Source: Phycisphaerales bacterium
Lineage (GTDB): Bacteria; Planctomycetota; Phycisphaerae; SM23-33
NCBI GenBank assembly: GCA_018644725.1
Contig: JABGPZ010000048.1
Coordinates: 1 to 64,000, forward strand
DNA length: 64,000 nucleotides
Direction: 5' to 3'
Positions 1-64,000 of this stretch are shown in pieces. The position numbers and the translations under genes are program-made. The notes below the pieces were generated by a model that did not search any database, was not told the origin of the DNA, and was given only the letters and a program-made list of their open reading frames with translations. Within the stretch, counting starts at the first letter, position 1. Each line of letters begins with the position of its first letter.

Positions 1-267
1 AAGAGACTCCCGCGCCAAACAATCCCGAATTTACAGAAACAAATTTACACTACCCACCCCCAAATCTCATGAAATGTCACATCAAATCGGTCTACATCAA
101 TTGTCCTGCTCACATCGTCAAAATAATCTTTCCACACTTCTGAGGCCGCATAGCTCCCAAACCCAAAACCATTATTCATCGTCATACTCAATGGAAGTGT
201 TTGGGGAGAGGGCTGTACTTTTTCTCTACTTTAGCTTGCCCTCCGTAGAATCATTCTGACATGGTTT

Positions 268-1437
268 TCATGGGAGGGCATATCGGATTGCATCCGTCGG
301 ACAGGCGTTTAAACATCTACCACAACTGAAGCAATCGGCTGGTAGTTTGTTTTTCTGCACGCGCCCTCTGGCCGCTTCGGACGGACAGGCGCGATCACAG
401 GCTCCACAATCTGTGCAGAGATTGCGGTTGATTCTCACACCGAATAGACTGAACCGCTCGAGGATCCAACTCAAGAGGCCAAAGGGGCAGATAAAATGAC
501 AGAACGGTCGATAGACGCCAAGCGAGACGAGGAGGAAAATGCCGATAGCAATCCCCGTAAACAAAGTCTCTACTTCAAGGTTGAAAAGGTTGAACGGGTT
601 CACAAAATGGTAGAGTACAAATCCCTCTTTGTTGCCCACGATGCCGAAAAGAATCAATAGCGTTAGAACAAATAGAACGCTACGGATGGTGTTGGAAACG
701 ACGAAGGGAACTTTTCGCTTTTTCAGAGCTCGCAACATGGGCAAGCGGTAGAGAAGTTCCTGCAGTGCGCCGAATGGGCATGCCCAACCGCAAATTAGCT
801 TCGTGCCAATGAGGCTTAGGATCGCGAAGAAAATGAAGCCAAGCACTTTTTCGAGGACGGATGGATAAAGCCCGGCCATGCTTTTGAAAACCTTGACGGT
901 GCCTTCCATCGGGTTGGGCGATTTACCCAGCGCAAACCCGCAGACTGCAATCGACAAAATCAGCACGGCAATATAAAGCCAACTAGGATACCACAATTCC
1001 CGGTCCTTGACCGTGGAATTGTCAGGTCGTCCGAGACGAATCAGATAGACCAGCCCAAAGAGTGCGAGGGCTGTGAAAATGTAATATTTGAAGGTGGTGG
1101 ATCGATGGCTGGCGATGTGATGTGTGGCGTGATCCAATTGCTTTTGGGTGATACCGAATGCTTTGAGGGGTTTGTTCTTTGAGGTTGCCAGAGGAAGGTC
1201 CAGTTCGCGGGCGAGACTCTTACCAGTCACATCGAGGGCGGGCGCGATCTGTTTGATCGACATATTGATGGAGAATGGAGGCGTCGAGGCTGGGGCGGAG
1301 TCCTCTTGGATTGCCCACCCGCCCACGATAATTGCGATGGCGACAAGGAGTGTCAAAAGAAGATAGATGCGCTGTTGGCGAGATTGATACTTGAGCATAA
1401 GATTGCTTTTTTTGGAATTATCCCTTTTTGGGGCCAC
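268..1437 (-). CDS. Membrane polyferredoxin, NapH/NosR/CcoG-like 4Fe-4S protein
   Basis: Multiple TM segments, CGWACPFGALQ and CHFICPFG motifs, C-terminal CTDCGACDRACP and CFSCGRCLNACP clusters. GTG start at 1437, or ATG at 1398. Confidence 0.85.
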   Translation of the reverse strand: MAPKRDNSKKSNLMLKYQSRQQRIYLLLTLLVAIAIIVGGWAIQEDSAPASTPPFSINMSIKQIAPALDVTGKSLARELDLPLATSKNKPLKAFGITQKQLDHATHHIASHRSTTFKYYIFTALALFGLVYLIRLGRPDNSTVKDRELWYPSWLYIAVLILSIAVCGFALGKSPNPMEGTVKVFKSMAGLYPSVLEKVLGFIFFAILSLIGTKLICGWACPFGALQELLYRLPMLRALKKRKVPFVVSNTIRSVLFVLTLLILFGIVGNKEGFVLYHFVNPFNLFNLEVETLFTGIAIGIFLLVSLGVYRPFCHFICPFGLLSWILERFSLFGVRINRNLCTDCGACDRACPSEAARGRVQKNKLPADCFSCGRCLNACPTDAIRYALP

Positions 1438-1948
1438 GTTCCAGCAGGAAAAAGATGGCTAGATAGAGCAAGGTGAACATGCCAATGATCAGCCAGTGAT
1501 GGATGCCGAGAATCTCGGGAATGCTTTTCTTGCCGTAGGTTCCCCATGTCAAAACGGAGTCTTTCAGGGATGGATACAACTCGGCATAGAGTCCCGCGCC
1601 GACCAGCATTCCCAGAATTCCCCATCCGGCATGCCAACGGCCTTCGCCTAACGCGCCTCCTGCCGTGCCGGGGCAATAGCCCAAGATCGCCCAGCCAAGT
1701 CCAAACAGGCCGCCACCGATGAGTTGAGCCCCGATGGAGATGGATTTCAATTTCAGATCAATCCACCCCATGTCCCGACAGACATAGATTCCCACCGATC
1801 CAACGAGAATGGCTGAGAACATGAATTTCAAAATCGTAGCATCTCGCAAGAGCAGAAATCCGACTTGTTTCTCGAAACGAAGAACGCCGCCCTTTTGCAG
1901 GAGAAATCCAAAGAAAATTCCGGTGATGAGTCCTAAGAGGAGTTCCAT
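1418..1948 (-). CDS. YeeE/YedE family (sulfur/thiosulfate transport-like) membrane protein, half 2
   Basis: MELLLGLITGIFFGFLLQKG..., GYCPGTAGGALGEGR motif. Start overlaps the stop of the next gene upstream (TAATG). Confidence 0.85.
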   Translation of the reverse strand: MELLLGLITGIFFGFLLQKGGVLRFEKQVGFLLLRDATILKFMFSAILVGSVGIYVCRDMGWIDLKLKSISIGAQLIGGGLFGLGWAILGYCPGTAGGALGEGRWHAGWGILGMLVGAGLYAELYPSLKDSVLTWGTYGKKSIPEILGIHHWLIIGMFTLLYLAIFFLLERGPKKG

Positions 1949-2484
1949 TAGTTTCCTCCCTTCCGATAGATGCAATTGGCCGCAAGGATTCCGCCAGCCA
2001 TGAATCCGACCATCGCCAGAAGCCCACTTCCCGCCAGCTGCATCATGCCGCTCAGCCCATGTCCACTGGGACACCCTCCAGCCAGGCGTGCGCCTAGAAT
2101 CGCAAGAATTCCACCAAGAAAAGCACCAAGAGCTCGAACGTGCCATTTTGGCCCGAAGCGAGCTTTCCAAAGAGTAGGTACGGTTTCGGACTTGAATTCC
2201 TGGCTGGCAATCGCTGCAAGAAAAGCCCCAATAACAATCCCGACAACGAGCATCATCTGCCAGTCAACCTTGATCTTCTTCGACTGGAAATACTCATTGG
2301 ACGAGACGTGATCGGAGGCGACTTGCGATTCGGCGAGCCCAGCCAGCCGGACCATCGTGGTTGATGTGCCGAGATACTTTGGCTTGGCCAGTAACTGCGT
2401 CGAAATGACGACGGAGGTGATGGCCAGCAATCCGACCAAGCCGCCAGCAATGTAGGGACTCCAAGGTTTCCGAAACCAATTCAT
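1948..2484 (-). CDS. YeeE/YedE family membrane protein, half 1
   Basis: LAGGCPSGHGLSGMMQLAGSGLLAMVGFMAGG motif; paired with the downstream half. Confidence 0.85.
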   Translation of the reverse strand: MNWFRKPWSPYIAGGLVGLLAITSVVISTQLLAKPKYLGTSTTMVRLAGLAESQVASDHVSSNEYFQSKKIKVDWQMMLVVGIVIGAFLAAIASQEFKSETVPTLWKARFGPKWHVRALGAFLGGILAILGARLAGGCPSGHGLSGMMQLAGSGLLAMVGFMAGGILAANCIYRKGGN

Positions 2485-2561
2485 GGTGATCTCCTTCTTG
2501 CTTTGTTGTTGTCGTGTGCTACAACTACTCGCTCGATTATAGGCGACACCTGGCCTTGGGG

Positions 2562-2918
2562 CTATTCAGGAGCGTTTGTCACTTTTCCGGTTTTGGGACA
2601 GACGATGCGGGCTTTGCCGGATTTTTTACATTTCCACGGGGCAAACGTGCCGTCGGCCAGCTTTGTTTTCGCCACACCAGTCTCGGGGCACACGTAGATT
2701 TCCTTGCCTTTGGCGCATTTGTAGATTGCACACTTACAATTGGTGCAAACGCCCGTTTTGGTCATCCCATTGGAGAGAGTCTGGGGCATGGCTTTGGCGG
2801 CCTCGATGACACAATTTGTTTTGGGCGCGGTTTGGTCAGTGGCGGGGTCTTCACACCCAGCAACCATAAATCCGCAGGCCAGTACCAGGGATACTGATAG
2901 CATCGTTTTCAGCGTCAT
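2562..2918 (-). CDS. Small Cys-rich predicted lipoprotein
   Basis: MTLKTMLSVSLVLACGFMVAGC lipobox; CTNCKC...C...C...C pattern. Start reassigned to ATG at 2918. Confidence 0.65.
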   Translation of the reverse strand: MTLKTMLSVSLVLACGFMVAGCEDPATDQTAPKTNCVIEAAKAMPQTLSNGMTKTGVCTNCKCAIYKCAKGKEIYVCPETGVAKTKLADGTFAPWKCKKSGKARIVCPKTGKVTNAPE

Positions 2919-2982
2919 AATTCCATTCCTTTCACAAGGGTGTTTTTCGTAGCTTACGCAGCAACTCAAAACAGCCTCTCGA

Positions 2983-3891
2983 TTAATTGTCTTTGATGGG
3001 GCTCGCAATTGTGGCCTGGATTTTTTCCCAGACTTCACGAATTTCCCCGGCGCAGCTGGCCTCTTGATATTCGATGACTGTCTGTTGAGCAATTTGAGCA
3101 TCAGTGATCGCACGGTCATAACGAACGCGTGGGGCGACCTCAATTCCATGGTTTTGCGCGAACAATTCGATTCGATCGGTAATCACCGCGTTGAGATCCC
3201 ATTTATTGACACACACCATAGCGGGGATTTTGAAGTGCTTCGCTAATTCCGCCACTCGTTTGAAATCGTGCATTCCGCTCTGGGTTGGTTCGGTAACGAT
3301 CAGCACCAAATTCGCGCCGGTGATTGACGCGATTACTGGGCAACCAATCCCCGGCGAACCGTCGATGAGGATTGTTTCGACACGTCCAGCTTCGGCTAGA
3401 GCTCTTGCTTCGGTTCGAAGGATGTGCACAAGTTTTCCTGAATTTCCTTCGGCGATTCCCAGTTTGGCATGGACCAATGGGCCGAATCGGGTCTGTGAAA
3501 CAAACCATTTGCCATTGATCGCGGGGGCAAATTTGACAGCGCCACCGATGCAGAACCAGTTGCAGACACCGCAGCCTTCGCAAGCGGTTGGGTCGATTCG
3601 GGCGGTTTTCTCAACAGCGTCATTGGCGGGACCGTCCATTGTAATGGCATCAAATTGGCAATACTCTTTGCACACGCCGCAGGCGGTGCAGGCGGCAGGG
3701 TCGACCGCTGCGCGATTCCCGCCGGAAAAGTCGGTCTGTTTGGTGGGCACGGGGTCAAGGATCAAGTGCAGGTCAGCCGCGTCGACATCGCAGTCTGCGA
3801 CGATACAGTCTTCTGATAATGCCGCAAAGGAAGCAACCAGGGACGTCTTGCCCGTCCCTCCCTTGCCACTAATGACTACAATTTCATTCAT
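2983..3891 (-). CDS. MinD superfamily P-loop ATPase with inserted ferredoxin domain
   Basis: SGKGGTGKTS Walker A, CTACGVCKEYCQF and CEGCGVCNWFC inserts. Confidence 0.93.
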   Translation of the reverse strand: MNEIVVISGKGGTGKTSLVASFAALSEDCIVADCDVDAADLHLILDPVPTKQTDFSGGNRAAVDPAACTACGVCKEYCQFDAITMDGPANDAVEKTARIDPTACEGCGVCNWFCIGGAVKFAPAINGKWFVSQTRFGPLVHAKLGIAEGNSGKLVHILRTEARALAEAGRVETILIDGSPGIGCPVIASITGANLVLIVTEPTQSGMHDFKRVAELAKHFKIPAMVCVNKWDLNAVITDRIELFAQNHGIEVAPRVRYDRAITDAQIAQQTVIEYQEASCAGEIREVWEKIQATIASPIKDN

Positions 3892-4736
3892 CGTGTTGTC
3901 TCCTGGCGGATTCGCTCCAGTAGCCGTTCAATCCCGAAACGATAGCTCTCCGAAACGGCTGATAGAAGCTCGCCGCGTGAATAGGCTTCAGCGACGGGGC
4001 GCAAGTCGGGAATTTGAGAAAGGATTGGAATGCCTTGGTCGCGGCAATAGTCACGGGTTTTTGAATCCCCCATATTCGCTCGATTGATGACCACGCCAAA
4101 CGGGAGTTGGAGTTTTCGCATTGCTTTTACGGCCAGCTTCAGATCGTTCAATCCAAATGGTGTGGGCTCAGTAACAAGAACGACATAGTCAGTGTTTCGA
4201 ACCGATTCAATGACTGGACACGACGTCCCTGGCGGGCAATCTACGATGGTTATATCGCTTTTGTCAGAGGCCGCCTTGACGGCGTGGATGACAGGCGGGC
4301 TCATCATTGTGCCGATCTTGAGTCGCCCCTGGCAAAATTCGATGCTTCCAGCTTTTCCCTGCTGAAGTCGACCTATTTCTTCACGCCCTTGTGTGATTGC
4401 GCCGAATGGGCACACCTCCCAACAGCCACCACAGCTGTGGCACAGGTCGGGAAACGTCAAGACCGTTTTGTTCATCACTACAATCGCGCTGAATTGGCAG
4501 ATCGCTTCACATTGGCCGCAAGCAATACATTTGGTTTCGTCGACCTTGGGGACCTTAACGAAAATTGGCTCGTCGTTTTCCACGGTTGGCTTGAGAAAAA
4601 TGTCCCCATTGGGAGCTTCGACATCACAGTCGAGATAGGAAACCGTCTGGCCTTGCTGAGATGCAACAAAGGCGAGATTGGTCGCGATGGTGGTTTTTCC
4701 TGTTCCACCTTTTCCACTGGCGATGGCGATGTTCAT
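3888..4736 (-). CDS. MinD superfamily P-loop ATPase with inserted ferredoxin domain
   Basis: ASGKGGTGKTT Walker A, CIACGQCEAICQF and CHSCGGCWEVCPF inserts. ATGA overlap with the downstream gene. Confidence 0.93.
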   Translation of the reverse strand: MNIAIASGKGGTGKTTIATNLAFVASQQGQTVSYLDCDVEAPNGDIFLKPTVENDEPIFVKVPKVDETKCIACGQCEAICQFSAIVVMNKTVLTFPDLCHSCGGCWEVCPFGAITQGREEIGRLQQGKAGSIEFCQGRLKIGTMMSPPVIHAVKAASDKSDITIVDCPPGTSCPVIESVRNTDYVVLVTEPTPFGLNDLKLAVKAMRKLQLPFGVVINRANMGDSKTRDYCRDQGIPILSQIPDLRPVAEAYSRGELLSAVSESYRFGIERLLERIRQETTR

Positions 4737-4984
4737 GAGGCGGATTGTTTCTTCTGGAGTTCATCCTCAAGGTGATGGATTTGCTCCTGAAGCGCCGTGA
4801 TTGTGTCACGCCGTCTTTGGCGAAACTGTAATCCGTTTCCCCCTCGGCCGAGGCCTCGGCCTCGAACTCGGCGAGCTCTTTGGAATCCCATGCATCCTGG
4901 GATTTCAACATCGGCGCAGAGTCCCGCGCCACGACCTGTCATGGGGCCCAGTCCGGCAGGGCCTGTTTGATCTCGATTAGGCAT
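4733..4984 (-). CDS. DUF5320-like protein
   Basis: N-terminal MPNRDQTGPAGLGPMTGRGAGLC resembles the DUF5320 signature; C-terminal coiled coil. Confidence 0.75.
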   Translation of the reverse strand: MPNRDQTGPAGLGPMTGRGAGLCADVEIPGCMGFQRARRVRGRGLGRGGNGLQFRQRRRDTITALQEQIHHLEDELQKKQSAS

Positions 4985-4996
4985 GATGTGCCTCCT

Positions 4997-5686
4997 TTAG
5001 TTTTCTGTGGGTGTTGTTGGGTCATCTTTAAGGACCATGAACCAGTCCAAAACTTGCGTCCCTTCGGCAGGTTGCTCCACGCGTTCCTTCGCCGTTCCGC
5101 ACGACCCAGCCGGCGGAACGATGACTTTGTCCCCGGGTGTCCAGTTTGCAGGAGTTGCAATATTCTCTTTATCAGAAAGTTGCATGGCGACCAAAAGGCG
5201 CTTAATTTCCTGCATATTCCGCCCATTACTGAGCGGATAATACAGAATGGCGCGAACAATGGCATTGGGATCCATGATAAATACGGCGCGAACGGCTTGG
5301 GTTGTGCTTGCCGCTGGCTGAAGCATTCCAAATGCGCGAGAGACATCCATCGTCAGGTCGCTGATCACGGGAAAAGTGACTTCCACGTCTTTCATGTCTT
5401 TGTATTCTATTTTCTCTTTGATTGTTCGCAACCAGGCGATGTGGCTGTAGGTGCTGTCAATCGAAAGTCCTAACAGTTTGCAGTTAAGGGATTCGAATTC
5501 TGGCTGCATGGATGCAAAGGTCATAAATTCCGTCGTGCAAACCGGTGTAAAGTCGGCGGGATGAGAAAAGAAAATCACCCAGTGACCCTCATAATCACCT
5601 GGGAATTCAATCGGTCCTTGAGTGGTTTCTGCTGAAAAACCAGGAGCGGGTTCTCCGATCAGTGGCATTCGTGTTTCCGTTGTCAT
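4997..5686 (-). CDS. Peroxiredoxin, 1-Cys/Prx6-like
   Basis: HPADFTPVCTTEF active site, LSIDSTYSHIAW, YPLSNGRNMQEIKR. Start reassigned to MTTETRMPL at 5686. Confidence 0.9.
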   Translation of the reverse strand: MTTETRMPLIGEPAPGFSAETTQGPIEFPGDYEGHWVIFFSHPADFTPVCTTEFMTFASMQPEFESLNCKLLGLSIDSTYSHIAWLRTIKEKIEYKDMKDVEVTFPVISDLTMDVSRAFGMLQPAASTTQAVRAVFIMDPNAIVRAILYYPLSNGRNMQEIKRLLVAMQLSDKENIATPANWTPGDKVIVPPAGSCGTAKERVEQPAEGTQVLDWFMVLKDDPTTPTEN

Positions 5687-5739
5687 AGGAGTCTCCTTTG
5701 GGGGCTCTATAGAGAGAGGAATGTGAAAGGCTTGGTTTT

Positions 5740-6138
5740 CTATTTTTGGTATCGAGGAGGATGGCAACACCCTCGTTGTCTTTGGCGCGTTTGAGTTTGC
5801 CTGCCACAGCAGCCTGGCATTCCGAATTGTTGTTCGTTGAGATCCCCTTTGATAAATCCAGCAAGAACATGCTCCACATCGCCGCACACGCGGGGGATTA
5901 CATCAATCCCTTTGGCAAGGAGCTCCAGCTCCACGGGCTTTGAAATTGCGCAACAAACCAACACGTCCACTCCACGGTCGCGCAGGAATTGGACTCGATA
6001 CTCAGGATCCGGGCTATCGAGAGCGACCAATTGCCTCGATTGCTCTTGCCTGTGGGTGATCTCGACAAGCAATACGTTAGTGAATACATCGAAGACGGGG
6101 CTGATGCGGCCTTGCCAAGTTGGAATTGCGATCTTCAT
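5740..6138 (-). CDS. NifX/NafY (dinitrogenase Fe-Mo cofactor / ORP) family protein with Cys-rich tail
   Basis: MKIAIPTWQGRISPVFDV...LLVEI family start; tail MPGCCGRQ...GCC. Confidence 0.85.
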   Translation of the reverse strand: MKIAIPTWQGRISPVFDVFTNVLLVEITHRQEQSRQLVALDSPDPEYRVQFLRDRGVDVLVCCAISKPVELELLAKGIDVIPRVCGDVEHVLAGFIKGDLNEQQFGMPGCCGRQTQTRQRQRGCCHPPRYQK

Positions 6139-6149
6139 TACAATGATAT

Positions 6150-6166
6150 TTTCAATTCGCGTGCCA
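6150..6166 (-). promoter_or_regulatory. Candidate sigma-54 promoter for the leftward arm
   Basis: Minus strand TTGGCACGCGAATTGAA: good -24 (TTGGCACG), but -12 is TTGA rather than TTGC. GG-N10 spacing correct. Confidence 0.5.
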
Positions 6167-6240
6167 AAAAATAAGAAACAATTTAACTGTAGTAATACAA
6201 GTATATTGTGATTGATTATAGATGTTGGCCAACTAAATAA

Positions 6241-6290
6241 TCGTGCAAATTGATATGTTATGGAGTAGTATTGTATTGCAACCTGCACGA
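6241..6290. promoter_or_regulatory. Candidate enhancer-binding-protein sites (UAS)
   Basis: ATTGCA-acc-TGCACGA (6275-6290) and degenerate TCGTGCA-aat-TGATA (6241-6255), centres 33 bp apart. The same box occurs upstream of the rightward sigma-54 promoter. Confidence 0.45.
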
Positions 6291-6307
6291 TTTGAGGAGC
6301 CCGTAAA

Positions 6308-7660
6308 ATGAATGAACCAAGACGCGAAACCATCATCTTAGATTCGATTAACGAGGGCGTATTCACTGTCGACCTCGACTGGCGCATCACGTCGTTCAAT
6401 CAGGCGGCCGAGCGGATCACGGGCGTCTCGGCCGAGGAGGCCATTGGCAGCGCCTGCTGCGAAGTCTTCCGCGCGAGCATCTGTGAGACGGATTGCGTGT
6501 TGTGGCGGACCATGGAGACATCCCAGCCGATTGTCAACGCCACCGCGCACATCATCAATCAATATGGCGAGCGGATTCCGATTCGCATTTCCACCGCACT
6601 GCTCCGGGATGAAGCGGGCGAGATCGTTGGCGGGGTCGAAACATTTCAAGACTTGACGCAGATCGAGGAGCTTCAAAAAGAGCTTCACGCCCGGTACACC
6701 TTTGAGGATATCGTCGGCCAAAGCCCCGCGATGATGCAACTCTTTGACATCTTGCCGCTCGTCGCTGATAGTAGCAGTACGGCATTGATTGAAGGGCCCA
6801 GCGGCACGGGCAAAGAGATTTTTGCGCGGGCAATTCATAATCTATCGCCACGCAAGAAAAAGCCATTCATCGCAGTCAACTGCGCCGCGCTCCCCGACAC
6901 GCTACTCGAGAGCGAATTGTTTGGACACAAGGCCGGGGCGTTTACCGATGCTAAGCGCGACAAGCCGGGACGGTTTGCGCTCGCGGATGGCGGCACGATT
7001 TTCCTCGATGAAATTGGTGACATTTCTCCGGCGATGCAGGTGCGCCTGTTGCGAGTGTTACAGGAGCGTGTTGTCGAACCCCTCGGCGGCGTCAAGCCCG
7101 TCCCGGTCGATGTGCGCGTGATTGCCGCGACCAACAAGAACCTTGCCGAGCTTGTACGTGAAGGGACGTTCCGTGACGATCTCTATTATCGCATACGCGT
7201 AGTGCATCTCGATTTGCCCAGCCTTGCACAAAGACGCGAAGACATTCCACTCTTGACCGAGCATTTGATTGCGAAGTTCAATCGTCTTCAGGGCAAGGCC
7301 ATTGTTGGAGTGAGTGATGAGGTGCTTGCACAGCTGATGGACCACGACTATCCTGGGAACGTCCGCGAGCTGGAGAACATTATCGAGCAGGCATTTGTCC
7401 TTTGTCGTGGCGGGGTGATCGAACTCAATCACCTACCACCCGAGCTGCGTCCCACTGGTGCCCAAGGGGACGATGCTTCGCGGCCGATGAGCCTTGAGGC
7501 ACTTGAAAAACACTTCATCGCGGAAGCACTGAAACGTCGCAACGGCAGCCGTAGCCGCGCTGCTAAAGATCTCGGAATCAATCCCAGCACACTCTATCGC
7601 AAGATTAAATCACTTGAGATTGACGTGCCCGAAACCGATGGACGACAGCGGCGAACATAG
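6308..7660 (+). CDS. Sigma-54-dependent transcriptional activator (PAS-AAA+-Fis HTH)
   Basis: N-terminal PAS, GPSGTGKE Walker A, ESELFGHKAGAFTDA (GAFTGA-loop variant), GGTIFLDEIGD Walker B, C-terminal Fis HTH. Confidence 0.97.
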   Translation: MNEPRRETIILDSINEGVFTVDLDWRITSFNQAAERITGVSAEEAIGSACCEVFRASICETDCVLWRTMETSQPIVNATAHIINQYGERIPIRISTALLRDEAGEIVGGVETFQDLTQIEELQKELHARYTFEDIVGQSPAMMQLFDILPLVADSSSTALIEGPSGTGKEIFARAIHNLSPRKKKPFIAVNCAALPDTLLESELFGHKAGAFTDAKRDKPGRFALADGGTIFLDEIGDISPAMQVRLLRVLQERVVEPLGGVKPVPVDVRVIAATNKNLAELVREGTFRDDLYYRIRVVHLDLPSLAQRREDIPLLTEHLIAKFNRLQGKAIVGVSDEVLAQLMDHDYPGNVRELENIIEQAFVLCRGGVIELNHLPPELRPTGAQGDDASRPMSLEALEKHFIAEALKRRNGSRSRAAKDLGINPSTLYRKIKSLEIDVPETDGRQRRT

Positions 7661-7661
7661 G

Positions 7662-7677
7662 ATTGCATTTTGCATGA
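7662..7677. promoter_or_regulatory. Candidate UAS for the rightward sigma-54 promoter
   Basis: ATTGCA-ttt-TGCATGA, matches ATTGCA-acc-TGCACGA at 6275. Centre lies ~118 bp from the -24 GG, as on the divergent side. Confidence 0.45.
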
Positions 7678-7785
7678 ATCGCATAGAGACCGGCGAGTCA
7701 TTACGAGGTAATGTGAAAATTCTATCCACAGTAACCTTATGTAAAACCTATAGTTGAAAGAAGTTTTTGTTTCAGAGTTATTCTT

Positions 7786-7801
7786 TGGCATGTTCTTTGC
7801 A
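7786..7801 (+). promoter_or_regulatory. Sigma-54 (-24/-12) promoter
   Basis: TGGCATGTTCTTTGCA: GG-N10-GC. Predicted TSS ~7811, just upstream of the RBS and ATG at 7826. Confidence 0.8.
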
Positions 7802-7825
7802 CACTGCTCTATGAAAGGAATTCTT

Positions 7826-8191
7826 ATGAGCAAAATTGCAGTAACATCCAAAGGCGCAAACATTGATTCTCCCGTAGACACACGGTTTGGTCGGGCCGAC
7901 TACTTCTTGATCGTCGACTTGACGAGCGGAGAATTTTCGGCTGTTGAGAACGAAAAAAATCGAAATGCTGCCCAAGGCGCGGGGATTCAGGCAGGCAAAG
8001 CCGTCGTAGGCCTTGGCGTCCCGGCTGTCATTACCGGCCATGTCGGTCCCAAGGCGTTTACGACACTCCAGGCCGGTGGCATCAGCATCTATACCGGCGC
8101 CCAAGGGACGGTCGCGGAGACGATTGAGCTCTTCAAGACGGGTCAATTGCAGCGGGCCGCCACGGCCGATGTGGAAGGGCACTGGGTATAA
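7826..8191 (+). CDS. NifX/NafY (ORP-like) family protein
   Basis: MSKIAVTSKGANIDSPVDTRFGRADYFLIVD... typical of the dinitrogenase Fe-Mo cofactor family. Confidence 0.9.
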   Translation: MSKIAVTSKGANIDSPVDTRFGRADYFLIVDLTSGEFSAVENEKNRNAAQGAGIQAGKAVVGLGVPAVITGHVGPKAFTTLQAGGISIYTGAQGTVAETIELFKTGQLQRAATADVEGHWV

Positions 8192-8193
8192 CC

Positions 8194-8820
8194 ATGCGGC
8201 CGAAAGCAGAGCAGACTCGATTCACTCCGCCCGCACTGGACACGGCTTGGTTGCCGGATGATCTTCTGCCTTGCGTAGAATTCCACGGCCATCTTTGCCC
8301 GGGCCTGGTGATCGGATACTGCGCGACAAAGCTCGCCATGCAACGCCTAGGCATCGGACGTGCGGAGGATGAAGAATTGATCGCCATCGTGGAGAACGAC
8401 AGTTGTGCGGTCGATGCGGTTCAGGTTCTCACAGGTTGCACGTTTGGCAAGGGCAACCTGAAATTTCTCGATCACGGCAAGATGGCGTTCACCTTTGCTA
8501 CCCGACGCGATGGACGATCTGTCCGGCTTCTCTATCGGCCGCAACTTTTGCCAAAAGGGCAAACCATGCCAGAGGAGCACCAACGTGCATGGACCATCAA
8601 GCAGCTACTTACGCATGATCGTCTTGAATTGTTCGAAATTCAAGACGATGTTCTGTGCGAGCTTCCTCCCCGTGCACAATGTTATGAAACGATCTGGTGT
8701 GACGCCTGTGGAGAGCGGACCATGGCTACGAGAATTGAAACTATAGACGAGAAAAAATTGTGCGCCGCCTGTCGAGATCAAACCCTTCCGATCCAATCTA
8801 ATGAAAGGAAACCCGAATGA
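8194..8820 (+). CDS. FmdE family protein with C-terminal zinc ribbon
   Basis: CVEFHGHLCPGLVIGYCATKLAM, DSCAVDAVQVLTGCTFGKGNL, C-terminal CDACGE...CAAC. Confidence 0.92.
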   Translation: MRPKAEQTRFTPPALDTAWLPDDLLPCVEFHGHLCPGLVIGYCATKLAMQRLGIGRAEDEELIAIVENDSCAVDAVQVLTGCTFGKGNLKFLDHGKMAFTFATRRDGRSVRLLYRPQLLPKGQTMPEEHQRAWTIKQLLTHDRLELFEIQDDVLCELPPRAQCYETIWCDACGERTMATRIETIDEKKLCAACRDQTLPIQSNERKPE

Positions 8821-10034
8821 CTTCGTGTGCCCAAGTACAATCGAAAGATGTCTCCATGAGAGAACTTGATGAAGGGATTCTTCAAACGAATATGGGCCGT
8901 ATTGGCCAGAAGATTCTCGTACTCTCCGGCAAGGGTGGGGTCGGCAAATCGACCGTTGCCGCAAACCTTGCCGTCGCATTATCCAAGGCGGGCAAGCGCG
9001 TTGGGCTTCTCGATGTCGACCTTCACGGCCCGAGCATTCCAAAGATTCTCGGCCTGGAGGGGATGCGACTTTGTCCCGATGCGATGGGCCACATTGAACC
9101 CATCATGGTCAGTGAAACGCTTTCAGTGATTTCGGTGGGCTTGCTACTGGACAAACAGACAGATGCTGTTGTTTGGCGTGGCCCGATGAAGCAGAACGTC
9201 ATCCGGCAGTTTCTCAAAGATGGCGTATGGGGCGATTTGGACGTACTCGTCGTCGACTCGCCGCCCGGCACAGGCGATGAACCGCTGGCTGTTGCCGAAA
9301 TGGTCGGTGAGAACGCGTCGGCTGTCATCGTCACCACGCCGCAGGACGTCGCCATCGCGGATGTGCGACGTAGCGTCTCATTCTGCCGAATGTTGGAGTT
9401 GCCCATCGCAGGCATCATTGAAAACATGAGCGGCCTGGCATGCCCACACTGCGGCGAAATTGTCGATCTGTTCAAAACCGGCGGCGGCGGAAAACTGGCG
9501 CGAGAAATGGGTGTGCCCTTTTTGGGATGTATCCCGTTAGATCCAGATATTGTTTCTGCTGGCGACAGCGGAACTACGTTTACTCAATCTTCTACCAACA
9601 GCCTTGGCGCTCAGGCGTTCGCGTCTGTGATCGCCCCAATCCTCAACCCCATTTCTCCAGCCGAGCTGGAGAGCAACTCCAAGGAGCCTCAATCTATGAA
9701 AATTGCTATCCCCACCGCTCAAGGCGAGCTTTGCATGCACTTTGGCCACTGCGAACAATTCACGATGATCGAAGTCGACCCCACAACCAAAAGCGTACTT
9801 TCGACCGAAATGCTTACTCCGCCGCCTCACGAGCCGGGTGTCTTGCCGCGCTGGTTGAGTGAACAAGGTGCCAATCTCATTATCGCTGGCGGCATGGGTC
9901 AACGTGCCCAAGGATTATTTGTTAAAAATGGGATCAATGTCATCGTGGGCGCACCTGGAAAATCGCCCGAAGTCCTCGCGCTGTCCTACCTCAACAACAC
10001 GCTGGAATCTGGCGCCAACGCCTGCGACCACTAA
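8817..10034 (+). CDS. Mrp/NBP35 ATPase fused to C-terminal NifX/ORP domain
   Basis: LSGKGGVGKSTVAANLAVAL, DSPPGTGDEPL, CPHCGE; second domain starts MKIAIPTAQGELCMHFGHCEQF. Confidence 0.95.
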   Translation: MTSCAQVQSKDVSMRELDEGILQTNMGRIGQKILVLSGKGGVGKSTVAANLAVALSKAGKRVGLLDVDLHGPSIPKILGLEGMRLCPDAMGHIEPIMVSETLSVISVGLLLDKQTDAVVWRGPMKQNVIRQFLKDGVWGDLDVLVVDSPPGTGDEPLAVAEMVGENASAVIVTTPQDVAIADVRRSVSFCRMLELPIAGIIENMSGLACPHCGEIVDLFKTGGGGKLAREMGVPFLGCIPLDPDIVSAGDSGTTFTQSSTNSLGAQAFASVIAPILNPISPAELESNSKEPQSMKIAIPTAQGELCMHFGHCEQFTMIEVDPTTKSVLSTEMLTPPPHEPGVLPRWLSEQGANLIIAGGMGQRAQGLFVKNGINVIVGAPGKSPEVLALSYLNNTLESGANACDH

Positions 10035-10053
10035 GCATACTGGAGCTGTACCT

Positions 10054-10428
10054 ATGCCTGTTACCAAGGCACTTGATGCCTATCAATCAAAACGTCTGAA
10101 CTGTGCCCAAAGCATCCTACATGGATTTTCAGAATATACATCCGTTTCCTCCGAAGAGATTCTTGCGGCCCGTCAACACGGCGGAGGACGAGCGGAACAA
10201 GGCCGCTGCGGCGCGTTGAATTCTGCACTGAAGCTGGTGGAATCCGAGTCTCATCGTGACACGCTATGTGATGCCTTCTCTGCGATAGCGGGCTCGGAAT
10301 CCTGTCGGATCATTCGGAAACAGAATCGAATCACTTGTGGTGAATGCGTAGAGCTTGCCGCGATGGAACTCCATCAAATGCTGAAGTATTCGCCCAAAAA
10401 CAAACACAAGGCCAATCACCATGAGTGA
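10054..10428 (+). CDS. C_GCAxxG_C_C family protein
   Basis: LNCAQSILHGF...GGGRAEQGRCGALNSA...C...C; start ATG 10054. Confidence 0.8.
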   Translation: MPVTKALDAYQSKRLNCAQSILHGFSEYTSVSSEEILAARQHGGGRAEQGRCGALNSALKLVESESHRDTLCDAFSAIAGSESCRIIRKQNRITCGECVELAAMELHQMLKYSPKNKHKANHHE

Positions 10429-10897
10429 TCCCACCCAAGAACGTTTGGAGCAAACCCGCTCGAACTATCACGCGCGATGTTTGGTTTGCGCAAGGCCGCA
10501 CGACAACGCCTTGGCGTTGGAGTTTGAAGTCTGCCCAGACGGCTCGGTTCGCTCCGGGTTTCCCTGCGAGGAATCCTTCGAAGGATATAACGGCCTACTT
10601 CATGGCGGAGTGATTTCCTCCATCGTCGACGGCGCGATGACCAACTGCCTTTTTGCCCATGGCATCGTTGCGGTCACCGCCGATCTCAATGTTCGGTTTC
10701 GTCATCCGGTTGAGCTACTCGTGCCGCTGGAAGTGACGGCGAAGATTACCCTTAATACGGGCCCGCTATATCATCTCGAAGCACGGCTGACTCAATGCGG
10801 TGTGTTGAAGGCAAAGGCGGCCGCGAAATTCATGAAAGCCCCCGCACCTCTCGCTAAACAAATTGAAGAGGATTCCGGTCAAAAAAGGGAGGAGTGA
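10421..10897 (+). CDS. PaaI-like hotdog thioesterase
   Basis: EGYNGLLHGGVISSIVDGAMTNCLFAHG, hotdog signature; overlaps the upstream gene. Confidence 0.88.
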   Translation: MSDPTQERLEQTRSNYHARCLVCARPHDNALALEFEVCPDGSVRSGFPCEESFEGYNGLLHGGVISSIVDGAMTNCLFAHGIVAVTADLNVRFRHPVELLVPLEVTAKITLNTGPLYHLEARLTQCGVLKAKAAAKFMKAPAPLAKQIEEDSGQKREE

Positions 10898-10898
10898 T

Positions 10899-12038
10899 GT
10901 GATTCAGAGCAAAACATTGTTCGATGACATCCAGCGAGCCATCCGGGTCGCGGGAGAAGACCTTAAAGACGCCCGAGGGTTTTTGGCGAATCCCGGGTTT
11001 CTTGCAGAACGACTTATTCAAGGTGAGCAACGCCGCAACGTTACCATGCAGAAGCATGAAACGCCGATCCCTCGGTTTGCAATTGTCTCCGTAACGTGGG
11101 ACTGCAATCTTGAGTGCACCGATTGCTACGCCAGCAACTATACCTCTGGAAACGAACTCTCACTAGATCAGCTCCGCTCAACCCTGGAGCAATGCATTGA
11201 CGCGGGAACCTGCTTCTTCATCATCGTTGGCGGCGAACCGTTGATGCGGCCAGGATTGTTGGAGTTGTTGCGCAAGCTGGATGATGGGTTGTTTTTGGTC
11301 TTCACAAACGGGACGTTATTGAATGAAGCCCACGCCCAGCTCTTTGCAACCAGTCCTAATCTTATGCCAATTTTCTCTATGGAGGGCAGCTCTCATTTTA
11401 CCGACTCTCGCCGTGGCGCTGGGGTGGGCGTTCAAATTGCGGAGGCAATGACATGCCTCACGGAGCATAAAGTGCCATTTGGGATTTCCTGCATGGTCAC
11501 GCGAGAGAATGTTTCACTTGTGACCAGCCGTGCCTGGTTTGATGAAATATGGCAGCGTGGAGTTCGATTTGCGTTTCTGGTCGATTACATTCCAATGGAA
11601 GATATGCCAGAAGGATCGATGATTCTCACGGCCGAAGACATGGCCGATAAACAGGCCGCGCTGGCTCAGCGATGGGAAGACGCCAAGCCGCTGGTCGTCA
11701 ATTTTCCGCCGGATGAATATCTGGACAGTGCACCTTGCATGGCGGCAGGACGCGGGATGATTCATATTAACGCCGACGGGTTTGTTGAACCATGTCCCTT
11801 TAGTCATTATGCCGCTGACAATATGAAGGATAAATCCTATCTGGAAGTTCTACAGGGGCCGTTTCTCACGCGTCTTCGGAATGAAGTCTGCACACGCCCG
11901 AACCCGACAAAATCCTGCCTGCTCCAGCAACAGGAAGCTCTTGTGAAATCCATTGCCACACAAACGGGAGGATTTTGCACTGAACACCTTCCCACAGATC
12001 CCTTTTCACAACCAATCGCACCATCCGTTTGGCAATAG
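10899..12038 (+). CDS. Radical SAM protein with SPASM-like C-terminus
   Basis: CNLECTDCYASNY CxxxCxxC motif, VGGEPLMRPG, C-terminal CMAAGRGMIHINADGFVEPCPF. Probable GTG start at 10899. Confidence 0.88.
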   Translation: MIQSKTLFDDIQRAIRVAGEDLKDARGFLANPGFLAERLIQGEQRRNVTMQKHETPIPRFAIVSVTWDCNLECTDCYASNYTSGNELSLDQLRSTLEQCIDAGTCFFIIVGGEPLMRPGLLELLRKLDDGLFLVFTNGTLLNEAHAQLFATSPNLMPIFSMEGSSHFTDSRRGAGVGVQIAEAMTCLTEHKVPFGISCMVTRENVSLVTSRAWFDEIWQRGVRFAFLVDYIPMEDMPEGSMILTAEDMADKQAALAQRWEDAKPLVVNFPPDEYLDSAPCMAAGRGMIHINADGFVEPCPFSHYAADNMKDKSYLEVLQGPFLTRLRNEVCTRPNPTKSCLLQQQEALVKSIATQTGGFCTEHLPTDPFSQPIAPSVWQ

Positions 12039-12046
12039 GAGAATCC

Positions 12047-13864
12047 ATGAATGTGAAACGAGCAATGTCCATAATCATTGGCCTGTCAACAATCACAATG
12101 ATTCTCGTGTATAACCCATCCACAAAAGCAGTCGCCGCACCTCCTGAACCCAAGGAGAGCTACGCCTCACCGGTGGCGATTGTTTCTGATGGGACAAATC
12201 TCTATATTCCCTGTGCAACAAGTTCGAAAATTCTGGTCGTGAATGCCAAGACAAACAAATTTGTAACGGCGATCAAAACAAAGACTCCACTCAGCGGTGC
12301 GAGCCTGTCAGGGAAAACGCTTCATGCAACCTGTGGTACAATTCCGGGAAAGCTCTTGTCGATTGACACTCGAATGCACAAAATTATAGAGTACAAACAG
12401 ACATTTCACGCGCCGTGTGCTCCGATTGTTTCAGGGAAAACTATCTACATTGCCGACCGATACCGAAACCTCGTGATTAATGTCACCAACGGCAAGACAA
12501 TTCCCGTTAGCCGCGAGCCGGTCGCCATGGCCGCAACTCCAGATGGAAAAACCCTTCTCGTCGCGAATCTATTGCCGGCCGGTAAAGCTAACGGTGACTA
12601 CGCATCAAGCCTTGTAAGCCTCATCGACACCGCCACGGACAAAGTCATCACCGAGCTTCCATTGGCCAACGGCGCAACAGGGCCGCGTGGAATCGCAATT
12701 GATCCTGAAGGAAAATTCGCTTACATCACCCATGTCCTTGGGCGCTATCAGCTACCTACAACACAGATTGAACGCGGCTGGATGAACACCAATGCGATCT
12801 CGGTGATCGACATTGCCGCGAAACAAGTTGTCAATAGCGTCCTGCTCGATGATGTGGATTTCGGCGCGGCCAACCCATGGGGCGTGGCTGTCAGCCCCGA
12901 CAGTAAAACACTGGTTGTCACTCATGCAGGGACTCACGAGTTGTCGATCATCGATCTTCCCGGCCTGCACAAACTCCTTGATGAGTATGCCAAAACCGGC
13001 CGGGCCAAAGAAGTGCCGAACAAGCTCTCGTTCTTGTCGGGCATCAGGCGACGCGTAAAATTGCCTGGCCGAGGGCCTCGCAGTGTGCTTATCCTTGGCC
13101 GTATCGCTTGGGTGCCGATGTATTTCTCCGACACATTGGTCCGAGTCGACCTTGATGAGAAATCCCTCCGAGCCATACATGAAATTCCTCTGGGGCCCAA
13201 AGTGAAACCCTCCCAGAAAAGACTCGGGGAAATCTTTTTCCATGACGGCGCCTTGTGCCTTCAAAAATGGCAATCGTGTACATCCTGCCATCCTGATGCT
13301 CGCGCCGATTCGCTAAATTGGGATCTGTTGAATGATGGTTTGGGGAACCCCAAGCAAACGCGTACCATGTTGTTCAGCCACTATACGCCGCCGGTTATGA
13401 TTACGGGGGTCCGGTCGGGAGCGGAGCACGCTGTCCGTTCGGGGATTCGGTTCATTCAATTTGCAGTTCGCCCAGAATCGGATGCCAAGGCGATTGATGC
13501 CTATCTTAAATCTCTTGCATCAATCCCAAGTCCATTGCTCATCAACGGAAACCTCTCCCAATCCGCCCAGCGCGGGAAGGTCGTGTTCAAGGCTGCAAAA
13601 TGTGCAACCTGTCATACTGGAGTCTATTATACTGACCAGAAAAAATACGATGTTGGACTTGGAATCGACATTGAAAAGGGTCGTGAATTTGACACGCCAA
13701 TTCTGAGTGAAGTTTGGCGAACCGCGCCCTATCTCTATGATGGCCGTGCGAAAACCATGATGGACGTTCTCACAACATGGAACAAGAACGACACCCACGG
13801 GAAAACATCAAATCTATCGAAGCAACAGCTTAACGACCTTTGCGAATATATTCTCTCTCTATGA
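12047..13864 (+). CDS. Exported YVTN beta-propeller fused to di-haem cytochrome c domain
   Basis: Signal peptide, repeated propeller blades (PDGKTLLVAN, PEGKFAYITH, PDSKTLVVTH), CTSCH and CATCH haem motifs. Confidence 0.85.
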   Translation: MNVKRAMSIIIGLSTITMILVYNPSTKAVAAPPEPKESYASPVAIVSDGTNLYIPCATSSKILVVNAKTNKFVTAIKTKTPLSGASLSGKTLHATCGTIPGKLLSIDTRMHKIIEYKQTFHAPCAPIVSGKTIYIADRYRNLVINVTNGKTIPVSREPVAMAATPDGKTLLVANLLPAGKANGDYASSLVSLIDTATDKVITELPLANGATGPRGIAIDPEGKFAYITHVLGRYQLPTTQIERGWMNTNAISVIDIAAKQVVNSVLLDDVDFGAANPWGVAVSPDSKTLVVTHAGTHELSIIDLPGLHKLLDEYAKTGRAKEVPNKLSFLSGIRRRVKLPGRGPRSVLILGRIAWVPMYFSDTLVRVDLDEKSLRAIHEIPLGPKVKPSQKRLGEIFFHDGALCLQKWQSCTSCHPDARADSLNWDLLNDGLGNPKQTRTMLFSHYTPPVMITGVRSGAEHAVRSGIRFIQFAVRPESDAKAIDAYLKSLASIPSPLLINGNLSQSAQRGKVVFKAAKCATCHTGVYYTDQKKYDVGLGIDIEKGREFDTPILSEVWRTAPYLYDGRAKTMMDVLTTWNKNDTHGKTSNLSKQQLNDLCEYILSL

Positions 13865-13937
13865 GCTTTGAGGACGATTTGAAGTTAGCCACACAGGCAA
13901 TATCGAACAACCTGACTACTCAGTGAAAGGGATAGAA

Positions 13938-14231
13938 ATGACAAATCCATGGGACAGCATCATAGGGACAGACGAATACAATGCCACGCTCAAACGCGCT
14001 CAGGCGTGTGCCGCCAAGGCTGGCTGGCGTTTGAACGATGACACCGAGCGCGTTGAAAAGGTCATCGGCCTGATGACGCAAAATTTCACCACCGCAGGCG
14101 ACTACTATTGCCCCTGCAAACAAACCCACCCCCTTGATCCCCAAAACGATGTCGTCTGCCCGTGCTCGGAAATCAAAGCAGAACTCGGCAACGGCGGCTG
14201 TTGCTTCTGCAAACTCTTTTTTCTAGATTGA
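13938..14231 (+). CDS. Ferredoxin-thioredoxin reductase catalytic (beta) subunit-like protein
   Basis: YYCPCKQ...VVCPCSEIK...CCFCKLF: CPC...CPC...CxC pattern of FTR-beta. Confidence 0.85.
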   Translation: MTNPWDSIIGTDEYNATLKRAQACAAKAGWRLNDDTERVEKVIGLMTQNFTTAGDYYCPCKQTHPLDPQNDVVCPCSEIKAELGNGGCCFCKLFFLD

Positions 14232-14247
14232 TACCAATTTTCAGAAG

Positions 14248-15120
14248 TTAAATGTTGATGATTTTGAGCTGCTTCTTGACGTAGGTGCTGCCGACATTCA
14301 CTACGCGAAGGGAGCCACATTGCCGCTCTGCGGGCCAATGACTGTGGCCACAATAGACGTCCGTCACTTGCGGGTACTTTGACAGAAGTTCACCAATGCG
14401 CGTCGAGCCCATATAGGCCATCGCAAACGCAAACCGTCCAGGCCGGCCCGGCGGCACGAGACCATCAACGGGTAGATGATGGACGAAGGCGACCACGCGA
14501 TCCACTCGCGCCGCCAGAGACTCAAGCTGCGTTTCAAGTGACGCCAGAAGGCGATCGAGAAATTCCTCATCACTCATGCCAAGGTTCACCCGCCAGCCGT
14601 CCATCCATCGCGCACCGAGGCGTTCGTGTCGCTCGTCCAGCGCGGCAGCATGGATATCCAACAGTTCTGTGTGTTCACCATAATATCGCGCAGCCGCAGG
14701 AGTGATCTTCTTCTCATAAAAAGCCAGTGGCAATCCCAGAGACTCGTCGCGCAGAGAATAGTCATACCATCCGACCGACCCCACAAATCCCACGCCGCCC
14801 AATTCGGCCGGTGAAAAATCGAGGCATTCGAACCCTTCTTCGGCCGCCCATGCAGGAAGGTCGTGTTCATAACGCTGAAGTGAACATTCACCCGGCCACA
14901 CCCAAAGACAGTGGTTGCCTGGGACAAACCATTTTCGGCCAGGGAATTTTTCGAACAGTCGCAGTGCTTCACAAAATGCCTCCCTATTCCGGCCAGCGAT
15001 GTCGCCGACAATCACCAGCGCGTCGCCGCCAATTGCAAGCGCCTGCTCGGCCGCCTCTTCGGCGGCTGCGCGACTGCGGGCAATGTCATAATGGATATCG
15101 GCTGTTACAAGAATTCGCAT
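14248..15120 (-). CDS. Metallophosphoesterase
   Basis: MRILVTADIHYD...VGDIAGR...VPGNHCLW...VYCGHSHWP. Confidence 0.9.
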   Translation of the reverse strand: MRILVTADIHYDIARSRAAAEEAAEQALAIGGDALVIVGDIAGRNREAFCEALRLFEKFPGRKWFVPGNHCLWVWPGECSLQRYEHDLPAWAAEEGFECLDFSPAELGGVGFVGSVGWYDYSLRDESLGLPLAFYEKKITPAAARYYGEHTELLDIHAAALDERHERLGARWMDGWRVNLGMSDEEFLDRLLASLETQLESLAARVDRVVAFVHHLPVDGLVPPGRPGRFAFAMAYMGSTRIGELLSKYPQVTDVYCGHSHWPAERQCGSLRVVNVGSTYVKKQLKIINI

Positions 15121-15214
15121 ACCAAAGTATAAGTTTATCGCCTGAATGTTGCCAGTCACCGGTTCTGAAATGGGTCTGGGAAATACCACGGCGTCACACG
15201 CCCGGATATACAAA

Positions 15215-15243
15215 ACGCGCCCGCTTCAGGAGAGCAGGCGCGT
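15215..15243 (-). terminator. Intrinsic terminator after the rubrerythrin gene
   Basis: Minus strand ACGCGCCTGCTCTCCTGAAGCGGGCGCGTTTTG hairpin. Confidence 0.6.
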
Positions 15244-15263
15244 TGTTGACGGCGAGGGGAAGA

Positions 15264-15764
15264 TTATTTGACTTCGAAAAATTTCTCGCCGGGCACGTTG
15301 CAAATCGGGCACTGGCCGGGAATCACTGTGACTGTATTGCCGCACACCGGGCAAAGATAGATGCTCGCCGCGGGCAGGTCGCCGCCAGCCTCGACGGCTG
15401 CGATGGCTTCGACATACATTGCGTTGTGAATCTCTTCCACCGCGAGGGCGTTCTTGAAGGAGAACACGGCGGGCTTGTTTCCCTCGGCCTCGGCTTGAGC
15501 GAGAAACGGCGGGTACATTTCTTGGAATTCGTGGGCTTCGCCTTCGGCGGCTTCTTGCAAATTCTTGATCGTTTCACCAATTCCCCCAAGCACCCTCAAA
15601 TGGGCGTGGGCATGAATGGTTTCTGCGCCAGCCGCAGCGCGAAACAGTTTTGCGACCTGGGGCAGGCCATCCTCTTCGGCTTTTTTTCCAAACGCAAGGT
15701 ATTTCCGGTTGGCTTGACTTTCGCCGGCAAAGGCTTCAGCGAGGTTTTCGTTGGTTGTGGTCAT
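15264..15764 (-). CDS. Rubrerythrin
   Basis: N-terminal ferritin-like ESQANRKYLAF...EIHNAMY; C-terminal rubredoxin-like CPVCGN...CPICN. Confidence 0.95.
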   Translation of the reverse strand: MTTTNENLAEAFAGESQANRKYLAFGKKAEEDGLPQVAKLFRAAAGAETIHAHAHLRVLGGIGETIKNLQEAAEGEAHEFQEMYPPFLAQAEAEGNKPAVFSFKNALAVEEIHNAMYVEAIAAVEAGGDLPAASIYLCPVCGNTVTVIPGQCPICNVPGEKFFEVK

Positions 15765-15787
15765 TGATCCGCTCCTTTCAAAAGCAG

Positions 15788-16144
15788 TTAGACGTGTTGA
15801 ATACGTGTATGGTTGGAGACTTCGGAATGAACAGTACACAAATCCTCGACGCTGAGGTCGTGGAGATTGGCATGGCCAGTCATCCGAGAAAATTCTTCGA
15901 GTTCATGGGTCAAGCTGCGGAGGAAATTCGCAAGCAAAATCGACGATTGCTCCACATCCAGCCTCGCGCGCAGGGCGGGGTCCTGGGTAGCAATCCCGAG
16001 GGGGCACTTGCCCGTGTTGCAGATTCGGTATTGCTGACACCCAATGGCCATCATCGCGGCCGTGCCCAGTGCAACGGCATCGGCCCCCATCGCCAGCGTT
16101 CCCGCCAGCAGCGCCGCCGTCATCATCCACAGTTTCAATTTCAT
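15788..16144 (-). CDS. Stand-alone C-terminal fragment of glutamate synthase (GltB)-like protein with 3Fe-4S motif
   Basis: GADAVALGTAAMMAIGCQQYRICNTGKCPLGIATQDPALRARLDVEQS...LSVEDLCT matches the GltB FMN/3Fe-4S segment; the rest of the enzyme is absent. GGAG upstream of ATG. Confidence 0.75.
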   Translation of the reverse strand: MKLKLWMMTAALLAGTLAMGADAVALGTAAMMAIGCQQYRICNTGKCPLGIATQDPALRARLDVEQSSILLANFLRSLTHELEEFSRMTGHANLHDLSVEDLCTVHSEVSNHTRIQHV

Positions 16145-16230
16145 TGAGGGTCTCCAAAAGAGGGGAATTAACCCAAGCTATCATGCCATAGAACCCGCTC
16201 TCACGCAAGGCACTGCCCTCGCTCGACATA

Positions 16231-16262
16231 AAAAAACCGCGCTTCGAAATTTCGAAACGCGG
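16231..16262 (-). terminator. Terminator following tRNA-Glu
   Basis: Minus strand CCGCGTTTCGAAATTTCGAAGCGCGGTTTTTTT. Confidence 0.75.
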
Positions 16263-16267
16263 CACGC

Positions 16268-16340
16268 TGACCCCACGGGGAGTCGAACCCCGGTTGCCGG
16301 GATGAAAACCCGGTGTCCTAGGCCACTAGACGATGGGGCC
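16268..16340 (-). tRNA. tRNA-Glu (anticodon TTC)
   Basis: Minus strand GGCCCCATCGTCTAGTGGCCTAGGACACCGGGTTTTCATCCCGGCAACCGGGGTTCGACTCCCCGTGGGGTCA: complete cloverleaf, 73 nt. Confidence 0.97.
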
Positions 16341-16500
16341 GATAAATCGGCTGCCCAGGGGCAATGTCGCCCCAAATCAGCGGGTCGATATAATATCAAT
16401 TTTTCCCGTTACGTCAAGGCCGTTTGGCAACTTTTTTTGAAAAAGTCGCCCAGCGTCCACGTGCGGTCCAAATTGCCCGAGATCGACCTCTCGGATAGAA

Positions 16501-16573
16501 TGAAAGAGCTGGGACTTGAACCCAGAACCTACGGCTTAAAAGGCCGTTGCTCTACCAATTGAGCTACTCTTCC
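16501..16573 (-). tRNA. tRNA-Lys (anticodon TTT)
   Basis: Minus strand GGAAGAGTAGCTCAATTGGTAGAGCAACGGCCTTTTAAGCCGTAGGTTCTGGGTTCAAGTCCCAGCTCTTTCA. Confidence 0.97.
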
Positions 16574-16586
16574 AACCGGACGCGGA

Positions 16587-16614
16587 ATTATAGAAGATTT
16601 CGAAAAGATTGCAA
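16587..16614 (-). promoter_or_regulatory. Sigma-70 promoter for tRNA-Lys
   Basis: Minus strand TTGCAA-N16-TATAAT just upstream of the tRNA. Confidence 0.65.
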
Positions 16615-16716
16615 CCCCTTTTTTCCCACATTCCCTCATTTTCCCTTCTGCCCAAAGCAACCCTTGGCAATTGCGGGCAAATCGGCTACACTTTGCACCA
16701 ACGAAAGGAGCGGTTC

Positions 16717-17715
16717 GTGCGACATTTTCCCATTCCAATTTTGATGATTCTCCTTGCAGGCTGCAGCCAGCAGGGGACCACACTGTCCTCATCCAGCGCC
16801 CTCTCGTCCAGCCCCAGCGATGCCCCGCTCGCGCAGGGGAAGCTCTGGACCCAACACGGTGGCCAGCTTTTCTGGGACGACCAGGCCGTCCTCACGCATG
16901 TGCGCAACCAGATCTCCCTCCTGCGCCACCGCAAGCTCCTGATCAACCACAAGACCCTCCGCAAGCAGGTCCGCGCTCGCACCGAGGCCAAGGCGAACAT
17001 CGTCAACCCCGCGTGCGCCCACAGCGAACCCAAGGCCATGGGAAGCCTCTATCGCCCGCTGAATAAGCACACCCTCGCCGTGTTCACGTTCGCCGACGAC
17101 GGGAGCTACCACTGCGGCACAGGCGTTGCCATCGGCCACGATGCAATCGTCACCAACTGCCACGTCCTGCACACCGTACCCAACGAAACGCTGTTCGCGG
17201 CGATGGACTCCACGGGCAACGTCTACCCCATCAAGGAAATCCTCGCGAGCAACCTCAAAGACGACATCGTCATCCTTCGTCTCGACATGGGCAAAAAAAC
17301 ACTGTGCCCCGCGCCGCTGGCCAAGACTCTGCCCGACCCCGGCACGGAGGTCTTCCAGATCGGCCACACCCGCGAAGAATTCTTCTCCGCCACCCGCGGG
17401 CACATCATACGATACTATCGCGCCGACCGCGAGAACAACGGTGTCAGCTTCCGCGTTGGCTCGTTTGACATCTCCAACAAAGTCTCTGCGGGCGGCTCTG
17501 GCAGCGGCCTGTTCAACGCGCGCGGCGAACTCGTGGGCATCTACACCTATCGCACGTGGTACTACCAAGACTCCGAGTCGACGATCAAGGTGCCCAAGCA
17601 GCCCGACGGCTCGACCGAATACATCGACAAGATTTCCATCTACGCCCGCCACAGCTGTGTACCCGTCACCGAAATCCACGCCCTGATCCTGTCCAAACCC
17701 GACAAGAAAAAATAG
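16717..17715 (+). CDS. Trypsin-like serine protease, predicted lipoprotein
   Basis: LMILLAGC lipobox; VTNCHVL (His), DDIVILRL (Asp), SAGGSGSGLF (Ser). GTG start at 16717 after AAAGGAG. Confidence 0.85.
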   Translation: MRHFPIPILMILLAGCSQQGTTLSSSSALSSSPSDAPLAQGKLWTQHGGQLFWDDQAVLTHVRNQISLLRHRKLLINHKTLRKQVRARTEAKANIVNPACAHSEPKAMGSLYRPLNKHTLAVFTFADDGSYHCGTGVAIGHDAIVTNCHVLHTVPNETLFAAMDSTGNVYPIKEILASNLKDDIVILRLDMGKKTLCPAPLAKTLPDPGTEVFQIGHTREEFFSATRGHIIRYYRADRENNGVSFRVGSFDISNKVSAGGSGSGLFNARGELVGIYTYRTWYYQDSESTIKVPKQPDGSTEYIDKISIYARHSCVPVTEIHALILSKPDKKK

Positions 17716-17753
17716 AGCGCGGGATTTATCAACGATCTGTGTATAATGATGCC

Positions 17754-19121
17754 ATGAGTGACCGCCGGGCCATTTTGGATCGCATTCGGGACTTCATCGC
17801 GGAGATCCCCGCCGCACCGGGAGTCTATCTGTTTAAAGACGCGACCGGGGTTGTGCTGTACGTCGGCAAGGCGAAATCCCTTCGGCCTCGCGTGGCGAGC
17901 TATTTTCAGCCCGCCGCCAATCTCGCCGCATCGCGCGGAGCCGATTTTGCGACCATGATCGACGAGCAGATTTGTGAGGTCGACTTTCTCGTGTGCGAGT
18001 CGGAAGTCGATGCGCTGCTCCAGGAAAACCGTCTCGTCAAGGACATCCAGCCGAAGTACAACGAGCGCCTCAAAGACGGAAAAACGTTCCCCTATCTGCA
18101 AACCCGCACCGGCGAAAGCTTCCCGCGCGTAGAAGTCACGCGCACACCGCTCTCGCGCGGGGCGAAGCTCTACGGGCCGTTCGTCCATCCGTGGGAACTC
18201 AAGCAGGCCATGCCGCTGCTCCAGCGCGTGTTCAAATTCCGCACGTGCAAGCTGGAGATCGTCGAGGGCGAATCCGCGCGCAGCCGGCCTTGCCTGCTCC
18301 ACAGCATCAAACAATGCACCGCGCCGTGCTGCCGGCGGGTCAGCCGAGACCACTACGCCTCCCAGATTGACCACCTTCGCAAGTTTCTCGATTCCAAGGG
18401 GACACTGTTGCGCCGCGAGCTGCAGGCGGAGATGGCCACCGCGGCCGAAGGGCTGGACTTTGAACGCGCCGCCGCACTGCGCGACGAAATCCGGGCGCTG
18501 GAAAACCTCCAAAAGCGCGGCCTCAGCAGTGAAGACCTTCAGCCCGAAGCGTTCTATATCGACCCCGCCGACGGGCTGGCACAACTCGGCAAGCTTCTCG
18601 GGCTCGACGCGCCGCCCCGCGTGCTCGAAGGCGTCGACATCGCCCACCTCCAAGGCCGCGAAGTGTGCGGATCGCTGGTGTGCTTCATCGACGGCAAACC
18701 GTTCAAACATCGCTACCGGCGCTACAAAATTCGCACCACCGGCGGCAACGACGACACGGGCGCGATCCGCGAGGTCGTCTCCCGGCGATTCGGCAAGATC
18801 CGCGACGAGGACCACCTCCCCGTCGACGTGCTGATGATCGACGGCGGCAAGGGTCAGCTCAACGCGGCCGCGAAAGCCCTCGCCGACACGCCGCTGCGCC
18901 CGACGTGCCTGATCTCACTGGCGAAAAAAGAAGAGCTGATCTACGTCGCCGGAGAGGCCGAGCCCATCCGCCTGCCACGCCGCAGTGGTGCGCTGCGACT
19001 ACTGATGGCCCTGCGCGACGAGGCTCACCGATTCGCCCAGCACTACCACCACATCCTCCGCCGCAAAGCGACCCTCCCCGACCACCATATCTCGCGCAAG
19101 AAGCGCAATTCACGGCAATAG
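17754..19121 (+). CDS. uvrC: Excinuclease ABC subunit C, short form lacking the C-terminal HhH domain
   Basis: GVYLFKDATGVVLYVGKAKSLRPRV (GIY-YIG), UVR region, DVLMIDGGKGQLNAA nuclease domain. Ends soon after DEAHRFAQHYHH. Confidence 0.93.
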   Translation: MSDRRAILDRIRDFIAEIPAAPGVYLFKDATGVVLYVGKAKSLRPRVASYFQPAANLAASRGADFATMIDEQICEVDFLVCESEVDALLQENRLVKDIQPKYNERLKDGKTFPYLQTRTGESFPRVEVTRTPLSRGAKLYGPFVHPWELKQAMPLLQRVFKFRTCKLEIVEGESARSRPCLLHSIKQCTAPCCRRVSRDHYASQIDHLRKFLDSKGTLLRRELQAEMATAAEGLDFERAAALRDEIRALENLQKRGLSSEDLQPEAFYIDPADGLAQLGKLLGLDAPPRVLEGVDIAHLQGREVCGSLVCFIDGKPFKHRYRRYKIRTTGGNDDTGAIREVVSRRFGKIRDEDHLPVDVLMIDGGKGQLNAAAKALADTPLRPTCLISLAKKEELIYVAGEAEPIRLPRRSGALRLLMALRDEAHRFAQHYHHILRRKATLPDHHISRKKRNSRQ

Positions 19122-19186
19122 GCCTTCCGCGAATCCGTTTGGCATGGTATAGTCTCGGACTCAAACTTCACCCCCGGAGATTCCAA

Positions 19187-20635
19187 ATGATTTCACGCCG
19201 CCAACTCCTTCGCAACTCTGCTGTCGCGCTCGCCGCGTCGGCCGCTCCCTCATTCGCCAATCCCGCCACAAAACCCAACCCCGTGCAAAACGTGTTGTGG
19301 ATTCTTGTAGACGATCTCGGCAGCCAAGACCTTGGCTGCTACGGCGCAGAATTCAACCAAACCCCTCGCATCGACGCCTTCGCCAAAGAAAGCCTGAAAT
19401 TCACCAACGGCTATTCCGCCCATCCGGTCTGCACGCCCACCCGCGCGAGCGTCCAAACCGGCAACAATCCCTGCCGCAAAGCGATCAACATCACGGCGTT
19501 CCAAGAAATGCCCGCCTCCCAAATCACCATCGCCGAGAAGTTGAAACAACAGAAATTTCGCACCTACTACCTCGGCAAGTGGCATCTCGGCAACAGCGGC
19601 TCACAGCTCCCCGAGGGCCAGGGCTACGACGTGAACATCGCTGGCAACGGCTGGGGCCAACCGATGAAGGGGTATTACTCGCCATGGGGAATGAAAAATC
19701 TTCCCAATGGGCCCAAAGGCGAATACCTCACCGACGCGCTGACACAAAAATCGGTCGATCTGCTCAAAACCCACAAGGCCAAACACGCCGAGAAACCCTT
19801 CTTCATGCAGCTTGCGTTCTATCAAGTCCACACGCCGATCCAACCTTGCAAACGATATCTCGAACACTTCCAAGCCCGCAGAGACAAATTTCTCAAAGAG
19901 GGCAAACTCAAAGCCAAGCGACCAAGTCGCGAAGAGCGCGGCGGAAGAACCAGCCTCCAAAGTGGCAATGTTAATTTCGCGACGATGCTTGCCTGCGCGG
20001 ATGAGTCCATTGGCAAGGTCCTCGACACGCTCAAAGACCTTGGCTATGACAAGAACACCCTTGTGATCCTCATCGGAGACAACGGCGGGCTGAGCACATT
20101 GAAGAAACGTATTTTCGGCAAAAAGCGCGACTGGCCGCCGACCTGCACGTTGCCCTTCCGCGCGGGCAAAGGCTGGTGCTATGAAGGTGGCACGCGCATT
20201 CCCTTCCTCGTGCGAATCCCCGGCATGACCAGCGCGGGCAAGGCCTCCGACACACCAGCCTGGACGGCCGACCTCTATCCCACGACGATGGGCCTGCTTG
20301 GCCTTTCCGCGCCCAAGGGCCAATGCCTCGACGGCGTAGACCTTGCGCCCGTCGTGGCGAACCCAGAGGCAGAACTCAAACGCGCCCATCCGATGGTGTG
20401 GTTCTATCCCCACCCACACGGTAGCGGCTGGCCGGGCGGCTGCGCCATTCGCGACGGGAAGTGGAAACTCCTTTGCGTCGACAAAAGCTGGGAACTCTAC
20501 GACCTCGACACCGATGTGGCAGAATCGAAGAACCTCATTACGTCCAACCCGGCCAAAGCCAAAGCCCTCCGGGGCAAACTCGAAGCCTACCTCAAAACCG
20601 CCCGGGGGTCACTCTTCAAACCGCTGCCTGAATAA
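19187..20635 (+). CDS. Sulfatase (Tat-exported)
   Basis: [18 protein letters not shown] Tat-like signal, LVDDLGSQDLGCYG, CTPTRASVQTG formylglycine motif. Confidence 0.95.
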   Translation: MISRRQLLRNSAVALAASAAPSFANPATKPNPVQNVLWILVDDLGSQDLGCYGAEFNQTPRIDAFAKESLKFTNGYSAHPVCTPTRASVQTGNNPCRKAINITAFQEMPASQITIAEKLKQQKFRTYYLGKWHLGNSGSQLPEGQGYDVNIAGNGWGQPMKGYYSPWGMKNLPNGPKGEYLTDALTQKSVDLLKTHKAKHAEKPFFMQLAFYQVHTPIQPCKRYLEHFQARRDKFLKEGKLKAKRPSREERGGRTSLQSGNVNFATMLACADESIGKVLDTLKDLGYDKNTLVILIGDNGGLSTLKKRIFGKKRDWPPTCTLPFRAGKGWCYEGGTRIPFLVRIPGMTSAGKASDTPAWTADLYPTTMGLLGLSAPKGQCLDGVDLAPVVANPEAELKRAHPMVWFYPHPHGSGWPGGCAIRDGKWKLLCVDKSWELYDLDTDVAESKNLITSNPAKAKALRGKLEAYLKTARGSLFKPLPE

Positions 20636-20698
20636 TCGATACGAGCACACTCTGCACCGAAGAAAAACGAAACCCCTTTCAGCTCATAGGGATCCGCC

Positions 20699-22315
20699 AT
20701 GATTTCACGTCGTCAACTCCTTCGCAACTCTGCGGTCGCGCTTGCCGCGACGGCCGCGCCCACGCTCGCCCAGGCCAAGCCCGCCAAGCAGCCGAACATT
20801 CTGCTCTGCATCGCCGATGACGTGAGCTGGCGCCACCTCGGCGCGCATGGCTGCTCCTGGGTCAAGTCGCCCGCGTTCGACCGCGTCGCCAAAGAAGGCC
20901 TGCTCTTCAATCGCGCCTACACGCCCAACGCCAAATGCGCACCCTCCCGCGCGTGCGTACTCACCGGCCGCAACTCCTGGCAGCTCGAAGAAGGCGCGAA
21001 CCACTGGTGCCACTTCCCCGCGAAATTCAAATCCTATCCCGAAGCGCTCTCCGAAAACGGCTACTTCGTCGGTTACACCGGCAAAGGCTACGGCCCGGCG
21101 ATTGTCAAAACGGTGGACGGAAAACCGCGCGATCTGCTCGTGCGACGCTACGCCAAGCGCACCGCCAAGCCCCCGGCGCGCGGCATGTCGGCCTGCGACT
21201 ACGCAGCCAACTTTAACGACTTCCTCAAGGCGCGCCCGAAGGACAAACCGTTCTGCTTCTGGTATGGCGGCCACGAGCCCCACCGCGGCTACGAGTTCAA
21301 GGCCGGCATCAAGTACGGCGGCAAAAAGCTCACCGACATCGACGCCGTGCCGAAGTTCTGGCCGGACAACGACACCGTCCGCACCGACATGCTCGACTAC
21401 GCGTTCGAGATCGAGCACTTCGACAAGCACCTCGGAAAAATGCTCAAACTACTCGAAGCCGCCGGCGAACTGGAGAACACGCTGATCGTCGTCACCAGCG
21501 ACAACGGCATGCCGTTCCCGCGCGTCAAGGGCCAGGCCTACGAATATTCCAACCACCTGCCGATGGCGATCCGCTGGGGCGCGGGCATCGCCAAACCCGG
21601 CCGGGCCATCGACGACTTCGTGAGCTTTATCGACCTCGCGCCGACGTTCCTCGACTTCGCAGGCGTCAAGGGCAGCGGCGGCATGCAGTCCATGCCCGGC
21701 AAATCGCTACGGGAGATTTTTGAATCGTCCAAGGCCGGACTCGTCAACGCCAAGAACGATCACACCCTCATCGGCAAAGAGCTGCACGACGTCGGCCGAC
21801 CCGGCGACGTGGGCTATCCCATCCGCGGCATCGTCAAGGGCAAGTTCCTCTATGTGAAAAACTTCAAGCCCAGCCGCTGGCCCATCGGCAATCCCGAAGC
21901 GGGCTATCCCAACACGGACGGCAGCCCGACCAAAACCGTATGCCTCAAGTCGCGCACTCAGCCCGGCCAAGAATTCTTCTGGGCGATGAACTTTGGCAAG
22001 CGACCGGCCGAAGAACTCTACCAGATCGACACCGACGCCGAATGCCTCCGCAACCTCGCCGGCGACCCACACTACGCTTCAATCAAAGCAAAACTCGAAG
22101 CGCAAATGATGGAAGAACTCACCGCACAAAAAGACCCGCGCGCTCTGGGCAAAGGTGACGTCTTCGAGAGCTATCCCTATGCCAATGCGCGCAGCCGGAA
22201 CTACTACGAACGCATCACCAACGGCAAGTGCAAAGCTGGCGGTTGGATCAACGCGTCCGACGTCGAACCCCTCCCCAGCAATAAAACCCGCAAGAAGCCC
22301 GCAAAAAAGAAGTAG
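20699..22315 (+). CDS. Sulfatase (Tat-exported)
   Basis: [18 protein letters not shown] signal, [18 protein letters not shown] formylglycine motif. Confidence 0.95.
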
Positions 22316-22394
22316 GTCATCAAAATTCTGAAAATAGAAAAAAGCAACACGAGAAAACCCGCGAGAATTGCTTCAATACTTTGTTGGACGGGTA

Positions 22395-24365
22395 TTATTC
22401 AATAGAGGGAAGGCCGATACTCAAGAGATAGTCATAGATAGAGTCGTAAAAGTGGCTTTTTCGTGTCTGATCAGAGTCATTCCCTTCGGGCACAAAAATC
22501 ACCATCCCCTGTCTCGCTCTAGTAAGCAAAACGCGGTAGGCATTTTTCATATACATCTTCCGTGTCTTATCGTTGACGTTTTGCCACTTTGTCCCCTTAA
22601 ATGCGCGATACTCCCACTCTGTTCCATTAAAACGAAGATTGGCATCCCATGCGAGACAGGCCCAGTCAAGTTCAAGGCCTTGGATTTCAAATTCGGTGGC
22701 GACTTCTTCCAAATAATAGGAAGACCGCACATCATCTTTACCATTCAAAAACCATAGGCACGGGTCGGCTTTGGATTTGACTTGAATGCCGTGCGGGCGA
22801 AGTCGTTGTGATCCAGAATATGCGAGAAGCCCATATCGTTCTGAACCCCGTGCTTTTTCAATGAGCCACTGTTTTGCTCGATCAACATTTCTTGTCACGC
22901 AGATCGGATAGTCTGGGCCAAGCCGCTCGAACAATTCTCGCGCTTGGTCTTGTTTGCAATCCAAAAGCGTCTTTACAAATTTTGACAAAAGCTCCGACCT
23001 AAAGGATCGAACTGAAACAGAAAGGTGTAGTGATGAATTATGGTTTAAATTCTCCCGAATGATGTTGGAGAAAAGATTTGTTCCCTGGGTGTATTCAAAT
23101 TCTGTCAATTGCGGCGATGCGTAAACATGCCAATGAGAATAATTTTCGCGAATGGCCCTGAACCATTCGGGCAGGCCCGCTTCACCGGTATTGATCTCTT
23201 GCCCGCCGCCAATTAAGCAAACAATAACACACCAATCTTCATGGCGATCCATTACACTAATGAGAAAATCAGGCTCAGAATGATTGAAGTTTGGGCGACT
23301 TTTCTTTGCCGCCATGAATTTCCTTGTTTGTTCCAATGTCCATGCGCGCTGGGCTTCATCGAAGATTGCCACCTTTTCAATCGGCGCATCTTCTGTGCCA
23401 AGCGAAGCGTCCCGAAAATGATGAATGTTTTGAATGAATGCTTTTGTTGCCCGACGAGCTTCGGTGATTCGAATCCGCGTGTGTTTTTCTCGAGCTTCCG
23501 CAACTTTATCACGAGCAAGTGCTTCCTGAAGAACGGCGACAAGTGGCCCGTTGCCCGATAGAAAAACAGCGTGTTCTCCCTCGTCACAATTGTGCCGCTC
23601 ATTTGCGATATTAAGGCCGGCCAGCGTTTTTCCTGCTCCGGGAACCCCTGTCACAAAGCAAATCGCTTTTTTGTGGTTTTGTTTTGCGTCCTCAATAATT
23701 TGGGATAGACAATTTGATGTTTCATGGAGGTTGATCGCACCAGAATCGGAGCGCGAAATGTCTTTGACATGGTGCTTCTTGTATAAAGCCTGAGCCGCCT
23801 CGATGATTGTGGGGGTCGGAGAGTAGGCAGATTCTTCCCATTCCTCCGGGCAAATAGGTGCATCGACATGTTCTTGCATAATCAGAGAAATTACTTCACC
23901 CAGAGATTCCGTATTCGCGAAGAGCGGGGCAAAAACCAGGTCATCATATGGGCAAAGCGTATTTTCTCGCGTCGGCGCATCGGAAGCTAGGACAATGGGG
24001 AAAATCTTACGGAAATGGCTTTCTGCTTGGAAATTTTTTAGGTCTAAGGAATAATCCATGACTTGATCGATCGCATAGGCGTCATAGGCGGTGGCATTTT
24101 GTTTAAATTCGATAGGGATCACAAGTCCCGAGAGAAGTATAACGATGTCAACTCGTTTCCCCATTCGAGGTATGGCATATTCGAGCAAGAGGTGCCCTTG
24201 CTGGAATGAAGAGAGTGCCTCTCTAAGAATTTCTATTGAAGCCAGCCAAGAATCTCGCTGAGTTCCTTTTAGGTCAAACGGATGATTTTGAGTAAGCTCA
24301 ACAATGGGGTCGTTCTTGCTGTGAAGAAATGTACCGATTTGGGATGAATAATAAGATCGCTTCAT
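22395..24365 (-). CDS. PD-(D/E)XK nuclease-like domain fused to DUF2075 (Schlafen-type) helicase/ATPase
   Basis: N-terminal RVDIVILLSGLVIPIEFKQN (D-xn-ExK), GVPGAGKT Walker A, VAIFDEAQRAW Walker B, EFEIQGLELDWACLAW. Visibly lower GC than flanks. Confidence 0.8.
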   Translation of the reverse strand: MKRSYYSSQIGTFLHSKNDPIVELTQNHPFDLKGTQRDSWLASIEILREALSSFQQGHLLLEYAIPRMGKRVDIVILLSGLVIPIEFKQNATAYDAYAIDQVMDYSLDLKNFQAESHFRKIFPIVLASDAPTRENTLCPYDDLVFAPLFANTESLGEVISLIMQEHVDAPICPEEWEESAYSPTPTIIEAAQALYKKHHVKDISRSDSGAINLHETSNCLSQIIEDAKQNHKKAICFVTGVPGAGKTLAGLNIANERHNCDEGEHAVFLSGNGPLVAVLQEALARDKVAEAREKHTRIRITEARRATKAFIQNIHHFRDASLGTEDAPIEKVAIFDEAQRAWTLEQTRKFMAAKKSRPNFNHSEPDFLISVMDRHEDWCVIVCLIGGGQEINTGEAGLPEWFRAIRENYSHWHVYASPQLTEFEYTQGTNLFSNIIRENLNHNSSLHLSVSVRSFRSELLSKFVKTLLDCKQDQARELFERLGPDYPICVTRNVDRAKQWLIEKARGSERYGLLAYSGSQRLRPHGIQVKSKADPCLWFLNGKDDVRSSYYLEEVATEFEIQGLELDWACLAWDANLRFNGTEWEYRAFKGTKWQNVNDKTRKMYMKNAYRVLLTRARQGMVIFVPEGNDSDQTRKSHFYDSIYDYLLSIGLPSIE

Positions 24366-24490
24366 AGATTCCAATCGCACTAGAGACTTCTTTTAGTTCC
24401 TCTTGAGAATACGTAGTTTGCGCAGGAAAGTAAAGTGTGCGAAAGAACAAATTATACCAATTCAACAAGTAATAGAAATTCACACAACAT

Positions 24491-24515
24491 GGGCGAAAGG
24501 TTTTTCACCCCTACA
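24491..24515 (-). repeat. TGTAGGGG-hairpin element, copy 1
   Basis: Minus strand TGTAGGGGTGAAAAACCTTTCGCCC; hairpin 3' of the gmhA-like gene. Confidence 0.6.
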
Positions 24516-24592
24516 GCACTAGACACAAAAATGCAGAGGTGCATTCAATGGAAACTCACTGCAGCCCCTTAATTGATTGGGCGGGTATTAAG

Positions 24593-25180
24593 CTATTCCA
24601 CGTCGGCGGTGTTGGTGAGTTCGAGTTCGGCGATTTCGCACAGCACATGGTAGATCACCTGCGTGGCGGTCTGAATCTCGGGCGTGTCGGACGTGGGAAT
24701 CGCCAGCAGCACGTCGGCGATATCTTTGCATTTGCCGCCGCCGTGGCCGGTGATGGCCATCGTCGCCACGCCATTGTCGCGGGCATAGTCCAGCGCCGCC
24801 ACCACATTGGCACTGTTGCCGGACGTGGTCATGCCGATGGCGAGGTCGCCTTTGCGGCTGAGACCCTGGAGCTGGCGCGCGAAGATCTGCTCGAAGCTGT
24901 AATCATTGGCGATGGACGTCAGCGCAGAGGTGTCGGTGGTGAGCGCGACGGCTGGATAGCCGGGCCGCTCGAGCTTAAACCGCCCGACAAGCTCGGCCGC
25001 AAAGTGCTGGCTGTCGGCGGCAGACCCACCGTTGCCGAAAATGTAAATCGTATTGCCCGCGCGAAGTGTGTCGACGACCATTTCGGCCGCGACCTGAAGC
25101 TCTTCGCCCATCGCCTTGGCGGCGGTGGTGAGCATGGCGGCGGTTTCTGCGAATCGGGTTTGAATCAAAGTGAGTGTCAC
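24593..25180 (-). CDS. gmhA: SIS-domain phosphoheptose isomerase (GmhA-like)
   Basis: IFGNGGSAADSQHFAAELVGRF, TTSGNSANVVAAL. GTG start overlaps the upstream gene's stop (GTGA). Confidence 0.88.
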   Translation of the reverse strand: MTLTLIQTRFAETAAMLTTAAKAMGEELQVAAEMVVDTLRAGNTIYIFGNGGSAADSQHFAAELVGRFKLERPGYPAVALTTDTSALTSIANDYSFEQIFARQLQGLSRKGDLAIGMTTSGNSANVVAALDYARDNGVATMAITGHGGGKCKDIADVLLAIPTSDTPEIQTATQVIYHVLCEIAELELTNTADVE

Positions 25181-25995
25181 TTGGGGGTGCCTTTCGTTGC
25201 GGTGAGGCCAGAGGGTGCGTCCGGGCTGCGTCGCTGAGCGGCGAGCCAATCATACAGGTCCGGGTCCGAATAGACCCGATTCCAAATCGAGTGGCCCAGG
25301 CCGGGATAAATCGTCAGCTTGGCGTGATTGTTTGAAGCACGCAACGCGCGCTCCATCTGCAGGGCATAGAACACCGGCACGTTCTTGTCGGTTTCGCCGT
25401 GATACATTCGGATCGGCATCGACGCCACGCGGGAAGCAAGATAGGGATTCCCCGAACCACACACCACCGCCAGCGCGGCGAAGCAGTCGGGATATTGCTG
25501 GGCCAGCGACCACGCGCCAATTCCGCCCATGCTCATGCCAGTGACATAAACTCGCGCAGGGTCCACGCGATGGGTCTCGCAAATCGACTTCAGCAGCTCC
25601 ATCACGCTGACGGTCATCTCCGCATCCGCCCACCACTTGTCCTTCGGACAGTGCGGCGTGAGAACGATAAACGGCAGGCCGCGACGGGTGGCTTCGCGCG
25701 CCGGGCCAAGCGTCGCGAGCTTGCCCGCAGACCAAAGGCGCTCGCCGCTGCCGTGGAGGAACAGAATCAGCGGCCATTGGGTGTCGGTCTTTTTGTCATA
25801 CTCGTGGGGCAACTGAAGAAGGTAATCAATCTTGATCGAATGGCGGATCACGCCGGACATGGTCCTCACGTGCTTCGTGCCAGCCTTACCCGACTCAATC
25901 GTGACATGCTTTTTGCGGGGCATCAACTCTGACCACCACAATGCCCCCGCAACCCCCAACGCCACAAACAACCCGCCGACAATTGCATAGCGCAA
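25177..25995 (-). CDS. Alpha/beta hydrolase (carboxylesterase/phospholipase-like)
   Basis: LILFLHGSGE, VYVTGMSMGGIGAWSLA (GxSxG), YPGLGHSIW. Confidence 0.88.
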   Translation of the reverse strand: MRYAIVGGLFVALGVAGALWWSELMPRKKHVTIESGKAGTKHVRTMSGVIRHSIKIDYLLQLPHEYDKKTDTQWPLILFLHGSGERLWSAGKLATLGPAREATRRGLPFIVLTPHCPKDKWWADAEMTVSVMELLKSICETHRVDPARVYVTGMSMGGIGAWSLAQQYPDCFAALAVVCGSGNPYLASRVASMPIRMYHGETDKNVPVFYALQMERALRASNNHAKLTIYPGLGHSIWNRVYSDPDLYDWLAAQRRSPDAPSGLTATKGTPK

Positions 25996-26039
25996 CAGTC
26001 GCTTGGGGGTGATCGGTCGGGATGGGGCCTGCTCTTCGA

Positions 26040-26597
26040 TCAGAATTCTCCCAGGTGTTTCCGGGCCAGATACAGCCCGACATACGTCTTAAGGTCTACA
26101 CTATACCCGCTTTTCGCGCGCTCGGCAAGAAACTCGTCCGCGTCCGCGAGCGGGATTTCGTGTACGGTGATCTCTTCGCCCTCGTGTTCAAGCCCGCCGC
26201 CGGGGCCGACTTTGGTGAGCCCGGTCGCGAGAACAAAGCCGATTTCGAGCGTGTTCGATCCGGCCGACGGTGCGCCGCGGAGAATCAGTTCGAGCGAGGC
26301 CGCGTCATAGCCAGTCTCCTCGATCAGCTCTCGCCGTGCGGCTTCGAGAATCCCCTCGTCATCGTAACTGTCGCCATCTCCGACGAGGCCGGCCGGAATT
26401 TCCAGACAGGGCCGACCCACCGGCAGGCGAAATTGCTCTACAAGAACGATCCGCCCATCATCCAATAGCGGCACGATCAGCACGACGTCGGAAAAGCACT
26501 GCGGCGTGATATATTCCCACGTGCCGCGTCGCATGAGGTTGTAGTATTTCCCCTCGCCGAGAACGACAGGGTCGGATTGCATGTCACGTTTGCTCAT
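26040..26597 (-). CDS. NUDIX hydrolase (ADP-ribose pyrophosphatase-like)
   Basis: EAARRELIEETGYDA Nudix box. Confidence 0.92.
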   Translation of the reverse strand: MSKRDMQSDPVVLGEGKYYNLMRRGTWEYITPQCFSDVVLIVPLLDDGRIVLVEQFRLPVGRPCLEIPAGLVGDGDSYDDEGILEAARRELIEETGYDAASLELILRGAPSAGSNTLEIGFVLATGLTKVGPGGGLEHEGEEITVHEIPLADADEFLAERAKSGYSVDLKTYVGLYLARKHLGEF

Positions 26598-26642
26598 CGC
26601 CAGATTGTACCGAATCGGCCTCCAAAGCGAAACCCTCCGCCA

Positions 26643-27617
26643 TTATTTCGCATAGCGTTTGGCCATCGCCTTGGCAGTTTGGGCGAGCTTGCGGCGTAGC
26701 GGCGCTGGCGAAATTACTTCCGCCTGATCGCCATAGCCGAGCACCCACCAGTGAATTTCGTTGATGCCGTTGACCCGCGCACGGAACTCCAGCGAGCCGT
26801 CGGGCAGGAATTCGGTTTTCTGCGACGAGTGCCAATGGACCTCGGCGACGTTTGTGGCGACCTTGGGCGCAAAGCGGATCACGACATCGTAAAACCGCCC
26901 CTCGGGGATCATGTTCCACGCGCCGCCGAAATGCTCGTCCAGCTCGACCGGGTCACGCGGGCGAAACGTCGTCTCGCGCACATCCAGCCGCTTGATCCGC
27001 AACAGTTTGAACGTGCGAATGTCTTTGTGCTTGGGCACCCACGCCGCGAGATACCACGCGCGCGTGACAAACTGCAATTGCAGCGGATGAACGGTCTCGC
27101 GGATCGCCTTGCCTTCGTAGAGGCTGTTGTAGTGCAACTTGCACACGCGCCGCTCGCGGCAGGCCTGCGCGAGGGCCTCGAAGTGGGACGCGGCAAGAGA
27201 GTCTCCCCGGCAGGTCGGCGCAAGCTTGGTGCGCAGCACGTTCAGCGAATCGAACACGTCCTGACGCAACCCGCGCGGCAAGGCCGTCGCAAGCTTGTTG
27301 ATCCCACTGGTGAGATGGCCCCACAGCGGCAGGCCCCGCAGCGGGCTTCGGCCATTGTCTGCCAGCGCCAACATGCCCAGCGCCTCGGCAAATGTCAAAT
27401 GCACCGGCGGAAGATAGTACCCCGGCGGAATGTGATAACCACCCAGCTCGTCATCGATTTCGATGGGAATGTGCGTCTCGCGCAGCAGGCGAATGTACCG
27501 ATAGACCGTACGCTGGGAAATGTGCAGCTTGGCCGCAAGCTCGCGGGCCGAATACCGATTCGGACCTTGCAACAACATCAACAAATCCAGATAACGACGC
27601 AGGGATGCCGACTTCAT
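26643..27617 (-). CDS. WYL-domain HTH transcriptional regulator (YafY-like)
   Basis: N-terminal HTH ISQRTVYRYIRLLRE; HPLQLQFVTRAWYLAAWVPKHKDIRTFKLLRI WYL region. Confidence 0.92.
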   Translation of the reverse strand: MKSASLRRYLDLLMLLQGPNRYSARELAAKLHISQRTVYRYIRLLRETHIPIEIDDELGGYHIPPGYYLPPVHLTFAEALGMLALADNGRSPLRGLPLWGHLTSGINKLATALPRGLRQDVFDSLNVLRTKLAPTCRGDSLAASHFEALAQACRERRVCKLHYNSLYEGKAIRETVHPLQLQFVTRAWYLAAWVPKHKDIRTFKLLRIKRLDVRETTFRPRDPVELDEHFGGAWNMIPEGRFYDVVIRFAPKVATNVAEVHWHSSQKTEFLPDGSLEFRARVNGINEIHWWVLGYGDQAEVISPAPLRRKLAQTAKAMAKRYAK

Positions 27618-27640
27618 ACCGCCTCCTCTGCCACTCGCAG

Positions 27641-27862
27641 CTACAGGAAAATCTGGAACACGCTCCAGAACCCCGCCGCCAAAATGGCCATGCCGAGTAG
27701 AATTTTTACGAACAGGGAAATTGTTTCGTGCCAGACCTTCGAGATGTCCTCACACCGCATTGCGCGATATGCCAGTGCCACGCCAAACGTCAGCGGCAGC
27801 AGCCAAAAGATCGCCTGCGCCGCAGGAATCTCCATTGGATGGACGAAGAGTGTTGCAATCAT
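27641..27862 (-). CDS. Small membrane protein
   Basis: Two hydrophobic segments; overlaps the upstream gene (ATGA). Confidence 0.55.
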   Translation of the reverse strand: MIATLFVHPMEIPAAQAIFWLLPLTFGVALAYRAMRCEDISKVWHETISLFVKILLGMAILAAGFWSVFQIFL

Positions 27863-28482
27863 GCCGCACCCCCCTCTGACTGGGTCTCGAGGCGAGCGGC
27901 CCGTTTTTTCGCACCGATCATCAACGCCAGCATCGCCGCGTCAAACGCACACAACACGTTCAGCATGCCCGCGACACCAGTGTAGGCGTGGGCAATATTG
28001 TCTTCCGGATAGGTCAGCGCAATGCCGCGCTTGGCCAAACGCGCATCGATGGCCATTTGCTTGTTGGGCATGCGATCAACGAGCCGCCCGGCGGCCTCGA
28101 CAAACCCGGGCTCCGCGAGCAATTCGCGATAGACCTGGTCCTGGCGATACCAACCCACCAGCCCGTGCGCGCCACTGCCCATCTGAGCAAGGAACCAATA
28201 GGGCTCGCTCTGGCGGTCGACGGTCATCGTCCCACCCACGGCCACGCCGGTATAAAACAGCGCTGAAATCGCCACGAAGATAATCAGACCGCGCTTGACC
28301 TGACCAAGGAGCATGTGCCCCGCGCCGGGAATCAGCCACCCCAGCACCGCCGGCAACCCCCATTGAAACAGGGAGCGGCCTTGATCCGCCAACGCCCCGG
28401 CACCCTCACAAAGATGAGTGCCAGTGGACTTGGGATCGGATTGTTGTGTCGGTTTGGCCATGCTCTCCAATTGCGCCTTCAC
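27859..28482 (-). CDS. Membrane protein, DUF6677-like
   Basis: VLGWLIPGAGHMLLGQVKRGLIIF plus several TM segments. Confidence 0.65.
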   Translation of the reverse strand: MKAQLESMAKPTQQSDPKSTGTHLCEGAGALADQGRSLFQWGLPAVLGWLIPGAGHMLLGQVKRGLIIFVAISALFYTGVAVGGTMTVDRQSEPYWFLAQMGSGAHGLVGWYRQDQVYRELLAEPGFVEAAGRLVDRMPNKQMAIDARLAKRGIALTYPEDNIAHAYTGVAGMLNVLCAFDAAMLALMIGAKKRAARLETQSEGGAA

Positions 28483-28531
28483 CCAAACGGTGAGATTGTA
28501 ACGAACGTCCTATCTTCCAAATCGTATTGTT

Positions 28532-30664
28532 TTACTTCTTGACCTGGAAAGGTGATTTTGATTTCTTCGGGCGCGTGCCACGCGGGCCACGGCCTGTCGC
28601 GACCACCACATCGCCGGCCTCGGGGGCCATTTCTTCCTGCTCGCGGATGTGCTTGCGAATGATGACCTGTTCCAGTACGCCCGCGAACGTTGAGGCCATG
28701 ATGTAGAGGCACAGACCCGAGGGGGCCTTGTAGAAGAACATCAACATCATCACCGGCATCATGATTTTCATCATGTTCTGGTTGACTTTTTGCTCTGGGC
28801 TCGCCGTGGTGCTCGACATCGCCGGATTCAACTTCGACTGGAGGTACATCGCGAAGCACAGCAGCAGCGGCAGAAGGTTGAACGTGTTGCCGACGAAGCT
28901 GCTCTGGAGGCTCGCGGGCAGCACAAACAGGGCATCCGGCACGGACAGGTCCGTGATCCACACGGGCAGGAACTGCGCGTGACGCAGCGCCACTTCGGTA
29001 TTCAGGCCACTGAACAGCGCAATCCAGATCGGCATCTGAATGAACATCGGCAAGCAGCCCAGCATCTGTGCCGCGCCGACGCCGTGCTCTTTATTCAGCC
29101 GCATCATTTCCTGCTGCTGTTTGCGCGGGTCCTTTTTGTATTTCTCTTTGATCGCGTCGAGCTTGGGCTTGAGGATCGCCATCTTCTTCTGCATCGTCGC
29201 CATGGAGATCTGCGATTTCTTCGTCAGCGGGTGGAGGCACGCGCGAACGATGAGCACCAGCAGGATAATCGCCAGGCCATAGTTGCCGAAGAACAGGTTC
29301 ATCGCGAACACGCCCAGCAGCCACATCAGCCCGCGCACCAGCCATTCCCACGTGCAGAAGCAATTCTTCGTGGTCACCGACGAGGCGTATTGCAGGTCGC
29401 CATACAACGGGTTCGCGCTGAACAGCGTACGCAGTTTCGGCCCGCAGAACAGGTCCATCTTCATCGTCACGGTTGCGTCGGGGGCAATCGTCAGGTCGCG
29501 GAATTTCATCACGCCCATCCAGGCGCGCGGGGTCTTTTTCTCAGCCTCTTTGGACGCGAGGTCCTTAATCGGCTTGGCGAAATATTCAACGTTGTACGAA
29601 TCGATAGCGCTCTTGGAGCCCTTGGGCGGGATGAGGTAGAGATAGCTCGCAAAGAATTTGTTGGCCATGCCCGTCCAGACCACGTCGAGTTTTTCCATCC
29701 CGTCGTCGGTTTTCTTCTTGTCGAGACGATAGGCGAAGTACTGGTCCTTGAGGTGCTCCTCGGCCTCGTCGGCCGTCATGCCTGCCTCTTCCCACGCCGC
29801 GCGACGTTTCATAAAATAGGGCTTGGCCTTGTTGGGCAGGTAGGTCTCGAACAAACTGTTGTCTTCTCCAAGGTCGTCGAGTGCGCTCGCCGCCAGCTTT
29901 TTGGGAGTGATCACGCCGTCGGCACGCAGGCCGGACACGCTTTCGCGCATGTCGCTGCGGAGGTCTTCGGACGTCATCCCCAGCGGGCCAAGCTGGTCGA
30001 GGGTCAGCTTGATTTCTTCGCCCGTCTCATTGGTCACGTCGAGGGACACCTCGAGCGAGTGGCTGTTCTTGCGAAGGGTATAGGTCTTGCGGAGAGTGAG
30101 ATATTTTTGGGTATCGGCGCGGCCACCCTGGCGAACGACGACTTCGAACACGGCCGACTGGGCCGACTTGTCCGCCGTCTCGCTCTGGCTGGCCAGTCGC
30201 CATTTGGGCATGTATGCCAGCTCGTCGACCCCCGTGGCGTCCTGAACGATCTGCATTTCGCGCGTCGCCATCGAACGATGAATCGTGTTCTTCACCTGCA
30301 CGGGCGAAAGAAGTTTGTAGTGCCCTTCGCCGATTTCCTTGGGGGTTTCGCCCTTGGCGGCCTGGCGCTTGAGCGCGACGGTCTGATAGAAGTTCGTCAG
30401 GTAGGTCGACTCGATGGCCGCTTCGGCCGCCGTCAGGTTCACCTGCATCTTATAGCCCGCAGGGTCGGACGGGTCGAGCGAACCGAGCGTCGCGGTTTGG
30501 GGGGTCTTGACGTTTGCAAGCAGGGTGTCCACGGTCGTTGCCAGCGCCTGGCGCTTAGGCGAGTCGGCCTTGGGCGCGTCGTCGCTTCCCATGAAATACT
30601 GAAAGGCCATAAAGATCAGGCCGAAAATCAGCAACGTCGTAAAGAGTGATTTGAGTTGTTCCAC
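28532..30664 (-). CDS. yidC: Membrane protein insertase YidC
   Basis: N-terminal TM, large periplasmic domain, NYGLAIILLVLIVRACLHPLTKKSQISMATMQKKMAILKPKLDAIKEKYK, GCLPMFIQMPIWIALF. Confidence 0.97.
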   Translation of the reverse strand: MEQLKSLFTTLLIFGLIFMAFQYFMGSDDAPKADSPKRQALATTVDTLLANVKTPQTATLGSLDPSDPAGYKMQVNLTAAEAAIESTYLTNFYQTVALKRQAAKGETPKEIGEGHYKLLSPVQVKNTIHRSMATREMQIVQDATGVDELAYMPKWRLASQSETADKSAQSAVFEVVVRQGGRADTQKYLTLRKTYTLRKNSHSLEVSLDVTNETGEEIKLTLDQLGPLGMTSEDLRSDMRESVSGLRADGVITPKKLAASALDDLGEDNSLFETYLPNKAKPYFMKRRAAWEEAGMTADEAEEHLKDQYFAYRLDKKKTDDGMEKLDVVWTGMANKFFASYLYLIPPKGSKSAIDSYNVEYFAKPIKDLASKEAEKKTPRAWMGVMKFRDLTIAPDATVTMKMDLFCGPKLRTLFSANPLYGDLQYASSVTTKNCFCTWEWLVRGLMWLLGVFAMNLFFGNYGLAIILLVLIVRACLHPLTKKSQISMATMQKKMAILKPKLDAIKEKYKKDPRKQQQEMMRLNKEHGVGAAQMLGCLPMFIQMPIWIALFSGLNTEVALRHAQFLPVWITDLSVPDALFVLPASLQSSFVGNTFNLLPLLLCFAMYLQSKLNPAMSSTTASPEQKVNQNMMKIMMPVMMLMFFYKAPSGLCLYIMASTFAGVLEQVIIRKHIREQEEMAPEAGDVVVATGRGPRGTRPKKSKSPFQVKK

Positions 30665-30701
30665 AACGGGCTCCTGGGTTATCTACACGGTTGATGGTTG
30701 G

Positions 30702-31277
30702 TCAGGAAGCGCTCAAAAGCGCTTCGGCGGCAGCGAGAATCTCGACGACCTCGGCCATGCGTCCGACACCACTGGTGCCGCACGCCAAATGCCCCTCGGC
30801 CGGGCCCACCAAGTGGACACCGTCTTCGAGAAGCGTTGCACGGTTGCGCTGGGTCGCGGGCGCGTCCCACATGCGCGTATTCATCGCCGGGGCAAGAAGA
30901 ATCTCACAGCTGCCCTGTGCGCTCAGTGCGAGTGTCGAGACCACGTCATCGGCAATGCCGTTGGCGAGCTTGGCCATGCAATTCGCCGTCGCGGGCGCAA
31001 TCAGCACGAGGTCCGCGCGGTCACTGAGGGCGATGTGCTCGGGGCGATGGGTCTCGACGCGGTCGAACACGCCCAGATGCACCGGGCGATTGGTGAGCAC
31101 TTCCAGCGTCAGCGGCGCGAGAAATTCCCGCGCAGCCTGGGTCATGGCACACGTTACACCCGCGCCGCGCTGGGTAAGCTTCGACGCGAGGTCGGCCACC
31201 TTGTAGCATGCGATGCCGCCGGTGAGGCAGAGAAGAATCTCTTTGCCCTCCAGCGTATGGGTCGACGGGTTGCTCAT
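30702..31277 (-). CDS. Phosphopantothenoylcysteine decarboxylase domain flavoprotein (CoaC only)
   Basis: ILLCLTGGIACYKVADLASKL, LAPAMNTRMWDAPATQRN, GPAEGHLACGTSGVGRM. No CoaB domain fused. Confidence 0.9.
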   Translation of the reverse strand: MSNPSTHTLEGKEILLCLTGGIACYKVADLASKLTQRGAGVTCAMTQAAREFLAPLTLEVLTNRPVHLGVFDRVETHRPEHIALSDRADLVLIAPATANCMAKLANGIADDVVSTLALSAQGSCEILLAPAMNTRMWDAPATQRNRATLLEDGVHLVGPAEGHLACGTSGVGRMAEVVEILAAAEALLSAS

Positions 31278-31295
31278 GCGAGTCTCCTGAGACGC

Positions 31296-31526
31296 TTACT
31301 TCAGCTTCGAGGGCGGAGTGATGTCCGACGCGTCATAGTCGATGGAAATCTTGTCCTGCAAGATCTCTTCGATGACGAGTTCGATACGGGTCATGCCCGG
31401 TTCGCGCTCCACGAGGGGCTTGGCGCCCTGGAGGATTTCGCCGAGACGACGTTGGATCAGCGCGGTCAGTTTGAACTTGCCGCCAACTTTGTGAATAATT
31501 TCTTCGCTTTTAAGGGCTTCGATCAT
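31296..31526 (-). CDS. rpoZ: RNA polymerase omega subunit
   Basis: Small RpoZ-like protein between gmk and coaC homologues (conserved gene order). Confidence 0.7.
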   Translation of the reverse strand: MIEALKSEEIIHKVGGKFKLTALIQRRLGEILQGAKPLVEREPGMTRIELVIEEILQDKISIDYDASDITPPSKLK

Positions 31527-31560
31527 GAGTAGGGTCTCCTGAAGAGGGATCGTGTAGGTG

Positions 31561-32139
31561 TTAGGTCAACGCGACTTCGAGAAGTGCGCCGATGGCGTCT
31601 TCGAGGACGTCGTTGATGATTTCAATGGTGTAGACGCCCGAGGTTCGGGCGGTATCGAGTTCCCAGTGGGCCTTGCTGAGGCGCCGCTGGAGGGTTTCTT
31701 GGTCTTCGGTGCCCCGGCCTGTAAGTCGCGCGTCGAGTTCCTCTTTGGAGGGAGGAGCGATCAGCACGAATGTTGCGCCGGGGCATTTGTCTGCGACGGC
31801 GAGGCCGCCTTGGATGTCGATTTCCAGCAGGACTGTTTTTCCTTCGGCGCGCGCCTGGTTCACCGGCCCGGCCGGCGTGCCATAGTAGTTGCCGAAGACG
31901 TCTGCATGTTCCAGCAATTCGCCCGCCTCGATCATCGCCTCGAACGCCTCACGGCCAACGAAGTGGTAATCGCGGCCATCGATCTCGCCCTCGCGCGGCT
32001 GACGCGTTGTGGCCGAGACGCTGTAGACGACGCGGCCTTCGCTGCGGGCAATCACTTCGCGGTCGACGGTGGACTTGCCCACGCCCGAAGGCCCGGACAC
32101 CACCAACAGCTTGCCGGATTGATTCGCGGTGTTCGTCAT
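31561..32139 (-). CDS. gmk: Guanylate kinase
   Basis: LLVVSGPSGVGKSTV, YSVSATTRQPREGEIDGRDYHFV. Confidence 0.97.
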   Translation of the reverse strand: MTNTANQSGKLLVVSGPSGVGKSTVDREVIARSEGRVVYSVSATTRQPREGEIDGRDYHFVGREAFEAMIEAGELLEHADVFGNYYGTPAGPVNQARAEGKTVLLEIDIQGGLAVADKCPGATFVLIAPPSKEELDARLTGRGTEDQETLQRRLSKAHWELDTARTSGVYTIEIINDVLEDAIGALLEVALT

Positions 32140-33017
32140 TCGATGTTGGCGGCTTGTTCTTTGATGCGGTCGATGGCGGCTTTGATGTCGACCACGCGCT
32201 GGGCGATGTCAACGTCGACGCTCTTGGAGCCGATGGTGTTGGCTTCGCGGAGGAGTTCCTGTGCGAGGAAATCGAGCTTGCGCCCGACGGCCTTGTCGGA
32301 GTTGACCATGCGGCGGAATTCCTTGAGGTGCTGCTTAAGGCGCACGAGTTCTTCGGTGATGTCGCTGCGTTCGGCCATCAGGGCGACCTCGCGGGCGAGG
32401 ATGTCCTGGTCGATGTCGACGCGGGCTTTTTCGGTCATCTCGGCGACGCGCGTCGAGAGACGTTCGTAGTACGCATCAACGATCTGGTTGCCGTGGGCGG
32501 CGATTGCCTCGAGGTGCGACTCGATCAGATCGATGTGTCCGGTCAGCTCTTCGCCAAGGGCTGTACCCTCCACGCCGCGCATCTCGATGAGGTTGTCGAT
32601 GGCTTCGTCGAGCGTCTTGGCGACGGAGGCCGCAATGGCCTCGGCCACGTCCGACGTCTCCGGCGAACGCATCACGCCCGGCAACTGCAGCAACGTCGCG
32701 AGGTCAATGCGGTAGGTCGGATTGGGGTCCGACTCGATCTCCCGCAACTGGCGAAGGTACTGCTCGAGGGCGGTGGTGTTGATCTCGGCGACGTTTTTCT
32801 CGTCGCTGAGAGTCACCCGCAACGCCAACGAAACACTGCCGCGCGTCAGCCGACGGCGGAGAGTCTGTTCGCAGGGAGCTTCCAGCGCCGAGACCATTTC
32901 CCCCATGCGCTGGGAGATTTTGAGATAGCGGTTGTTCACCGACTTGATCTCAATGGTAAACTCGACACCGTCGCAATTGCCGCTCGCGCGGCCAAAGCCT
33001 GTCATCGACTTGATCAT
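32136..33017 (-). CDS. yicC: YicC family endoribonuclease
   Basis: IKSMTGFGRA start; C-terminal KLDFLAQELLREANTIGSKS. Confidence 0.97.
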   Translation of the reverse strand: MIKSMTGFGRASGNCDGVEFTIEIKSVNNRYLKISQRMGEMVSALEAPCEQTLRRRLTRGSVSLALRVTLSDEKNVAEINTTALEQYLRQLREIESDPNPTYRIDLATLLQLPGVMRSPETSDVAEAIAASVAKTLDEAIDNLIEMRGVEGTALGEELTGHIDLIESHLEAIAAHGNQIVDAYYERLSTRVAEMTEKARVDIDQDILAREVALMAERSDITEELVRLKQHLKEFRRMVNSDKAVGRKLDFLAQELLREANTIGSKSVDVDIAQRVVDIKAAIDRIKEQAANIE

Positions 33018-33047
33018 AAGTATGCCTTTTCGCGCTCAGCGCGGAAA

Positions 33048-33722
33048 CTAGTTGCTTGTCGCGTCCGCGGCCGCTTCCGTTGCTTCGACGGCTTCGGCCT
33101 TGACCTCTTCCACACCCTTTGCAGCTTCGGCCTTCGCCGCTTCTACAATTTTGGTTGTTTCGGTTGCTTCGGCGTCATCGGTTTCGACCTCGACGGCCTC
33201 GACCACGACGGGATAGGAAATCGCAGTCGCCTCGGACGTGGCCCAGCGCTTGCGGAACGCGCGCGCATTGAGCGTGTAGCCCGTCTGGAGCTTCACGCGC
33301 TTCTTGCGGTCATAGGACTCACTCTTTTCGGTGGGGTCCTTGAGCGGGTTTTTCTTCCCGTCCTTGTTGAGGGTCTTGGTCTTGGTGTAATAGATATTCG
33401 CGCCGAGGGTCAAGCTGGTCAGCTCGATCGTGGCCGAAGACTTCTCCTTGGTTTCGCTGACGATCTTGGCCGTCACTGGCGCAACGTCGCCCGTCGGCAC
33501 GCTTGCGCGCGCAACGAGTGTCATGGAAATCGTCAGGCCGAGGAACAGGACCGTCAGAACGATTGTCGCCCAGGTCAGCGCGTCGCCCGTGCGAGTGCCG
33601 AAGGCTTGGCTGCCGCCGCCGAACGCGCCCGACAGGCCGCCGCCGCGACCCTTTTGGATCAGGACGATGCCGATCAGAAGCAAGCTGACGATCACCAGCA
33701 GAATACCGAGAAATGATAGCAT
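33048..33722 (-). CDS. secG: SecG with long C-terminal extension
   Basis: VLIQKGRGGGLSGAFGGGSQAFGTRTGDALTWATIVLTVLFLGLTI; ~140-residue Ala/Glu-rich tail. Confidence 0.9.
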   Translation of the reverse strand: MLSFLGILLVIVSLLLIGIVLIQKGRGGGLSGAFGGGSQAFGTRTGDALTWATIVLTVLFLGLTISMTLVARASVPTGDVAPVTAKIVSETKEKSSATIELTSLTLGANIYYTKTKTLNKDGKKNPLKDPTEKSESYDRKKRVKLQTGYTLNARAFRKRWATSEATAISYPVVVEAVEVETDDAEATETTKIVEAAKAEAAKGVEEVKAEAVEATEAAADATSN

Positions 33723-33807
33723 TGCAGTGTCTCCATCTATAGAGGATTGAAATCAGAGTGATGTCTCCCCCACGCCGCAGCGACGCGAGGGAGCGTGAAT
33801 GTGTGTC

Positions 33808-34581
33808 TTACTTGGCCGCTTCGGCAACGCCGGCTGTGATCAGCGCGGTGAAGTCTTCGACCTTGAGGCTCGCGCCACCGATGAGGCCGCCGTCGACGTC
33901 AGGCTGGGCGAGAAGGTTTTCCACGTTGCCGGGGTTCATCGAACCGCCATACTGGATGCGCGTCGCGTCAGCAACTTCGGCGCCGAACATGTCCGCGAGA
34001 ATGCTCCGCACATAGGCGTGGGCTTCCTGCGCCTGGTCGGGGGTCGCCACTTCGCCGGTGCCAATCGCCCAGACGGGCTCATACGCGATGGTAATGGTCG
34101 CCATCTGCTCAGCGGTCACGCCCGCGAGGCCCTTGCGGAGCTGGCGTTCGTTCACGGCGTTGGTCTCGCCGGCTTTGCGCTCTTCGAGCAGCTCGCCAAT
34201 CGCGAGGATCACCTGCAGGCCGTCGGCGAGTGCCTTCTGGACCTTGGTGTTGATCAGTTCGTCGGTTTCACCAAAGATGTGACGACGTTCGCTGTGGCCG
34301 AGGAGGACCATCGTCGCGCCGCAATCTTTGATCATGTCGCCAGAGATCTCAGCGGTGAACGCGCCCTTGGGCTCGAAGTACATGTTCTGTGCGCCAACCT
34401 GGAAGTTGCTGCCGGCGGCGTTGGCCGCGGTCGCGCCAAGGTAGCAAGCGGGGACAAACGCGCCAAATTCGACGGTGTCGATGCCCGCGAGGGTTTCCTT
34501 GAGGCCCGCGACGAGCGCTGCGCCCGACTCGAGGGTGGTGTTCATTTTCCAGTTACCAGCGATGAAAATTTTGCGTGCCAT
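33808..34581 (-). CDS. tpiA: Triosephosphate isomerase
   Basis: IAGNWKMN, LLGHSERR, AYEPVWAIGTG, YGGSMNPGN. Confidence 0.98.
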   Translation of the reverse strand: MARKIFIAGNWKMNTTLESGAALVAGLKETLAGIDTVEFGAFVPACYLGATAANAAGSNFQVGAQNMYFEPKGAFTAEISGDMIKDCGATMVLLGHSERRHIFGETDELINTKVQKALADGLQVILAIGELLEERKAGETNAVNERQLRKGLAGVTAEQMATITIAYEPVWAIGTGEVATPDQAQEAHAYVRSILADMFGAEVADATRIQYGGSMNPGNVENLLAQPDVDGGLIGGASLKVEDFTALITAGVAEAAK

Positions 34582-34638
34582 GATTCAGATTCCTTTGTCT
34601 ATGGGGAAAGTGTGTTGTGTGTTATATGCTGTCGAGAG

Positions 34639-35733
34639 TTATACGGTTCCCATCGCGCGGGGATAGCTCCCGAGGATGAGCAGTTCTTTGCAGAAGGTTT
34701 GGAGTTCTTCAATCGCGCCGCGAAGGTTGTCGTTGTCGCGGTGCCCTTCGCAGTCCGCGAAGAAGAAGTATTCCCAATTCGCGCGCCGGGACGGGCGCGA
34801 ACCGATGTTCGTGAGGTTCACTTCCCACCGCGCGAAGATATTCAGCGTTTCCGCCAACGCGCCGACCTGATGGTTCGTGGAGAACAGAACCGAGGTTTTG
34901 TCCTTGCCCGTGCGATTGGCGGGATCTTTGGCGATCACGATGAAGCGCGTCTGGTTGTTGACGTTGTCTTCGATGTTGGGGAAGACGATTTTGAGGTTGT
35001 AGAGTTCCGCCGCCATTTCCGAACCGATCGCAGCGAGGTTGGACTCGTTGGAGGCCATCTCGGCCGCGCGGGCACTCGATGCAACGGGGACCAGCTCTGC
35101 ACCGGACAGGCCCGTCGACAGCCAGTTGCGACACTGGGCGAAGACTTCGGGCTTGGACGCGACGAAGCGAATGTCTTCCGGCGGGCAGTTCGCCAGCAGG
35201 TTGTGGTGAATCTCGACGAGGACCTCGGCGATGATGTGCACCGGCCGGCCAATGAAGCTGTCGAGCGTGTCGATCACGCCGCCGCCGAGGGAATTTTCGA
35301 TCGGGACAATGCCCAAATCGCAGTGCCCAGCGAGGACTTCGTCGAATACGCCGCGGATGTCTGGCAGGGGCATGTGCTCGACCGACGCGCCAAATTTCCG
35401 CATCGATGCGATGTGGCTGAAGCTGCCCTCGGGGCCGAGGAAGCCTACGCGCTGGGGCCGTTCGAGCGCGAACGAGCCGCTCATCAATTCGCGGTAGATC
35501 GCCTGAAGCGTTTTTGCCGGCAGGGGGCCCTTGTTCAGACTATTAATGCGGTTCAGCACCGCATGTTCACGGTCCGGCGCATAAATCGGCGTGCCGTCGT
35601 TTTGTTTGACCGCGCCCACGGAAACGACAACCTTCGCGCGTTCGTTGAGGGTCTGGACAATGTCCTGATCCAGCTCATCGATCTTCTTGCGCAATTCCGC
35701 AAGGCTCAGATTGTCATACTTCGTGTCGCCCAT
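34639..35733 (-). CDS. pheA: Bifunctional chorismate mutase/prephenate dehydratase
   Basis: N-terminal chorismate mutase helix; VGFLGPEGSFSHIA, GIVPIENSLGG; C-terminal ACT domain. Confidence 0.95.
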   Translation of the reverse strand: MGDTKYDNLSLAELRKKIDELDQDIVQTLNERAKVVVSVGAVKQNDGTPIYAPDREHAVLNRINSLNKGPLPAKTLQAIYRELMSGSFALERPQRVGFLGPEGSFSHIASMRKFGASVEHMPLPDIRGVFDEVLAGHCDLGIVPIENSLGGGVIDTLDSFIGRPVHIIAEVLVEIHHNLLANCPPEDIRFVASKPEVFAQCRNWLSTGLSGAELVPVASSARAAEMASNESNLAAIGSEMAAELYNLKIVFPNIEDNVNNQTRFIVIAKDPANRTGKDKTSVLFSTNHQVGALAETLNIFARWEVNLTNIGSRPSRRANWEYFFFADCEGHRDNDNLRGAIEELQTFCKELLILGSYPRAMGTV

Positions 35734-36282
35734 GAGGGTCCTTTCGCCCCGATGCCACATCCCACGGATACGCCAAGCGCACCGCGTTAAGCAGCAAAGC
35801 AGGAAATCTTTGTCTATTATGCCATTTCTGCGCATAAATTGGCCGCAGAAACCAGTGGGAGACTGTACCGCGAAACCCCCGATTCGTCAACCCTTTTTTT
35901 GTTTTTCATAGAGCCGTGCGGGGAATTGTTGGGCGGGAGGAATCAAGCTTTGTATAGAACCTCAGGTTTCCCTACAGATGGAATGAACACGATGAGATTG
36001 TTTCTGTTTGCTTGTGTGAATTGAGGCCCAAAGGCCGTTCGTCCGGAGGTCGATTTTGCATACTACATAATAGAACGCAAACCCGAGAAATGGAGGCGGC
36101 CGTCCTTTGGCCTCTTTCCCTTTTCATTTTCAGGCATCTGTCCCCTTTTTCCCTCCTGCGAGAACCGCGAGACCCGAAATCTCCAGCCCATTCTTTTCAC
36201 AGACCAAAACCGCAAGCCGTTTCGATCTTCTCCTCCCAGCCCGCCAATTCTGAGAGAGAATAAAAAAGAGAGGGAAAACCTA

Positions 36283-36310
36283 TTGCAATTGTGAGGAAAT
36301 GTGCTATACT
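36283..36310 (+). promoter_or_regulatory. Sigma-70 promoter for the small basic protein gene
   Basis: TTGCAA-N16-TATACT upstream of 36387. Confidence 0.65.
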
Positions 36311-36386
36311 TCTCGCCCTTATGACTCCGGGAGGAGTCTCGACTGATTGATAGACACCAGATAATTCTGCTTTTGGAGAGATAAAC

Positions 36387-36608
36387 ATGACCATTGATGC
36401 AAGCCTGAAAGTCAAGAGTGGCCTCACCGGCCGTCGCAGCGTTCTCACCCGCGCCGAGCGCATCGAAAAGATGATCGATGCTGGCACGTTCAACCCCGAA
36501 GCCGACGACGCGAGCGCCTTTGGTCTGCCGAAGATGCGCACCATCCGCCCCAAGGCTGGCGGCAAGAAGAAAAAGGCCGAGAAGACCGACGAAGCCACCG
36601 AAGAGTAA
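36387..36608 (+). CDS. Small basic protein, TIGR04137-like (PVC group)
   Basis: MTIDASLKVKSGLTGRRSVLTRAERIEKMIDAGTFNP...FGLPKMRTIRPK plus Lys-rich tail. Confidence 0.88.
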   Translation: MTIDASLKVKSGLTGRRSVLTRAERIEKMIDAGTFNPEADDASAFGLPKMRTIRPKAGGKKKKAEKTDEATEE

Positions 36609-36659
36609 ATCTTCTGTCGCTCCGAGCTTGCAGCCCAGAGCAGACTGTGATACAACATT

Positions 36660-36695
36660 GGCCGCGACAGGAACTCCCTGTCGTGGTCATTTTTT
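36660..36695 (+). terminator. Intrinsic terminator after the small basic protein gene
   Basis: GGCCGCGACAGG-AACTC-CCTGTCGTGGTC followed by ATTTTTT. Confidence 0.8.
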
Positions 36696-36723
36696 ATGCC
36701 GCCCCCATTCATAGGAATCAGAC

Positions 36724-37833
36724 ATGGACACCTATCAAATCGCATCCCGCATGGACAAGCTCGACGCCTCGGGCATTCGCAAGGTGTTCGACCTCGCGGC
36801 CAAGATGAAAGACCCGATCAACCTTTCGATCGGCCAGCCGGACTTTGACGTTCCCGAGAATCTCAAGCAGGTCGCCATGGACGCCATTGCGGCCGGGCAA
36901 AATCGATACACCCAGACCCAAGGTACCGCCGACCTTCGCGCAGCCATCGTCAAGCGCTGCGAAACCGAATTCGGCTGGACCGACGCACCCGACCGGCCGA
37001 TGCTGGTGACCTCGGGCGTGTCCGGCGGGTTGCTGCTGGCGGTGCTGGCGACGGTCAACCCCGGCGACGAAGTTGTCATCGCCGATCCCTACTTCGTGAT
37101 GTACACCCATCTGATCCACCTCGCCGGCGGCGTGCCCGTACTCGTGGACACCTATCCCGATTTCCAGCTGACGGCCGAGCGCATCGCGCCGCACATCACC
37201 GACCGCACCCGCATGGTGATCCTCAACACGCCCTCGAACCCGACCGGCACGGTGATGCCCGCGAGCGAGCTACAGGCCATCGCCGATCTCTGCCGCCAGC
37301 ACAAACTGCTGGTCCTCAGCGACGAAATCTATAACGACTTCTGCTACGACGGCGAGTTCGCCAGCTTCGCGAACTACTATGAAGACACGCTGCTGCTGCG
37401 CGGGTTCAGCAAATCCCACGCGATGACCGGCTGGCGTGTAGGCTGGGCGACTGGCCCGGCGGCGATCCTCGAAAAAATGACCATGCTCCAGCAATACACC
37501 TTCGTCTGCGCGCCCTCGATGGCCCAGGCGGCCGCAGCCGTCGCGATGGAAACCCCCATCGACGACCACGTCGCCAGCTTCGCGCGGCGGCGAGACATGG
37601 TGTTCGATGCCCTCGGCGACTGGGGCCTGGCCAAGCCCGGCGGCGCGTTCTATGCGTTCGTGCCCGCTCCCGGCGGCAATGCGACCGAATTCGTCACCCG
37701 CGCAATCGACAACAACGTGCTGGTGATCCCCGGTAGCGTATTCAGCGCGAAAGATACCCACTTCCGCATCAGCTTCGCCACGGCCGAGGACAAACTCGCC
37801 CAAGGCCTCGACATCCTCAAGTCACTGGCATAG
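36724..37833 (+). CDS. Class I/II pyridoxal-phosphate aminotransferase
   Basis: LNTPSNPTGTVM, LSDEIYNDFCYDG, RGFSKSHAMTGWRVGW. Confidence 0.95.
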   Translation: MDTYQIASRMDKLDASGIRKVFDLAAKMKDPINLSIGQPDFDVPENLKQVAMDAIAAGQNRYTQTQGTADLRAAIVKRCETEFGWTDAPDRPMLVTSGVSGGLLLAVLATVNPGDEVVIADPYFVMYTHLIHLAGGVPVLVDTYPDFQLTAERIAPHITDRTRMVILNTPSNPTGTVMPASELQAIADLCRQHKLLVLSDEIYNDFCYDGEFASFANYYEDTLLLRGFSKSHAMTGWRVGWATGPAAILEKMTMLQQYTFVCAPSMAQAAAAVAMETPIDDHVASFARRRDMVFDALGDWGLAKPGGAFYAFVPAPGGNATEFVTRAIDNNVLVIPGSVFSAKDTHFRISFATAEDKLAQGLDILKSLA

Positions 37834-37906
37834 CCGAAGGCGCGAAAAGCAACCACAACGTAACCACGATGATACAATCGCAGGCAATCGACAAAAGGGA
37901 ACCGCG

Positions 37907-39955
37907 ATGACTCCACAATGCACACCCGCGCAAAAAGCGCCCGACGCCGCACATCCGCTTGACCTGCTGAATTGGAAACAGGTCGCGGGACTTTGTTTCG
38001 CCGCGATGGCGATGCTCTATGCCGCGTTCGAGCCCGTCGCATGCTGGCCCTTGGCGTGGATCGCACCGGGTGTGTGGGCATGCGGCGTGATCTTCGCGCG
38101 TAGCACCAAAGCCGCACTGTTACTGGGCGGACTGAGTTGGGTGGCGTTTTGGCTGGTGAGTGTGTGGTGGCTGATCTTGCCGACGGGCGTGGGGTATGGC
38201 TTTGCGGCGTTCCACCAATCGCTTGGCCCACTGGCACTGGCGTGGGCACTTCGACGCGTCGCCCGAGGCCCGGTACCCATGACCCTCGCGCTGCCAATCC
38301 TCTGGTGCGCGATGGAACTGTTCCGCGGCGCGGGCCCGCTTTCGTTTGAATGGTTCTTCCTCGCCCACAGCCAATGGCAGCAACTCTGGCTGATCCAGAT
38401 CGTCGAATTCACCGGCCCACTCGGCCTGAGCTTTGTCGTCGCCGCCGCCAGCGGATTGCTCGTCGACTGGGTGCGCACAAAAGTTCTCGCCGCGCCGAAA
38501 CGACCCGCCGTCATTTCCACCGCCGTCACGGCCCTGGCGATTGTCGTTCTGCTCTGCTTTGGCCGGGGCGCAGCAAACTACTCCCCCGTAGAAGGAGGCC
38601 TGGTGGGCATCGGCGTCGTACAGGACGTCTTCCCGCTATCGCTCTCGCAGCCGTCCGCAACGCCCGACCAATATCTCGACCGTCATATTGTCCTGACGCT
38701 CGACCTGCTCCCCGACCGCCCCGACGTGGTGGTCTGGCCGGAGACCATGATCCCGCCCGGACTCAACCGCGAAGCGGCAACCTTCGACCCTGCGCGCGCA
38801 TCCGACGCCGAGGTGCGCTGCTTTGCGAGAAAAATCATTCGCGACCTCAAATGGCCCATCGAAAAAACCCGCGAGGTGATGACCCGCGTCGTGGGGCCCC
38901 AGCCCATGGCCGCCTATCGGTGCGCGGCAACCGAGGTGTTCCTCTTCCGCCACCTCAAGCCCGAACAAATCAACGCACTCTCCCCCCGGGCTGCCTCCAC
39001 GTTGTGGAGCTTCCTTCAGAGGCCGATTTGGAGCACAGAGACCTCCGCCATCAAAGCCGAGCTGCGATCCCTCTCCACAATCAAAACCGCCGCCGCCCAC
39101 TACGCGATGGAAACCAACTTCAGCCTCGTCTTCGAAACCATCAAAGGCCGCGCCGCGCTCATGCAGGTTCTCGCCGTTGCGATGGACTGCCCGGTTCTCG
39201 CAGGCGGCAGCACATGGCACCGCAACCCCACGCCCCTCGACCAAGACGATCTGTGGATTTATCGCAATGGCGTGATCGAATTTACCCCAGACGGCGACTG
39301 GGGCTGGCACTATGCCAAGCGGGCGCTCGTACCGTTCAGCGAAAGCGTACCCGGAAAATATTCCTTCACGTCGCTGTGGCGGCTGATGCGAAAGGCCGTC
39401 CCACCCTCGATGGTCCAGATCGAGCCCGGCCCCAGCGATACGCCCTATCTCCTCCGAAAGCCCGACGACATTCCCGCCGTCGCTGAATTGCACACGCCAG
39501 TCTGCTTCGAGGGCACCTTCGCACGGCGCTGTCGGGAGCTGCTTTTGGCGGGAAAACCGGGCCAGGGAAAAATTCTAATTAATCTTTCCAATGATGGATG
39601 GTTCGTGTATACTGCCTCGCCCGAGTCTCAAAAGCAAACGCCCGAGCACATGCTGCATTTCACGCAGGCTGTTTTTCGGGCGGTGGAAACGCGCACGCCA
39701 GTGGTACGCGCGGTCAATACCGGCATCAGCGGCTGGGTCGACCCCGGCGGCAACGTGCGAAAAATGATGAAGAATCCGGCCGCCGCTGGCCGAAAGAATA
39801 CGATAGCCCCTTTCCGTGCGGTCTTTCACGTCGCGCCAGGGGGAACAACAACGCTGTACCTGCGATGGGGCGAATGGTTCGCCTTGGCAGTGACGGGTGG
39901 ATGCCTACTGCTGGCACTGATCCCAGTCCTTCTCTCTCGAAACAGTCGGAACTGA
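37907..39955 (+). CDS. lnt: Apolipoprotein N-acyltransferase with large insertion
   Basis: N-terminal TM bundle, VVVWPETM, LHTPVCFEGTF, INLSNDGWF, VRAVNTGISG. Confidence 0.88.
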   Translation: MTPQCTPAQKAPDAAHPLDLLNWKQVAGLCFAAMAMLYAAFEPVACWPLAWIAPGVWACGVIFARSTKAALLLGGLSWVAFWLVSVWWLILPTGVGYGFAAFHQSLGPLALAWALRRVARGPVPMTLALPILWCAMELFRGAGPLSFEWFFLAHSQWQQLWLIQIVEFTGPLGLSFVVAAASGLLVDWVRTKVLAAPKRPAVISTAVTALAIVVLLCFGRGAANYSPVEGGLVGIGVVQDVFPLSLSQPSATPDQYLDRHIVLTLDLLPDRPDVVVWPETMIPPGLNREAATFDPARASDAEVRCFARKIIRDLKWPIEKTREVMTRVVGPQPMAAYRCAATEVFLFRHLKPEQINALSPRAASTLWSFLQRPIWSTETSAIKAELRSLSTIKTAAAHYAMETNFSLVFETIKGRAALMQVLAVAMDCPVLAGGSTWHRNPTPLDQDDLWIYRNGVIEFTPDGDWGWHYAKRALVPFSESVPGKYSFTSLWRLMRKAVPPSMVQIEPGPSDTPYLLRKPDDIPAVAELHTPVCFEGTFARRCRELLLAGKPGQGKILINLSNDGWFVYTASPESQKQTPEHMLHFTQAVFRAVETRTPVVRAVNTGISGWVDPGGNVRKMMKNPAAAGRKNTIAPFRAVFHVAPGGTTTLYLRWGEWFALAVTGGCLLLALIPVLLSRNSRN

Positions 39956-39959
39956 TTAT

Positions 39960-41222
39960 ATGAAGATACAACACTCCCTATGCCTGTTGCTCGCCCTCGT
40001 CGCCTCTACGGTGATTCTGGGCTGCGATCTGGCCAAGATCAACACCCCTTCACTCGGCTTTGGCCAGGAAGAGGAAAAGCCCGATCCCGACGCCTGCACC
40101 GTCAATCTGGACAAGGCCTATGTCGACGCGCGCGCAGCCCTTCTCGCGGCCGCCAGCGACCGAAACCCCTACGTCCGCTCTTACGCCATCGAAGCGATTT
40201 CCAACGTCTTCGGCAAAACCTATTCCAGCGCACTCATCCAAGGTCTCAACGACCAGGCCACCCTCGTGCGCTTTGCCTCGGCCATGGCCTGCGGCAAAAA
40301 CAAAATCACCTCCGCCAAGGCTCGATTGATCCAACTCGTCGAAGACCCCGCCACCGACGTGCGCGTGGTCTGCGCGTGCATTTACGCCCTGAGCCAGATG
40401 GACCACACCCGATTTGCACCGATGCTGGGCTTTTTGGTCTCGGGTGAGTCGGACGAAGACTTCCCCCAAGGCCGCGCCGAAGCCGCCCGCGCCATGGGCC
40501 TGATGAAACACCCCACCGCGCGCAAACTTCTCCACGGCCTGCTCGCCAGCGAAGAACACCCCGCCGCACGCCTGAGCATGACCGAAGCGCTTGCCCGCCT
40601 CGGCGACCGCCGCGCGAAACAGGTTCTCGAATCGTACGCGCATGCGCTCTACCTCGACATGCGCTTGGTGGCGATTCCCTCGATCGCTCGCCTGCGGACC
40701 CCCAATGCCACAACCATTGCCCGTCGCCTGACTTCCAAGACCAATCGGCCTCGCATTCGCATTGCCGCCGCGGGCGCACTGGGCCTGCTGGGCGACAAAA
40801 GCACCATTACCGAAGCCATGTACCAAGACTGTGCTCGGGCGCTGAACAGCCCCAAAGCACTGTTCCTCGAATTCTCTAACGATGGCGCTGCGCCCAAGCA
40901 TCACGATGTCTCCTCGTTGCAACAACTCGCCGCCCGCAGCCTGGGCTGGATCGGCCAAAAGCGTGCGCTGGACATCCTCGCGCCCAAGCTTCTGAATACC
41001 GACCCGGCCGTGACGGTGATGGCAGCGGAAGCGACCCTTACGATTCTCGGCCCGCGCAGCTTGCCGTTGCCCAGGCCCAAGACCCTCGCCGCCCCCGTGA
41101 CATGGTCCCCCCAGCCGACCCGGACCCTGCCCAAGGCGCGCCCGGTCGCGGACGTGACTCCTAAAACGGACACCCCGATCAAACTGCACACTGCAGGCGC
41201 TGGCGACACCGACTGGAAATAG
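39960..41222 (+). CDS. HEAT-repeat predicted lipoprotein
   Basis: VASTVILGC lipobox; repeated ~30-residue helical HEAT/PBS-like units (YVRSYAIEAISNVFG, TDVRVVCACIYALSQM). Confidence 0.75.
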   Translation: MKIQHSLCLLLALVASTVILGCDLAKINTPSLGFGQEEEKPDPDACTVNLDKAYVDARAALLAAASDRNPYVRSYAIEAISNVFGKTYSSALIQGLNDQATLVRFASAMACGKNKITSAKARLIQLVEDPATDVRVVCACIYALSQMDHTRFAPMLGFLVSGESDEDFPQGRAEAARAMGLMKHPTARKLLHGLLASEEHPAARLSMTEALARLGDRRAKQVLESYAHALYLDMRLVAIPSIARLRTPNATTIARRLTSKTNRPRIRIAAAGALGLLGDKSTITEAMYQDCARALNSPKALFLEFSNDGAAPKHHDVSSLQQLAARSLGWIGQKRALDILAPKLLNTDPAVTVMAAEATLTILGPRSLPLPRPKTLAAPVTWSPQPTRTLPKARPVADVTPKTDTPIKLHTAGAGDTDWK

Positions 41223-41270
41223 CATTTCCAAAACGCTAAAAAAGAAAACATCTTCTGGAATTTGCTTGAC

Positions 41271-41299
41271 TTGCAAGCGCTTTCCGAAGAAAGTATATT
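41271..41299 (+). promoter_or_regulatory. Sigma-70 promoter
   Basis: TTGCAA-N17-TATATT upstream of the 41370 gene. Confidence 0.55.
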
Positions 41300-41369
41300 G
41301 ATAAAACTCCGGGGGAGGTATAACTTCTCGCCGGACAATCGGAACCCTCTAATCTGAAGGAGATGGGCG

Positions 41370-42221
41370 TTGAATATCCTTACAAAAATCTGCATCGTGG
41401 TGGTCGCACTGGCATCAATGGTCGCTGCTCCCGTGTTTATCAACATGGCGACGGTTCCGGAAAACTACCGGTCGCTCTTCGAAAAGCAGAAAGCTGAATA
41501 CGGCTTGCTGAAGACGCTCGCCCAAGGCCGCGCCGAAACGATCGGAGCCCTCCGAGCGGAAGCCAAGCAAAGCGTCGATACCGCGCGCAGTTCCCGGGCG
41601 AAAGACCTGAGTACGATCACGCGCCTCAACTCCAAGATTACGTCGGTAACGGCGGAGTATCAGGCGGAAAAGAAAGTGCTGGCCTCCATCGTTGCTGAAC
41701 AGACGAAGATGGCCGCTTCACTGGCTACGCAAGTGGACAACAACAAGGCCCTCGAAGCGCAGCTCCACGCCAGCCGGCAGACCCAGAGCAAGCAACAAGC
41801 TGCAATGATCGACCTGGCCGCCGCTCTGCGCGAATCCAAGGCCGCCTGCGCCCGTCTCGAAAAGGCCATCAAGGTCTATCGTGAAAACGCAGCCGACCTC
41901 GAGGCACAGATCATCGAACTCAACCGCAAACTACAAGAAGCCCTCAAGGGCGGCGGCACAGAAGATGCCAAGGCCGCTCCCAGGCCCGACAAACCCATCT
42001 CCGCGAGCGTCACGGCCGCCAAGGACGTGTTCCTCAGCATCAACGTGGGTTCGGCACACGGCGTCAAAAAAGGCATGGAACTGATCGTCTATCGCGGCAG
42101 CACCTATGTCGGAATGATGCGTGTAGAACAAGTCGGTGTCGGCAGCGCCGCTGGGACTCTGATCACCAAGGTCCTCGCACCTCAAGCGGGCGACAAGGTC
42201 GCCAGCGATCTCAACCAGTAA
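41370..42221 (+). CDS. Membrane-anchored coiled-coil protein
   Basis: TTG start, N-terminal TM, long coiled coil, C-terminal beta-rich domain (VFLSINVGSAHGVKKGMELIVYRG). Confidence 0.7.
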   Translation: MNILTKICIVVVALASMVAAPVFINMATVPENYRSLFEKQKAEYGLLKTLAQGRAETIGALRAEAKQSVDTARSSRAKDLSTITRLNSKITSVTAEYQAEKKVLASIVAEQTKMAASLATQVDNNKALEAQLHASRQTQSKQQAAMIDLAAALRESKAACARLEKAIKVYRENAADLEAQIIELNRKLQEALKGGGTEDAKAAPRPDKPISASVTAAKDVFLSINVGSAHGVKKGMELIVYRGSTYVGMMRVEQVGVGSAAGTLITKVLAPQAGDKVASDLNQ

Positions 42222-42232
42222 GGAGCTGCGAT

Positions 42233-42538
42233 ATGACCGAACAACGTGAAATCCAAGTCAAGCCCCAGCCGACGGTCTACACCGTCCTGCTGATCGTTAC
42301 GATTCTCGCACTGGGCATCTCGACCTATTTTGCCGCGAACCGCCTGATGGGCCCGATGCCCGGCACCAGCCCCTCCAACCCCAATGCCAATGGGTACAAC
42401 ATGGAAATGGGCGACCTGACCAAGCCTTGGGAAGAACTCGAAAAGGCCGCCGGGCTCAACAAGTTCTCCAAGGACCAGTTCGCCGACCCCGAAGAAGTCG
42501 ACGGCGCCACGCCGGATAACCTCTCCAACGGCGCATAA
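42233..42538 (+). CDS. Small single-TM protein
   Basis: 12 nt downstream of the coiled-coil gene; TVYTVLLIVTILALGISTYFA TM segment; followed by a terminator. Confidence 0.6.
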   Translation: MTEQREIQVKPQPTVYTVLLIVTILALGISTYFAANRLMGPMPGTSPSNPNANGYNMEMGDLTKPWEELEKAAGLNKFSKDQFADPEEVDGATPDNLSNGA

Positions 42539-42557
42539 CCGCCACAACAAACCCACC

Positions 42558-42588
42558 AGCGGTTCCTTTCGAGGAGCCGCTTTTTTTA
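42558..42588 (+). terminator. Intrinsic terminator
   Basis: AGCGGTTCC-TTTCGA-GGAGCCGCT followed by TTTTTTT. Confidence 0.85.
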
Positions 42589-42691
42589 TGCCTGGAAAAA
42601 AGAGGGACTGTCCCCGTTTCCCAGCCCCAAAGCCACAAAAAAGCCCAGCAGGGCTTGCGCTCTACCGGGCGGGGTCATCTGCACTGTGGGA

Positions 42692-44239
42692 CTATTTCTT
42701 CTTCTTGTCTTTCTTCGGTTTCTTTGTGTCCGCGCCGGGCTTGAAGTCGGGGTTCTTCGTGGGCATGCCCGCGCCGATTTTCTTGAGGTAGTCGTGAAGC
42801 GTCTTGTGAAGCTCGGCCGCCTTCTTAGGATTGGTTTTGGCCAGATTCTTGGTCTCGCCAATGTCGTCCTTGAGGTTGAACAGGAACTGTTTTCCAAGAT
42901 GATAATTATCCACGAGCTTCCAGTCGCCTTCGCGAATCGCGCTGGAGGGAACGTGCAGCGAACCGTGATAGCGCGGATAGTGCCACACCATCGGCTCGGT
43001 GCGATCGAGGGCCTTCTTCCCGTCGAGCAAGCCCGCCAGCGACACGCCGTCGAGACATTGGCCCTTGGGGTTCTTCAGGCCAGCCTGGGCCATGATCGTG
43101 GGGTAGTAATCTTCGGCGTAGACCGGAACCTCGCAAACCGTGCCGTTGGCCTTGGCGCGCGGGTCACGGATGATCACCGGCACGCGGATGCCGCCTTCGA
43201 AGCACCAGCCCTTGCCCGCGCGAAGCGGATAGGCCGAGCTGGGCCCGCCGCTATTGCGGCCGGTGGTGGCAAGCGTGCCGTTGTCGCCGGTGATGTAGAT
43301 GATGGTGTTGTCATATTGGCCAGCGTCTTTGAGCGCCTTGAAGAGTCGGCCAAGGTTTTCGTCCATGGCGTAGACCATCGACGCAAACGCCGCGTTGTCC
43401 TGAACCACGCGCGTCGTGCCGAAAATCTCGCGCTTGGTCTTCGCCGGCGCCTTGCCGCCATTTTTCGCGGTCAGCTCGGCGATATATTTCGTGCGCTTGG
43501 CCTCGAACTTCTTGATGTGGCGCTTGCAGGCCTGGATGGGCGTGTGCACGGTGTAGAAGCTATGATAGGCGAGGAAGGGCTTGTCCTTCGGCTGGGCCTT
43601 GATGAGCTTGATCGTTTCGTCCGTCAGCCGGTCGGGGAGATATTCGCCCTTGGGCCCGGAGGGGAGCTTGGGGTTGTTGTAGGGCGAGTAGTAGCCGCCG
43701 GGAGGCGAGCCTTTGTGGTGGCCGCCGTGGTTGACATCGAAGCCTTGGTCTTCCGGGAAGAACCCTTTGTCGCCGAGGTGCCACTTGCCGCAGAACCACG
43801 TCGAATAGCCCGCGGCCTTGAGGGCCTCGGCCACGGTAACCTGCGCGAGGGCAAGCTGGTCTTCATTGGGCGGGACGAGAATCTTCGCTCGCGGATCTCT
43901 GCGAGCTCCAATCCAGTCCGGGAGGTTGATTTCTTTGCGGACAGGGTTGTTGCCGGTCATGATCGCCGCACGCGTGGGGCTGCAGACGGGGTGGCCGGCG
44001 TAGCCGTCGGTGAATCGCACGGCCTCTTTGGCAAACTTGTCGAGGTTGGGCGTTTCGTAGAACTCGCTGCCATAGCAGCTCGCGTCTTTCCAGCCCCAGT
44101 CGTCGACGAGGACGAAAAGGATGTTGGGCTTCTTGGCGGGCTTCGGCTCGCAGCTGCCGCAATGGGCCAGTGCACGCGGGGCAGCGGCGGCGGCCGCCAT
44201 CAGCGAGGCGTTCTTGAGGAACGTTCGGCGTTGAATCAT
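42692..44239 (-). CDS. Sulfatase (Tat-exported)
   Basis: MIQRRTFLKNASLMAAAAAAPRALAHCGSC signal, VDDWGWKDASCYG, CSPTRAAIMTG motif. Confidence 0.95.
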   Translation of the reverse strand: MIQRRTFLKNASLMAAAAAAPRALAHCGSCEPKPAKKPNILFVLVDDWGWKDASCYGSEFYETPNLDKFAKEAVRFTDGYAGHPVCSPTRAAIMTGNNPVRKEINLPDWIGARRDPRAKILVPPNEDQLALAQVTVAEALKAAGYSTWFCGKWHLGDKGFFPEDQGFDVNHGGHHKGSPPGGYYSPYNNPKLPSGPKGEYLPDRLTDETIKLIKAQPKDKPFLAYHSFYTVHTPIQACKRHIKKFEAKRTKYIAELTAKNGGKAPAKTKREIFGTTRVVQDNAAFASMVYAMDENLGRLFKALKDAGQYDNTIIYITGDNGTLATTGRNSGGPSSAYPLRAGKGWCFEGGIRVPVIIRDPRAKANGTVCEVPVYAEDYYPTIMAQAGLKNPKGQCLDGVSLAGLLDGKKALDRTEPMVWHYPRYHGSLHVPSSAIREGDWKLVDNYHLGKQFLFNLKDDIGETKNLAKTNPKKAAELHKTLHDYLKKIGAGMPTKNPDFKPGADTKKPKKDKKKK

Positions 44240-44330
44240 CAGAAGTCTCCTGAAAAGGGAAGTGGATATCGAGCCCTTGATTGTACACCAGCCAAACGAA
44301 ATTCAAAACGGTTTATTGGCCCCGCGACAT

Positions 44331-44369
44331 AAAAAAGCCCGACAGAATGGGAAGTCCATTCCGCCGGGC
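44331..44369 (-). terminator. Intrinsic terminator after the beta-galactosidase gene
   Basis: Minus strand GCCCGGCGGAATGG-ACTTCCC-ATTCTGTCGGGC followed by TTTTTT. Confidence 0.8.
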
Positions 44370-44391
44370 GTTGGTGGTTGTGGGTGCGAGG

Positions 44392-48219
<3,828 letters not shown>

Positions 48220-48328
48220 CTAACAAGAGGTGGGTGAGGTGTCGTTTGGGGGAAAGATGGTAGCATGCTAACATGTCTCCGTCAAGGTCGTTTTGGGAAA
48301 TCGCCCGCAAATCCGCTATACTGTGGCA

Positions 48329-49432
48329 ATGGACCACCTCGACAACAACGCGATCCGCCAATTGCGGCGGCGACTGCTGAAATGGTATGACACGCATCAG
48401 CGGCAGATGCCCTGGCGCGACAGCCGCGATCCGTATGCGATTTGGGTGAGCGAGATCATGCTCCAGCAGACGCGCGTGGCGGCGGCAACGGACTATTTCA
48501 ATCGGTGGATGGCCGCGTTTCCCGCCGTGGAAACCCTCGCGGCGGCCCCGCTGGACGATGCGCTGAAGCTGTGGGAAGGGCTGGGCTATTACAGCCGCTG
48601 CCGGAATCTGCACAACGCGGCGAAGCTCGTCGTGAGCGAATTTGACGGCGCGCTGCCGACGACGGCAAGCAGCCTGCTCGCGCTGCCGGGCATCGGACGA
48701 TATACGGCGGCGGCCATTGCGTCCATCGCGTTTAACCGGCGCGAGGCGGTGCTCGACGGCAACGTCATTCGCGTGCTCACCCGGCTGTGCAACGACGACC
48801 GCGACCCGCGCGCCTCGGCCGTCAACAACGAACTGTGGGCCCGTGCGGAACGGCTGCTTTCGCCGACGAGGCCGGGCGATTTCAACCAGGCGATGATGGA
48901 ACTCGGCGCGATGGTCTGCACGCCCAAATCGCCACGCTGCGTGGACGATCCCAAGCTCTGTCCGCTGTCGAAACTCTGCGCGGGGTTCGCTGCGGGTACG
49001 GCCGAGACGCTGCCGAAAAAAGCGCCGAAGAAAAAACCGCCACACTACACCATCGGCGCAGCCGTCGTGATGGACTCCCGCGGGCGCGTGCTGATCGCGC
49101 GACGCAAAGAGGGTGGCATGCTCGCAGGACTGTGGGAATTCCCCGGCGGCAAGGCCGAATCTGGCGAATCCCCCGCCGACGCCGCCGCGAGAGAAACGGC
49201 CGAAGAGGTCGGCCTCGATATCGAAATCATCGAACCCATCGCCACCGTCGAGCACGCCTTCAGCCATTTCCGCATCACGCTCCACACCTTTCTCGCGCGC
49301 AAAACCTCCCGCCGCCGCGCCAAGGCCATCGATGTCGCGGAAGTCCGCTGGGTTCCGCCGGCCGACCTCGCCTCCTTCGCTTTCCCCAAAGCCAACCACG
49401 CCACACTGCGCTGGATCGCGGACCAACAATAG
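48329..49432 (+). CDS. mutY: A/G-specific adenine glycosylase with C-terminal NUDIX domain
   Basis: MPWRDSRDPYAIWVSEIMLQQTRV, LPGIGRYTAAAI, C-x6-C-x6-C-x5-C, Nudix EFPGGKAESGESPADAAARETAEEVG. Confidence 0.95.
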   Translation: MDHLDNNAIRQLRRRLLKWYDTHQRQMPWRDSRDPYAIWVSEIMLQQTRVAAATDYFNRWMAAFPAVETLAAAPLDDALKLWEGLGYYSRCRNLHNAAKLVVSEFDGALPTTASSLLALPGIGRYTAAAIASIAFNRREAVLDGNVIRVLTRLCNDDRDPRASAVNNELWARAERLLSPTRPGDFNQAMMELGAMVCTPKSPRCVDDPKLCPLSKLCAGFAAGTAETLPKKAPKKKPPHYTIGAAVVMDSRGRVLIARRKEGGMLAGLWEFPGGKAESGESPADAAARETAEEVGLDIEIIEPIATVEHAFSHFRITLHTFLARKTSRRRAKAIDVAEVRWVPPADLASFAFPKANHATLRWIADQQ

Positions 49433-49459
49433 CAACACCACTTGTCGCGTCTGCTTTGT

Positions 49460-49484
49460 TGTAGGGGCGAAAAATTTTTCGCCC
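49460..49484 (+). repeat. TGTAGGGG-hairpin element, copy 2
   Basis: TGTAGGGGCGAAAAATTTTTCGCCC: 20-nt perfect palindrome, 3' of mutY. Confidence 0.65.
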
Positions 49485-49663
49485 TTGTTTTCTTCTTCCT
49501 CTGTTATCCCTACCTCTCGCAAGCGAGAGGACGGGCTTGTAAAAAACACTGCAACCCTCCCATGCAAGAAAATCAAAGTAACAATTTCGTTTGCATTTCG
49601 GGGCAAACTCGCTATACTTCCCGCCCGAAATTCAACTTCCCACACCGACCCCGAAAGAGTCCC

Positions 49664-50011
49664 ATGAGCGACATCCCCAACTGCCCGCTGTGCAACTGCG
49701 ATTACTGCTATGAAGACCGCACGTTTCTTGTCTGCCCCGAGTGTGGCCACGAGTGGAACCCCGCCGCCGACGCTCCCGCCCCGGCCGAAGACGCCGGACC
49801 CGTCTACAAAGACGCCAACGGCGCGATCCTCGAAAATGGCGACACCGTCATCCTCATCAAAGACCTCAACATCAAAGGCTCGGCCTCGCGCATCAAAATC
49901 GGCACGAAGGTCAAAAACATCCGCCTCGTCGAGGGCGACCACGACATCGACTGCAAAATTCCCGGCGTCGGCGCGATGATGCTCAAGTCCCAATTCGTCA
50001 AAAAAGCCTAA
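49664..50011 (+). CDS. Zinc-ribbon protein, PhnA/YjdM family
   Basis: [25 protein letters not shown]...[50 protein letters not shown]. Confidence 0.93.
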
Positions 50012-50048
50012 GCGAGTTCTTCGAGCGGCCAAGCGCTACTCGCCGTTG

Positions 50049-52490
50049 TCAAAAAGCCTCATCGTCTTCGTCATCGTCGTCGCCAAAGTCAAAAAGCCCG
50101 TCAGGTACGTCCTCGTCATCGTCATCAAGGTCCAGAATGAAGGTACTTGTCCCGATGCTAACTTCGGGCAACGCTTTGCGAATTTGCTCGATCCCTTCTT
50201 CGCTGATATTGGATTTTCCCAGCTCCAGACGGCCCATCTTTTTGAACTGCAAGAGGGTCGCAATGCACGAGTCGTCCACGGCGGTTTTCGCAATGCCCAA
50301 ATACCGTATCTCTGCAGCGTCCTTGATGTGCTTCAGCCCGGCGGAAGTGATTGCCGTCTGCGACACATCTAAGCTTTCCAGCTTTCGCATTCCCGAAAGA
50401 TGCTTGAGCCCGGCATCCGTGATCGCCGTCTGCGACACATACAGGCTTTCCAGCTTTCGTATTCCCGAAAGAAGCTTGAGTCCGGCATCCGTGATTTTTG
50501 TTTTGCGCAAGCGCAGGGACTGCATGTTCGGAAACCCGCAAAGATGCGCCAGCCCCGCATCCGTAATCGGGGTCCGATCTAAGTCCAAGCGGGCCAGCGT
50601 TTTGATCGGCTTGAGAAGCGCCAAAGACGCATCGGTAATCTTGGTTTCAGACAAGTCCAGGCTCTTGAGTCGCGAAAGGCCCTTGAGGTAGACCAGCCCG
50701 GAGCCAGTGATGGCCGTCTCTCCTATGTCCAGGCTCTCGAGAGTCACCATCTCCTCGAGACATGCAAGCCCTTCATCTGTAACTTTCGTGTCCCAGAGCG
50801 ACAGTCTGGTCAAGCGGAGCGCCCTAAGGTGAAACAACACCGCATCGGTTACGGGGGTGCCGCTCAGATCCAACTCCTCCAGATGCGTCATCGTCCCTAA
50901 CGCTTGCAAGTCGTCCTCGCTGATTGTTGCTCCCATGAGGTCCAATGTTTTGAGATTGGTCATGCCTTGAAGATACTTGAGTCCCGTACCGGTAATTTCG
51001 ATATCCCCCAAACACAGTTCTCGCAAGCCCGTCATTCCCGCAATATGGCGAAGCCCTTCTTCGGTCACGCTGGTCCATGCCAGATCCAGCTCCCTCAAGT
51101 GTGTCAACTTTCGCAAATGTGCCAGCCCGGCATCGGTTACCGCCTCCCCGCCCGACCTGAACCCGACGATCCAATTAATCGCAAAGCTCTGCAATTGCGA
51201 AAACTCTGACAAGGCCTCCAGCGCAGTGTCCGAGGCGTCGATTTCATACGCAACCAATCTCCTCAGCTTCGTCAGCCCCTTGAGCTGCGCGATCCCTTTT
51301 AGCGTCACGAAGTCCCCCAACGACAAATCCTCAATGTTTTTCAATCCGGCAAGATGAACCAATCCCGCATCGGTGACCTTCGTCTCGCGCAGGTTCAATT
51401 GCTTGAGCGCTGTCCATTCCTTGATGTAAAACAGCCCCGCATCGGTCACGGCGGAGCCCCCCAGATCCAGTGCGGTTACATTTGTCAATTCCTTGAGGAG
51501 GGCCAGCGAGGCATCCGTATACAAAGCTTTGTCCAGCCGAAACGTTTCGAGTTTTGTAATGCTGGCAATGTGCGCCAACCCCGCCTCGGTAATTTTCGTT
51601 TTGGTGAGATCCAAATATTTGAGATGCGCCATCTCGCCAAGGTGAATCAGACCCGCATCGGTAATGGCCGTTTCCCCCACCCACAGCGACTCCAGCGTCT
51701 TACTCGATTTGAGGTGCGCCAGGCCCGCATCGGTGACTTTCGTCATGTTGAGATTCAGGGTTTTGAGATTTGCCATATCACGGAGAAGTGCGAGGCCCGC
51801 ATCCGTAATGGCCGTTTCTCTCAAGCCCAGATATTCCAATGTCTTGATCGACTTGAGGTGCGCCAGACCCGCATCCGAGACCCCTTTGATTGTACTCAAC
51901 GAAAGGCTCCTCAAGTTTGGAAGCGATTTGAGGTGCACCAGGCCTGCATCCGTGACCGTGCTATTGTCTGAAAGAATCAGCCCACAGATCTTACTACAAA
52001 GGGAAAGTTGCTTGAGGTCGGCATTGGACAGGGAGTGCTCGCTGCAATCCAGCTCGGCCTGGCCAGTCCAGGTCTTCGTAAATTCCACAATCTGCTTCAC
52101 CGTCAAATCGGGCAGGGTCAAAGTGGGACGTTTCAATTGCCCTATTTCCGCACCGATGCGCTTCCACGTCCAGCCTGGATCCAACGTCGTGATTGTTATA
52201 CGAAGTGATTCGTCCGCGGCAGGCGTCTCCCATCCGCCGCCAGGCGGGAGCGTTCGCATAACATGCTCCCCGTCGCCTATATATGTCACCTCGCACGAAA
52301 AGGGAATGTAAATCGCATCCTTGACGATGAAAGAATTCGGCTCTACTTCGGCCGGGGCATCTGCGGACAGTGCGGGCAGTTTCGAGGCGGGGGCCACCGA
52401 CTCCGCCGCCGGCTCCGCCGTCGCGAAAACGCCAGCCATCGCCGTCGCCAAAATCCCAAATCCTATCATCCACTGTCGCCGTTGTATCAT
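50049..52490 (-). CDS. Exported leucine-rich repeat protein with acidic C-terminal tail
   Basis: Many tandem ~24-residue units of the form ITDAGLAHLKxxxxLExLxLxxT; tail DLDDDDEDVPDGLFDFGDDDDEDDEAF. Confidence 0.92.
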   Translation of the reverse strand: MIQRRQWMIGFGILATAMAGVFATAEPAAESVAPASKLPALSADAPAEVEPNSFIVKDAIYIPFSCEVTYIGDGEHVMRTLPPGGGWETPAADESLRITITTLDPGWTWKRIGAEIGQLKRPTLTLPDLTVKQIVEFTKTWTGQAELDCSEHSLSNADLKQLSLCSKICGLILSDNSTVTDAGLVHLKSLPNLRSLSLSTIKGVSDAGLAHLKSIKTLEYLGLRETAITDAGLALLRDMANLKTLNLNMTKVTDAGLAHLKSSKTLESLWVGETAITDAGLIHLGEMAHLKYLDLTKTKITEAGLAHIASITKLETFRLDKALYTDASLALLKELTNVTALDLGGSAVTDAGLFYIKEWTALKQLNLRETKVTDAGLVHLAGLKNIEDLSLGDFVTLKGIAQLKGLTKLRRLVAYEIDASDTALEALSEFSQLQSFAINWIVGFRSGGEAVTDAGLAHLRKLTHLRELDLAWTSVTEEGLRHIAGMTGLRELCLGDIEITGTGLKYLQGMTNLKTLDLMGATISEDDLQALGTMTHLEELDLSGTPVTDAVLFHLRALRLTRLSLWDTKVTDEGLACLEEMVTLESLDIGETAITGSGLVYLKGLSRLKSLDLSETKITDASLALLKPIKTLARLDLDRTPITDAGLAHLCGFPNMQSLRLRKTKITDAGLKLLSGIRKLESLYVSQTAITDAGLKHLSGMRKLESLDVSQTAITSAGLKHIKDAAEIRYLGIAKTAVDDSCIATLLQFKKMGRLELGKSNISEEGIEQIRKALPEVSIGTSTFILDLDDDDEDVPDGLFDFGDDDDEDDEAF

Positions 52491-52664
52491 GATCGTCTCC
52501 CTGGGAAATGTCTCCACATGCAGAATTTCAGTATAGCCCGCCAGGCCTGCAGGGTCAATTTCTTTGCGCTGCGTCGCGGCAATTTTTGATTGAATGGTTT
52601 TTTTTGACAATGGGTTATGGTATATTTTTTAGATAGTGGCAAGCGGGAGCCAAGGAGACGAGTC

Positions 52665-53510
52665 ATGATCGAAATTCAATCGGACAAGTGTGGCGGCTGC
52701 GGCGACTGTGTCGATGTGTGCGTTAAGCGCAACATCAAAGTCGACGACGGCGTGGCGGCTGTGGTGTCGCCGGACGCGTGCATCGAATGCGGCCAATGTT
52801 ATGCTGTCTGTGCGGCCGATGCGATCCAGCTCGATTTCGCTGGCGCGACGGCCGTGGAAATCACCGAACCCACCCCCTCGCCCAAGGCCACGCAAATGCT
52901 CCTCGCGACCAAGCGCAGTGTCCGCATCTTTACAGATCAATCCGTCGACCGCGCCACGCTCGAAGACCTTCTTGACGCGGCCGCCCTCGCCCCGAGCGAC
53001 AAAAACACCCAACGCCGCGGATTCGTCATCGTTACCAATCGCGACACCATCCGCACCATCGACCGCGCCGTGTGCGCCTCGCTCGGAAAAGCCGCGAAGA
53101 TTCTCTCCTGGCCGGTCCGCAAACTCATCGGCCTGTCCAAGCCCGCCTTCGCGCGAGAGCTTACCGCCAACCGCCCGTCAATGGCCGCCATCGCAAACGC
53201 CTCCGCCAAGGGCCACTTCCCAATCTTCTACGACGCACCGTGCGTGATCTTCGGCTATGGCCCCAAGGGCAATCTCGTCGCCAAAGACACCGCCGACGCC
53301 GCCCAGCAATACCTCATGCTCGCCGCCCACGCGATGGGCCTCGGCAGCTGCATGATCGGCTATGCCACAACCCGCGCCAAGGCCGTCGAGCCGTTCCTCG
53401 ACCTGCCCGCTGGCCAACGCCTTTTGACGTGTACAATCCTCGGCCACCCAGCCGTCGACTACAAACGCGCCATCCCGCGCAAGCGACCCCCCACAACCTG
53501 GATCAACTAA
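52665..53510 (+). CDS. Nitroreductase with N-terminal 2x4Fe-4S ferredoxin domain
   Basis: CGGCGDCVDVC, CIECGQCYAVC, then nitroreductase fold (RSVRIFTDQSVDRATLEDLLDAAALAPS). Confidence 0.92.
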   Translation: MIEIQSDKCGGCGDCVDVCVKRNIKVDDGVAAVVSPDACIECGQCYAVCAADAIQLDFAGATAVEITEPTPSPKATQMLLATKRSVRIFTDQSVDRATLEDLLDAAALAPSDKNTQRRGFVIVTNRDTIRTIDRAVCASLGKAAKILSWPVRKLIGLSKPAFARELTANRPSMAAIANASAKGHFPIFYDAPCVIFGYGPKGNLVAKDTADAAQQYLMLAAHAMGLGSCMIGYATTRAKAVEPFLDLPAGQRLLTCTILGHPAVDYKRAIPRKRPPTTWIN

Positions 53511-53586
53511 CCCTTTGACGCGAACCGTGCAGCACGGATGGTTGCACACCGTGGTTCCGACTGATACCCCAACTAGGAGATTTTCA

Positions 53587-53919
53587 ATGATGAAACACAC
53601 CCGAACCCTGATCCTCGCCATGCTGCTCGCGATCGGCTCCAGCACCCTGCTGGCCAGCGCCGAAGCCCCCGCCAAAGCAGACGCCGGCAAAGAGGCCGCC
53701 GCCAAAGTGGCCCCCGCAGCCAAAATCACCGGGGAAGTCGCTGTCGTCAAGGCCGCGGGCGATGCCGACGCGTCCGCCCAGCCCGTCTATGTCCGGATGG
53801 GGAAATACTATCCGCTCATGATTCCGGCGCTGCTGGGAATCATCCTCGTACTGCTGCTCTATGTCCGCCAGCTCCAGAATGAACTCAAAGCCGCTGCGAA
53901 AGAAACGGCCACAGAGTAA
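53587..53919 (+). CDS. Small exported single-TM protein
   Basis: Signal peptide MMKHTRTLILAMLLAIGSS, Ala/Lys-rich linker, TM LMIPALLGIILVLLLYV. Confidence 0.55.
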   Translation: MMKHTRTLILAMLLAIGSSTLLASAEAPAKADAGKEAAAKVAPAAKITGEVAVVKAAGDADASAQPVYVRMGKYYPLMIPALLGIILVLLLYVRQLQNELKAAAKETATE

Positions 53920-54034
53920 CCTCCGCCAAACCAAAACGACCCTGCCGCCTCGCAGACTAACCCTCGAGGCCGTGGGGTCGTTGTCTGTCCACTAAATCGG
54001 GCGAGATCGTCACGATCCGCAACCAACCCCCATC

Positions 54035-54064
54035 AACACGCCCACATCCCAGGCGTGTTTTTTT
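54035..54064 (+). terminator. Intrinsic terminator
   Basis: AACACGCC-N9-GGCGTGTT followed by TTTTT. Confidence 0.75.
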
Positions 54065-54164
54065 GTGCGACCGCGCCACGAGACATTTCCAATTCCAGCC
54101 GCGAGTTTGTACAATGCAATCTCATCGGGCCGACACGGGCCCGCGAACATTCAAAGGAGTTCTC

Positions 54165-54866
54165 ATGCGAAATCTGATCTATCTGCTTCTTCTCGTCACG
54201 CTGTGCGCGGCTGTCCCGTCCTGCACCACCGTCGATGCCCCCGCGCTGCCGCTGACCGCCCACCCCGACGCAACCAATTGGGAACCGCTGTTCGGCGAAG
54301 AGCTCAAGGGTGCAAAATTTCCCACCGGCATATGGAGCATGACCGAGGGCGTACTCTCGGCCAACCAGGATCAAGTGATCTGGACCAAACAATCGTACGA
54401 CAACTATGTGCTGGACCTGGAATTCAAGACGGCCGAAGGAACCAACTCCGGCGTGATCGTCTATTGCAGTGACCGCGAACGATGGGTCCCCAACTCCGTG
54501 GAAATCCAAATCGCCGACGACTTCTCCCCCAAGTGGGCCAAGAGCGACAAGAGCTGGCAATGCGCGGCGATCTTTGGCCATCAGCCCGCGACGAAATCGC
54601 TCGTCAAGCGCCCGGGCCTGTGGAACCACTATACGATCTCCTGCGTTGACCACCTCATCACCGTCGTGCTCAACGGCCAGGTCGTCAACGTCTTCGACAT
54701 GCGCCGCTACACCTTGGCCGAGAAAAACCCCGATGGCACACACCCCCCACCCTGGCTGAAAACCCCCAAAGCGGAACTCGAAACCAAGGGCTACATCGGC
54801 CTGCAAGGCAAACACGGCAAAAGCCCGGTCTACTTCCGCAACCTCTCCATCTACGAGCTGAAATAG
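54165..54866 (+). CDS. DUF1080 (3-keto-disaccharide hydrolase-like) domain lipoprotein
   Basis: LCAAVPSC lipobox; NYVLDLEFKTAEGTNSGVIVYC...LQGKHGKSPVYFRNLSIYEL. Confidence 0.88.
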   Translation: MRNLIYLLLLVTLCAAVPSCTTVDAPALPLTAHPDATNWEPLFGEELKGAKFPTGIWSMTEGVLSANQDQVIWTKQSYDNYVLDLEFKTAEGTNSGVIVYCSDRERWVPNSVEIQIADDFSPKWAKSDKSWQCAAIFGHQPATKSLVKRPGLWNHYTISCVDHLITVVLNGQVVNVFDMRRYTLAEKNPDGTHPPPWLKTPKAELETKGYIGLQGKHGKSPVYFRNLSIYELK

Positions 54867-55063
54867 GCCGTCGCGCAATCCCAAGCATCAAACCGAGGTC
54901 AAGCCTATATGTTGTATAGCTTGACCTTTCTTATACCACCCCTTGTATACCCTAATTGTTAAAAGGTCTCCAGTTTTGATGTATTGAGGGTGTTGGCTAA
55001 AAAAGATTTGCACTGTAACTCTTTTTGCAGAAAGCGGTTAGGTTCACTTTCTAAAAGTATCCC

Positions 55064-55091
55064 TTGACAACGCGCTTTTGTGTGGTACACT
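55064..55091 (+). promoter_or_regulatory. Sigma-70 promoter for folC
   Basis: TTGACA-N16-TACACT. Confidence 0.6.
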
Positions 55092-55181
55092 TCGCGCGAA
55101 CTTCGGGACTAGTCCGAGGGCAAAAAGGGCAACAAAATCAAGCGATTACGCCGCCGCGCGCGGCATCACAATAGAAAGGGC

Positions 55182-56591
55182 ATGATGGTTTCGAACCAAT
55201 CTTTAAAGGGCAAGCCCCGCTGTGCATCCACTATTCGCAGCTACGATTCGGCGCTCAAATATTTGTACTCGCAAACCGACTACGAGCAGATGCTCCGCGT
55301 TCGGTACAACCGCGACACCTTCAGCCTCGACCGCATGCGCTCATTGCTTAAGGCGATGGGAAATCCGCACAACTCGCTCAAGGCGATTCACATTGCGGGC
55401 ACCAAGGGCAAAGGCTCGACGGCGATGATGCTGTCTTCGATGCTCCGTGGCAACGGCTACCGCATCGGCCTGTATACCTCGCCGCACATCAACGACATTC
55501 GCGAACGCATCAGCATCAACGGGGAGATGATCCCGCGCAAAGAGCTGATGCGGCGAATCGCCGGCCTTGCGCCGATCATCGAGAAAATGTCGCCCAACAA
55601 GCCGACCTTCTTCGAGATTTTCACGGCGATTTCCTTCGCATACTTTGCTGAAAACGACATTGACATCGCGATCATCGAAACGGGTCTCGGCGGACGCCTG
55701 GACAGCACGAACGTGATCAAGCCGATTCTCTGTGGGTTGACGAGCATTTCGATGGACCACATGCACCAGCTCGGCACGACGCTCGAAGAGATCACGGCCG
55801 AGAAGGCGGGCATCATCAAGCCCGGCATCCCCGCGATCAGCGTCGAACAACTTCCCGAAGCCGATGCCGTTCTGCGTGCCGCCGCCAAAAAGGCCAAGGC
55901 CCCGCTGTCGGTCACGGGCGTAGACATCCCCTTCAGCTTCCGCATCGAGTCCCAGCGCGGCCGACGCGGCTGCCTCACGCGCCTGTGCTTCAACACCGAA
56001 CGCAGCCGCTTCGAACACCTCATCGTGCCCCACCTCGGCGAGCACCAGGCGATCAACTGTGGCCTGGCGCTGGCGATGATGGACCACCTCAAAACCACCG
56101 GCATGGAAATCGACGACGCCAAGGCGCTCGAAGGTCTCTTCCGGTTGAAAATGCCCGGCCGGATGGAGTTCGTCTCCGAGGCCCCGCGCATTCTCCTCGA
56201 CGGGGCCCACAACGGCGCGTCGCTCTCCTCGCTGCACCGGTCCATCGGCCAGCAGGTGCCCTATGACTCGCTGATTCTCGTCTTTGGCTGCAACACCGAC
56301 AAGGACATCCAGGGAATGATGAAGCAGATCGCCACCGGCGCGGACAAGGTGATCTTCACCCGCGCGTCGACCTCCAAGCGCGCCTGCGACCCCAAGGAAC
56401 TCGCCGAGCTGTATACCGAGTTGTCCGATGGCCGCATCGCCCAGGTCGCCGACACGCTCGCTGAAGCCGTCGACATCGCCAAGGGCGCCGCACACGGCGA
56501 AGACCTCATCGTCGTCACCGGCTCGTTCTACCTCGTCGGCGAAGCCAAGGCCCTCGTCACCGGAAAACGCGCACCGGCCATGGCCTGGTAA
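55182..56591 (+). CDS. folC: Folylpolyglutamate synthase/dihydrofolate synthase
   Basis: HIAGTKGKGSTAMMLSSML, LYTSPHINDIRERI, ILLDGAHNGASL. Confidence 0.97.
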   Translation: MMVSNQSLKGKPRCASTIRSYDSALKYLYSQTDYEQMLRVRYNRDTFSLDRMRSLLKAMGNPHNSLKAIHIAGTKGKGSTAMMLSSMLRGNGYRIGLYTSPHINDIRERISINGEMIPRKELMRRIAGLAPIIEKMSPNKPTFFEIFTAISFAYFAENDIDIAIIETGLGGRLDSTNVIKPILCGLTSISMDHMHQLGTTLEEITAEKAGIIKPGIPAISVEQLPEADAVLRAAAKKAKAPLSVTGVDIPFSFRIESQRGRRGCLTRLCFNTERSRFEHLIVPHLGEHQAINCGLALAMMDHLKTTGMEIDDAKALEGLFRLKMPGRMEFVSEAPRILLDGAHNGASLSSLHRSIGQQVPYDSLILVFGCNTDKDIQGMMKQIATGADKVIFTRASTSKRACDPKELAELYTELSDGRIAQVADTLAEAVDIAKGAAHGEDLIVVTGSFYLVGEAKALVTGKRAPAMAW

Positions 56592-56678
56592 ACACGCCAC
56601 ACAAGGGGTGCCGTGGAATGTGGAGCGTACTCGCGACACAGCCACGTAGACACCACCGCCCCTGACAATCCAACCACA

Positions 56679-56711
56679 AAAAAACGCTCGAGCATCTGCC
56701 CGAGCGTTTTT
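56679..56711 (+). terminator. Intrinsic terminator between folC and dinD (bidirectional appearance)
   Basis: AAAAAACGCTCG-AGCATCTGCC-CGAGCGTTTTT. Confidence 0.8.
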
Positions 56712-56742
56712 CTTTTGTCTATTCGTAGGGGCGCTGAAAAAT

Positions 56743-57624
56743 TCACTCTCCACGGTTTTCAAGCTCTTTCTTTTTTTGCCGCTCCAAGACTTTAATGCTT
56801 TCCGCCACAGGCAATTCTTCGGGCATGGTTCCACCGATATCTTCAATTGTCTCGCGAACTTTTTTTCCAACCTCATAATGCGCCTTATTAGCATTCTGCT
56901 TCCCCTGAATTTTTTCGCGGCGAAGCTTTTCTTCTGCCTGTGTTGCTCGAAATAAGTTTGCTGCCAACTCTGTACTACCCATATGATCTAAAATTTTCTG
57001 ACTCCTTTTTAGGCCCTTTCTCCTATGAATCCCTTTGGCATCAAGCCCCCCGTAGAGCCCTTTGTAACCGTGGTTTTGAAAAATGGCGTAATCAAGATTT
57101 GTTTTAACCCCAGCCCCTTTGGCGGCTTCGACCAACTGGCTATTATGTTTTTTTACTTCGTCACGAAGAAGGATCCGCTTCTCTCCCTCTTGTAATTCAA
57201 CAAAATCTTTCCCCTCGTCACTCAATTCTTGCCGTCGTGTTTGGACAGCAAAATACGTTTGCGCTTCCGCCACAATCGGTTTGGCCGGATCTGCATTTTG
57301 AACCACCAAATAGCAGGCATACCGAGACAATGCGATAGAATCCATTTCACGCGATGCCCCAGATCCAATTTGAACGCTTTCAGAAAAAACTTCAAAATGT
57401 TCGGCGGGGTCATGGCCCGAATTCTTACAAGCGGTTTTCGCCTTATCTATAACCGGCAAAAAATTTCTATATTCAGCATAACCAAGAAGTTTTCCAAATA
57501 GCCGTGCTGCCCAAAACTCCACCCCCTCCTCCGATGTATAGCGAATAAGACTGAATACGCTTTTCTCGTCACGTTCGATGTTATTTTCCATGGCTAATCC
57601 TATTCTTTTCAAAATGTTCTTCAT
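56743..57624 (-). CDS. dinD: DNA damage-inducible protein D-like (Bro-N domain)
   Basis: FWAARLFGKLLGYAEYRNFLPVIDKAKTACKNSG, SRYACYLVVQNADPAKPIVAEAQTYFAVQTRRQEL, LGLDAKGIHRRKGLK-type segment. ATG at 57591 also possible. Confidence 0.9.
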   Translation of the reverse strand: MKNILKRIGLAMENNIERDEKSVFSLIRYTSEEGVEFWAARLFGKLLGYAEYRNFLPVIDKAKTACKNSGHDPAEHFEVFSESVQIGSGASREMDSIALSRYACYLVVQNADPAKPIVAEAQTYFAVQTRRQELSDEGKDFVELQEGEKRILLRDEVKKHNSQLVEAAKGAGVKTNLDYAIFQNHGYKGLYGGLDAKGIHRRKGLKRSQKILDHMGSTELAANLFRATQAEEKLRREKIQGKQNANKAHYEVGKKVRETIEDIGGTMPEELPVAESIKVLERQKKKELENRGE

Positions 57625-57749
57625 TTGACCATCTCGTGCATCTCCACGAGATGGTTTACTTTGTATTAGTTAATTTCATTCTACCATTACTCTCCACAAA
57701 CGCAAGTTTTATTTTTGTTCGGGCCCCCGTTTTTGCGGTAGCCAAAAAA

Positions 57750-57775
57750 GGGCACCCACAAGGGGTGCCCCTACA
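57750..57775 (-). repeat. TGTAGGGG-hairpin element, copy 3; also a terminator for queF
   Basis: Minus strand TGTAGGGGCACCCCTTGTGGGTGCCC followed by TTTTTT. Confidence 0.75.
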
Positions 57776-57804
57776 AAAGCGCTTCATTCGCGCCCTGTGT
57801 TTTT

Positions 57805-58182
57805 TTAGTGGTCGCAGCCGTCGTCTTCGATCATGTCGTCGCGGACGTGGGACGCGGAAATTTCCGAGTACATGCCGCCGCGCGGGGTGAACTTGCCCGT
57901 GATCTCGAGCCACTTGGGGTTCAGCGCCGCGACAAAGTCGTCGATGAAGCGGTTGATGAGGTCTTCGTAGAACGCGCCCTCGTTGCGGTAGCTCTGATAG
58001 TAAAATTTCAGGCTTTTGAGCTCGACGCACAGATCGCCGGCGACATATTCCATCGTAATCGTGCCGAAATCGGGATGGCCGGTGACGGGGCAGACGCTGG
58101 TGAACTCCGGCTGCACGTGCTTGATGACATATTCGCGATTCGGGTGGGGATTGGGGAACGTTTCGAGTTTGGGGGTGTCCAT
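57805..58182 (-). CDS. queF: NADPH-dependent 7-cyano-7-deazaguanine reductase QueF (short form)
   Basis: EFTSVCPVTGHPDFGTITMEY, CVELKSLKFYYQSYRNEGAFYEDL. Confidence 0.95.
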   Translation of the reverse strand: MDTPKLETFPNPHPNREYVIKHVQPEFTSVCPVTGHPDFGTITMEYVAGDLCVELKSLKFYYQSYRNEGAFYEDLINRFIDDFVAALNPKWLEITGKFTPRGGMYSEISASHVRDDMIEDDGCDH

Positions 58183-58355
58183 ATTGAGATCCTTAAGAAG
58201 GGTAGAGTGTCGGTTGGTCGCGGCCTCGCTGGCCTGGTTCCCCATTATCCACGCTTTTGTGGCACTGTCAAGTTGAGAGTTCTCCAGCCTTCGCTCGCTC
58301 CACATTTCTTTCGCGCTCACAAGGGGTTTGAGCAATTTTCACGCGGCCACTTCGT

Positions 58356-58384
58356 TTGACAGAAGGCCCGGCGGCCTGTATAAC
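58356..58384 (+). promoter_or_regulatory. Sigma-70 promoter for the sulfatase at 58425
   Basis: TTGACA-N17-TATAAC. Confidence 0.7.
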
Positions 58385-58424
58385 AAATGCTCGGCTTTCC
58401 CGTTCCTCATTCCGGAGAATTGAT

Positions 58425-60026
58425 ATGATGCATCGCAGACGATTTTTGCAGGCGAGCGGCCTCTCCGCTGCAGCGTTGACGGTTGGCGGCTCGGCCTTGG
58501 CCCATTGCGGCAGCTGCGCGACGGATAAGAAACCCGCCGGCAAACAGCCCAACGTGATTTTGATTCTCGTGGACGATATGGGCTTTGGCGATCCGCAATG
58601 CTACAACGCCAAATCGCTGATTCCCACGCCGAATATCGACGCGCTCGCCACCGCCGGCATGCGTTTCACCGACGCGCACTCGCCGTCGAGCGTCTGCACG
58701 CCGACGCGGTATGGCATTCTCACAGGCCGGTATTGCTGGCGCACACGCCTGAAGAAAGCCGTACTCTGGGAATGGGACTCGCCGCTGATCGCCAAAGACC
58801 GCCTGACGATGGGAAAGATGTTCCAGTCGCTCGGCTATTCGACAGCCTGCGTGGGCAAGTGGCATCTCGGCGAGGACTGGTCGAGAATCCGCACGCCGCT
58901 CAAGAAAGGCGCGAAGCCTCCAAAGGGTAAAACCGTCTTTAAAGACAAAAAAAATTCGGCGACATACGACTTCACCCAACCGATTCTCGAAGGGCCCAAC
59001 GAGCGCGGCTTTGACTACTACTTCGGAACGTCCGTGCCGAACTTCCCGCCGTACTGCTTCATCGAAAACGACCACACCGTCGGCATTCCCACCCTCGCCA
59101 AGCCCGACACGATGTTCGGCCACCCCGGGCCGATGATCAAGGGCTGGGACCTGACGCAAATCATGCCCGGCCTGTTCAACAAGGCCAACAGCTGGGTGAA
59201 AACTGAAGCCGCGAAGAAAGACAAACCGTTCTTCCTCTATCTGCCGCTGACCGGGCCCCACACGCCCATCGCGCCGACGAAGGAATTCCAGGGCAAGACC
59301 AAAGCCGGCTGGTATGGCGACTTCATCCACCAGATCGACCACCACATCGGCACACTGATGAAGACGCTCGCCGACTCCGGCGAGGCCGACAACACCCTTG
59401 TCATTTTCACCTCCGACAACGGCTCGCCCGCGAGACTCGGCACGGGCGACATGGCCGGGAACAAAATGACGGTCCACAAAACTGGGCACATCCCCGCTGG
59501 CGACTGGCGAGGCCTGAAGTCTGACGCATGGGAAGGCGGCCATCGCGTGCCGTTCATCGTCGTCTGGCCCGGCAAAACGCCGGCGGGCAAAACCTCCAAA
59601 GAGCCCATCAGCTCGGTCGACCTCATCGCGACCCTCGCGGCCGTCACGGGCTATACCCTGCCGGACACCACCGCGCAGGATTCCCACAACCTCCTCGACC
59701 TGTTCACCGGCAAACCCGTCGGCATCGATGCAGGCAAGCCCGCCCTCCGCGAAGCCATCGTCCACCACTCCGGCGGCGGGATGTTCTGCTTGCGCCAGGG
59801 CAGCTGGAAGCTGATCTGTGGCCTCGGCTCGGGCGGCTTCAGCGGCAAAGGGCCCGCGAGCCTGCGCCCCAAAGGTGCCAAAGGCCAGCTCTACAACCTC
59901 AAGCTCGACCCGAAGGAAAATGACAATCTCTGGCTAAAACAGCCGAAAAAGGTCGCCAAACTTACGGCCATCCTCAACAAGTACAAAAAAACAGGCCGAA
60001 GCGCGCCGCTGCGCCACAAAAAATAG
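58425..60026 (+). CDS. Sulfatase (Tat-exported)
   Basis: MMHRRRFLQASGLSAAALTVGGSALAHCGSC signal, LVDDMGFGD, CTPTRYGILTGRYCWRT motif. Confidence 0.95.
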   Translation: MMHRRRFLQASGLSAAALTVGGSALAHCGSCATDKKPAGKQPNVILILVDDMGFGDPQCYNAKSLIPTPNIDALATAGMRFTDAHSPSSVCTPTRYGILTGRYCWRTRLKKAVLWEWDSPLIAKDRLTMGKMFQSLGYSTACVGKWHLGEDWSRIRTPLKKGAKPPKGKTVFKDKKNSATYDFTQPILEGPNERGFDYYFGTSVPNFPPYCFIENDHTVGIPTLAKPDTMFGHPGPMIKGWDLTQIMPGLFNKANSWVKTEAAKKDKPFFLYLPLTGPHTPIAPTKEFQGKTKAGWYGDFIHQIDHHIGTLMKTLADSGEADNTLVIFTSDNGSPARLGTGDMAGNKMTVHKTGHIPAGDWRGLKSDAWEGGHRVPFIVVWPGKTPAGKTSKEPISSVDLIATLAAVTGYTLPDTTAQDSHNLLDLFTGKPVGIDAGKPALREAIVHHSGGGMFCLRQGSWKLICGLGSGGFSGKGPASLRPKGAKGQLYNLKLDPKENDNLWLKQPKKVAKLTAILNKYKKTGRSAPLRHKK

Positions 60027-60046
60027 CCACACCGCAATTTCTCCTC

Positions 60047-60079
60047 GCCCGCCGGAACCCGTTTCTGGTGGGCGTTTTT
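60047..60079 (+). terminator. Intrinsic terminator after the sulfatase
   Basis: GCCCGCC-N13-GGTGGGC followed by GTTTTT. Confidence 0.75.
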
Positions 60080-60093
60080 ATGCGACCATCGCT

Positions 60094-60122
60094 TTGACAA
60101 TTTCCCGCCCGGCGGGTATGAT
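60094..60122 (+). promoter_or_regulatory. Sigma-70 promoter for the DUF1844 gene
   Basis: TTGACA-N17-TATGAT. Confidence 0.7.
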
Positions 60123-60184
60123 ATCGCGCTCTAAAATCAAACTTCACGTCACATTCACTGGCCTCTTGGCCAAAAGGAAGACCC

Positions 60185-60634
60185 ATGACCGACGACTCCA
60201 AGATTATCGTAGACGACGACTGGAAAGCCCAAGCCCAGGCCGAAAAGCAGAAACTCGCCGAAGAGGTCGAGCAGCAGCAAGCCCAGGCCGCCGAGCAGCA
60301 AAAAATTCCCGAAGCGTCGTTCTCCGCGCTGGCCAACCTGATCGGTACCCAGGCCATGATGAGCCTTCAGGGCATGCAAGACCCCGCTGGCAGTGGCAAA
60401 ATGGTCGTCGACCCCGCCGCCGCGAAATACTTCATCGACACGCTCGTGGTCCTCACCGAGAAGACCGAAGGCAACCTCTCCGAGGAAGAAGCCACCCACC
60501 TCAAGCAGATCACCGGCGACCTGCAGATGGCGTTTGTGGAAATGATGAAGCACCTCGAATCCCAAGGCGCACCCGGAACCGCCGCCCCGGCCGAAGAGGC
60601 TGCCGCCGCTCCCAAAATCGAAACCGACGTCTAG
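60185..60634 (+). CDS. DUF1844 family protein
   Basis: SFSALANLIGTQAMMSLQGMQDP...AKYFIDTLVVLTEKTEGNLSEEE. Confidence 0.88.
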   Translation: MTDDSKIIVDDDWKAQAQAEKQKLAEEVEQQQAQAAEQQKIPEASFSALANLIGTQAMMSLQGMQDPAGSGKMVVDPAAAKYFIDTLVVLTEKTEGNLSEEEATHLKQITGDLQMAFVEMMKHLESQGAPGTAAPAEEAAAAPKIETDV

Positions 60635-60808
60635 CACGTCGGCCCCTCGACCGGAGCCGGAAATTCGCCTCAAGCTCGTTCCCTGTTGCGTGGCCTAGGC
60701 CGCGATTGCATTGACGGCCATCGGTGCGCACTCGTCCAAGGCGACCAATCCCAAAAAGGAACCATCGCGCTCATGGCTTTTTCGTCCGGGGTATGCTAGG
60801 ATTTCTCC

Positions 60809-61414
60809 ATGCACCGTTTGTCTCGCCATCCTGCCGGCCACGCGTTTACACTGGTTGAAGTTCTTCTGGTGCTGGGGCTGCTTGTGGTTTTGATGGCGAC
60901 GCTGGCATCGGCCTCGCTAATGACCTCGCCGCGCGATGAACTCGACCACAGCGCCGAGGCCCTCGCCGGGACGATGCGGATGGCCATGGCCGAATCGGCT
61001 CTCCAAGGCCGGCGCTTTCGGCTGGCGTGGGACGAAGAATCCGCCGCGCTCAAAATCGAAGTCGAAACCGAACCTCTCGCCGCACCGGGAACGTTTTCGC
61101 CCTATACCAAACGCCGCTGGGCGCGGGACATTCTTCGCCCGGGAGTGGCCGTCGCCTCGATGGCGCTGCGCGACGACAGCGCGATCAACATCCTCGACCT
61201 GAACTACAGCGCCATTGCCGCGGCCACGACCTTCGGCGGCCCCGCCAGCGAAGCCTCATTCGCCCCCATTGTGTTCTATCCCGACGGCCGCTGCGACGCG
61301 AGCGAAATCACCCTCCGCCACACCGCGCTCCCCGCTCGCCGGGCCTTGCTGACCTGCGACGCAATCACGTCCACCATCACCATCGAATCCGCTTTGGGGG
61401 AGGACGATCAATGA
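60809..61414 (+). CDS. Type II secretion minor pseudopilin GspH-like
   Basis: AGHAFTLVEVLLVLGLLVVLMATLAS prepilin-type N-terminus. Confidence 0.82.
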   Translation: MHRLSRHPAGHAFTLVEVLLVLGLLVVLMATLASASLMTSPRDELDHSAEALAGTMRMAMAESALQGRRFRLAWDEESAALKIEVETEPLAAPGTFSPYTKRRWARDILRPGVAVASMALRDDSAINILDLNYSAIAAATTFGGPASEASFAPIVFYPDGRCDASEITLRHTALPARRALLTCDAITSTITIESALGEDDQ

Positions 61415-61890
61415 CGCGCCCCGCCCCAACTTTTCCGCGCCGTCGTGGCGCGATCCTTCTCGAGGTCGTCCTCAGCCTGTCGCTGTTTGTCCTCGCGGCC
61501 GCGCTGATCCTTTCGGCCTTGCGCGCCTCACACGACGCAGCCACCTTCGTCCGTCAAGATATCCACGGCGAAAATCTCGCCATGAGCATTCTCTCCGAGC
61601 TGGAAATGGGGCAAATCGATCTGGCCTCGCTGGACGATTCGCCGCTGGCATTTTCCGACGACGAGGACGACCCCTTCGTGGACTGGTCGTGGGAAATTTC
61701 CTCCGAAGATCTCGACGCCTCCTCCGAACTTCCGCCCGAGCAGCAGCTCACCATCATCATCCGCAGCCCCAATGGGCGCGTCGCGATGCGCCTGGTCACG
61801 CTGTGGCCCGCCCAGGACGAAGGCGAACTCGAAGAGGTTGACGAAGACGGCGCCGCCCCCGACGACCCGGCCAAGGGAGGTGCGCTATGA
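61411..61890 (+). CDS. Type II secretion minor pseudopilin GspI-like
   Basis: RRRGAILLEVVLSLSLFVLAAALIL; ATGA overlap with the upstream gene. Confidence 0.75.
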   Translation: MTRPAPTFPRRRGAILLEVVLSLSLFVLAAALILSALRASHDAATFVRQDIHGENLAMSILSELEMGQIDLASLDDSPLAFSDDEDDPFVDWSWEISSEDLDASSELPPEQQLTIIIRSPNGRVAMRLVTLWPAQDEGELEEVDEDGAAPDDPAKGGAL

Positions 61891-62708
61891 TCCGCCGCAG
61901 AAAACAACACGCCTTCACTTTGGTGGAAGTCCTGCTCGCGCTAGGGCTTACGGCGATTCTCGCATCGATGATGTTCGGGCTCTATCACGCCTCGGCCAAA
62001 AATCGCCGCCTCGTCCAGGACGAACTCGAAGAGCTTCGCGTGATGCGCATGGTGATGAACCAGATCTGCCGCGATCTCACCTCGGCAGTCGCGCTCAAAA
62101 AAATCAACGTCGGCATGAGCGGCCAACCCGACGCGGCTGAGTGGGTCTGCATCGACCTGCCCGCCCGACGCGCCTGGGCCGAAGCGCAACTCGGCGAGCA
62201 AAAACCCACCCCCGAAGCCGACCTGCGCATGGTTGGCTATCGCCTTCGCGTCGAAGAAGCCACGGGCGACGAACTCGTCGTCGGGATCGAACGCACCCTC
62301 GAACGCATCGTTACCGGCGAGTCCACTTCCCAGCCCTCGCGCGGCGAAGAGGGAATGGGCGAGTCCAGCTATGAAGCCGCCACACGTCGCCAAGAAGAAC
62401 AAGCCGCCGAAGCCGATGAGGACGAAGCCGCCGAAGACCGCATCACCGTTCAGCTGCTTTCGGAGTCCATTCGCTATCTACGGTTGCGCTATTTCGACGG
62501 TCAGGAGTGGCTCGATGAATGGGAAGACACCGCCTCGATTCCCGTCGCGGTGGAAGTTTCGCTGGGATTCAAACCCGCGCTCGTTGCGCTCCTCGAAGCG
62601 GACGACGACTATCCTCACGAAGTGTTCCGCCGCGTCGTCTATCTCCCCGCCAACGCCAACACCGCGCCCGCTGGCACACAAACCACGGGCCTGGGAGGGA
62701 CACGATGA
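61887..62708 (+). CDS. Type II secretion minor pseudopilin GspJ-like
   Basis: KQHAFTLVEVLLALGLTAILASMMFGLY; ATGA overlaps on both sides. Confidence 0.82.
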   Translation: MIRRRKQHAFTLVEVLLALGLTAILASMMFGLYHASAKNRRLVQDELEELRVMRMVMNQICRDLTSAVALKKINVGMSGQPDAAEWVCIDLPARRAWAEAQLGEQKPTPEADLRMVGYRLRVEEATGDELVVGIERTLERIVTGESTSQPSRGEEGMGESSYEAATRRQEEQAAEADEDEAAEDRITVQLLSESIRYLRLRYFDGQEWLDEWEDTASIPVAVEVSLGFKPALVALLEADDDYPHEVFRRVVYLPANANTAPAGTQTTGLGGTR

Positions 62709-64000
62709 GCCGCCGCCAACCCCACTCCCGTTGCGGCGTGATCCTGGTGATTACGCTGATGATTATCGCCGCGCTCGCGCTGGTGACGATGAGCCTTCAG
62801 CTGCTGTCGCGCTCGTCGCTCGCCGCCAGCCATGGCCAAAAGAACAATCTTCAGGCGCGCCAGGCGGCCATGTCCGGCATTCGCCGCGCCATCGCGCTGC
62901 GGATGATGTATCCCGACGACGCGGGACAATGGCTCGACAATCCCGAAGGCCTCGCCGACCAGCCCGTTGTCGTGCAAGATGGCCAGATCGAGCGCGGGTG
63001 GTATTTCACCGTCTATGCGCCCGGCGAGGAAGACGAAGTTCGCTACGGCATCATCGACGAAGCCTCGAAAATCAACCTGATGGCCACCGACGCCGAAACG
63101 ATGCTCGCGAGCAATTTGCTCTCGCCCGCGCAGATTGATTGCCTGATCGACTGGATCGACAAAGACGACGAAGAGCGTCCCGAAGGGGCCGAAAGCCAGT
63201 TCTATCTCTCGCGCACTCCCGTCGGTCACGAGGCCAAAAACGATCAACTGCTGACCGTGGAAGAGCTGCTGCTGGTCGCAGGGTTCGACGCGCCGACGCT
63301 CTGGGGCGAAGATGCAAACTTCAATGGCACGCTCGAGCCCAACGAAAATGACGGCGACGAAACCTTCCCGCCCGACAATGCCGACGGTGTTCTCCAGCGC
63401 GGCCTGCTCTCGAAATTCACGGTCGTGAGCTGGGACCGCGACACCAACAACGCGGGCAAGCCACGGATCAACATCAACGGCAGCTCCCAGGACCTCGCCA
63501 AGCTCGACGACACCGACCTCCCGGCCGAGACGATCGAATTCATCCGCTTCGTCCGCGGGCGCAACATCCGCTTCAGCCACCCCGTCATGCTCTACGACCT
63601 CGAATACCAGGGCCAATCCTCCGGCGTGGGAGCAGACGAATTGCCGATGGTGCTCGACCTGCTCTCGGTCTCTCCCAGCACGGGCAAGCGGCCGCTCCCC
63701 GGGCGCATCAACATCAACACCGCGCCCGAAGACATCCTCGCCGCCATCGCGGACATCGGCGAAGAACTCGCCGCAAAAATCGTCGCCGCGCGCAGAACGC
63801 TCGACCCGGCACAGAAAAATTCCGCGGCATGGCTGGTCGGCGAAGGCGTAATGACGAAGGAAGACTTCCGCGATCTCTCCGGCCGCATCACCGGGCGCAG
63901 CCTGCAATTCCGCATCCGCAGCGTCGGCTATCACCGCCCGAGCGGGCAATTCTGCGCGCTCGAAGCCATCGTGGACATCGCCCAGGGCAAACCGCGCATC
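62705..64000 (+). CDS. Type II secretion GspK-like protein (partial, runs off the window)
   Basis: SRCGVILVITLMIIAALALVTMSLQLL N-terminus, GIIDEASKINLMATDAE, RININTAPEDILAAI. Open at position 64000. Confidence 0.82.
   Translation, partial: MSRRQPHSRCGVILVITLMIIAALALVTMSLQLLSRSSLAASHGQKNNLQARQAAMSGIRRAIALRMMYPDDAGQWLDNPEGLADQPVVVQDGQIERGWYFTVYAPGEEDEVRYGIIDEASKINLMATDAETMLASNLLSPAQIDCLIDWIDKDDEERPEGAESQFYLSRTPVGHEAKNDQLLTVEELLLVAGFDAPTLWGEDANFNGTLEPNENDGDETFPPDNADGVLQRGLLSKFTVVSWDRDTNNAGKPRININGSSQDLAKLDDTDLPAETIEFIRFVRGRNIRFSHPVMLYDLEYQGQSSGVGADELPMVLDLLSVSPSTGKRPLPGRININTAPEDILAAIADIGEELAAKIVAARRTLDPAQKNSAAWLVGEGVMTKEDFRDLSGRITGRSLQFRIRSVGYHRPSGQFCALEAIVDIAQGKPRI

Follow-up and report, generated by a model that had tools for sequence, protein, structure and literature searches.

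What is an orange protein (ORP)-type gene set doing among a dozen further genes in a Phycisphaerales bacterium, and do all of these together form one system? Orange protein binds a [S2MoS2CuS2MoS2] cluster, and the ORP complex occurs widely among anaerobes. The window, meaning the whole 64,000-nucleotide stretch that was analyzed, comprises bases 1-64000 of a 65,219-bp contig. Pfam/NCBIfam searches and ORF reading place 18 genes side by side at positions 268-14231, arranged as two divergent arms (Table 1), bearing out the cluster that an earlier note had described from the letters alone. As the host is a planctomycete, the note was also right to call the genome PVC-like. Nearly all domains named there were found by Pfam/NCBIfam, and each gene it named is present as an intact ORF with a family assignment, the lipoprotein being the only one to lack a family. 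The note had overlooked the DUF5320 gene (4733-4984, minus strand), and its boundaries for both NifX genes needed shortening, to starts at 7826 and 6138. In the plus arm, ATG 7826 is preferred to TTG 7754 because the sigma-54 promoter occupies 7785-7801.

From the center outwards, the minus arm encodes an A-type NifX, a 1-Cys peroxiredoxin, DUF5320, MinD-ferredoxins 1 and 2, a Cys-rich lipoprotein, two Sulf_transp halves, and a NapH-like polyferredoxin. The last of these is the outermost gene before the contig end, and since the contig starts at window base 1, this arm may be cut. The plus arm runs from the sigma-54 activator through a K-type (ORP-like) NifX, FmdE, MrpORP, a C_GCAxxG_C_C protein, a hotdog thioesterase, a radical SAM/SPASM protein, and a propeller-di-haem protein to an FTR-beta-like protein. 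Within each arm, the activator excepted, spacing ranges from a 20-bp overlap to a 77-bp gap.

Table 1. Genes and predicted regulatory sites of the ORP locus, in window coordinates
Feature	Position	Strand	Evidence or remark
NapH-like membrane polyferredoxin	268..1437	-	Pfam Fer4/Fer4_5; NCBIfam NapH below cut-off
YeeE/YedE (Sulf_transp) half-transporter 2	1418..1948	-	PF04143; GYCPGTA motif
YeeE/YedE (Sulf_transp) half-transporter 1	1948..2484	-	PF04143 90.9 bits; GGCPSGHG motif
Cys-rich lipoprotein, orphan	2562..2918	-	Lipobox VAGC; no Pfam/NCBIfam family
MinD-type ATPase with 2x[4Fe-4S] ferredoxin insert, second of pair (Orp3/Orp4-like)	2983..3891	-	PF01656, PF00037
MinD-type ATPase with 2x[4Fe-4S] ferredoxin insert, first of pair	3888..4736	-	PF01656 71.5 bits
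DUF5320 protein	4733..4984	-	PF17253 58.9 bits, cut-off 27
1-Cys peroxiredoxin	4997..5686	-	NF009668 315 bits, cut-off 211; PF10417
A-type NifX/ORP-fold protein, minus-arm gene 1	5740..6138	-	PF02579 27.2 bits, cut-off 26.3
Sigma-54 (-24/-12) promoter TTGGCACGCGAATTGAA, minus arm	6151..6167	-	A-type NifX start codon 13 bp downstream
Palindrome TGCAACCTGCA, predicted activator-binding	6277..6287	.	109 bp upstream of minus-arm sigma-54 promoter
PAS-AAA+-Fis sigma-54 activator (DVU2106-like)	6308..7660	+	PF00158 232.8 bits; PAS Cys50, Cys59, Cys63
Palindrome TGCATTTTGCA, predicted activator-binding	7664..7674	.	110 bp upstream of plus-arm sigma-54 promoter
Sigma-54 (-24/-12) promoter TTGGCATGTTCTTTGCA, plus arm	7785..7801	+	K-type NifX start 25 bp downstream
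K-type NifX, ORP (Orp8)-like protein, without Cys	7826..8191	+	PF02579 83.2 bits
FmdE-family protein, C-terminal zinc-ribbon-like part	8194..8820	+	PF02663 135.9 bits
MrpORP (Mrp/NBP35 ATPase and Di-Nase domain)	8817..10034	+	NF041136 521.7 bits, cut-off 450
C_GCAxxG_C_C-family protein	10054..10428	+	PF09719 29.1 bits, cut-off 27
Hotdog (4HBT) thioesterase	10421..10897	+	PF03061
Radical SAM/SPASM protein	10899..12038	+	PF04055, PF13186
Exported beta-propeller and MauG-like di-haem protein (2 CxxCH)	12047..13864	+	PF03150, PF00034
Ferredoxin-thioredoxin reductase (FTR) beta-like protein (CPC...CPC...CFC)	13938..14231	+	PF02943 41.8 bits, cut-off 22

Judged by family models and motifs, the core of the locus is of genuine ORP type. 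MrpORP exceeds the NCBIfam equivalog cut-off across its full length, with no notable difference from NF041136, and carries CPHC (the CxxC of the Mrp domain) as well as CMHFGHCE and a terminal CDH in the Di-Nase domain; characterized MrpORP is defined by CxHFGHCE and CDH motifs (PMC6345978). The best solved relative of the K-type NifX is the Desulfovibrio gigas ORP (2wfb; E 7.2e-20, aligned residues 1-112), and both MinD-type ATPases match CbiA and Fer4, with two [4Fe-4S] ferredoxin motifs each, like Orp3/Orp4. The first MinD-ferredoxin shows 50-62% identity to its relatives, the core MinD-ferredoxin was found in 23 of the 59 relatives searched, and a wide scan, from which 80 loci were kept, recovered the ORP core across many phyla; by their record labels, the named genomes include Planctomycetota, Desulfobacterota, Verrucomicrobia, Acidobacteriota, Fibrobacterota, Spirochaetes, and Bacillota. 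Because of this recurrence and spread, we do not regard the cluster as a product of chance; its core is already known and widespread.

The likeness to D. vulgaris that the earlier note had drawn holds up. As in orp1/orp2 of that organism (DVU2103-DVU2109; PMC3897727, PMC6345978), two divergent operons are separated by a sigma-54 activator gene and encode two MinD-ferredoxins, ORP (Orp8), and MrpORP (Orp9), with palindromic activator sites, here predicted, upstream of the -24/-12 promoters. Beyond the D. vulgaris set as described, we find DUF5320, the cationic-tailed A-type NifX, the 1-Cys peroxiredoxin, the YeeE pair, NapH, the lipoprotein, FmdE, C_GCAxxG, the thioesterase, the radical SAM protein, the di-haem propeller, and FTR-beta. 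By gene content, then, the window locus is a larger version of the Desulfovibrio ORP cluster.

Both arms carry a -24/-12 site directly before the first NifX gene, and a TGCA-N3-TGCA palindrome upstream of that site. The 2.54-Mb genome contains exactly two copies of this composite of palindrome and promoter, both of them here, and a reversed-pattern control gives no match. The note's suggestion of co-transcription is thus extended: matching sites unique to the locus within the genome strongly indicate two co-regulated divergent operons, and a single regulator is predicted to activate both at once. Across 35 genomes of the family, the composite gives 14 matches versus 1 for the control, and 10 of the 14 head an A- or K-type NifX gene located 13-52 bp downstream. 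Another, in L073, precedes a flavodoxin gene that takes the plus-arm position, and one precedes an ARMT1, DUF3795, DUF3795, propeller string beside an ORP core (G029), the second DUF3795 being assigned via its grouping with the first; these two also head ORP-linked operons, and the remaining two lie elsewhere. The genome encodes RpoN. In addition, the activator's PAS cysteines (C-x8-C-x3-C) are conserved in 98-100% of 42 homologues, and this domain might plausibly sense redox state, thiols or metals. The orp operons of D. vulgaris are divergent and sigma-54 dependent (PMC3897727, PMC6345978), and the predicted promoter arrangement matches the regulatory logic described in PMC3897727.

A universal ORP palindrome was considered but is not supported. 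In the wide scan, TGCA-N3-TGCA with a strict -24/-12 site occurs at just 4 of 80 loci (L139, L161, L162, L169), all labeled Planctomycetota, and outside the window's family the composite stays near background (10 matches in about 312 genomes versus 3 controls). The exact palindrome is mostly absent from other classes and is therefore lineage-specific.

Whether the additional genes belong to the system was addressed by setting 107 nonduplicate ORP loci (1.5 Mb, genes called with a codon-scored caller) against 844 kb of background sequence; the background genomes all come from the window's own class, and the 80 named loci span wider taxa. Core genes are present in 48-97 of the 107 loci, including the second MinD-ferredoxin in 88 and DUF5320 in 59, with several of the accessory and recurrent profiles built from family loci that also enter the counts. 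The co-occurrence that the earlier note had proposed for its extra genes turns out to be uneven. It stands for the thioesterase, found in 19 loci and absent from the background, 14 of its 20 copies immediately following MrpORP, and for the 1-Cys peroxiredoxin and C_GCAxxG (5 loci each, p about 0.002 under a simple Poisson model). It is weak or sporadic for FmdE (3 loci, p 0.06 under the same model), NapH (2 loci: L184 and L080, the latter a relative's orthologue with 62% identity), the propeller-di-haem protein (2 loci), YeeE (1 locus, L142, close to a peroxiredoxin on the divergent side), and FTR-beta (1 locus, L130). Finally, it fails for the radical SAM/SPASM protein and the lipoprotein, each in 0 of 107 loci. 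A search of 298 genomes of the class found no relative of the lipoprotein. A conserved partnership with the radical SAM protein was rejected: in 392 genomes of the phylum its best relatives reach 29-36% identity, and the seven relatives whose neighborhoods were read have no core ORP genes around them.

Since the extras recur so unevenly across these loci, there is no fixed 18-gene machine, and the set is not conserved as a unit. One could go further and take the core alone (activator, A-type and K-type NifX, MrpORP, the MinD pair, and DUF5320) as the system, the extras being passengers behind strong sigma-54 promoters. The counts for the radical SAM protein, lipoprotein, YeeE, FTR-beta, NapH, and propeller speak for this, but the recurrence of the thioesterase, peroxiredoxin, C_GCAxxG, and FmdE speaks against it, and we hold it to be unlikely, if still a serious contender. 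The radical SAM protein, lipoprotein, YeeE, and FTR-beta, being private or sporadic, may be neighbors rather than parts.

Other ORP loci repeatedly carry genes that are missing here, namely MBL-fold, ARMT1-like, methyltransferase, small radical SAM, TrmO-like, rhodanese-CoA-disulfide reductase, DsrE, and DUF134 genes. ORP loci thus combine a conserved core with sulfur, redox, and metal genes taken from a pool that differs between lineages. This pool also bears on a different role, a cell-division or polar-positioning module in which the MinD-like ATPases would do the positioning and the Fe-S and NifX proteins would tune them to the redox state. Both Fe-S ATPases have the MinD/ParA fold, polar localization has been reported for MrpORP (PMC6345978), and the D. 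vulgaris ORP complex is linked to cell division in work cited in PMC6345978. However, no division genes are seen in the window cluster, and recurrent neighbors such as MBL-fold, DsrE, rhodanese-CoA-disulfide reductase, and DUF134 point to sulfur, redox, and metal chemistry, so that we regard a division module as improbable.

The propeller-di-haem protein was compared with known families in its own right. Its nearest solved relatives are hydrazine synthase beta and gamma, and it shares with beta-gamma the order of propeller followed by di-haem module. Identity as hydrazine synthase was rejected, the beta-gamma score of 125 bits lying far below the cut-off of 1250, and no alpha subunit exceeds the cut-off in the genome (best 33 of 800 bits). 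Because of this tenfold shortfall, the missing alpha match, and the frequency of the family in the class (73 of 397 genomes at E<=1e-60), the propeller is not evidence of anammox. A second copy of the family lies elsewhere in the window's genome. Frequency and second copy would suit a passenger, but a 50% identical homologue in another genus (G029) sits beside the ORP core behind its own palindrome and sigma-54 promoter, which would not. The FTR-beta-like protein keeps all the motif cysteines of the catalytic subunit, as CPC, CPC, and CFC, the last with Phe for the His of the expected CHC. The two Sulf_transp halves have conserved Cys motifs like the TsuA/YeeE/SoxT sulfur importers (PMC11582611) but are split into two short genes and score far below the TsuA equivalog cut-offs.

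With these proteins in adjacent arms, the locus might be read as an island for sulfur or nitrogen-oxide respiration, where YeeE, NapH, the di-haem propeller, and FTR would form the electron chain and the ORP core its maturation kit. A membrane polyferredoxin in one arm and an exported di-haem protein in the other fit such a chain, as does the hydrazine synthase likeness of the propeller. The failed beta-gamma and alpha scores weaken that likeness, though, no terminal reductase is recognized among the 18 genes, and NapH, YeeE, and the propeller are not found together in other ORP loci; we consider a respiratory island improbable as well.

The two NifX proteins of the window belong to different lineages. 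In a 190-sequence tree, A-type, K-type, and MrpORP C-domain sequences separate almost cleanly (3 label changes, versus a mean of 87 after shuffling), and the A-type sequences form one group with a support of 94, in what is a quick tree from few columns. At this level of sequence comparison, three distinct NifX-fold lineages are shown: the ORP-like K-type, the cationic-tailed A-type, and the MrpORP C-domain. At their C-terminal end, A-type proteins carry a PGC motif (PGCC in the window copy) and, after it, an Arg-rich tail with a median length of 32 aa. Tail net charge is +5 or more in 44 of 49 A-type sequences (median +8) versus 0 of 66 K-type sequences; the window copy has 29 aa, net +6, few aromatics, and no Trp. 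In its AlphaFold model, residues 1-100 form a NifX fold at high confidence (pLDDT about 96), and the tail, with a pLDDT of about 53, is probably disordered. Foldseek retrieves NifX, NafY, and ORP structures, with a probability of 1.00 to 2yx6, 1o13, and 2wfb.

A cationic tail on this fold recalls IssA of Pyrococcus furiosus, proposed to bind thioferrate via such a tail, and the same work notes an uncharacterized, non-thermophilic, high-pI "IssX" clade (PMC5524996). A-type proteins share with IssA/IssX the NifX-type fold family (IPR003731/PF02579) and a disordered cationic tail, often Gly/Arg-rich. The P. furiosus tail, however, spans about 70 residues of repeating Gly/Trp/Arg, whereas that of the A-type is shorter and Arg-rich, with its PGC motif. 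As the window copy has a shorter tail without Trp/Gly repeats, we liken the A-type to IssA in character and do not file it as IssA. The tail could instead bind nucleic acid or membrane rather than thiometallate.

The most likely function of the locus would be Fe-S/thiometallate cluster handling during anaerobic sulfur or redox stress. We lean towards an anaerobe-type ORP locus of two sigma-54 operons under one Cys-PAS activator that stores, repairs or delivers Fe-S/thiometallate clusters. A redox or sulfur signal would reach the PAS cysteines of the activator, upon which RpoN would switch on both arms. MrpORP would then load Fe-S clusters onto the MinD-ferredoxin pair, by analogy with the in vitro Fe-S transfer from MrpORP to Orp3/Orp4/Orp8 of D. 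vulgaris (PMC6345978). The K-type NifX may enclose a Mo/Cu- or Fe-sulfide cluster within its fold, and the A-type may hold an anionic thiometallate against its Arg-rich tail. The YeeE pair would supply sulfur, NapH, FTR-beta, and the di-haem propeller would serve thiol or haem electron transfer, and the 1-Cys peroxiredoxin would provide peroxide defense. The system as a whole could in this way store, repair or deliver clusters as sulfur and redox conditions shift. A more specific version, which we put forward with considerable doubt, is that in ORP loci of mesophilic bacteria the A-type protein is IssA-like and keeps thioferrate or thiomolybdate on its tail, with MrpORP and the MinD-ferredoxins mobilizing it and the Cys-PAS activator firing both operons upon a sulfur or redox change.

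The neighbors that really travel with the ORP core are now listed, and the ORP arms have an explicit regulatory code that is open to reporter testing. The thiometallate-handling hypothesis becomes directly testable through the second NifX lineage, in which a cationic tail is conserved. Follow-up is most worthwhile for the regulatory code, for this NifX lineage, and for the adjacency of MrpORP and thioesterase.

We observe that in the relative G029 the ORP core is adjoined by a string of genes in the order ARMT1-like, DUF3795, DUF3795, and propeller, which carries a separate palindrome and sigma-54 promoter of its own. Another propeller-di-haem (hydrazine synthase beta-gamma-like) gene was recovered outside the ORP locus in the genome of the window itself. 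In addition, the single-contig genome of the relative G054 harbors two separate ORP-type loci (L083 and L087) that differ in make-up.

Just beyond the plus arm in the window, and on the opposite strand, lies a rubrerythrin-like gene, followed by a calcineurin-like phosphoesterase gene; two tRNA genes are located near the right edge of the cluster.

Features in the window, its genome (G000), and relatives
Feature	Location	Strand	Remark
Rubrerythrin-like gene	window 15264-15764	-	PF02915 over cut-off
Calcineurin-like phosphoesterase	window 14248-15120
tRNA gene	window 16268-16340	-
tRNA gene	window 16501-16573	-
Second propeller-di-haem gene	G000:C88:6286-8052	+
Propeller string	L076:2725-7088	-	G029
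Non-ORP composite	L117:6695-6842		G012
Non-ORP composite	L119:765-916		G023

The same composite of palindrome and sigma-54 promoter is also present at a non-ORP locus in the relatives G012 and G023, in both cases downstream of a common gene family (f41), and no clear target gene was found directly after either copy. These non-ORP composites possibly represent a further member of the regulon or a relic.
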